IMG/VR virus record: IMGVR_UViG_3300021961_000427
Coordinates: 1 to 29,904 of that record
Reading direction: 5' to 3' (one strand)
Origin: a virus
DNA: 29,904 nt
Below, piece by piece: positions 1 through 29,904 of this stretch (position 1 is the first letter of the stretch; each line of letters starts with the position of its first letter). The notes beneath the pieces were generated by a model. That model was not told where the DNA came from and made no database searches. It worked only from the letters and a program-made list of their open reading frames with translations. The translations under genes and the position numbers were made by a program.

Positions 1-114
1 GTTGTCAAGGTTCAGCGTAGCCCGTTGGCCGAGGCCCCCTCCCCTCCTGTGGCCTCTGTGTGCCTCTGTGCGGGCTTTTTAAGGCTTGGGATTGGGGTTC
101 TCGAGTGTTGCGGG
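1..114. other. non-coding left edge with short direct repeat
   Basis: No gene could be supported between the HNH stop codon and the left edge. The stretch holds a 9-bp direct repeat, gcctctgtg at 52-60 and 62-70, spaced by one helical turn. On the minus strand a purine-rich tract (near 36-51) could be a ribosome binding site for a gene beyond the edge, and a TTGACA hexamer lies at 3-8, but no matching -10 is visible inside the window. Function unknown. Confidence 0.3.
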
Positions 115-504
115 CTAGTGGCTGCTGTGTGGGCTGTGTGATGGTGGTGGTTGTGTTCTCGAGCTTTGCTGGGCTTCTTTGGCCCTAGCCCTGTCGTGAG
201 TGGCGGCTTTGCTGCTGTTGCAGGATCGGCAGAGGATGCCGAGGTCGTGGTCGACGACTAGGTCGGTGGCTGAATGGGGGCCGTGGCCTGGGTAGTTGGG
301 CATTGTCCAGCCTGGGCAGTAGTAGCCGTTGAGGTTGATCCACTCGAGGCGGAGCTGTTGCGAGTAATGGCGCCAACCTCCGGCGTACTCCTCCCTTGGG
401 GGCCTAGCCTTGTATCGGCCCCGTTCATATGCCCGTCGGCATGGTTCGCAGCGTGTGGGGTTAGGGGTAGGCCCCCCGCATTTAATGCATGGTCGTTGTG
501 GCAT
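115..504 (-). CDS. HNH endonuclease-like protein with N-terminal zinc ribbon
   Basis: This 129-aa protein starts at the ATG at 504, which is preceded by AAGGA at good spacing; a longer reading from 579 overlaps the primase gene and adds only low-complexity sequence. Cys6, Cys9, Cys19 and Cys22 form a probable zinc ribbon. The HNH core is at about residues 60-105: YYCPGW, then VVDHD (85-87) and LCRSCNSSK (91-99). The usual second cysteine of the first knuckle is replaced by Trp66, and the spacing between DHD and the LCxxCN motif is very short, so the core is compact or partly degenerate. The C-terminal 25 residues are Ser/Pro/His-rich. HNH proteins of phages nick or cut DNA during packaging or recombination, or act as homing nucleases; which applies here is not shown. 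It is the last gene of the left operon in this window. Confidence 0.75.
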   Translation of the reverse strand: MPQRPCIKCGGPTPNPTRCEPCRRAYERGRYKARPPREEYAGGWRHYSQQLRLEWINLNGYYCPGWTMPNYPGHGPHSATDLVVDHDLGILCRSCNSSKAATHDRARAKEAQQSSRTQPPPSHSPHSSH

Positions 505-520
505 TGGGGTTCCTTGGGGT

Positions 521-2680
521 TTAGAAGGGGCCGGTTGTTTGGGTGGCTGCTGGGGTCTCGGGTGCGTGCGTCCCTTCATAGGGACGCTCGCGGCCCGTTT
601 GACTCGGGCTTGCCGCGGCGGATTGGTGGTCGGGTGCGGCGGGGTTTTGTGTGGCTGTGACGTGGGGTTTTGTTACCGCGGCGGATGGGGCGGGGTTTTG
701 GGGGGGCGCGGCGGGCTGTCGCGGCGGAGTTGGTGCGGCGGAGGGGTTTTCACCGCGGCCGCCGCGGTTGTCTTCTGTGGTTGTGGTGGTGATGCCGGCT
801 CTGAGTCGCATGGTTTCTTCGCTTCTGGCAGCGAGTTTTCTGAACTCGACGGCTGTGCGGATGCGTTTGTCTGACATTTTGTGTTCGGTGGCTCTGATGA
901 TTGCGCTTGCGTTGCGCGCGCTTATTTCGATTGGGATGTTGAGGGTGTCGAGGAGGTCGGCGTCTTGCCTAGTGCCGTCGGGCCATTGTTGGTCTTGGGC
1001 GTCGATGATGTAGTCGTGGCCGTGATCGGTTTCGATGCGTCGGATCTTGAGGTCGGCTGGCACCCAGGAGATTCTCGAGTGGGTGCGTTGGAGGCGGATG
1101 CCGTCGCCTTTTTGGGTGTTGGTTCGGGAGAGCTGCCAGACGATGTCGACGTCGTCGGCTTTGGCACTCGAGCCTCTCATGCCTTTTTCGACGGCTTTGC
1201 CGGAGTGGTCGGTGCGGAGGACTGCGATGCCTCGGGCTTTGAGTGAGAGTCCGGTGTGTCGGTAGAAGGCTCGGACTGTGTCTGCTCGGTCTTCGTCGCC
1301 TTCGACGGCTCGGCCGAATGTGTCGACGACGACGAGTTGGGCTTGGGTTTGGTCGCAGAGGTGGAGGAGGGCGGTGGCTCCGTCGATGGTGTCGAGGGGT
1401 GGGAGGGATGGGAGGAGGGCGTAGTGGAGGTGGGTGAGGTCGTCTTGGGGTCCGTAGCCGAGGTCTGTGAGTCGTTCGATGAGGTCGTCTTCGGTCATTT
1501 CGTAGTCGAGGTAGAGGACGTTTGTGGGGGTGGCTCGGGTTTGTCCGAGGATGCGTCCGCCGGTGGCGAGGGCTGCGACGATGGCGAGGGTGATGGTGGA
1601 TTTGCCGGCTTTGGCTGGGGCGTAGAGGGCGATGGCTCGGCCTTTGGGGATGATGGGTTCGGCGAGCCATTCTTCTTCTGGGCGGTCGTCGGTCCAGAGT
1701 TTCTGCCAGTCGACTAGGTGGGCGAGTTCGATGCGGTTCTCGATGGTGTGTTCGATGGGTGGTGGGGTGATGAGTTGGGTTGCGAAGTAGTCGGTGAGTT
1801 CGTTGTCTTTCTGCGCCAGGAGTTGTGTGGCTGCTGCTGAGCGGTCTCCGTTGTGGTGTCGACAGGCGTGATAACCGAAGCGTGAATAGGAGCCTTCTGG
1901 GAGCCATGGGAGGCTGCTGGTGAAGACTGTGAGGATGTCTCGGCCTTCATGGCCGACGGTGGCTGAGATGCCGTCTCGAGGGTCTTTGCCTGGTCGGGTC
2001 CATTGGGTTTCTCCGGTGGGGAGTGTGGCGGTGAGTGTCCAGCCGTCTTGGGTGAGGAGTTGTGTCCAGGTGGTGGTGTTGTTGTAGTGGGCGGCGATGG
2101 AGTCGTCTCCGTTGGACATGACTGGCGGCGGTGTGCTTGAGGGTGTGGGTGCTGGTGGGGTGAGTAGTTCGAGGAGCCAGGTGGGGGCGTCGGCGATCGT
2201 GTCGCAGCTGTCGTCCCATTGGTAGGTGTTGCCGTTGGGGTGGAGGGTTGGGGGTGCGACGATTTGTCCGCCGATGCCTCGGATGTCCAAGCCTGGTCCG
2301 AGTCGTCGGCCGGCGTCGTTGCGGATTTCGAGGTGGGTGGGGTAGTTGAAGAGGAGGTGCCAGCCGCCGGAGCCGGTGATGGAGGTGAGTGTGGGTGGGA
2401 GTGGGCCGTGGATGGTTTCGAGGTCGTGGAGGGTTTCGTCGCCGGCTTTGCTGTCGGTGATGTCGACGTCGAGGACGAAGATGCCGGTTTCTGGGCCGGT
2501 GGCGATGCCGATTCCGTAGCCTTGGTAGGGGCCGGTGAACCATTCGGTGATGGTGTCGGGGTTTGCTGTGGCTTCGTTTTGCCAGGCGAGGAGTGCCGGT
2601 CTTTTCTCGCCTGGTCGGATGGGGACGACACGCCAGCCGCGTTGGGCGTAGTCGAGTGCTGTCGGGAGCGTTTCGGTCAT
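521..2680 (-). CDS. primase-polymerase / RepA-like AAA helicase fusion
   Basis: A 719-aa replication protein. Residues 1-175 form a bifunctional primase/polymerase (archaeo-eukaryotic primase superfamily) domain: catalytic VLDVDI with Asp71 and Asp73, GSGGWH with His108, and LDIRG with Asp132. A middle region (200-290) ends in an FGYHACRHHNGD segment typical of these fusions. Residues 340-550 are a RecA-like ATPase of the RepA/AAA_25 type, with Walker A APAKAGKST (354-362) and Walker B LVVVD (449-453). The final 95 residues are Pro/Ala/Thr-rich and probably disordered. By family, it should synthesise primers and unwind DNA at the phage fork. Its ATG overlaps the upstream stop as ATGA. No separate DNA polymerase is visible in the window. 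Confidence 0.92.
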   Translation of the reverse strand: MTETLPTALDYAQRGWRVVPIRPGEKRPALLAWQNEATANPDTITEWFTGPYQGYGIGIATGPETGIFVLDVDITDSKAGDETLHDLETIHGPLPPTLTSITGSGGWHLLFNYPTHLEIRNDAGRRLGPGLDIRGIGGQIVAPPTLHPNGNTYQWDDSCDTIADAPTWLLELLTPPAPTPSSTPPPVMSNGDDSIAAHYNNTTTWTQLLTQDGWTLTATLPTGETQWTRPGKDPRDGISATVGHEGRDILTVFTSSLPWLPEGSYSRFGYHACRHHNGDRSAAATQLLAQKDNELTDYFATQLITPPPIEHTIENRIELAHLVDWQKLWTDDRPEEEWLAEPIIPKGRAIALYAPAKAGKSTITLAIVAALATGGRILGQTRATPTNVLYLDYEMTEDDLIERLTDLGYGPQDDLTHLHYALLPSLPPLDTIDGATALLHLCDQTQAQLVVVDTFGRAVEGDEDRADTVRAFYRHTGLSLKARGIAVLRTDHSGKAVEKGMRGSSAKADDVDIVWQLSRTNTQKGDGIRLQRTHSRISWVPADLKIRRIETDHGHDYIIDAQDQQWPDGTRQDADLLDTLNIPIEISARNASAIIRATEHKMSDKRIRTAVEFRKLAARSEETMRLRAGITTTTTEDNRGGRGENPSAAPTPPRQPAAPPQNPAPSAAVTKPHVTATQNPAAPDHQSAAASPSQTGRERPYEGTHAPETPAATQTTGPF

Positions 2681-2874
2681 TGTTGGCTGAAGTCCATTCC
2701 GGTGGTGTCTTCAATGGCGGCCATGAGTTCCATCATTCCGGACAGGTATTTGGCGTTCGCTTCACAGAGGAGTTGAATGAGGGCGATGGCGTGGGCGAGG
2801 TCTTCGTCGAGGGTTTCGAGGTTGGGCCAGTACCGTTGGTTCTTCAATGCTTGGAGGATGTCGTCGGGTGTCAT
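2677..2874 (-). CDS. small helical protein of unknown function
   Basis: A 65-aa protein starting at the ATG at 2874 (ATGA overlap with the upstream gene) and ending in an ATGA overlap with the primase-helicase. The frame stays open upstream, but that part lies inside the previous gene. It is predicted mostly helical, with an acidic first half and a Met-rich stretch (SGMMELMAAIE) near residues 45-54. I do not recognise a family. Being wedged between DNA-binding proteins and the primase-helicase suggests a replication or regulatory accessory, but this rests on position only. Confidence 0.7.
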   Translation of the reverse strand: MTPDDILQALKNQRYWPNLETLDEDLAHAIALIQLLCEANAKYLSGMMELMAAIEDTTGMDFSQQ

Positions 2875-3215
2875 GCTACTTTCTCCTTGTCGAGGTAGGC
2901 GTCGATCCAGTCGATCCAGATCATGGCTGGGTGGAGGCCGAGGCGTATGGCGGCACGGTCGGCGAGTGGGTCGGTGAGTCCACGAACAGCAGCTCGATGC
3001 AGCGTTCGGGCTGGGATGCCGGTTCGGACTGCGAGTTCGATGTAGGTGTGAGTGTCGGCTGCTTGAAACAGCGGCTCGAGAGGCCAGTAGAGAACTCCTG
3101 GTTGTTGTAGGTGTTGCCTGGCACGGTATTGCCGATCGGATTCGGCTTTGGCTTTGCGGCATGGGTCGCAGCGACAGCGATGGTAGGTGTAGCCGGTACG
3201 AGTTCCGTGTCTCAT
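2871..3215 (-). CDS. HGT/CRC-motif DNA-binding-like protein
   Basis: A 114-aa protein starting at the ATG at 3215 (ATGA overlap). The N-terminus carries HGTRTGYTYHRCRCDPC: His3 and Cys14, Cys16, Cys19 could hold a metal. Behind a basic helix, residues 58-80 read like a helix-turn-helix (YIELAVRTGIPARTLHRAA). The same HGT-x3-Y-x(3,4)-CRC-x2-C motif recurs in its upstream neighbour (3212-3802) and at the C-terminus of the WhiB protein (7706-8059). I do not know a named family for the motif. A sequence-specific DNA-binding role is inferred from the HTH-like segment and basic charge. Confidence 0.75.
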   Translation of the reverse strand: MRHGTRTGYTYHRCRCDPCRKAKAESDRQYRARQHLQQPGVLYWPLEPLFQAADTHTYIELAVRTGIPARTLHRAAVRGLTDPLADRAAIRLGLHPAMIWIDWIDAYLDKEKVA

Positions 3216-3802
3216 GCGTTGACCTGTCGGTAGCGTCGCTGCCGTTCTGCGGCGATGCGTCGATCCTCGAGGATGCGGAACATGGCTCGATGGTGGAGCT
3301 GCTGCACTGCTCGAGCTTGCCTGGCGGTAACGGTTCGCCGGCCGAGTTGCAGCACCGGTGTTTTGGCTTGAGAGCCAAGTTCCTTCGCGATCGCAGTCTT
3401 GGTCCATCCGTTTTTCAACAGGTCGTTGATGAGTTTCCAAGTGGGTTTGGCGTCGACGCGCGCACCGTCGGCGGCTTTGGATCGGCCGACAGCGAGGATC
3501 TTGTCGGCTGTTGTCGGACGGATCTTGGTGACTGTGCCTTTGCGGATCTTCCAGATGGTGGTGACGGAGATGCCGGTTTCGGCGTGGATTTGTCGTTTGC
3601 CCACTCCGACTTTGCTGAGCCAGTGCAGGTGTTGTCGTGTTTCGGTGGCGTCGATAAACGCTGGCCGGGGGTCTTCGATGCCGAATTGAACGCGCCGCTC
3701 ATGTCGGTCACGCTCACGCTGGTAGAGCCGGTTGGCTTCGGTGCAGGGCTGGCATCGGCATTTCTCGATGACGTATTTGACGCGTGTGCCGTGTTGTCTC
3801 AT
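3212..3802 (-). CDS. CRC-motif protein with putative helix-turn-helix segments
   Basis: A 196-aa basic protein starting at the ATG at 3802, which overlaps the upstream stop as ATGA. The N-terminus has HGTRVKY followed by CRCQPC (His4, Cys15, Cys17, Cys20), a probable metal-binding knuckle. Two HTH-like stretches follow: about 67-90 (KRQIHAETGISVTTIWKIRK) and 123-145 (LINDLLKNGWTKTAIAKELG). The C-terminal third is Arg/Gln-rich and helical. It resembles resolvase-type or regulatory HTH proteins of actinophages but lacks a recognisable catalytic domain. It is probably a DNA-binding regulator or replication accessory; the target is unknown. Confidence 0.75.
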   Translation of the reverse strand: MRQHGTRVKYVIEKCRCQPCTEANRLYQRERDRHERRVQFGIEDPRPAFIDATETRQHLHWLSKVGVGKRQIHAETGISVTTIWKIRKGTVTKIRPTTADKILAVGRSKAADGARVDAKPTWKLINDLLKNGWTKTAIAKELGSQAKTPVLQLGRRTVTARQARAVQQLHHRAMFRILEDRRIAAERQRRYRQVNA

Positions 3803-3972
3803 CGGCCGGTGAGGGTCCACCAGGCGGTGAGGGCTTGGCAGGCTGGGCAGGATGAGCCGTGATGATGGCGGTGGAGTTTGATGAGTTCGGCTTCGAGGTT
3901 TTTGCCGGCGGTGATGAGTTGGCCGAGTTCTTGGATGGTGATGTCGGCTTGGGTGTCGGGGGTGATGGTCAT
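3799..3972 (-). CDS. small CxxC protein
   Basis: A 57-aa protein. The ATG at 3972 has GGAG (minus strand, about 3980-3983) at proper spacing. It contains a helical region followed by LHRHHHGSSCPACQA (residues 33-47), where His residues and Cys42/Cys45 could bind a metal. No family is recognised. It overlaps the downstream gene as ATGA and sits next to another tiny zinc-ribbon gene, so it is one of a series of small putative metal-binding proteins in this operon. Confidence 0.65.
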   Translation of the reverse strand: MTITPDTQADITIQELGQLITAGKNLEAELIKLHRHHHGSSCPACQALTAWWTLTGR

Positions 3973-4133
3973 TAGCAGTCTCCGTGATGGTCTGGGATGG
4001 TGGTGATGGTTGTGATGATGGTGCGGCATTGGTTGCAGCGGTAGGTGAGTCGGTCGCGTGTCCGGCCGTCATGTGCGAACTGTTCGAGGGGTAGTTCGAG
4101 GCGGCAGAGCGCGCAGCGTTTCGTGTCGGTCAT
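3972..4133 (-). CDS. 53-aa zinc-ribbon protein
   Basis: A very short gene from the ATG at 4133 to TAA at 3972-3974. Both ends are coupled: its start overlaps the upstream stop as ATGA, and its stop shares a base with the next ATG. Two CxxC knuckles (Cys7/Cys10 and Cys33/Cys36) flank a LELPLEQFAHD segment. This CxxC...PLExF...CxxC layout resembles the small zinc modules found in front of phage endonuclease VII-like and HNH nucleases, but no nuclease residues follow. Possibly a stand-alone zinc adaptor binding nucleic acid or protein. Confidence 0.7.
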   Translation of the reverse strand: MTDTKRCALCRLELPLEQFAHDGRTRDRLTYRCNQCRTIITTITTIPDHHGDC

Positions 4134-4357
4134 CGCCCGACCGCCTTACGCAGGTTGATTTCCAACTGTTCGATCCGTGCCTGCATCTCGTCGATTTTCC
4201 ACACAAGATCGACAATCACCCAATTCGTTTCAAGCCCACGCAACCCGACAATCTCAGCGTCAACTGCTTCGACAAACAGGTCGTGCCTACCAACGTTAGG
4301 GTTACCAACGCGTTCGGTGATCTCTTGCATCCGTTGACTGATTGGCCACTTGTTCAT
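4130..4357 (-). CDS. small coiled-coil protein
   Basis: A 75-aa protein. I choose the ATG at 4357 because it overlaps the stop of the Rpf-like gene as TGATG; an in-frame ATG at 4402 would add 15 residues inside that gene. The C-terminal 30 residues (VDLVWKIDEMQARIEQLEIN and following) form a likely coiled coil. The middle contains a hydrophobic helix. No family is recognised and no function is proposed. Confidence 0.65.
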   Translation of the reverse strand: MNKWPISQRMQEITERVGNPNVGRHDLFVEAVDAEIVGLRGLETNWVIVDLVWKIDEMQARIEQLEINLRKAVGR

Positions 4358-4875
4358 CACAGCCACCCGAACTTCCTCGAACATCCCGGCCATGCTCCCC
4401 AACCTGAGACTGCGAGGGTGCGTTCGGCAACGTCGATCTGCTGTTCACGACTCGCGAGGTAGGCGTCGGGGGCGTAGTCGAGGCCACCCATCGCGCGCCA
4501 GGTGCCGATGTGGAACATGAGGCCACCGGAGAAGCCGCCGGCGACTGGCGGATAATGCCAGTTCCCTCCGGCTTCGCATTGGGCGAGCTGGTCCCAGCGG
4601 TCATCGCCTGGTTGCGATGCCGCTGGGCCAGCTGCTGGGGCCGCCGCCGATCTAGTCGTAGTGGTGGTGATGGAGGTGAGGTACTGCTCGAGGTTGGCGA
4701 GAGCTGCGCCTGCGTTGGTGGTGAAGTCGTAGCCGTTGCCGATGTCGATCGCTTGGTCGAGGGTTGCTGGTTCGGTCGGTTGTGCGGCTGTGTCGTTGTC
4801 GCAGCGGAGGGCTGCGGCGAGTATCAGGGCGACGAGGGCGATTCCGATGGCTGCTCGGAGTGCGGTTGCATCCAT
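4357..4875 (-). CDS. Rpf-like (resuscitation-promoting factor) transglycosylase
   Basis: A 172-aa protein starting at the ATG at 4875 behind AGGAGA. Residues 7-24 are a membrane segment or signal anchor. A Thr/Ala/Pro-rich linker follows to residue 91. Residues 93-172 match the Rpf lytic transglycosylase domain: WDQLAQCEAGGNW with catalytic Glu101, GGLMFHIGTW, YAPDAYLASREQQIDVAE and GWGAWPGC. Cys100 and Cys165 would make the usual disulfide. By family it cleaves peptidoglycan outside the membrane, and actinobacterial Rpfs promote growth resumption. Here it sits in the replication/regulation operon, far from the endolysin and holin, so a role other than lysis is plausible. It overlaps the end of the small zinc-ribbon gene by about 50 bases. 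Confidence 0.88.
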   Translation of the reverse strand: MDATALRAAIGIALVALILAAALRCDNDTAAQPTEPATLDQAIDIGNGYDFTTNAGAALANLEQYLTSITTTTTRSAAAPAAGPAASQPGDDRWDQLAQCEAGGNWHYPPVAGGFSGGLMFHIGTWRAMGGLDYAPDAYLASREQQIDVAERTLAVSGWGAWPGCSRKFGWL

Positions 4876-4991
4876 GCTGTGGTTCTCCTGTTCGTTCGGG
4901 TGCATGACGCGCAGGCGACCTCGAGGGCTGGTCGTGGCGTCGTGTAGGTGGTGTGGCAGCGTGGGCAGTGCCAGTGGGTGTGGCCGGTCAC
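4824..4991 (-). CDS. 55-aa zinc-ribbon protein (GTG start)
   Basis: A short reading frame starting at the GTG at 4991 in a GTGA overlap with the upstream stop. HWHCPRC (Cys9, Cys12) and ACASC (Cys27, Cys30) form a compact two-knuckle zinc ribbon. The remaining 25 residues are polar and lie within the region that also encodes the Rpf signal anchor in another frame, so the overlap is long (about 52 bases). The stop-start coupling and paired CxxC make it credible, but the tail may be only tolerated overlap. Confidence 0.55.
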   Translation of the reverse strand: MTGHTHWHCPRCHTTYTTPRPALEVACASCTRTNRRTTAWMQPHSEQPSESPSSP

Positions 4992-5197
4992 TTGAGTGAT
5001 GCGGCTCGGTCGTAGATGGGGAATGGGACGTTGTCTGGGTCACGTCTCGTCCATGCTGCGAGTTTCTGGGCGATCTGGAAGGCGTCGGCGTGGTCGTGGG
5101 TGGTGGCGAGGGTGATGCGGTCGGCTCCCATGACGGCTTCGACGAGGAACAGGCGACGTGCCTGGTCGGTGCGGATGGTGAGGTGGGCTTTGTCCAT
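4988..5197 (-). CDS. small protein of unknown function
   Basis: A 69-aa protein from the ATG at 5197. The frame remains open upstream into the hairpin region, but the ATG follows a short leader directly after the hairpin. The sequence looks like a small alpha/beta fold: two strands (AHLTIRT, RLFLVEAV), then ITLATTHDHADAFQIAQKLA and a C-terminal tail. No ribosome binding site is strong. No family is recognised. Confidence 0.6.
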   Translation of the reverse strand: MDKAHLTIRTDQARRLFLVEAVMGADRITLATTHDHADAFQIAQKLAAWTRRDPDNVPFPIYDRAASLK

Positions 5198-5221
5198 GGT
5201 TCGGGCTTTCGAAGGTTGGGG

Positions 5222-5264
5222 TGATGCCCACCACACCAGGTTCGGGCCGGTGTGGTGGGCATCA
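5222..5264 (-). terminator. 16-bp perfect hairpin, probable terminator or processing site
   Basis: The arms tgatgcccaccacacc (5222-5237) and ggtgtggtgggcatca (5249-5264) pair perfectly around an 11-nt loop. It stands just downstream of the ribbon-helix-helix gene and about 25 bases before the next start. No T-run follows on the minus strand, as is common for actinobacterial intrinsic hairpins. It could attenuate transcription or protect a processed 3' end. Confidence 0.6.
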
Positions 5265-5267
5265 TGG

Positions 5268-5426
5268 TCAGGGTTGCGTGTCGGTCACCGGTTCAACCGT
5301 CGCGAGGAACATTTCGATGGCGCGTCTGAGGAACTCGGATCGTGTGATCGACAGGGTCTTGCAGACCTGGTCGATGTCGTCGATGAGTCCGAGGTCGAGT
5401 TGCGCGCCCACAAGTTTCTTGGTCAT
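5268..5426 (-). CDS. ribbon-helix-helix DNA-binding protein
   Basis: A 52-aa protein from the ATG at 5426, overlapping the SSB stop as ATGA. It shows the ribbon-helix-helix (Arc/MetJ/CopG) pattern: a short strand (LVGAQLDL, 5-12), helix A (LIDDIDQVCKTLS), then SITRSEFLRRAIEMFL (26-41) as the turn and helix B. Such proteins dimerise through the strand and bind operators or act as antitoxins or partition factors. With no toxin or ParA beside it, a phage transcriptional regulator is most likely. A perfect 16-bp hairpin follows directly. Confidence 0.8.
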   Translation of the reverse strand: MTKKLVGAQLDLGLIDDIDQVCKTLSITRSEFLRRAIEMFLATVEPVTDTQP

Positions 5427-5854
5427 CCGAGGAGATCCTCAGCTGAGATGGATGCCTGCTTGGGTGGCTGATACTGCGCCACATACTTCTTCGCAGGGTT
5501 CAGTCCCGGCTTCGAGGCTGGTTCGTCGGCAGCGTATTTGACTGCGAGGATTCCGCCGGCTTCGAGGTTCACACCAGCGTCGGTGAGTGCCTGCTTGATC
5601 GCGCTGAGCATGTATCCCTTGGCGAACAGGCGTGTCTCCTCTTGAGTGTCCTGGTCGATGCCGGTGAACACGAACTGCATCTTGGGTTTGCCGTCGGCCC
5701 AGGTGATGGGTTCGCCGGTGATGAAGTCGGTTTGCTGGGTCTGCTCGAGGCCGGTGATCTTGAGCTTGATGGTGTCGCCGAGGTTGGGGAACTTGGCGAT
5801 GGGTCCACCGGATTTGGTGGTGAGTGCCTGTGCGGCTTGGCTGTCGAATGTCAC
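5423..5854 (-). CDS. putative single-stranded DNA-binding protein
   Basis: A 143-aa protein starting at a GTG (5852-5854) in a GTGA overlap with the nuclease gene. It opens with an N-terminal strand-rich region (GDTIKLKITGLEQTQ, KMQFVFTGIDQ) typical of an OB-like fold. It ends in an acidic, hydrophobic tail (SAEDLLG), like the protein-interaction tail of SSBs. It resembles proteins annotated as SSB in actinophages located next to a RecB-like exonuclease. By context it would coat single strands made by the neighbouring nuclease. The assignment rests on fold pattern and neighbours, not on a catalytic signature. Confidence 0.65.
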   Translation of the reverse strand: MTFDSQAAQALTTKSGGPIAKFPNLGDTIKLKITGLEQTQQTDFITGEPITWADGKPKMQFVFTGIDQDTQEETRLFAKGYMLSAIKQALTDAGVNLEAGGILAVKYAADEPASKPGLNPAKKYVAQYQPPKQASISAEDLLG

Positions 5855-7470
5855 TTCTTGGTTTCCTTGTCTGTCGGGAAGCCATCTTTGATGGCTGTTT
5901 GAATGTCGCCGGCCAGTTCGACTCCGTTCTCACCGTAGGTGACGGTGAGGTGAAGGTTGTCGATGGCGTCGACGATCCGAAGGGCGGTTTGCGCTTCGGT
6001 CTTTCGGAGAGTGCCGAAGGCGTCTCCGAGAGAATGGTGAGGAATTGTGTGACCGGTCGCATGGTCTAGCACGCACCAGGTCAACTCGTCGTCGTGGTGA
6101 TGGGCGAGTCGGATGATGAGGGTGCAGATTGAGAACCGTCGGAGGGTGGGGGTGCCTTGTGGGGGTGTGAGGGCGAGGGATCGGCCTTGGCTGAATGCCT
6201 GATCGAGAATTGCCTTTGCCCAAAGCAAGCCGTCTGTCGGGAGTTCTTCCATCGCTTCGGCGTTGAGGCGGTCGACGAGTTGCAGGTCGACGAGGATGTC
6301 GTTGGCGTCGGAGATTGGGCGACGTCGCTTCGATTTCGCTGGAGGTTTGGGTGGTGGGTTCTGTTCTGGGAGGGATGCGAAGGGCAGTCCGAAGCGTTTT
6401 TCGAGTACGTCGAGGACGCGTCCGATGCCGTCGGCTTGGTCGAGGGTGATGGGGTCACCGGATTTGAGGGTGGGATGGTCGTCGGGCCATGCCTCGAGCA
6501 GCTCTTGAGTGTGGCCGGCGACGACGATCGTTTCGATCCGTTGCCTGGTGGCTTTGCGCCATGCGTCGTCGACGTGCTGAACCTGACCGGGCCGTGTGGG
6601 GCCGTTCAGAGCCGCTGTGGCCTGCTGAATGGTGAATGGGTGCAGTGTCTGTGCTTTGCGCATCTGACGGACGCTCAGGGCCGTTTGGAGGGCTTCTGCG
6701 CCGATCTGCAGGTCAAGCCAATGCAGTTCAACATGTCCGGAGGCTGGTTGGCAGTGAATGATGATCCCGGTCGATCTCGAGACGTTCGGCATGGCTTCGC
6801 GCAGATCCTCCGAACCGTCCTTCGCCGCGCCCTGGGTGTAGAGGTTGTGGGCGTTGGCGTAGATGGCGAGCTGAATGGCGAAACCGAGGCCACCGTATTT
6901 GACCGATGAGCCGGTTTTGAGGTCGGCGATGAATGTTTCGGTGCCGTTGGTGAGGAGCAGGTCGAAGGTTCCGGCGACCTGGATGTCGTCGTTGACGACG
7001 ATTCGTTCGGTCATGCCGTCGACGACTGACAGTCCAGCATCGGCCAGGGCGGCGAGGATGCCGTCGATGTCGACGTCATAGGGTGCTGGCGGCTGGAAGG
7101 TGGGGTCGAGGAGTTTGCGTTCCAGCATTCCGTGAATGGCGGTGCCGAGGTCGCGCCGAACGGTGGCTCCTCCGGCTTCGGAGGCGCGCTTCACAATGCC
7201 GTCGAGGGTTTTCTTGTCGTCGTTGTCGGTGGTGGCGATGAGGGCGACAAGGTCGGGTCGGGCTGCCAAGCCGATGGCGGTCATGCGCGCGTTCCATGCC
7301 ATCAGACTCGAGGTGTCGTCGAGAACTTTGGCGATGGTGGTGGCTCTGGTGTAACCGACCGGCTTTCCTCCACCAGGTGGGACGACCTGGTAGCGGCCCC
7401 ACCGGTCACGTCGAACCTCGATGTCGGGTTCGTTGAGTTTGATGATGTCGTCGGGGTTTAGCATTGGCAC
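5851..7470 (-). CDS. PD-(D/E)XK exonuclease, Cas4/RecB-like
   Basis: A 539-aa protein. I choose the GTG at 7470 because AGGAG lies 6 bases upstream; the ATG two codons later would be too far from it. The nuclease core shows His113 (GTAIHGMLE), Asp170 (GTFDLLL), Asp183-x-Lys185 (IADLKTG) and QLAIY (Gln200, Tyr204), the usual order of a RecB-family PD-(D/E)XK nuclease. A basic linker (PPPKPPAKSKRRR) near residue 385 leads to a C-terminal region of unknown fold. It would degrade DNA ends for recombination or host DNA breakdown, together with the downstream SSB-like protein. The plus-strand membrane gene starts 27 bases away, head to head. Confidence 0.85.
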   Translation of the reverse strand: MPMLNPDDIIKLNEPDIEVRRDRWGRYQVVPPGGGKPVGYTRATTIAKVLDDTSSLMAWNARMTAIGLAARPDLVALIATTDNDDKKTLDGIVKRASEAGGATVRRDLGTAIHGMLERKLLDPTFQPPAPYDVDIDGILAALADAGLSVVDGMTERIVVNDDIQVAGTFDLLLTNGTETFIADLKTGSSVKYGGLGFAIQLAIYANAHNLYTQGAAKDGSEDLREAMPNVSRSTGIIIHCQPASGHVELHWLDLQIGAEALQTALSVRQMRKAQTLHPFTIQQATAALNGPTRPGQVQHVDDAWRKATRQRIETIVVAGHTQELLEAWPDDHPTLKSGDPITLDQADGIGRVLDVLEKRFGLPFASLPEQNPPPKPPAKSKRRRPISDANDILVDLQLVDRLNAEAMEELPTDGLLWAKAILDQAFSQGRSLALTPPQGTPTLRRFSICTLIIRLAHHHDDELTWCVLDHATGHTIPHHSLGDAFGTLRKTEAQTALRIVDAIDNLHLTVTYGENGVELAGDIQTAIKDGFPTDKETKK

Positions 7471-7496
7471 TGGATTCTCCTGTCGGGGGTTGGGTT

Positions 7497-7730
7497 GTGT
7501 GGCCGATTGTGCTGTCGATGTTCGAGCTGGTCGGTGTGTTCGGTATGTGGCAGGCAGGTCGAGGTCGATGGTGGGGCTGGTTGGTGGTGATGTTGCATTC
7601 GTGGCCGTGGGCTTTGTATGCGTTCCAGTCCGGTCAGCCTGGTTTCCTGTTCATGTTCGGAATGTGGCAGCTGGTGAACGGTTGGAACGCTGGGAAGTGG
7701 TGGGTTCAGCGGCGACTCGAGGAGCGGTGA
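7497..7730 (+). CDS. plus-strand Trp-rich membrane protein
   Basis: This is the only convincing plus-strand gene in the window. From the GTG at 7497 (GGGGGT a few bases upstream) it encodes 77 aa; an in-frame TTG at 7464 is an alternative. Three hydrophobic segments are visible (about 2-18, 25-43, 48-62), rich in Trp, with RGRWWGWLVV and QPGFLFMFG motifs like those of small actinophage membrane proteins of unknown function. The end is basic (WWVQRRLEER). The minus-strand reading of this stretch is Pro/His/Arg-rich and looks like a shadow. Its last 25 bases overlap the end of the WhiB gene tail to tail. No clear promoter is visible upstream, where it would have to lie inside the nuclease gene. 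Confidence 0.72.
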   Translation: MWPIVLSMFELVGVFGMWQAGRGRWWGWLVVMLHSWPWALYAFQSGQPGFLFMFGMWQLVNGWNAGKWWVQRRLEER

Positions 7731-8059
7731 AGACGGCTGGCGTTGCGACAGTCGAAGCATCTACAGCCTGATTCGTATTTGCCGACGGTGCCGTGGGCGA
7801 AGCTGGAGAGTTCGATGCCGTGTTCGGCACGGTAGGTGCGTCGATCTCGTTCGGTCATGGCACCCCAAATTCCGAAGATTTCGGGGTTGTAGATGACGTA
7901 GTCCCGGCACGGCTCGAGGACCGGGCAGGTGTTGCAGATCGCTTTCGCTTTCAACACAGCGTTGGTGTCGCCGCGTTGCACGAAGAACTCTGACGTTCTG
8001 CCTTTACAGGCGGCGTGTTCCATCCAGCCGGTGTTGTCGGGGTTGGGTTGGAAGGTCAC
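7706..8059 (-). CDS. WhiB-family transcriptional regulator with C-terminal CRC motif
   Basis: A 117-aa protein starting at the GTG at 8059 (GTGA overlap). It has the WhiB cluster cysteines Cys18, Cys42, Cys45 and Cys51 (AACKG, ICNTCPVLEPC) and the turn GIWGAMTERDRR (63-73). WhiB proteins bind a [4Fe-4S] cluster and usually act with the principal sigma factor, and phage copies can repress host whiB functions. Beyond the family core, a C-terminal HGTVGKYESGCRCFDC (89-104) repeats the motif found at the N-termini of two downstream proteins. The family is confined to actinobacteria and their phages, which sets the host. It probably regulates host or late phage transcription. Confidence 0.93.
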   Translation of the reverse strand: MTFQPNPDNTGWMEHAACKGRTSEFFVQRGDTNAVLKAKAICNTCPVLEPCRDYVIYNPEIFGIWGAMTERDRRTYRAEHGIELSSFAHGTVGKYESGCRCFDCRNASRLHRSSSRR

Positions 8060-8253
8060 TCGTAGAATCCGTACTGCTTGAGAGTGGCGTTCTCGGCTTG
8101 CAGGTTGGCGATGATCTTGTAGAGGCTGCGGATCTGTTCGAGCTGTGCGGCGATGATGTCGGCGGCGTCGAGGACGAGTTCGAGGTCGGGTTCGTCGGTG
8201 TCGGCGATCGCTGTGAGCCTGGTGCAGAAGTCCGTGATGGCTGCGTCAGTCAT
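8056..8253 (-). CDS. small leucine-zipper-like protein
   Basis: A 65-aa protein from the ATG at 8253, preceded by AAAGGA; it overlaps the resolvase gene end by 8 bases and couples to WhiB by GTGA. It is acidic in the first half (TDEPDLELVLDAADI) and forms a heptad-like coiled coil at residues 31-60 (IIAAQLEQIRSLYKIIANLQ and following). No family is recognised; it is likely a dimerising accessory protein. Confidence 0.7.
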   Translation of the reverse strand: MTDAAITDFCTRLTAIADTDEPDLELVLDAADIIAAQLEQIRSLYKIIANLQAENATLKQYGFYE

Positions 8254-8590
8254 TTCCGGTCCTTTCGATGATGTCGACGAGGGTTTCAAGGGTGAGGGTC
8301 ACATACCAGTTGCCGGGGTTGCCTTTGCCGCGTCGTTTGTGAATGACGACTCCGGCATAACGTCCGGCGTTATGTGCCTGTTCGGTGACGTCGTCGATCC
8401 AGCCGGCGAGGTCGAGGCGTGCGTGGTTTTTGACTTGGATTGCCGGCCAGTTTTTATCCGGCACCCACAGGTCGCCACGGTCGAGGGTTGCGCCGGCTGG
8501 GATGCGTTCGGCTTCGACTCCTCGAAGGTTGAGGTAGTCGGCGGCGGCACGCTCAGCGGCTGACCCTTTCGCTTTGTTCCGGTTGGTCAC
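8246..8590 (-). CDS. Holliday junction resolvase-like PD-(D/E)XK nuclease
   Basis: A 114-aa protein from the GTG at 8590 (GTGA overlap). KGSAAERAAADYL (8-20) gives the conserved N-terminal Glu, RGDL (38-41) supplies the Asp, and AIQVKNHARLD (50-60) holds the Lys of the motif with Gln in the usual acidic position. GWIDDVTEQA and the GVVIHKRRGKG strand complete the fold. Proteins of this pattern in actinophages are annotated as Holliday junction resolvases or VRR-NUC-like nucleases. It would resolve branched DNA before packaging or in recombination with the Cas4/RecB-like enzyme and SSB nearby. Confidence 0.75.
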   Translation of the reverse strand: MTNRNKAKGSAAERAAADYLNLRGVEAERIPAGATLDRGDLWVPDKNWPAIQVKNHARLDLAGWIDDVTEQAHNAGRYAGVVIHKRRGKGNPGNWYVTLTLETLVDIIERTGND

Positions 8591-8679
8591 AGGACACCTT
8601 CGGAGATGACCCACACCCACGCCATCACCAGGGCGATGATGATGAACACAGCGATGATGGCGACCCAGTCGGATTTCAT
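8587..8679 (-). CDS. 30-aa single-pass membrane peptide
   Basis: A 30-residue frame from the ATG at 8679, coupled on both sides (ATGA upstream, GTGA downstream). After MKSDWV it is an unbroken hydrophobic helix (AIIAVFIIIALVMAWVWVI) followed by SEGVL. One transmembrane segment; function unknown. Its stop-start junctions are the best support for a gene this small. Confidence 0.6.
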   Translation of the reverse strand: MKSDWVAIIAVFIIIALVMAWVWVISEGVL

Positions 8680-8846
8680 CGCCGACTCCGGACCGGCCAG
8701 GCGAAGATCCCGGCGGCGACAGCTGCGAGGAGGATGGTGAGGCCGAGGACAGGGCCGAGGGCGTCATGCTGCGCGAACGCTTCGACCGGAACTGCCAGGA
8801 TCATCGCGAGGGTGGCGATGGCGAGGGTGATGCCGATGGGTTTCAT
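8676..8846 (-). CDS. 56-aa two-helix membrane protein
   Basis: A short frame from the ATG at 8846 (ATGA overlap) to 8676. Residues 3-20 and 32-51 are hydrophobic (ITLAIATLAMILAV and GLTILLAAVAAGIFAW), separated by a short polar loop, with a basic end (PVRSRR). The hairpin-like membrane layout would suit a small holin-like or antiholin-like protein, but its position in the left operon rather than next to the endolysin argues for another membrane role. Family not recognised. Confidence 0.65.
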   Translation of the reverse strand: MKPIGITLAIATLAMILAVPVEAFAQHDALGPVLGLTILLAAVAAGIFAWPVRSRR

Positions 8847-8986
8847 GCTGACCTCTTCGGGGTTCGGTTCGTCGGATGGTTCGGTGACGGTTTCCGGCAG
8901 TCATGGTCGAGGAAGTCGGCGGCACCGTTCTCGTCACGCTGGAAACGACGGTTGCAGAGCAGACACACGATGGCATTGTCGGTCAC
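8843..8986 (-). CDS. 47-aa zinc-finger-like protein
   Basis: A short frame from the GTG at 8986 (GTGA overlap) ending in an ATGA overlap. Cys8 and Cys11 (VCLLC) together with His28 and Cys30 (DHDC) make a compact CCHC-type zinc site; the C-terminal 15 residues are Pro/Asn/Arg-rich. It is one of several small zinc proteins in this operon. No function is assigned. Confidence 0.62.
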   Translation of the reverse strand: MTDNAIVCLLCNRRFQRDENGAADFLDHDCRKPSPNHPTNRTPKRSA

Positions 8987-9132
8987 AGCTGCACCTCGAG
9001 GTCTTCGCCGATCATGACGATCACCGGCACGTCAGCGAGCGTCGGGGCCGGCTGCTTCGGAGCCTGCTGAGCGGTCCGAACCTGATGTGCCAGGAGCAGA
9101 GCGGCTGGCATGAGACAGATCGCGATCCACAT
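8983..9132 (-). CDS. 49-aa membrane-anchored or secreted small protein
   Basis: A short frame from the ATG at 9132, overlapping the upstream stop as TGATG, to TGA at 8983-8985. Residues 1-16 (MWIAICLMPAALLLAH) are a signal-anchor-like hydrophobic segment. A Gln/Pro/Ala linker is followed by VPVIVMIGEDLEVQL. No cysteine lipobox fits. Function unknown. Confidence 0.6.
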   Translation of the reverse strand: MWIAICLMPAALLLAHQVRTAQQAPKQPAPTLADVPVIVMIGEDLEVQL

Positions 9133-9461
9133 CAGACGGCCTTTGCGATCTGAGCGGCGAGAGCCTCAAGGTTCAGCTCGTTCACGTCGGTGTTCTGAAT
9201 GTAGAGGCGAACGTTGATGATGGCGTTCCAGAAGGCGTCGTCGTTGGCGAACGGTTCGGGGTGCATGATGTCGACGACCTTCTCGGCGAGGATCTCAGCC
9301 TGCACCAGAGCCGAGATGTAGAGATCCTCGAGTTGGTCGGCCGGTTCGTGTTCGGCGTGGATGTGGTCGACGTTGCCGATGACGGTGGCGTAGTGGTCGG
9401 TGTTCTCCTCCGCTTGGATCTGCTCGGAGAGGATGGTGTCGAGGTTCTTGATTGCAGCCAT
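9132..9461 (-). CDS. first gene of the left operon, unknown function
   Basis: A 109-aa acidic, mainly helical protein from the ATG at 9461, with GGAG upstream. Notable are a His-rich stretch (NVDHIHAEHEP, 30-40) and a C-terminal helix (NELNLEALAAQIAKAV). I do not recognise a family. As the first gene after the promoter at 9516-9544, it is probably made early and abundantly, so a host-takeover or regulatory role is possible on position alone. Confidence 0.8.
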   Translation of the reverse strand: MAAIKNLDTILSEQIQAEENTDHYATVIGNVDHIHAEHEPADQLEDLYISALVQAEILAEKVVDIMHPEPFANDDAFWNAIINVRLYIQNTDVNELNLEALAAQIAKAV

Positions 9462-9515
9462 GTCGGGAGGCTCCTTGGTTTCTTGATGTCGAGACGATCT
9501 GCCTCGACACCGGAT

Positions 9516-9538
9516 GTTTTACAGGAGGGTTTTACAGG
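9516..9538. repeat. 10-bp direct repeat over the promoter, operator-like
   Basis: The sequence gttttacagg occurs at 9516-9525 and again at 9529-9538, a 13-bp period, filling the space from the -10 to the -35 element. Such a tandem site between the promoter hexamers fits an operator for a repressor or activator. The ribbon-helix-helix, WhiB and HTH proteins of the operon are candidate ligands, by inference only. Confidence 0.5.
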
Positions 9539-9544
9539 TGTCAA
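9516..9544 (-). promoter_or_regulatory. sigma70-like promoter for the left operon
   Basis: On the minus strand, TTGACA (9544-9539) is followed after exactly 17 bases by TAAAAC (9521-9516), with the gene start 55 bases further on. The -35 is a perfect consensus; the -10 matches at four of six positions. It lies immediately downstream of a hairpin that would end the previous transcript. This is the best promoter I can see in the window. Confidence 0.65.
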
Positions 9545-9566
9545 GGATTTTGTTCGGCAGACGCGA

Positions 9567-9612
9567 GGAACCCCAGCCACAACCCTGGGGAGGCAGGTGT
9601 GGCTGGGGTTCC
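9567..9612 (-). terminator. 15-bp hairpin ending the lysis block
   Basis: The arms ggaaccccagccaca (9567-9581) and tgtggctggggttcc (9598-9612) pair perfectly around a 16-nt loop. It follows the holin region and precedes the next promoter, the expected place for a terminator. No T-tract follows on either strand. Confidence 0.65.
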
Positions 9613-9649
9613 CGATCCGACCCAGTCGAGGCTTCAGAGTGCGTGGCGG

Positions 9650-9715
9650 TTAGGCCAAGACGAGCCAATCGGCACCAGCGGGCGATTTTGGTGCCGTCGT
9701 CGGGTCGGAGATCAT
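9650..9715 (-). CDS. possible 21-aa micro-ORF coupled to the holin
   Basis: The holin stop overlaps an ATG as ATGA, opening a 21-codon frame (MISDPTTAPKSPAGADWLVLA) to TAA. The junction is identical in form to those of neighbouring genes, but the product is too short for sequence evidence. It may be a real leader or micro-protein, or chance. Confidence 0.28.
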   Translation of the reverse strand: MISDPTTAPKSPAGADWLVLA

Positions 9716-9945
9716 GGCCCCTGATAGGTCGACACCATCGACGGTGTGTTCGATGGGCCGATCTTGTCCGAGGCGATCGACGTGAGGGCTGAGAGTGCAG
9801 CGGCGATGCCGGCGGTGGCGAGGATGTGCCACCAGTCCAGACTCATCCAGTCCATCTGTGCGGCACCAGCCAGGGCGACGATGGTTTGGGCGAAGGTCTT
9901 GATGGCACGCTCGAGGAGCTGCATGAGAAACGATTTGGTGAACAT
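9712..9945 (-). CDS. r1t-type holin
   Basis: A 77-aa membrane protein. I choose the ATG at 9945, which overlaps the upstream stop as TGATG; an ATG four codons earlier is possible. ERAIKTFAQTIVALAGAAQMD (12-32) and WWHILATAGIAAALSALTSIAS (38-59), with the following GPSNTPS, are hallmarks of the r1t holin family common in actinophages. It forms the membrane lesion that lets endolysin reach peptidoglycan. It is the last clear gene of the lysis block and is followed by a hairpin. Confidence 0.88.
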   Translation of the reverse strand: MFTKSFLMQLLERAIKTFAQTIVALAGAAQMDWMSLDWWHILATAGIAAALSALTSIASDKIGPSNTPSMVSTYQGP

Positions 9946-10067
9946 CACGGCTTCCAATCTGGAGTGGGATAGTCCTGGGTGTCGGGGTATTCATGCTCTT
10001 CTGGATCGTACTCTTCCTCTTCGGGTTCGGTCAGAGGGATCACATCGGGTTCGATGACGATGGTCAT
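9945..10067 (-). CDS. 40-aa acidic protein
   Basis: A short frame from the ATG at 10067 (ATGA overlap) to TGA at 9945-9947, whose last base starts the holin overlap. About a third of residues are Glu or Asp (EPEEEEYDPEEHEYPD), with no hydrophobic core, so it is probably disordered. The upstream gene also ends in a Glu/Asp-rich tail. Function unknown. Confidence 0.6.
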   Translation of the reverse strand: MTIVIEPDVIPLTEPEEEEYDPEEHEYPDTQDYPTPDWKP

Positions 10068-10450
10068 TCCTCCTCCTCCCACTCTTCTTCGTCGATGTCG
10101 TCGTCGTCGAAGTCGACGATCCATTCGGCAGGGTTGAGAAGTGAGCCGTAGAGACAGTCCAGGTAGCCGGCGGCGTCGGTGATGGAATCTTGCAGCTGAT
10201 CGGCTCCGAAGCCTTGTTCGAGTCCGTGGGCGATGCGGCCGAGTTTCATGCAGATCATGAACAGGATGCCGGCGTTCACATCCAGCACATTCGCACCCCA
10301 AAGTGCGTTGAACTGGTTGGTGACGCGCTGATAGTCCTCCCACGGGGGACCGTAGGAGCGTCCTCTGTCTCCGTGGACGAGGGCGAAGGCGTCGAGGAGG
10401 ATGGAGGGCCAGGCGGCGTCGAATTGTTCGTCGACTTCGGGTTCTTCCAT
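10064..10450 (-). CDS. DUF6378-like protein
   Basis: A 128-aa protein from the ATG at 10450, behind AAAGGA. HGDRGRSYGPPWEDYQR (27-43), FMICMKLGRIAHG and DSITDAAGYLDCL match the pattern of the phage DUF6378 family, a small all-helical fold that may be related to MazG-like nucleotide pyrophosphohydrolases; no catalytic ExxE motif is obvious. The C-terminus is a run of Asp/Glu. It lies in the lysis block between the metallophosphoesterase and holin. A role in nucleotide metabolism is only a guess. Confidence 0.7.
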   Translation of the reverse strand: MEEPEVDEQFDAAWPSILLDAFALVHGDRGRSYGPPWEDYQRVTNQFNALWGANVLDVNAGILFMICMKLGRIAHGLEQGFGADQLQDSITDAAGYLDCLYGSLLNPAEWIVDFDDDDIDEEEWEEEE

Positions 10451-10462
10451 GACGGGGTTCCT

Positions 10463-11695
10463 TTAGACGGAGTGGATGTGGAGGTCACCCCAGCCGCGTG
10501 GACCGTATCCGGTGCCGATGCCGAGGGTGAGGAGTCCTGCCGGTGAGTTCTGGCCGCTCATGTCGGTCCACCATTGTGACCCACCGTCCATCGCTGGGGC
10601 TTGCATGAAGGTTCGGCCGGTGGACTCTGAACAGATGAAATGGTGGTAGTGGCCGGTGATGAGAATGTCAGCATCGGCGATGGGTTGACGGCCCATGACC
10701 TGTCCTTTCCACCAGTTCTCGAGTTTGGCGGCTGGATGGCCGGAGGCTCCTGCTTTGTGGCCGTGGGCGAAGGCGACCGGAATGCCGGCGATGGTGAGGA
10801 CGAGGTTGTTTCCGTCGGCGAGAACAGTGGTGACAGTGCCGTAGCGGTCGGTGTTGGCGGCGAGGATCTCCGCCACCTGCTCCACCACTGCGAGATCGTC
10901 GTTGTCGGTGGCGCGTGTGAAGGCTTTACCGTTCAACCGGTTTTCTCCGTGGTTGCCTGGGACAGCGGCGAGGACGATGCGTGGCACCTTGCCGATGAGG
11001 TTGTCGACGGCTCGGAGGATGAGTCGTCGGGCCAGTCGCATCTGCTCGCGCCGATCGAGATCCACGTTGAAGGTTTGGCCGGGATAGTGACCGGAGCATT
11101 GTTCGACCAGATCCCCCAAGCCGACCAGGTAGACGGCTTCGACCGGTCGTCCGGCCTTCTTCAGTTCTTGGATGCGTGCCGGCAGATAGTCGAGGGTTCG
11201 GCAGATCCTCTCCACCGTCTCAGGAGTGCCTCCATTGGCCTCTCCTGCCTTTCCGAGCTGCCAGTCGGCCAACATGACCACCAACGCTCTAGAGGGCGTC
11301 TCAGGGCCTTTCAGGGGCTTCACAGGGCGACGTCGTTCCACCAGCCGGCAGAGGGCGTCCACATCGGGCCGGTCAAAGTCCTGATCGCGCGCGCGCAGTG
11401 TCGCCCGGTAATACTTCAAACGACGCCCGTCGTGGGTGTCCCATGCGCGAACCTGCACCGAACCCTCCACCACCTCTGTGGTCAATGGGTCCAAGCCCCA
11501 GTCGGCGACGAGTTCAGACCACACCCCAGCCGTCGGATCATGCTCCAACGGAGGTGTCGTCAGGGTGCCTTCTCGGCCGTTCCACGCCACACCAGGCTCC
11601 CAACCCTGAGGATGGGAACGTCGGTGGCGTTGACCGGCGGCTACTTCGTCAGCGAATGAGGCAGTTCTGTCGGTGTTTCCGGATGGCTGCGCCAC
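10463..11695 (-). CDS. metallophosphoesterase (calcineurin-like)
   Basis: A 410-aa protein from the GTG at 11695, supported by GGAG about 4-5 bases upstream; it overlaps the preceding small HTH gene by 47 bases. An N-terminal domain (about 28-110) includes a WGLDP motif and VRAWDTHDG...YYRATLRAR seen in actinophage relatives. The phosphoesterase core follows: LADWQLGK (Asp144, with Gln146 where many enzymes have His), GLGDLVE (Asp195), GNHGE (247-251), HGHK (His311, His313) and GHYHH further on. These ligands bind two metal ions. Likely a nuclease or phosphodiesterase; the substrate cannot be read from sequence. Relatives occur in many actinophage genomes. Confidence 0.85.
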   Translation of the reverse strand: MAQPSGNTDRTASFADEVAAGQRHRRSHPQGWEPGVAWNGREGTLTTPPLEHDPTAGVWSELVADWGLDPLTTEVVEGSVQVRAWDTHDGRRLKYYRATLRARDQDFDRPDVDALCRLVERRRPVKPLKGPETPSRALVVMLADWQLGKAGEANGGTPETVERICRTLDYLPARIQELKKAGRPVEAVYLVGLGDLVEQCSGHYPGQTFNVDLDRREQMRLARRLILRAVDNLIGKVPRIVLAAVPGNHGENRLNGKAFTRATDNDDLAVVEQVAEILAANTDRYGTVTTVLADGNNLVLTIAGIPVAFAHGHKAGASGHPAAKLENWWKGQVMGRQPIADADILITGHYHHFICSESTGRTFMQAPAMDGGSQWWTDMSGQNSPAGLLTLGIGTGYGPRGWGDLHIHSV

Positions 11696-11876
11696 TGAAC
11701 TCCCATCCCCTTCGAATCATCGCCCTCGAGATCGCTTCCGAGTTCCATGTCTCATCAGCCAGAACCTCGATGATCTCCGCTTGGGTCTTGGCGTCGAGTC
11801 CCTCGAGGAACACACACAACCGGCATCGCACTCCGGTCGATTTCGTTTCCTGCCGGACCTCATCGGCAAAGCTCAT
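11649..11876 (-). CDS. small HTH-like DNA-binding protein with CxxC
   Basis: A 75-aa protein; I choose the ATG at 11876 because it overlaps the upstream stop as ATGA (an ATG at 11888 also exists). RCRLC gives a CxxC, and RKHRQNC near the end may complete a metal site. The middle (EIIEVLADETWNSEAISRAM, then FSGAAIRKH) looks like a helix-turn-helix of the kind found in small actinophage proteins sometimes labelled terminase-small-subunit-like. Placed before the metallophosphoesterase, it may help that enzyme bind DNA. Confidence 0.72.
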   Translation of the reverse strand: MSFADEVRQETKSTGVRCRLCVFLEGLDAKTQAEIIEVLADETWNSEAISRAMIRRGWEFSGAAIRKHRQNCLIR

Positions 11877-12118
11877 TTGCGCCACCATGGCTTTCGGGTT
11901 GTCATTCGGTGCATGACGATGTGATCGTCGAGCCGGTCCGACACAGTTTCAACCCTCGCAGCCGTATGGTCAACCTTCTGCTCGATCCGGTCGAGTTTCC
12001 GTGCGTTCTCGGAGTGTTCGTCAGTGTTGATCCGACGGGTTTTGCGTGACTGCCAGATCACCCCAATCAGGGCGAGAAGTCCGGTGACAGAGGCCGCGAT
12101 GATGGGTTCCCACTGCAT
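11873..12118 (-). CDS. membrane protein with coiled coil (DUF2746-like)
   Basis: An 81-aa protein from the ATG at 12118, 20 bases after the endolysin stop. Residues 5-22 (PIIAASVTGLLALIGVIW) are a single transmembrane helix. A basic QSRKTRR and a long amphipathic helix (KLDRIEQKVDHTAARVETVS and on) follow. This resembles the small DUF2746-type membrane proteins encoded next to endolysins in actinophages, thought to assist holin-based lysis. No second helix is present, so it is not a classic holin by itself. Confidence 0.72.
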   Translation of the reverse strand: MQWEPIIAASVTGLLALIGVIWQSRKTRRINTDEHSENARKLDRIEQKVDHTAARVETVSDRLDDHIVMHRMTTRKPWWRK

Positions 12119-12138
12119 GACATTCCCAGCCGATCCTG

Positions 12139-12945
12139 TTAGATCGTGGGGATGGCGTCGACGAACGCCTGCTCAGCCACCCAGATCGTCTGACCCTCGA
12201 AGACGAGGGTGTTGGCTCCGGTGGGGATGAGGAACTGTCCGCCGGAGGCTTGGGTGATGACCCAGACGACGTTGTTGAGTTGTCCGGCTGGGATGTGCCA
12301 TTTCCAACCGAGACCAGCGTCGGTGAGGTAGATCTCGCCGGTCTTGTCGCCGCGCAGTAGGTAGCGTTTCATGTCGTCGTCCTGAGGGGTCGGTGGGATG
12401 GGTGTGGGGCGGATGGCGTCGATCAGCTGCTGATCGAGGAGCTGCCGATCTGGGTTCTTGGACCAGGCGTCGGAGCGGTCCCAAGGCTGAACGTCACCGT
12501 GACAGAATAAACCAACAGTCTCGAGTGCGTCGGTGCCAATCCAACGTGACCCTGTGTTGAGGTCGATTCCGAGTTGCTGCCAGAGCTGTCGGATGGCTGC
12601 GCCGGCGTTGCGGATCATGGCTTGAGTGTTGCTGTCACCGGGATCGAGGTCGGCTGAACGGCCGGTGAGACAGATGTGCCAGGTGCGCGAGTTGTAGCCG
12701 GAGGCGGCGACGGAGAAGGTGGTGTAGTCGGGTGGCACCAGGTAGATCGTTTCTTCTGAGTCGACGATGCACGCATAGGAGCCAGGGTCGGAGCGTCTCG
12801 CGATGAATGCGGCGAGGTTGCGTGCGGTTCCTGGTCCAGTCGGACCTTCAGACGTGTGAACTCCGACTGCCCATGTGGGCGTCGAGGTTCTCGAGGGCCA
12901 GAACTGGCGTGACGCTGGTGGATTGTCCAGCAGGTAATAGCCCAT
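12139..12945 (-). CDS. endolysin, N-acetylmuramoyl-L-alanine amidase
   Basis: A 268-aa protein from the ATG at 12945 (TGATG overlap). Residues 20-180 are an amidase_2/PGRP domain: GVHTSEG with His30, TWHICLTG (His90), and FCHGDVQPWDRSD with His149 and Asp159 as likely zinc ligands. It should cut the bond between muramic acid and the stem peptide. A Pro-rich linker (PTPIPPTPQDDD) leads to a C-terminal 75-residue beta-rich domain with Trp repeats, probably for wall binding. No signal peptide is seen, so export depends on the holin. Confidence 0.9.
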   Translation of the reverse strand: MGYYLLDNPPASRQFWPSRTSTPTWAVGVHTSEGPTGPGTARNLAAFIARRSDPGSYACIVDSEETIYLVPPDYTTFSVAASGYNSRTWHICLTGRSADLDPGDSNTQAMIRNAGAAIRQLWQQLGIDLNTGSRWIGTDALETVGLFCHGDVQPWDRSDAWSKNPDRQLLDQQLIDAIRPTPIPPTPQDDDMKRYLLRGDKTGEIYLTDAGLGWKWHIPAGQLNNVVWVITQASGGQFLIPTGANTLVFEGQTIWVAEQAFVDAIPTI

Positions 12946-13592
12946 CAGACCGGCGCACCAGACGGACCGATGTCCTCAATTGAGAAGAACGCCGGATAAG
13001 TTGCGCCAGTGATTGCACGAAATTGTTGACCGGCCGAAGCAACTGCGCCTTGGACTTTGAAGTTGATTGTTCCTGTTGCAGTTGCCGTGTAGATGTGTTC
13101 GAAGTGACAAGTCGTTGTCCAACCGCTGCCGAGTAGATAGTTGGCTTGGTTGAGTTGCAGGGCGTTCGTGTTGTCATAGAAACGCAACTGACCGATCGAG
13201 GTGACGCCTGCCGGATTGTCCATGATTGCCTGCATTACAAGGCGGTAGCGGCGATTTGCGACAAGTGAAGGCGAAAGCGAGAGGCTGGTGAAATCGGCAT
13301 AGGTTGTCGAGTTGAAGGTCGGCCCGCTTGTGTTTGTAACAGGTGCAACAGCTACACCCCATGGGGCGTTCCAGCCCGGACCCTTGCGCCACGACGTTCC
13401 GTTGTAGGTGTAAAGACCTTCGGACGAGTCGTTGCTGCGAATGTAGGCGACCATCCCATCCTCAGGAGCCGTGACCGTCGCGTCACGCGCGCCAGTCGAC
13501 GCAAACGACATCACCGACTGCTCCATCAGATAGTTGTTCACATCTGAAGCTGTCAGCAATGAAGCGGTGAATTGTTTGAAACCTGACCCCAT
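12945..13592 (-). CDS. minor tail protein, putative receptor-binding
   Basis: A 215-aa protein from the ATG at 13592, behind AGGAG. The N-terminal 75 residues (FTASLLTASDVNNYLMEQSV, then APEDGMVAYIRSNDSSEGLY and YNGTSWR) match a recurring attachment region of actinophage tail-tip and appendage proteins. The C-terminal 130 residues are a beta-rich, Thr/Ser/Gly-rich domain likely exposed for binding. Located between the tail hub-like gene and endolysin, it is a good candidate for host recognition. Confidence 0.75.
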   Translation of the reverse strand: MGSGFKQFTASLLTASDVNNYLMEQSVMSFASTGARDATVTAPEDGMVAYIRSNDSSEGLYTYNGTSWRKGPGWNAPWGVAVAPVTNTSGPTFNSTTYADFTSLSLSPSLVANRRYRLVMQAIMDNPAGVTSIGQLRFYDNTNALQLNQANYLLGSGWTTTCHFEHIYTATATGTINFKVQGAVASAGQQFRAITGATYPAFFSIEDIGPSGAPV

Positions 13593-13601
13593 GGGTGTCT
13601 C

Positions 13602-15584
13602 CTAATAGCCGAGGATGTTGGTGTCGAGAACTCCGAGCGTCGCAGAGTCTAGAACGAACGGTGCATTGTCCAAGGCTGCTGTCGTGTTGAACGTCACCAC
13701 CCAGTTGTCACGCGTGATCGAATGTTTCACACCTTCGATGATGAGTGACTTTGTGATCTGTGAGCCGACGCCTTGGGGGTTGCGTTCGACGGTGATTCGA
13801 TCGCCGATGTCGAGGGTGACACACGGAGATTGGTAGGTAGTGGATTTGCGAGCGTTGACAGACAGCTGGTCGATTCGCATCTTCGGGTCTTTGTATTGAC
13901 CGAGCCGATAGATGGCTGTGTTCGCGATGTAGTAGCCGTCGTCTGCGATGAACCGGTCGATCGTCAACGATCGTTTGAAGTATTTGCCCTGGGAGCTGCT
14001 GTCAATGGCGGTGTAGGTGGTTCCGTTGGGTTGGGTGACGGTGATGTCGTTGAAGATGTAGCGGTCGTCATAGGTGAGGACGATGTCGGAGTATGCGATT
14101 TCGCCGACGCCAGGGTTGTCGGTGAAGGTCGCTTGTGAGGTGATGAAGTTGCCGGAACCTTCCGCGTTCCGGTCGATGAACCGGATTTTGCCGTCGACGG
14201 ACATGAACAGGCGACCCTGCTCGGCCGTCTCCACTTCTTTCAAAGCATCGAGGAGCCCTTTGCCGTTCATTTGAACTCCGATGACGGTGGTGTCTCCGGT
14301 GTTGAGGTCGAGACCGTCGGTCATCCAGTCGGCGGTATCGGCGAGGTAGGTTATGCGTTCGTCGGTGCGTTCTCCTTGACGTCCTTGTCCGGAGCCGGCT
14401 TCATAGTGGGAGAGGATCTGGGCGGCCGTGAGGAGTGTGCCGTTGTAGATGACGAGGTCTTGGATTGAGCCTTTGAAGTAGTTGGTGAAGTTGTTTGAGG
14501 CGGTTGCGCTTTTATTGATCGGATAACCGAGGGTCATGTAGGAGTATCCGTTGTCCACGACGTCGGAATAAGAGCCTGAGACTGTCGCCAACTGGCCGTC
14601 GACATAGAGGTTGAATGTGTTTCCAAATGAGGGGTCGGATTGATAGACAAGGGCGACGTGATGTGGTTTGCCGTCGTTGACGGTGATCTGTGCGTTCTTG
14701 GTGGTCATCGTGCTTGATGTGCCTCGATGGCCGAACTGTGCGACGACTGTGGCGTTGCCGGATGCGACGACTATTCCGCAGGCTCCTCCGTGGATGAAGT
14801 TGGCGTGGTTCCAGATGCCGTAGTTGCCGGTCGTGGATTCTGTGGTTTGAATCCACATCTCCACAGTCCATGCTGAAGAAACGGCACCGGAGACACCATC
14901 GACTCCCAAAGGGTCGACGATTTGCAGGATCTTCTGACCATCGAACGACGATGACGTGGCCGGATCGTCGACTACCAGCGGCGATCCTGGTGTGCAATAC
15001 GACTCGACACCAGCAGTCGAAGACATCCACTGCGCCGATCCTGCCGACCATGATCGAATCTCGAAAGCGTAGAAACTGCCGTTGAAGTCGGAGAGGCGAT
15101 ACCAGGACGTCGAACCCGATTCGGTGATGATCTTGTTCCAATAGGACGGCAGTTTGTATTCGTTCAATACTTTGAACGCGTCAGTAGCAGTAACCGTCAC
15201 TGTCGCTTCGTTCGGCCATGAATACGCCTGAGGCCATTGGTCGATAAACCCGAAGAAGATCGACCGGATCGTCCCACCGGACGGGGTGACACGAATACGA
15301 ATGGGGCGGAGTGGTGTGAGTTTGCCGTAATAGGTGCCGGCGGTGTTCTCCGGATCGAACAGGCGTGTCCGATTGTCGAGGAGAACCTGACATGATCCGG
15401 CCGAGTATGTGTCCAGCTCAGACGATCGGCCTCTCGAGGTTGATACCTCGCGCACATGTTCGGTCACATCAGTCCAGGTGATGGAGGACAGTGTGGAGCC
15501 GAGTGGGACAGTACCGTCGCCGGCGGTGGTGGAGAATCCGATCTCGACGGTGAGTGTCATGCCGTCGAACAGCACTTCACTCAT
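13602..15584 (-). CDS. minor tail protein with inserted LamG domain
   Basis: A 660-aa protein from the ATG at 15584, in an ATGA overlap with the tape measure stop. The outer parts look like a tail hub/baseplate protein: VTEHVREVSTSRGRSSELDT and the RIRVTP...IFFGFIDQWP strands in the first 140 residues, and GDRITVERNPQG with WVVTFNT near the end. Inserted between about 160 and 395 is a concanavalin/LamG-type jelly roll (WTVEMWIQT, HHVALVY, FNLYVDGQL, FKGSIQDLVIYNGTLLTAAQ). The LamG fold often binds sugars, so the distal tail may contact host glycans. Confidence 0.85.
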   Translation of the reverse strand: MSEVLFDGMTLTVEIGFSTTAGDGTVPLGSTLSSITWTDVTEHVREVSTSRGRSSELDTYSAGSCQVLLDNRTRLFDPENTAGTYYGKLTPLRPIRIRVTPSGGTIRSIFFGFIDQWPQAYSWPNEATVTVTATDAFKVLNEYKLPSYWNKIITESGSTSWYRLSDFNGSFYAFEIRSWSAGSAQWMSSTAGVESYCTPGSPLVVDDPATSSSFDGQKILQIVDPLGVDGVSGAVSSAWTVEMWIQTTESTTGNYGIWNHANFIHGGACGIVVASGNATVVAQFGHRGTSSTMTTKNAQITVNDGKPHHVALVYQSDPSFGNTFNLYVDGQLATVSGSYSDVVDNGYSYMTLGYPINKSATASNNFTNYFKGSIQDLVIYNGTLLTAAQILSHYEAGSGQGRQGERTDERITYLADTADWMTDGLDLNTGDTTVIGVQMNGKGLLDALKEVETAEQGRLFMSVDGKIRFIDRNAEGSGNFITSQATFTDNPGVGEIAYSDIVLTYDDRYIFNDITVTQPNGTTYTAIDSSSQGKYFKRSLTIDRFIADDGYYIANTAIYRLGQYKDPKMRIDQLSVNARKSTTYQSPCVTLDIGDRITVERNPQGVGSQITKSLIIEGVKHSITRDNWVVTFNTTAALDNAPFVLDSATLGVLDTNILGY

Positions 15585-17950
15585 GATCGCCAGCCCGAAC
15601 CGGAGCGGCGTTCATACGATGAGATCGCTTCGACAATGGTTTGTCCGATCGCTGCTTTGTCGGCGGTCGGTGCCACAGTGACGTTGATGTTGATGCTCGA
15701 GGTGGTTGTGCCACCCATGCCGCCGCCGATGTTGTTCAACATCGCCTTGCCAGTCGAGAAGGCATCCATGATGCGACCGTAACTGGAGGGGATGAAGAGT
15801 TCCGGACCTTTCTCGCCGACCACATAGGGGGTGCCCTGGTTGACGGTGCCGCCAGTCCAACGGCCTTCGAAATTGTAGGAACCGGGCGAGTAGGCAAACT
15901 CCTTCATCTTTCGGATGCGTTCGTTCACGTCTCCGATGGCGACGATGGCCTGGTATGCGTCCAGTCGGATTCGGACGACCGGATCGAGGTTGCCGACATA
16001 GATGACCGCTCCGGCTACCTCGTCGATCTTTCGTTTCAACTCCACCATCGCAGCCGACGACGGATCGACACCGGCGGCACGGAGCAGATCGAACTGTTGT
16101 TGCAGTTTCGCTGCACTCGCTGTCCCATTCGCCTGGGCTTCACCTAGTTCGGAGAGTGCGCCGAGATAGTTGAATCCGGCTTCTGCGAGTTGACGTGCCG
16201 CTGCGATCGCCTGTGGTGACTTCTCTCCGTACTGCTGAACAGCCTTGTTGTATTCCGTCTGGGCATCTTGGGTCTTGAGGACCGAGTCGTACAGGTTGAA
16301 GTAGGGGTCGACGGCTGCTCGAGCAGCGTCGGCGACCTTCTTGATGTTGTCGGCTGTTTCTTTAGAAGCAGCGGCCAATGCGGTTTCGGCTGCGGCGACA
16401 TCGCGTGTCTTGCCTTCGGCGATGCCTTTTTGGATGTTGGCTTCCTCAATCGCTGCCTGCTGCTGGTTGTAGGCGTCGATTCCGTTGTAAAGAGTTTCGA
16501 TGAGTCCGATGTCTGCGGCTTCTGTTTGCAGAAGTTGTGCGATCAGTTCGTTCTGCGCTCCACCTTGCGCGCGAATGGCGTCGATGCGTCCTTGTGCCGC
16601 TTCTGTTCCATACTCCAACTGCATCCGATAGGCGGACTCAACTTGGCTTTGATCCACCAGCGCGTCACGGTTGTCGTCGAGGACATCTGTAAACTGTGCG
16701 ACACTGATTCCGGCTTTGTTGAGATTGTCGAGTTGTTTCTTCGATTCCAGCGTTGAACGCATCACCTCGAGGGTCTGATCTGTGAGCGCGCCAGTCAGCT
16801 CATCAAACGATGGAATCAGGGCCTTGATGTCTTTTTGGATTGCGGCTTGTTCGTCGCTGTAGGACTTCCAAGCCAAGCCACCGACGATTGCGGCACCTGC
16901 TACGACCGCAAGAACCGGTCCAAGAGCTGCCAAACCTATTGAGGCTGTCGAAGCTGCTGCACCAGAAGCAGCCGTGGCCGTGTTCATCGAGGCGATTGCG
17001 CCCTGAGTGGAAACAGCGCGAGTTCCCATTTCAAGAATGGCTGTTCCGGCCTGCTTCACAGCCGAAGCGGCGAGAGTGAATCCTTCAACGAGTTTTGGTC
17101 CGACCAGCGCGACAGCGGTCAAGCCGATCAGACCGGTCTGGACTGGACCTGGAAGTGCCGAGAACGCTGTCGCAACGAGGGCGACGACTTCTTGGATCTT
17201 GGTGTAGATCGGCAGAAGGGTCTTGCCAAGATCAGCGGAAGCGTTCTTCGTCTTCGCCTGGGCGATCTGAGCCTGCCCTGCGGCTGTGTCGGCTTCGCGT
17301 GCGAACTGTCCTTGGGCGAACGCTGATTTCTCGGTGATAAGTGCGAGGGCGGCTTGGCCTTTGGCGTAGGCGGACACTGATGCTTCGGAGTCGGCCAAGC
17401 CCATCGCGACGGCTTTAGCGTTGACATCGGAGGCTTTGAGAGCGATACCGAAACGCTCGAGAGGGTCGAACTCTCCACGGAGAGCGGCACCGAGGGCGGT
17501 GACGGCTTCGTCGGTGGTTCCACCAAGAGTGGCAGCAAGATCGGCACCGGTCTGAGCGAGGAACACTGACTGCTCGGCCGCTTCCTGTGCATTCAGTCCG
17601 AAGCCTTTGAGAGACGCACCGAGTCGGCTGGTGAGAGTCCTGGCGGCTTCCTCAGACAGACCTGCCACGTCGGCGGCGTTCTTGGCGAACTCGTTGATCG
17701 GTCCGGAGGCGTCTTCGAAGACAGCAGCGGTGCCTCCGATGGCCTGCTCGAGGTTCGCAGCAGCGTCGACGAGCTGCTTGGCACCGTAGAGAACGGCTCC
17801 TCCGAAGAGGGCGGTGCGGAGGGTATCGCCGGCGGATTTAGCGTTGTCACCGAAACCGGCGAGTTTTCCTTCGGCCTTCTTGAGTTCTCTCGCGAGTTGG
17901 TCGGCGTCACCGACTACAGCGACCCGGACCTCACGCTTGTCACCTGCCAT
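15581..17950 (-). CDS. tail tape measure protein
   Basis: A 789-aa protein from the ATG at 17950, preceded by AGGA. It is long, helical, Ala/Gln-rich and lies directly after the tail chaperones, as tape measures do. The N-terminal coiled region (ADQLARELKKAEGKLAGFGD) is followed by repeated Ala-rich segments. A hydrophobic stretch at about 255-360 (LTAVALVGPKLVEG, AALGPVLAVVAGAAIVGGLA) may cross the host membrane on infection. By the usual 1.5 angstrom per residue, the tail would be about 120 nm (inference). Confidence 0.93.
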   Translation of the reverse strand: MAGDKREVRVAVVGDADQLARELKKAEGKLAGFGDNAKSAGDTLRTALFGGAVLYGAKQLVDAAANLEQAIGGTAAVFEDASGPINEFAKNAADVAGLSEEAARTLTSRLGASLKGFGLNAQEAAEQSVFLAQTGADLAATLGGTTDEAVTALGAALRGEFDPLERFGIALKASDVNAKAVAMGLADSEASVSAYAKGQAALALITEKSAFAQGQFAREADTAAGQAQIAQAKTKNASADLGKTLLPIYTKIQEVVALVATAFSALPGPVQTGLIGLTAVALVGPKLVEGFTLAASAVKQAGTAILEMGTRAVSTQGAIASMNTATAASGAAASTASIGLAALGPVLAVVAGAAIVGGLAWKSYSDEQAAIQKDIKALIPSFDELTGALTDQTLEVMRSTLESKKQLDNLNKAGISVAQFTDVLDDNRDALVDQSQVESAYRMQLEYGTEAAQGRIDAIRAQGGAQNELIAQLLQTEAADIGLIETLYNGIDAYNQQQAAIEEANIQKGIAEGKTRDVAAAETALAAASKETADNIKKVADAARAAVDPYFNLYDSVLKTQDAQTEYNKAVQQYGEKSPQAIAAARQLAEAGFNYLGALSELGEAQANGTASAAKLQQQFDLLRAAGVDPSSAAMVELKRKIDEVAGAVIYVGNLDPVVRIRLDAYQAIVAIGDVNERIRKMKEFAYSPGSYNFEGRWTGGTVNQGTPYVVGEKGPELFIPSSYGRIMDAFSTGKAMLNNIGGGMGGTTTSSININVTVAPTADKAAIGQTIVEAISSYERRSGSGWRS

Positions 17951-17959
17951 CGGTAATCC

Positions 17960-18393
17960 TCACTCGTCCCAGCGTTTAGCGTCGGAACCGTATTCGGCCG
18001 CTTCGCGGCGTCTGGTCTGCACTTCAAACATCGCGTCGAGGTAATGATCGGGTTCCTCTAACAATACGGACATCGGGATACCAGAGTCCAACGCCAACGC
18101 TGCTACAGCGAGGGTGAAGAACTCGGCGTTGTAGGGTTTGGATCCTCTTCCAACACAATCTCAACGGACTCGACAAGGTCGATCCAGTCGTCGAAACCGA
18201 TGGTGTCGGGATCGAGGCGTCGTGCCGCAATCCAGCCGTAGAACCACAGATGTTCCTGACGGATACCGTCGTCTGTGAACATCGCTGACGCTGGGAGTTT
18301 GAAGTGGCGTTCGAAGCGGATGGCGTCGGCTTTGCGGCCGGTCGGTTCGATCACTTTGCCGTCTTCGAAGGTGATCCGGTATTTAGCGAACAT
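17960..18393 (-). CDS. tail assembly chaperones (G and -1 frameshifted GT)
   Basis: The short product reads from the ATG at 18393 (AAAAGGA upstream) to TAG at 18103-18105, 96 aa. The second frame runs to TGA at 17960-17962, and a -1 shift gives exactly 145 codons (144 aa). The heptamer A AAC CCT, of X XXY YYZ form, sits at 18139-18133 within the overlap. Downstream of it, NAEFFTLAVAALALDSGIPM and the terminal KRWDE read as real protein. This is the lambda G/GT arrangement: both forms escort the tape measure and tail tube during assembly. The first part has a helical FDDWIDLVESVEIVL segment before the shift. Confidence 0.85.
18133..18139 (-). other. -1 ribosomal slippery heptamer AAACCCT
   Basis: On the minus strand the zero-frame codons AAC CCT can re-pair as AAA CCC. 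The shift joins the chaperone G frame to the downstream open frame. The total length then becomes a whole number of codons. The position, about 30 bases before the zero-frame stop, is as in other siphophages. Confidence 0.75.
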
Positions 18394-18408
18394 TGTCGGG
18401 GTTCCTTT

Positions 18409-18840
18409 TCATCGCAGAGCGGATTTGATTGCCTTGTCTACAGCCTGACCGGCGGCGATGGTCAGACTCTGTTGTGTTGCCATGATGCCAGGGTAAACGT
18501 AGCGGCCCTTCTTGATGATGGGTCGAACGATCGTCTGGTTCCTTCCCGGTCCTCGACCTTTCAAGGTTCCACCGAAGTCGAGCCATCCGAAGTACGGAGC
18601 GGCTGAGGATTTGCCACCAGCGAGAACGTAGAGCGTGTTTCCGCCGGATCGGGCTTTGACAGTGAACCTGGCTCGGTTTGACTTCGACGGTACACGTCGA
18701 AGAATGTTCGGAAGGGTGCTTTGGATGATGGCTTGTTTGAGGTCTTCGCGCAGAACTGGCACAAGGTCCGGATGCACCTGTCGAAGGTACTTCCGGACCT
18801 GTGCCAGATTGCTGACATAGATGCCAGACCCAACGGCCAT
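18409..18840 (-). CDS. HK97 gp10-like tail/neck protein
   Basis: A 143-aa protein from the ATG at 18840 (TGATG overlap with the tail tube stop); the longer frame upstream overlaps that gene. APYFGWLDFGG and IKKGRYVYPGI, in a basic mixed alpha/beta protein, are typical of the HK97 gp10-like family that helps join or complete tails. Its place after the tail tube gene rather than before it is a little unusual. Function assigned by pattern and position. Confidence 0.7.
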   Translation of the reverse strand: MAVGSGIYVSNLAQVRKYLRQVHPDLVPVLREDLKQAIIQSTLPNILRRVPSKSNRARFTVKARSGGNTLYVLAGGKSSAAPYFGWLDFGGTLKGRGPGRNQTIVRPIIKKGRYVYPGIMATQQSLTIAAGQAVDKAIKSALR

Positions 18841-19244
18841 CAGCCGTTCTTCGTCACCGTTCCGGCTGCACGCCAGGAGCCTGAGATGGTAATGGGGCCG
18901 TCGACCGGTGCGTCGACCGAGAAGTCGAAGAAGCCGGTGCCGTACCAATAGACGTTCGGAGCGTTCGTGACGTCCGGGTACAGGTAGAACTTGCGGGCGT
19001 CACCGTCGACAGCTGCGGTGTACGACTGCGCGGTGGCGTCGTCGAAGTAACCGGAGAAGCTGCCCTGAGCGTCAGGAAGGCCGGACACATACACCTTGTT
19101 GGTGTCACCGAACGAGGTGACCTCTTGGGTGTCGGTGCCGAACTCGGCTGACCACTGCTTGAGGAATGCGACGGATGAGGGAGCCGCCGCGCTGCTGGCG
19201 ATTCCGAGGTACAGGCGACCGTTGCGGCCGTGGCGACGTGCCAT
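18840..19244 (-). CDS. major tail protein (tail tube)
   Basis: A 134-aa protein from the ATG at 19244, behind AGGAG. It is a small beta-rich protein with an N-terminal GRNGRLYLGI and QEVTSFGDTNKVYVSGLPDAQGS-type segments, then KFYLYPD and YWYGTGFFDFSVDAP. SFGDTNKVYVSGLPDAQGSF is the typical short actinophage tail-tube signature. Ordered just before chaperones and tape measure. It polymerises as stacked hexamers into the tail tube and is a plausible target of the nearby glycosyltransferase. Confidence 0.82.
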   Translation of the reverse strand: MARRHGRNGRLYLGIASSAAAPSSVAFLKQWSAEFGTDTQEVTSFGDTNKVYVSGLPDAQGSFSGYFDDATAQSYTAAVDGDARKFYLYPDVTNAPNVYWYGTGFFDFSVDAPVDGPITISGSWRAAGTVTKNG

Positions 19245-19276
19245 TGGTTTCTCCTTGTGGAGTGATGGGGTCTGGG

Positions 19277-20314
19277 TTACCTGCGGCCCGTCGGGATGGT
19301 CACAAGATCGTTGTAATGCTCGAGGAGCTGCCGAACATTATTGTCGAACGTGCGAGATGATACAGCGGAACGTGCTGCCCTTGCAGCAGAGTCTCGTTCG
19401 TTCGGATGGGCGAGCCAGTAGCGGAGCAGTTCACCGAACTCTTCGGGGCTGTCGTAGGTGGGGAGCATCCACAGCAGTTCGTCGGATTCGGGGCGTGATT
19501 CTCGGAGGAAGAAGGTGCCGGTGGCGGCGAGTTCGATTTCGCGTGGACCCATCGCCCAGCCGCTGTCATGCCCTGCCATCGCTTCCTTGCGGTAAAGGTT
19601 GGCGGAGATGTGGACGGAGGAGTAGAGGTCGACGGTGGTGTCGTTGGGCAGACACCCTTCGGGATGATGAACCAGGTACTGCTGGAGGGGGGAGTCGGGG
19701 TCGAGGTTCTGCCAGTTTCCGGCGAGGGCGACTTCGATGCCGGTCCAGTCGACAGCCTCGAGGAACTCGATTCGTGAGGGGAAGGCGGTTCCGACCCATC
19801 CGAAGTCTGCTCGGAGATCGTCTGATACTGGCCGGCGATAGTGGATTTCGGGGTCGTATGCCTGGGGAACGTAGAAGGTGGCTGGCTGGGTGAGTCGGTA
19901 CTTGTCGAGGTTGGTGGGGTCGTTGATGATTGCGAGGTCGGAGCGTGCTGCGATGGGGATCTGGGAGGGGTCTTCGTAGGGTGCTTCTGTGAGAATGACT
20001 GCGATCTTGATTCCTCGATCACGGATGATGTCGAAGGTTTGAGGTGGGATGAGGAAGGCGGAGGTGATGAGGACGAGGTCGGGCCAGAAGTCGAAGCAGG
20101 CGGCTCGCAGTTGCTCTCCGACCATGCGTGCGGCGATGTGGCCTTTCTCCTGCTCCGATACTTTGCCTCGAATGGCGTTTTCGGTGAACGTGATCCGGTC
20201 CGACAGGTTGAAGTTTCGGACCTCATGGTCGGTTCGTTGCAGGGCGCGCAGCCATCCTCGGTGGACGTCTGCGACGGAGAACTCGGGGCCAGGTTCGACT
20301 GTGAGGATTCGCAC
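19277..20314 (-). CDS. CgeB-like glycosyltransferase
   Basis: A 345-aa protein starting at the GTG at 20314, directly after the TAA of the previous gene. The N-terminal half (ILTVEPGPEFSVADVHRGW, FWPDLVLITSAFLIP, IKIAVILTEAPYEDP) and the C-terminal half (GPREIELAATGTFFL, EFGELLRYWLAHPNERDSAA) give a GT-B layout with the glyco_trans_1_2/CgeB C-terminal pattern, in which the Glu of REIE contacts the nucleotide sugar. It sits alone between the tail terminator and the tail tube gene, separate from the other sugar enzymes. Tail or capsid glycosylation is inferred. Confidence 0.8.
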   Translation of the reverse strand: MRILTVEPGPEFSVADVHRGWLRALQRTDHEVRNFNLSDRITFTENAIRGKVSEQEKGHIAARMVGEQLRAACFDFWPDLVLITSAFLIPPQTFDIIRDRGIKIAVILTEAPYEDPSQIPIAARSDLAIINDPTNLDKYRLTQPATFYVPQAYDPEIHYRRPVSDDLRADFGWVGTAFPSRIEFLEAVDWTGIEVALAGNWQNLDPDSPLQQYLVHHPEGCLPNDTTVDLYSSVHISANLYRKEAMAGHDSGWAMGPREIELAATGTFFLRESRPESDELLWMLPTYDSPEEFGELLRYWLAHPNERDSAARAARSAVSSRTFDNNVRQLLEHYNDLVTIPTGRR

Positions 20315-20710
20315 TTAGCCGAGAACCTCGAGGTTCACTTCGACTCCCAGGTATTCGATGCCGCCGATGGTGAAGGTGCCGGGGTTGTTCCAGCTGGTGA
20401 CTCGGCAGGAATCACAGGAGCCACCGAGGGTGGGGTCGGCGTCGATGACATGATAGATGGAGTCGTTGCCTTGGCCGAGGAACTCGTCAAGCCGTTCCTG
20501 CCCATGCTGATCGTCGGCTCTGGTGAGCATCACCAGCACTCCGTAGGTGACGAGCATTCCGTCGTTGTAGTCGGCGTCGTAGGAGCCGGTGCCGAGGGAC
20601 ACGACCGCTGCTGGCGGCTGCACCTGCGACGGAACCCACTCGTAGATTCGAAGGTTGTTGACGTTTTGGAGGGCGTCGCCGATGCCGGCCCTGACTGATG
20701 CGAGGTTCAT
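20315..20710 (-). CDS. probable tail terminator protein
   Basis: A 131-aa protein from the ATG at 20710 (ATGA overlap with the connector gene). An N-terminal helix (ASVRAGIGDALQNV) is followed by beta strands (AAVVSLGTGSYDADY, TYGVLVMLTRADDQ) and GGIEYLGVEVNLEVLG at the end, the pattern of lambda gpU/HK97 tail-terminator and related neck proteins. The order connector, terminator, then tail tube supports it. Cys residues (GGSCDSC) near 98-102 are unusual for the family. Confidence 0.65.
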   Translation of the reverse strand: MNLASVRAGIGDALQNVNNLRIYEWVPSQVQPPAAVVSLGTGSYDADYNDGMLVTYGVLVMLTRADDQHGQERLDEFLGQGNDSIYHVIDADPTLGGSCDSCRVTSWNNPGTFTIGGIEYLGVEVNLEVLG

Positions 20711-21342
20711 CCGATGACCAGCCCTTGACCACCTTGGCGACGGTACGGGGAGATCATCATTTGAACGTCAGGGTCGAGACGGGTTGAGACTCGGATGGCT
20801 CCGAATGCTTCGCCGGCTGCGAAACCTTCTGGGGTTTGCGCGCGACGGTAGATCCTGGCGGCTTGGATCAAACAGGCTTGGGCGATCAGATCCGGCACAG
20901 CAGCCCATCCCCATTTGGCGGTCACTTGGATTCGAGGGCGACGACCGGTGATCGGAAAGAGCTTGGGCTGGGTGGCGATGATGACGTTGTAAGGCTGACC
21001 CGAGACTCCACCGACGACTCCGTTGTACGGCTCGAGGATGTATTCGGTGGTCGTCCAGGTTTGGTCGTAGGTGCCGTTGTCGCCGGTGTCGGTTGCGATG
21101 ATGAGGCCGGTGGTGGTGGAGAAGTCGTCGACGGTGCAGCGGATGGCAGTGTCGGCGTAGTAGGACCGGGCCGAGGTAGAGGCGTCGAGGTAGAAGCGTC
21201 GGTTGCAGAAGGTGTCGATGGTGCGTGAAGCAGCCTCGATGGCGGCTTCCATCTGCGCGTCCTCAGCGGTGCCATAGTTGGCGGAGGGGAACAGGTAGGC
21301 TTTGAAGTCGTTGAGGGTTGTGTAGCCGTTCGTGATGGTCAT
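20707..21342 (-). CDS. head-tail connector protein (gp6-like)
   Basis: A 211-aa protein; the ATG at 21342 is preferred because it overlaps the glycosyltransferase stop as ATGA (an ATG five codons upstream exists). TTLNDFKAYLFPSANYGTAE, AAIEAASRTIDTFCNRRF and the late LIAQACLIQAARIYRRAQTPEG are hallmarks of gp6-type connectors, which form a ring under the portal. It is displaced from the capsid gene by five sugar-enzyme genes. Confidence 0.82.
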   Translation of the reverse strand: MTITNGYTTLNDFKAYLFPSANYGTAEDAQMEAAIEAASRTIDTFCNRRFYLDASTSARSYYADTAIRCTVDDFSTTTGLIIATDTGDNGTYDQTWTTTEYILEPYNGVVGGVSGQPYNVIIATQPKLFPITGRRPRIQVTAKWGWAAVPDLIAQACLIQAARIYRRAQTPEGFAAGEAFGAIRVSTRLDPDVQMMISPYRRQGGQGLVIG

Positions 21343-22019
21343 GGCGTTTGGCTCCATTTGCGGCGAAGACGAGTCACGTTTTCGGCTACTGCTGACCAGC
21401 GTTCCTCACCGGACTGAGATTCAAGGTGCGTGACAGTGACTCTGGGATCATAGACGTTCCGGTATCCGTCACGCACCAACGCCAACGACAGATCGACGTC
21501 CTCATAGCCGTTCCAATAGTCCACATCGAAACCACCGACCTCCCAGAATGTGGTCCGGCGGATCGCGAGGCACGCTCCGGAGACGGCTGCGACCTGACTT
21601 GGCTGGTCGGTCCAGTTGATCCGAATGTTCCATGCCTCGAGGCCTGGTTCACGTTCTAGATCGACGGCTACTCCGGCGCATTGGATTTCGCAGTCCGGGT
21701 AGATCAGTTTCGGACCGACAGCACCGACCTCAGGGTCGTCGAGATGGTCGACCAGCGAAGTCCAGTTGGGGTGAACGATGGTGTCGTTGTTGAGGAAGAT
21801 CAGATGGTCGGAGGTGGCGTGGGCTGCGCCTTGGTTGCAGGCGCGCGCGAAACCGACGTTGCGAGGGTTGGCGATGGTGGCGAGACGTTCGGTTCCGTCG
21901 GTTGAGCCGTTGTCGACGATGATGATCTGATCGACCGGATCGTGTCGGAGGATCGAGGCGAGACAGTTCTGGGTCAGCTCGAGCCGATTGAAGGTGGGGA
22001 TGATGATCGAGACGCTCAT
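21339..22019 (-). CDS. GT2-type glycosyltransferase (rhamnosyltransferase-like)
   Basis: A 226-aa protein from the ATG at 22019 (ATGA overlap). SVSIIIPTFNRLELTQNCL (2-20), VDNGSTDGT (35-43), NVGFARACNQGA (54-65) and FLNND (75-79) form a GT-A fold with the Asn-Asn-Asp metal site; VSGACLAIRRTTFWEVGGFD and YEDVDLSLAL carry the acceptor side. It resembles WcaE/rhamnosyltransferase-like GT2 enzymes. Sugar donor and acceptor cannot be read. It is part of the cassette between capsid and connector genes. Confidence 0.88.
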   Translation of the reverse strand: MSVSIIIPTFNRLELTQNCLASILRHDPVDQIIIVDNGSTDGTERLATIANPRNVGFARACNQGAAHATSDHLIFLNNDTIVHPNWTSLVDHLDDPEVGAVGPKLIYPDCEIQCAGVAVDLEREPGLEAWNIRINWTDQPSQVAAVSGACLAIRRTTFWEVGGFDVDYWNGYEDVDLSLALVRDGYRNVYDPRVTVTHLESQSGEERWSAVAENVTRLRRKWSQTP

Positions 22020-22759
22020 CGGATCGAATCTTTCAAGAGTCCGGATTCTTCGCAGAGTTTCCGCCACATCGCCCACAGCATCGCGTCGTCGAGTTTGCCT
22101 GCCTGTCGCCAGTGCGCCCCATAGGTGGGGTGGAGGTTGGTGGCGTTGAAGGCTGCGGCACCGTTGCGGACTTTGGTGACGAGCTGCTCGAAGGAGCGGT
22201 ATTGGAAGTGACGGTAGTTGAGTCCGGTGGCTGGGGTGCCTGGATGGTTGAAGATGAAGTGGTTGCCGAAGTCGATCCAGGCGTCGGGGTGATACCGGAA
22301 TACGGCTTTGCCCATTTTCTGTGGCGACTGCCGGCGATGCTGAATCCGTCGAAACGGGTCGGTTTCGACGGGGTCGTCGTCGTCGGTGGCGATGTGATCC
22401 CAACCGACAGCGGTGTAAACATCCGCTGGGGCTTGCTGGAAGAACTCGGCGAGGGTGCCTTCGGTCCAGTACCAATACTCATCGGCGTCGAATGGCATGA
22501 TCCATTCGGCTCCGAACAGGCTGTGCGCCTGATGAGCCAGGGTGGTCATCTTCTGGTCTTGGTAGTAGCCGACCTCGGTGTCCTCGATGACGGTGACCTG
22601 TCCGGTGTCTTTGAAGGTTTGGAGGATGAAGCCGGTGTCGTCGATGCTCATGTTGTCGGCGACGAGGATGTGGTCGATGCCTTGGTTGAGGAGATGGGTG
22701 ATGGTGTGGCCGATGATGTCGGCTTCGTCTCGGACCATCGTGATCGCTGCGACTGTCAT
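22016..22759 (-). CDS. glycosyltransferase family 2-like protein
   Basis: A 247-aa protein from the ATG at 22759, with AGGAG upstream and an ATGA overlap. AITMVRDEADIIGHTITHLL (5-24), ILVADNMSIDDTG and MPFDADEYW (with Asp91-Ala-Asp93) are the pattern of the glyco_tranf_2_4 branch of GT2. KMGKAVFRYHPDAWIDFGNH follows as the acceptor region. It is likely to act with the neighbouring enzymes; no transmembrane segment is seen, so it is cytoplasmic. Confidence 0.83.
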   Translation of the reverse strand: MTVAAITMVRDEADIIGHTITHLLNQGIDHILVADNMSIDDTGFILQTFKDTGQVTVIEDTEVGYYQDQKMTTLAHQAHSLFGAEWIMPFDADEYWYWTEGTLAEFFQQAPADVYTAVGWDHIATDDDDPVETDPFRRIQHRRQSPQKMGKAVFRYHPDAWIDFGNHFIFNHPGTPATGLNYRHFQYRSFEQLVTKVRNGAAAFNATNLHPTYGAHWRQAGKLDDAMLWAMWRKLCEESGLLKDSIR

Positions 22760-23337
22760 CGGATTCTCCTTGCCGGCACCCCAACCCATGTGGAGTTCGG
22801 TGGCAGCTCTTGACGGGGTAGGACGACAGCACCGGCTCCGATGGTGACTCGAGGGCCGAGGGTGGCGAGGTTGGAGATGACGGCTCCGGCTCCGATCTGA
22901 CAGCCGGCTCCGATGGTGACGTCTCCACAGATCGTGGCTCCTGGCCCGATGGTCACGAAATCACCGATCTGTGCGCGTGTGATGAATACGTTGCCGTTGA
23001 CGTGGCTGTGTCGCCCTAGACGGGTCTTGGGGCCGATGGTGGTATGTGCGCCTATGACGACCCCTGGGAGGGCTTGTAGGGTCAAATGAACGGCCGCTGA
23101 GGGATGGATGGCTGTAGCCGCCCCATCGGGACGATCTAGGCGTTCTCGAACTCTTGAATCGTTGTGTCCGATCAGATACCGATCGAAGTGTTCGACGTCG
23201 ATGCAGGGACCGAGAATGTCAGGACCGTCGACATGGTCGTCGAGGAAGCCGGCGAAGGTTTGACCGGACGATTTCACGATGGCGGCGATGTCCTGCCCAT
23301 GACCGCCAGCACACAACACCACCACCCACGGATTCAC
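22756..23337 (-). CDS. hexapeptide-repeat sugar O/N-acyltransferase (NeuD/PglD-like)
   Basis: A 193-aa protein from the GTG at 23337 in a GTGA overlap; the frame is open further upstream, but only inside the previous gene. It begins with a Rossmann-like WVVVLCAGGHGQDI (4-17). From about 75 come left-handed beta-helix hexapeptide repeats (VVIGAHTTIG, FVTIGPGATI, VTIGAGCQIGAG) and a WVGVPARRIR end. The family transfers acyl groups to amino- or hydroxyl-sugars. In relatives a catalytic His precedes the IGD turn (HExxIGD); here that stretch is FITRAQIGD, with Thr120 in its place. It may modify a sugar used by the adjacent glycosyltransferases. Confidence 0.83.
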   Translation of the reverse strand: MNPWVVVLCAGGHGQDIAAIVKSSGQTFAGFLDDHVDGPDILGPCIDVEHFDRYLIGHNDSRVRERLDRPDGAATAIHPSAAVHLTLQALPGVVIGAHTTIGPKTRLGRHSHVNGNVFITRAQIGDFVTIGPGATICGDVTIGAGCQIGAGAVISNLATLGPRVTIGAGAVVLPRQELPPNSTWVGVPARRIR

Positions 23338-23957
23338 AGTTTGTACCCTCGCGACCGGCGAACCCCAATGTGCCAGCACCGTGGCTCATCATCCAAGCCA
23401 CCCAGATAGCCGAACTGCCAGCCGTCAGCCAACAGACGCGCAGTCAGCTCAGACTCCAGCCCTGCCTCATACCTGGTCACAGCTCTCGGATACAGACATG
23501 GGTTGAAGGTGAACAGGTGCCGCTGTCGAAGCCAGCCTGGCAGAACCTGGAAGCGGTTTCGATTGAGGTTGTAGATGCTGCCGGCCTGCTGCTCCTCCGG
23601 CGACCACGGCTGACGATGCAAAGCGATCTGAGCCAACGATGGGTCGGCTTGCAGGTATTCGATCATCCACGGAATGTCGACCGGCTCGGGAAAGGTGAAG
23701 TCGTCCTCGAGATGGAACACGAAGTCGATGTCGTCGTTGAGATGATCCCAGCCTGTTTGGATCGCACCGGCCAACCCTTTTCGAGGCTGGTTGCGAACCA
23801 CATCGAACCCATCCGGACAGAAGCCGACCGGATCGCCGGAATCATCGACCAGGAGACGCTGCGCGAACGGATAGTCGAGACACTCGGCCGCTGACTGGAG
23901 GGTGCGTTGCAGGTAGTCCCAGCGGCCGTCAGTGATGACCAGCAGAGCGACGTTCAC
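23334..23957 (-). CDS. small GT-A glycosyltransferase
   Basis: A 207-aa protein from the GTG at 23957 (GTGA overlap). ALLVITDGRWDYLQRTLQSA, LLVDDSGD (35-42) and FHLEDDFTF (81-89, with the DD of the metal site) identify a GT-A fold, GT2-like. The C-terminal part (FNPCLYPRAVTRYE, FGYLGG) is short. It is more compact than most GT2 enzymes but shows no frameshift. Substrate unknown. Confidence 0.8.
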   Translation of the reverse strand: MNVALLVITDGRWDYLQRTLQSAAECLDYPFAQRLLVDDSGDPVGFCPDGFDVVRNQPRKGLAGAIQTGWDHLNDDIDFVFHLEDDFTFPEPVDIPWMIEYLQADPSLAQIALHRQPWSPEEQQAGSIYNLNRNRFQVLPGWLRQRHLFTFNPCLYPRAVTRYEAGLESELTARLLADGWQFGYLGGLDDEPRCWHIGVRRSRGYKL

Positions 23958-25378
23958 ACTGTCACCCCATAGCGGCCCCAGCGGCGAAGGAACGCTGCCT
24001 TGTCGTTGGCGAGTTGGGCTTGCATCTTCGGATCAGTCCAGTCGCCGGTTTGGGAGCCGCCTTCGATGTGGGTGACCTCGACCTCGAGGGCCATGCCATA
24101 CCAGGCTCCGGCCATGTCCATCGACAAGGTCATGTCGGTGTCTCCGTACCACCACATGCAGTCCTCTGGGAATCGCCAGCCCTGCTGGAACCACTCGGAT
24201 TTCACCATGAACGCGAAGCCGGCCAAGCCGCCGGTGCCGTCGTAGCGGTCGGCACAGATGCCGTGGAGCTGCATGATCGGTTCGTCGGCTTCTCGACCGT
24301 CATAGTTCGGACAGATCGCCACCATCGAATGATCCGACCTCAACCCTTCCGACAGCTGCGACACGAACCGATCGCCGATAACGATGTCGTTGTTGAGGAA
24401 CAGGATGTTGGATTTGTGGTGGCGGCTCAAAGCCCAGTTCACTCCGGCATTCCACATTTCATGAATGCCCATTCCGGAGCAGTCCATGACCTTCGCGAAG
24501 GTTTGCGATCCCAGCCACTTCACCGTCTCAGGGTTCGAACCGTTATCGAGGACGAGGATGCCGTCGTGTTCGCCTTGGTCGTGGAGCTGCCGGAGGAGTG
24601 CTTTGGTCATCTTGAGGTTGTCTTTGACCGGCACCAGAACGAAGTTCTTGGTGGGGATCAGTTCGGGCGGCACCTGAGGCCAGAAGTCTTGGGTGGTGAG
24701 GGTGCGTTTCTTGATGTGGCCGACCTCGATTGTGGTGTCCACATAGCAGGGGAACCCGACGGCTTGGGCGCGCAGACTGAACACATAGTCCTCGCCCATG
24801 ATGTCGTGGACCTCTTCGCCTGTCTCCTGGTCGGTGTAGTCCCATTGAACGTATTTGAACCAGGGCTGCGCGTCTCGACTGTTGGCGTCGAAGATGCGTT
24901 GAAGGACGGTTCGGTGGATGAGGACACAGCCGGAACCGATCGCGCCGACCTGCCAATGCTGTTCGGCTGGGATCGTCGCATACTCGCGTGGTGTCGGCGG
25001 ATCGAGGGATTCGAAGCCGATGCAGGCTGGGACGATGCGATGGTGGGGATTCCATTTCTCAGCCATGATGAGGGCGGAGAGGATGGGGCGTTCTTTCTCG
25101 TCAGCGGATTCGATCATCTGGTCGATGAGGTCGAATCGGAAACGCTGGTCGGTGTCGATGAACAGCAGCCAGTCGGCTTCACCCTCGAGGAAGGTGCGGC
25201 ACACACTGTTTCGCTGCTGTGGCAGGTTCGTTCCTGCTTGGGCGATCATCCAGCCGGCGTGATCGAGATAGCCGGCGGTTTTCTGATCCCATGATTTCAA
25301 CGCGAGAAGCGAGAAAACGAAGTCGGGTTCGAAGCCGCCATAGATGATGCCGATGGCGACCTTGAGTTGCTTTGCCAC
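23954..25378 (-). CDS. two-domain glycosyltransferase
   Basis: A 474-aa protein from the GTG at 25378, behind AGGAG. The first GT-A domain (about 5-225) has LPQQRNSVC and WLLFIDTDQRF with the Asp75-Thr-Asp77 motif. The second (about 245-474) has LVPVKDNLKMTKALLRQL, VLDNGSN, ILFLNNDIVIG (Asp331) and WWYGDTDMTL. Bifunctional enzymes of this kind can add two different sugars in turn. It is the first gene after the capsid hairpin and so the first of the sugar cassette. No membrane anchor is seen. Confidence 0.86.
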   Translation of the reverse strand: MAKQLKVAIGIIYGGFEPDFVFSLLALKSWDQKTAGYLDHAGWMIAQAGTNLPQQRNSVCRTFLEGEADWLLFIDTDQRFRFDLIDQMIESADEKERPILSALIMAEKWNPHHRIVPACIGFESLDPPTPREYATIPAEQHWQVGAIGSGCVLIHRTVLQRIFDANSRDAQPWFKYVQWDYTDQETGEEVHDIMGEDYVFSLRAQAVGFPCYVDTTIEVGHIKKRTLTTQDFWPQVPPELIPTKNFVLVPVKDNLKMTKALLRQLHDQGEHDGILVLDNGSNPETVKWLGSQTFAKVMDCSGMGIHEMWNAGVNWALSRHHKSNILFLNNDIVIGDRFVSQLSEGLRSDHSMVAICPNYDGREADEPIMQLHGICADRYDGTGGLAGFAFMVKSEWFQQGWRFPEDCMWWYGDTDMTLSMDMAGAWYGMALEVEVTHIEGGSQTGDWTDPKMQAQLANDKAAFLRRWGRYGVTV

Positions 25379-25388
25379 TGTGGCTCCT

Positions 25389-25422
25389 TGTCGGGATGTC
25401 GGGGTGTGTCGGGGTTGTCGGG
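25389..25422. repeat. four copies of tgtcggg before the sugar cassette
   Basis: The 7-mer tgtcggg starts at 25389, 25397, 25407 and 25416, spaced 8-10 bases. It fills the leader between the capsid hairpin and the ribosome binding site of the first glycosyltransferase. It could be a protein or RNA regulatory site, or simply slippage-made sequence. Confidence 0.45.
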
Positions 25423-25432
25423 GTAGGTGTGT

Positions 25433-25468
25433 ACCGGCCCTCCCACCCCCGACGATGGGAGGGCCGGT
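25433..25468 (-). terminator. hairpin after the major capsid gene
   Basis: The arms accggccctccca (25433-25445) and tgggagggccggt (25456-25468) form 13 perfect pairs around a 10-nt loop, 18 bases past the capsid stop. No T-run follows. It could partially terminate or stabilise the capsid transcript, giving high capsid and lower glycosyltransferase expression. Confidence 0.62.
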
Positions 25469-25486
25469 TCACTTCAGGTCAGACGA

Positions 25487-26893
25487 TCAGACCTTCAGCA
25501 CCTTGAAGGCGTTGGAGGTGATGACGTCTGCGCCGGTCCGCCAGAAGGCGAAGAAGCCGGCCTGACCGGTGGGACGCTGGTTGCTTCCCATGACCATCGG
25601 CTCGTACATGATCTCGACACCGATGCGGTCGACGATCTTGTAGCCGGTGCCGAAGTCGCCCAGGATGAGGACGAAGTCGTTGGAACCGGAGACGATGGTG
25701 GTGTCCATGGCCTCGTTCTGATAGGTGTTGTAACCGATCAGCTGGGCCGGGAGTCCGCCGCCGAAGTCCGACCAGAAGTTGGTGCGGGCGTCGGTCGTGT
25801 TGCGGAGGCTGTTGTACGTCGATTTCGCTGCGAGGAACGAAGCGTTGCGACGGAAACGTGCGCCGAGGGCGTTGTCCAGGGCGTACACGTCGGCGGCGAC
25901 GAGGTCCGCTGCGCCAGCTGCACCGGAGGTGCCGTTGACGACCGGGCCAGTGCCGGAAAGACGCGTGATCAATCCGTACGGCTGGCCGGAGCCGGTGCCG
26001 CTGATGTACGCGGTCTCCTCGAGACGATCCTTGGCGTCGGCGATGAGTTCGGCGACCTGGTTGAAACCAGAGTCGGCAAGGAACTCGTACGAACCGAACA
26101 GGAACGCCGCGGCCTTGTGAACCGTGATGGTCGGGCCGGAGAACGTCGGAGTCGCATCGGCGGCTTCGGTTCCCTCAGCGAGCCACTCAGCGGTCACGCC
26201 AGCGGAGGTGACGCCATCCCACTGATCGGTCGTGATGCTGGTGACCGAAGCGAGCTGACGGACAGCGTTCGCTGAGCCGTTGTTCGTGAGGACGATGGTC
26301 GGATCGAGGAACTGCGGCACCAGGACGCCACCGTTCGCCGCGGTCAGCGACATGGCGGTACGGGCCTCAGCCTTCGAGAGGATGCGAGGCATTCCAGCCT
26401 GCGGGTTCTCGATGTACTCCTCGAACGCACGCACATACTCGGGCGAGGAGGTGCGGACGATGTGACGCGCGACGATGTCGGCGTCTCCGCTACGACGCTC
26501 AAGAAGACGCGTTGCGTTCTCGCGAGCCTCGTCCTCGACGTACGAGGGAAGGTGCTTTTCGATGACGTCGAGCGCACGGCCACGAAGCTCCGAGCCACCT
26601 TCGGTGGCAAGGGTGCTGTGGTCGAATGCGTCGCGTGCGGTGTGGGTGTTGACGTTGATCGGTGCCACGGCTCCGTCTCCTGTTTCCTTGGCGACTGGCG
26701 CGAACTCGGCGACGCGTGCCTTCCGCTCCTCGAGGGCCGTCAGTTCGGCCTCGGAGGTGCGGACGAACTCGACGCCTGCATCCCATGCAGTCTGTTCATC
26801 TGGGTCGAACGAACGCTCTTCAGCGTCCGAGTGCATTTCACGAAGAACGGCCTTGACGTACTCGACCTCTTCGCGAAGGATCTGCTCGTCCAT
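25487..26893 (-). CDS. major capsid protein, HK97 fold
   Basis: A 468-aa protein from the ATG at 26893, overlapping the protease stop as TAATG and behind GGAG. The first 160 residues are charged and helical (EEVEYVKAVLREMHSDAEER, LTALEERKARVAEF), fitting a delta/scaffold domain removed during maturation. From about 170 the HK97 fold follows (GGVLVPQFLDPTIV, TAEWLAEGTEAADATPTFSG, ITVHKAAAFLFGSYEFLADS, GQPYGLI). It forms the icosahedral shell and is one likely substrate of the following sugar enzymes. Confidence 0.95.
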   Translation of the reverse strand: MDEQILREEVEYVKAVLREMHSDAEERSFDPDEQTAWDAGVEFVRTSEAELTALEERKARVAEFAPVAKETGDGAVAPINVNTHTARDAFDHSTLATEGGSELRGRALDVIEKHLPSYVEDEARENATRLLERRSGDADIVARHIVRTSSPEYVRAFEEYIENPQAGMPRILSKAEARTAMSLTAANGGVLVPQFLDPTIVLTNNGSANAVRQLASVTSITTDQWDGVTSAGVTAEWLAEGTEAADATPTFSGPTITVHKAAAFLFGSYEFLADSGFNQVAELIADAKDRLEETAYISGTGSGQPYGLITRLSGTGPVVNGTSGAAGAADLVAADVYALDNALGARFRRNASFLAAKSTYNSLRNTTDARTNFWSDFGGGLPAQLIGYNTYQNEAMDTTIVSGSNDFVLILGDFGTGYKIVDRIGVEIMYEPMVMGSNQRPTGQAGFFAFWRTGADVITSNAFKVLKV

Positions 26894-28446
26894 TAGAGGA
26901 CTCCTTCGATTGTGCGCAGCTGGGCTGCGCGTTGGTTGGGGGTGAGGCAGGAGTGCGTGTGCGAGTCCTGGCCGGAATCGGCGAGCCTCTCCGAAGTGTC
27001 AGTGCTGACGGGTTCGGGTTGGGTGCCGAGAACGAGTGCCCTGGCGATCGCATGACGATCGTCTTGGGGCAGTGAGAACAATGGTGACAGATCCGCTGAG
27101 CGCACGCCAACACTCGTCTCCGCATACGCTGGGAAGACGACGGGGCCGAGTTCGAGGAGTTTGACCTCTTCGAGGGTGCGGACCGGAATGTTGCCGGACT
27201 CGTCGACGCTGTCGCGAACGACCTGGAAGCGGAACGACATGCCGTCGATGGAGCCTGATGCGATCGCATCACGCACCGGCTGGATCAGCCAGTTGTCCGC
27301 CAGCCGTGCCTCGACGTACAAGCCGTGTTCGTCTTCACGGAGTTTGGTGATCTGACCGAGCGGCATGGAACCGAGGAGGGGATGACGGCCGTGTTCGAAT
27401 TGCAGCACCGGCATCTTCGCGTTGATCGACCGCTTGAAAGCACCGGGACGGATGCGCTCTTCGAAGCGGCCTTCCCAGTTGTCGATCATCGTGGATCGGT
27501 TGAACACTGCCGCGTAGCCGGAGAGGGTGAGGCCATCGCCGGTTTCTTCTGCCGCACGAACCTCGAATGGGACGTCACGGTACAGATCGGAGCGTGTTTC
27601 GGTGGATCGTGCCGATTCCATTTCCATCATGGGTTCTTCCTCGACGATTGGTTCTGTCGGGGCTTCGATGGTGAGTAGTGATTCCGGAATGACCCAGAAC
27701 TTGCAGATGCCGTTCGGGTCGATGTCGCCGGATACTACTTCACAAGCGCGCGGTCCTTCATAGAACGCACAGTTGGAACACACCATGCCCTCACCGGCGA
27801 AAGGATTGTCGTCGGCTCCGACATAGTGTGCGCCCTGTGCGCCGATGCCTTGATCGAATGGGCCGAAGATGTCGACGGTGTCCTCGAGCATCTCGTAAAG
27901 ATGGTTCTGGAGTGGTGTGACGGGGTAGATGCCGTCGATTCCACGTTCTGCTGTGTCTGACATGACGGACCTTTCATCGTTTCCGGCCAGAATCTCGTTT
28001 GCCCAGCTGCGCCCAGCGTCTCCACCCCACAAAGCCCACGCAATTCGGCCGTTCGAAGGGTATCCGTCCTCTCCTGGCGACCATCCTTGACCTTTTTTGT
28101 CGATTTCGTGGCGATCGAAATACGCTTTGACACGTTTCACCGTCGCGAGAGGCAGATTTCGGCCGTTTACGATGTCGCGTGCGCGTGCGATACCGATCGA
28201 GGTGCCTCCTCGACCGTATTCGCGTCGCCAATCCAGCCCACGCTGGGCTTCTTCCTTCATTCCGGCGGTCGGTTCGTAGCTTTCAGCCGCGCGACCTTCG
28301 TCACCGAACTCGGCGATGTTCAAAGCGGTCAACTGATCGTCCGCTTCGGCCTTCGTTTCATGGCATCCCATGATTTCGTCGGTGCCGGTCTTGACGACCG
28401 CCCAACCTGAGCAGCCCTCGACACCTTGGAGGACGTCATACGGCAT
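26893..28446 (-). CDS. multidomain prohead protease (HK97 S78 type)
   Basis: A 517-aa protein; the ATG at 28446 overlaps the portal end by 11 bases. Four modules appear: 1-47 (YDVLQGVEGCSGWAVVKTG), 65-152 (GLDWRREYGRGGTSIGIARA, KAYFDRHEIDKK, GRIAWALWGGDAGRSWA), 220-252 with four cysteines (Cys223, Cys226, Cys235, Cys248), and the protease at 300-410. Catalytic His352 (FEHG) and Ser404 (DGMSFRF) are present. The protease cleaves the capsid delta domain and scaffold. The Cys-rich module could hold zinc or an iron-sulfur cluster. An internal ATG at 27961-27963 (codon 162) has GAAAGG six bases upstream, so a shorter form may also be made. Confidence 0.9.
   Translation of the reverse strand: MPYDVLQGVEGCSGWAVVKTGTDEIMGCHETKAEADDQLTALNIAEFGDEGRAAESYEPTAGMKEEAQRGLDWRREYGRGGTSIGIARARDIVNGRNLPLATVKRVKAYFDRHEIDKKGQGWSPGEDGYPSNGRIAWALWGGDAGRSWANEILAGNDERSVMSDTAERGIDGIYPVTPLQNHLYEMLEDTVDIFGPFDQGIGAQGAHYVGADDNPFAGEGMVCSNCAFYEGPRACEVVSGDIDPNGICKFWVIPESLLTIEAPTEPIVEEEPMMEMESARSTETRSDLYRDVPFEVRAAEETGDGLTLSGYAAVFNRSTMIDNWEGRFEERIRPGAFKRSINAKMPVLQFEHGRHPLLGSMPLGQITKLREDEHGLYVEARLADNWLIQPVRDAIASGSIDGMSFRFQVVRDSVDESGNIPVRTLEEVKLLELGPVVFPAYAETSVGVRSADLSPLFSLPQDDRHAIARALVLGTQPEPVSTDTSERLADSGQDSHTHSCLTPNQRAAQLRTIEGVL
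27961..27975 (-). promoter_or_regulatory. internal ribosome binding site within the protease gene
   Basis: GAAAGG (27975-27970) stands six bases before an in-frame ATG (27963-27961) at codon 162 of the protease gene. Starting here would drop the first two modules and give a 356-aa protein with the four-cysteine and protease modules. Spacing and sequence are as good as for most real starts in the window. Confidence 0.4.
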
Positions 28447-29779
28447 CGGACTGGCCTTCTGTCGGTGCCTGCAACTGCACAGAGAACACTCCGGTGTGCT
28501 GGAGAACGGTGGTGTCTCCGGTTGCGACGAACTTCGTGACAGTGGAGGGTTCGAAGCCGGCTTCGACGAGCTGCCGCATCGACGACGCCTGTGTCGATCG
28601 GATGTCCGCTTCGTCCTTCCGGTCCTCTTGAAGGAACATGATCTGCGACGGATCGAAGGACAGTTCGCATGGCGTCCCGACTGGAAGGGCCAGGATGCGT
28701 TCCATCGACGCGCAGAGGTTCTGTGCGGTGGGGGTGAACCATGCGTCCGACCACATGCGTCGGGTTTGCGAGTAGTTGCCGGCGTTGAGAGCAGATCCGG
28801 CGAGTCCTTCGGAGATTCCGAGGAGCGTGGCCGGCACTCGAGACCGAAGCGCGATCCGTGTCTCATCCACACCCTGAGTGTTCTTGAGATCCAGCTGCGC
28901 GAGGTTCGATCCGGCCACCTTCACATCGGAGCCGCCACCGAGGACGAGGGTCTTGTAGGCGTTGCCGGACCCTTCGTGACGCTGGTTGATGACAGCGGCG
29001 ATGTCGGTGGCCTGCTGCTGAGTGGTGTGCGGATCGAGGGTCACGATCAACTGTGGTGTGGCGGCGTTGGCGAAGAACTTGGATTTGAACTCGGTGGCCT
29101 GCCGATCGGTTTGGATCTCCGACAGAACCGAACCGATCCATGACTGTCCACGCCACCAGAACATCGGATCGGGTTCCGGCTTCCAATGCGCCACCTGTGA
29201 TGGGGCGAGGAAGACAGGTTCGTTCTTCGAGTTCGGTCCGCCGGGCTGGTAGGTGTAGCCGACCAGCTCAGCATCGAGCTGCACTGTGGGGTCGACGTCG
29301 GATTCTTCCGAGCCGAACACGATCGTCACCCAGTCGGGACGGAGGAGCCGAACCTGACCGGCGTTGCGGTAGAAGAACGCGTTGCCGGCGAGGCTGTTGT
29401 GCTGCTCGGCCGCATACAGCAGCTCCGCCCTCGACAGATCACCAGGACGCTCGAGGACAGCGAGTTCGGTGGTGCCGAACAGCCGACCGGTTTCACCTTG
29501 CAGCAGCGACCGCCACTGAAAGCGAATCTGCGACATGAGAAGCGCGCGCGCTGTGATCGCAGCAGCCACCACACCGGAGGTTTGATAGACGCCTTGGACG
29601 AACCCTGGAAAGTTCCCTGCCACCGGTGTTCCTGGGGAACGCAGCGGAGACGACATGCCAGCGTAGGTGTTCCCGTTGAAGGAGAACATGGCGAGGACAT
29701 CTTCGAAGGTCAGAGAGTTCACATACGACCGCTCAGATGGTGTTGGGTTGCCGCTTCGCAGTCTGTCCAGAAGTCTCAT
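28436..29779 (-). CDS. portal protein, HK97 family
   Basis: A 447-aa protein from the ATG at 29779 (ATGA overlap). SGVVAAAITARALLMSQIRFQW (68-89), AELLYAAEQHNSLAGNAFFY, SQVAHWKPEPDP, GQSWIGSVLSEIQ and VPATLLGISEGLAGSALNAGNYSQ are the conserved path of HK97-type portals. It forms the dodecameric ring at one capsid vertex, through which DNA is packaged and ejected, and docks terminase and connector. Order with protease and capsid genes downstream is standard. Confidence 0.95.
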   Translation of the reverse strand: MRLLDRLRSGNPTPSERSYVNSLTFEDVLAMFSFNGNTYAGMSSPLRSPGTPVAGNFPGFVQGVYQTSGVVAAAITARALLMSQIRFQWRSLLQGETGRLFGTTELAVLERPGDLSRAELLYAAEQHNSLAGNAFFYRNAGQVRLLRPDWVTIVFGSEESDVDPTVQLDAELVGYTYQPGGPNSKNEPVFLAPSQVAHWKPEPDPMFWWRGQSWIGSVLSEIQTDRQATEFKSKFFANAATPQLIVTLDPHTTQQQATDIAAVINQRHEGSGNAYKTLVLGGGSDVKVAGSNLAQLDLKNTQGVDETRIALRSRVPATLLGISEGLAGSALNAGNYSQTRRMWSDAWFTPTAQNLCASMERILALPVGTPCELSFDPSQIMFLQEDRKDEADIRSTQASSMRQLVEAGFEPSTVTKFVATGDTTVLQHTGVFSVQLQAPTEGQSDAV

Positions 29780-29904
29780 TCAACGTCCTTCAATAAGCCG
29801 GCCACGATGAGGGCGACGCCTGGCACACATAACGCGAGCCAAGGAATGGGGGAGAGGGCTAGACCTACAGTGAGGAGGACTAGTCCCGTAATGATAAACG
29901 CAAA
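29776..29904 (-). CDS. small membrane protein, N-terminus outside the window
   Basis: The last 42 residues of a gene that runs off the right edge. The visible part is two hydrophobic segments (FIITGLVLLTVGLALS and WLALCVPGVALIVAGLL) around a Pro-rich turn, ending KDVE. Its stop overlaps the portal start as ATGA. Small membrane proteins of this sort lie between terminase and portal genes in some actinophages, which would put terminase just to the right. Partial. Confidence 0.7.
   Translation of the reverse strand, partial: FAFIITGLVLLTVGLALSPIPWLALCVPGVALIVAGLLKDVE

Follow-up and report, generated by a model that had tools for sequence, protein, structure and literature searches.

A conserved sugar-enzyme cassette within the head-tail operon of uncultured actinobacterial phages, and its probable role in virion-protein glycosylation

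Introduction

Glycosylation of virion proteins is known in the mycobacteriophages Che8, Corndog and Myrna (PMC12363180; PMC12619734). In the parts of the literature that cite the original work, the glycosyltransferases (GTs) of these phages, partly together with methyltransferases, are described as acting on capsid and tail-tube proteins (Freeman 2023, via PMC12363180, PMC12619734, PMC11600133 and PMC11256854). A precedent for self-glycosylation by phages is therefore known, but it comes from a few laboratory phages and from enzymes different from those described here. Another close system is the 31-kb actinobacterial Pontimonas phage phiPsal1 (MG835450), which was itself not discussed by its authors (PMC6106888).

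In this study, we analyzed a window of 29,904 nt, positions 1 to 29,904 of IMG/VR record IMGVR_UViG_3300021961_000427, from an uncultured virus of actinobacteria. Its capsid and tail genes were found to be interspersed with genes for five enzymes that transfer sugars and for a protein resembling acyltransferases, and all close relatives open to checking showed the same.

Results

Organization of the cassette

A first-pass annotation had listed six sugar enzymes in this region, and Pfam and PHROG searches recovered all of them where it had placed them, on the minus strand and in the same order (Table 1). The interval from capsid to connector contains a two-domain GT-A enzyme (GT_A), a small GT-A enzyme (GT_B), a NeuD/PglD-like protein, GT_C and GT_D, and a CgeB-like GT-B enzyme lies between the tail terminator and tail tube genes, as had been proposed for both groups. 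The reported overlap with structural genes was also confirmed: 4-bp overlaps (GTGA or ATGA) join GT_A/GT_B, GT_B/NeuD, NeuD/GT_C, GT_C/GT_D, GT_D/connector and connector/terminator, and the CgeB gene abuts the terminator gene. The true start of the protease ORF is probably near the portal stop.

Table 1. Features of the window discussed in this study. Starts of the NeuD-like gene (23337), GT_C (22759), GT_D (22019) and the connector (21342) were corrected from relatives.
Feature	Position	Strand	Evidence and remarks
Portal protein gene	28436..29779	-	PHROG 12, 2.4e-29; context
ORF with head maturation protease	26893..28872	-	Peptidase_S78, 6.5e-32; context
Major capsid protein, HK97 fold	25487..26893	-	PF05065, 9.2e-44; context, possible target
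Conserved RNA hairpin between capsid and cassette	25429..25472	-	Loop CGTCGGGG; covariation
Repeat block before GT_A, candidate pseudoknot partner	25389..25423	-	Three CCCCGACA and one TCCCGACA
GT_A, two-domain GT-A glycosyltransferase	23954..25378	-	Pfam, PHROG, AlphaFold, motifs
GT_B, small GT-A, galactosyltransferase-like	23334..23957	-	PF00535, 1.3e-6; PHROG 3047; LEDD motif
NeuD/PglD-like left-handed beta-helix protein	22756..23337	-	Hexapep, 2.9e-18; PglD_N, 4.5e-4
GT_C, GT2_4/GT92-like glycosyltransferase	22016..22759	-	PF13704, 6.6e-14
GT_D, GT2 glycosyltransferase	21339..22019	-	PF00535, 2.4e-24
Head-tail connector/adaptor	20707..21342	-	PHROG 442, 4.9e-15; 36% to phiPsal1 neck protein; context
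Tail terminator	20315..20710	-	PHROG 17840, 3.3e-24; context
CgeB-like GT-B glycosyltransferase	19277..20314	-	PF13524, 4.2e-16
Major tail (tube) protein	18840..19244	-	PHROG 1407, 2.3e-11; context, possible target

Glycosyltransferases

The N-terminal half of GT_A matched PHROG 1574 (1.6e-15) and PHROG 34859, and its C-terminal half PF00535 (2.6e-8). DXD-type motifs of GT-A enzymes are present, DTD in the N domain and NND in the C domain, and the DTD, LNND and LEDD motifs are conserved among relatives. The closest PDB folds to the AlphaFold model of GT_A (pLDDT 89.5) were K4CP (chondroitin polymerase), LH3/COLGALT1 (collagen galactosyltransferase) and ppGalNAc-T2. Like the modeled GT_A, E. 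coli K4 chondroitin polymerase, COLGALT1/LH3 and ppGalNAc-T combine two GT-A domains with DXD-like motifs, although they share only 9-16% identity with it and superpose poorly over the whole chain (rmsd near 19 Å; 3.4-5 Å for the best single domains). Sixama, the top viral fold match, has no annotated GT within its first 40 kb.

Relatives of GT_B were found in Gordonia, Microbacterium and mycobacteriophages. The CgeB-like protein carries a GPRE-x-E motif in its PF13524 domain, and GPRE is conserved out to the distant loci L106 and L108. No strong membrane segment was detected in the six cassette proteins (maximum 19-residue Kyte-Doolittle mean 1.57), which look soluble from their sequences.

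The NeuD/PglD-like protein

This protein matched VioB (6e-18) and PerB (2e-12), and it shares with the NeuD/PglD/PerB/VioB acetyltransferases a Rossmann-like N-terminus followed by a left-handed beta-helix. Its structural model was poor (pLDDT 64), and fold searches gave few and weak matches, mostly to PerB and PglD, none of which was significant. Unlike these acetyltransferases, whose catalytic His we take to be H141 in PerB and H125 in PglD, the window protein has Thr at this position; Thr or Ala is found in the close clade and Thr or Gln in L101, L103, L104 and L106, whereas His occurs only in the distant L047. An acyl-modified sugar, as suggested by the first-pass annotation, is therefore doubtful, and of the up to seven active sites that it had counted, the six GT domains hold whereas the seventh, that of the acyltransferase, lacks the usual catalytic residue. 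The protein may be a structural pseudo-enzyme, or else an acyltransferase whose catalytic residue has moved to another position; a conserved HxH lies near the pocket and is a candidate for such a relocated base.

A conserved hairpin after the capsid gene

The hairpin downstream of the capsid gene has 18 pairs; across 20 sequences, all cells are paired (100%), and 8 of the pairs have changes on both sides, a signal reached in none of 500 shuffles. Just before the GT_A Shine-Dalgarno sequence, three copies of CCCCGACA and one of TCCCGACA are complementary to the hairpin loop CGTCGGGG, and their pairing with the loop could possibly form a pseudoknot. Pro-Asp coding accounts for part of the excess of CCCCGACA that one strand of the window shows, and a signal was therefore seen in the tandem block ahead of GT_A alone. 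No Rfam family was found in the window.

Conservation in related loci

Relatives were collected as IMG/VR loci via the capsid gene, and the close clade contains no cultured member. The capsid protein was 78-94% identical in 46 loci and 47% identical in L047, which has a methyltransferase and a UDP-sugar dehydrogenase added behind NeuD. Among these capsid-seeded loci, the junction between capsid and GT_A was kept in all 33 cases, and the remaining junctions in 118 of 119 (24/24, 23/23, 19/20, 14/14, 12/12, 10/10, 9/9 and 7/7). The dN/dS values of the cassette genes (0.10-0.21; GT_C and GT_D computed after start and paralogue correction) fell within the range of the structural genes (0.08-0.24, with the protease value left out), and the cassette is under purifying selection. 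Given this kept order and these low ratios, the arrangement is not a product of chance. In the CgeB-like protein, 61% of columns were invariant in 21 relatives.

The cassette order is also present in the distant loci L101, L103, L104 and L106, and in L106 and L108 a CgeB copy immediately precedes the tube gene. The N domain of GT_A was further found between capsid and connector in two Streptomyces genomes, L110 (S. speibonae NRRL B-24240) and L111 (S. chumphonensis KK1-2), whose contigs measure 99 and 425 kb. A GT_A-type gene is thus retained beside the capsid gene even in very distant relatives, among them these apparent prophages of Streptomyces. A survey of 394 Streptomyces genomes recovered the L111-type gene only in L111's own genome, and this gene is therefore rare. 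In a collection of 50,697 phage records, neither a nucleotide match to the window nor a match to the CgeB-like protein was found, and GT_A had weak partial matches only.

Discussion

The best explanation of this cassette, which we predict from its genes with a probability of about 0.72, is glycosylation of virion proteins. It is favored by the invariant synteny with capsid and connector, the predicted solubility of the enzymes, the lack of a detectable base-modification gene in the window and in two 34.9-kb relatives, the modeled fold of GT_A and the mycobacteriophage precedents. The first-pass annotation had likewise preferred virion proteins over DNA as the target, and this part of its view is supported; its acyl-modified sugar and elaborate glycan fare worse, the "unusually elaborate glycan" having been deduced from a cassette that is ordinary in its clade.

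What the enzymes do, on which substrate and target, in which order, when and at what dosage is inferred from these genes as follows. Together the six genes would make up a glycosylation module, expressed late and firmly established in the head-tail operon of these phages, and the enzymes would be made in the cytoplasm along with the connector and tail terminator. Sugars from host nucleotide-sugar pools would probably be put on new virion proteins, among which subunits of the capsid, the tail tube or both are the likeliest. GT_A, always beside the capsid gene, is the best candidate for starting the chain and for its first extension; its further elongation or branching would fall to GT_B, GT_C and GT_D, and the CgeB-like enzyme, encoded next to the tube protein, may act on the tail. 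The hairpin after the capsid gene probably holds enzyme dosage below that of the capsid.

A more far-reaching version is rather unlikely. It would be an ancient pathway of actinophages for protein glycosylation, coupled to the capsid, in which a two-domain GT-A enzyme, or in some phages its N domain alone, has kept its place at the capsid gene in very divergent phages as well as in prophages of Streptomyces. This enzyme would start and polymerize a glycan on heads during assembly, the His-less NeuD-like protein would help in assembly or confer specificity, and the loop-leader pseudoknot would set the enzyme:capsid dosage.

Alternatively, the enzymes might glycosylate phage DNA bases and thereby evade host nucleases. 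Phage GTs that decorate DNA, including with diverse glycans, are known (Pyle 2024, cited in PMC12619734), and GT_A had no PDB sequence match that ties it to proteins. DNA glycosylation usually requires a modified base, hydroxymethylated or other, made by a phage enzyme. The first-pass annotation had seen no such enzyme, and in agreement with this, Pfam scans of the window and two 34.9-kb relatives, whose completeness is uncertified, revealed no base-modifying family; they returned primase-polymerase, AAA, PD-(D/E)XK, WhiB, holin, transglycosylase, collagen and a few others. Considering also that the cassette is fixed to the capsid/tail operon, away from replication genes, and that the predicted GT_A fold fits GTs of proteins and polysaccharides, a DNA target appears improbable.

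The enzymes might instead alter an envelope glycan of the host late in infection, for example blocking superinfection or freeing progeny from receptors. Phages commonly carry GTs that convert O-antigen, and GT_D has a weak match to the GtrB-like PHROG 841. However, Pfam and hydropathy analyses detected no membrane anchor, flippase or GtrA/GtrB-type partner, and no integrase was found in the window or its relatives, which makes lysogenic conversion unlikely. An envelope target also gives no reason for the invariant capsid adjacency, and we regard it as quite unlikely. That the cassette is recently acquired cargo without a fixed role, placed in the structural operon by chance, is highly improbable: the cultured phages with homologous capsids (Brujita, RavenCo17, prophiGD02-2 and Jflix2) lack it and phiPsal1 carries other enzymes in the slot, but the strict order and low dN/dS disfavor recent neutral cargo, and the GC content of the cassette (0.59-0.61) resembles that of its neighbors (0.59-0.64).

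If virion-protein glycosylation is correct, it would be integral to the head-tail operon in widely recovered uncultured actinophages with their own enzymes, rather than an extra found in a few mycobacteriophages.

Comparison with known phage systems

Che8, Corndog and Myrna resemble the virus of the window in having an actinobacterial host and several soluble GTs. The GTs of Che8 (gp108-gp110) are encoded near the right genome end, whereas those of the window lie in the head-tail operon, and the window differs from Che8-type systems in that it has a larger number of GT domains (six), encodes a NeuD-like protein and lacks Ser/Thr-rich tails at the C-termini of capsid and tube. Such tails were used here as a stand-in for C-terminal attachment, which could be elsewhere; the last 25 residues contain 3 Ser/Thr in the capsid protein and 5 in the tube protein, and no low-complexity tail is present. 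No orthologues of gp108-gp110 were found in the cassette: the best match, gp109 with GT_D (E 8e-6), is at the superfamily level, and the best profile match of gp110 had an E value of 0.007.

By comparison, phiPsal1 has sugar enzymes in exactly the slot of the window, in the order capsid, GT4, methyltransferase, GT2, neck, tail completion and tube, and the capsid, protease, neck and terminator proteins of the two phages are homologous. The slot enzymes differ, except for the GT2, which is related to GT_D, and in phiPsal1 the terminator and tube genes are not separated by a CgeB-like gene. With the capsid-GT-connector arrangement in sequenced Streptomyces and a similar slot in phiPsal1, the question can be tested in organisms that can be grown.

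Organization and conservation of the cassette

All six sugar enzymes that the first-pass annotation had placed among the head-tail genes were found where it had put them. The window is a viral record of 29,904 bases whose completeness is not certified; its capsid and connector resemble actinophage counterparts, and it contains a WhiB gene. On the minus strand, the order is portal, protease, capsid, cassette, connector, tail terminator, CgeB-like glycosyltransferase (GT), tail tube and tape measure. The cassette comprises a two-domain GT-A enzyme (GT_A), a small GT-A enzyme (GT_B), a NeuD-like protein and two GT2 enzymes (GT_C and GT_D). The starts of four genes were set from relatives, later than the longest ORFs imply. 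With these corrections, 4-base overlaps are present at GT_A/GT_B, GT_B/NeuD, NeuD/GT_C, GT_C/GT_D, GT_D/connector and connector/terminator, and CgeB begins right behind the stop of the terminator gene. A tail protein of the window has a laminin-G/concanavalin-like domain and is a possible carbohydrate-binding receptor protein.

We collected 47 loci using the capsid, not the GTs, as query, and counted each junction in contigs reaching far enough to show the next cassette gene. The capsid-GT_A junction was kept in 33/33 loci, and those after it, in order, in 24/24, 23/23, 19/20, 14/14, 12/12, 10/10, 9/9 and, for CgeB-tube, 7/7. The sole exception was the most distant locus, L047 (capsid 47% identical), with a methyltransferase and a UDP-sugar dehydrogenase behind NeuD. 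Median dN/dS was 0.10 for GT_A, 0.19 for GT_B, 0.18 for NeuD, 0.21 for GT_C, 0.19 for GT_D and 0.13 for CgeB; the portal, capsid, tube and tape measure genes lie at 0.08-0.24. GC content gave no foreign signature for the cassette.

Possible function of the enzymes

A strong membrane segment is missing from all six proteins, so that, judging from sequence, their substrates should be cytoplasmic. Pfam scans of the window and of two 34.9-kb relatives of uncertified completeness revealed no base-modifying enzyme; the relative mapped in full spans terminase to primase-polymerase. The GT_A model contains two confident GT-A-like halves (pLDDT 89.5), both retaining DXD-type motifs (DTD and NND); its nearest solved folds, which superpose better on single domains than on the whole chain, are K4 chondroitin polymerase, LH3/COLGALT1, mimivirus R699 and polypeptide GalNAc-transferases. 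Solubility, the absence of detected base-modifying enzymes and the GT_A fold and motifs thus make glycosylation of virion proteins from the same operon the likeliest function; its target, the sugar and the order of action are inferred. The interpretation in the first-pass annotation is partly supported: it had favoured virion-protein glycosylation, still the best reading, with an acyl-modified sugar, a claim that should be held back since the catalytic His is mostly replaced.

The NeuD-like protein shows similarity to VioB, PerB and PglD and is strongly conserved despite this replacement. The position holds Thr in the window clade (Ala in its member L032) and in the distant relatives L101, L103 and L104, and Gln in L106; among the cassette members compared, only L047 retains His. 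All of them share an H-x-H motif a few residues before this position. Either the catalytic base may have been relocated or the acyltransferase function may be gone.

RNA element between capsid and cassette

The hairpin after the capsid stop pairs completely in 20 sequences, with both sides changed at 8 pairs. The loop, CGTCGGGG, has its complement in tandem CCCCGACA copies directly before the GT_A ribosome site; between lineages the stem varies, whereas loop and repeats are constant. In L047 loop and leader have both changed with complementarity kept (GAGTGAG/CTCACTC; shuffle p 0.0012). The window's own loop-leader match does not reach significance when its C-rich leader is shuffled as a control. 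Scanning IMG/VR with the loop-repeat pattern, of which the hairpin was no part, yielded the same arrangement with a hairpin in phages that the window's capsid profile did not detect (L189, L191, L196, L200 and L207). There it follows an apparent major tail gene, identified by position and sequence. The recurrent element consists of a strong hairpin, with loop GTCGGGG in most, and short CCCCGAC repeats just before the next gene; the window copy matched no Rfam family. At the corresponding place, the Pontimonas phage phiPsal1 carries a hairpin of ordinary type with a T-run. The hairpin is likely a terminator or dosage control, and we hypothesize that loop and repeats could form a pseudoknot.

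Coordinates of the RNA element and of additional genes
Feature	Locus	Position	Strand	Remark
18-pair hairpin	window	25429-25472	minus	covariation
Hairpin/repeat element	window	25379-25486	minus	
Hairpin/repeat element	L047	5108-5180		
Hairpin/repeat element	L189	9627-9668		
Hairpin/repeat element	L191	1695-1733		
Hairpin/repeat element	L207	5301-5342		
Laminin-G-like tail protein	window	13602-15584		
Small ORF	L101	5904-6140		
Small ORF	L102	6698-6985		
Small ORF	L103, L104	after capsid		
Small ORF	L105	9612-9986		
Small ORF	L111	near 9656		Streptomyces genome
Collagen-repeat protein	L051	5656-7188		behind holin

Distant relatives and the capsid-neck slot

A GT_A profile search of other viral contigs retrieved relatives at 34-49% identity, and in most of those with enough sequence GT_A lies downstream of the capsid gene, in some cases separated from it by a single small ORF. 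GT_B, NeuD and GT_C are kept in order in L101, L103, L104 and L106, as is GT_D in the first three; L103 has one additional gene between GT_B and NeuD. CgeB immediately precedes the tube gene in L106 and L108, a methyltransferase is added in L105 and L108, and in L108 the GT_A domains are split between two genes. Only the N-terminal GT_A domain was found behind the capsid gene in two Streptomyces genomes, where the connector follows it, and in an actinomycetote MAG. The cassette is absent from the cultured phages Brujita, RavenCo17, prophiGD02-2 and Jflix2, which have homologous capsids. In phiPsal1 the same slot is occupied by a GT4, a methyltransferase and a GT2. Thus, with different glycan enzymes in different phages, the capsid-neck slot is a recurrent home for such enzymes.

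The small ORF of divergent relatives (~80-120 aa), without counterpart in the window clade, is possibly a head decoration protein. A relative, L051, has a gene for a collagen-repeat protein that weakly matches BclA_C, and no such gene was seen in the window; the protein could be another glycosylation target, because some bacteria glycosylate collagen-like proteins.

Related phage glycosyltransferases and comparison with known virion-glycosylation systems

A 52-kb mangrove-soil phage record (Caudovirales GX15bay, MK557849) has at least 7 annotated glycosyl-, galactosyl- or rhamnosyltransferases, including neighbouring GT_B-like (35%) and GT_C-like (42%) genes; this region, upstream of terminase, also holds a methyltransferase, an endoglucanase and a mannanase. 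GT_B has distant kin among the glycosyl- and galactosyltransferases from Gordonia, Microbacterium and large mycobacteriophages (about 155 kb).

The mycobacteriophages Che8, Corndog and Myrna have well-documented virion glycosylation (PMC12363180), and the glycans are carried by the capsid and tail tube C-termini (PMC12619734). The Che8 GTs are not orthologues of those in the window and sit near the genome end, whereas the latter are in the head-tail operon; the window capsid and tube lack a Ser/Thr-rich C-terminal tail, but glycans could be attached elsewhere. The window cassette would work like a virion-glycosylation system and is a candidate rather than an established member of the Che8 type.
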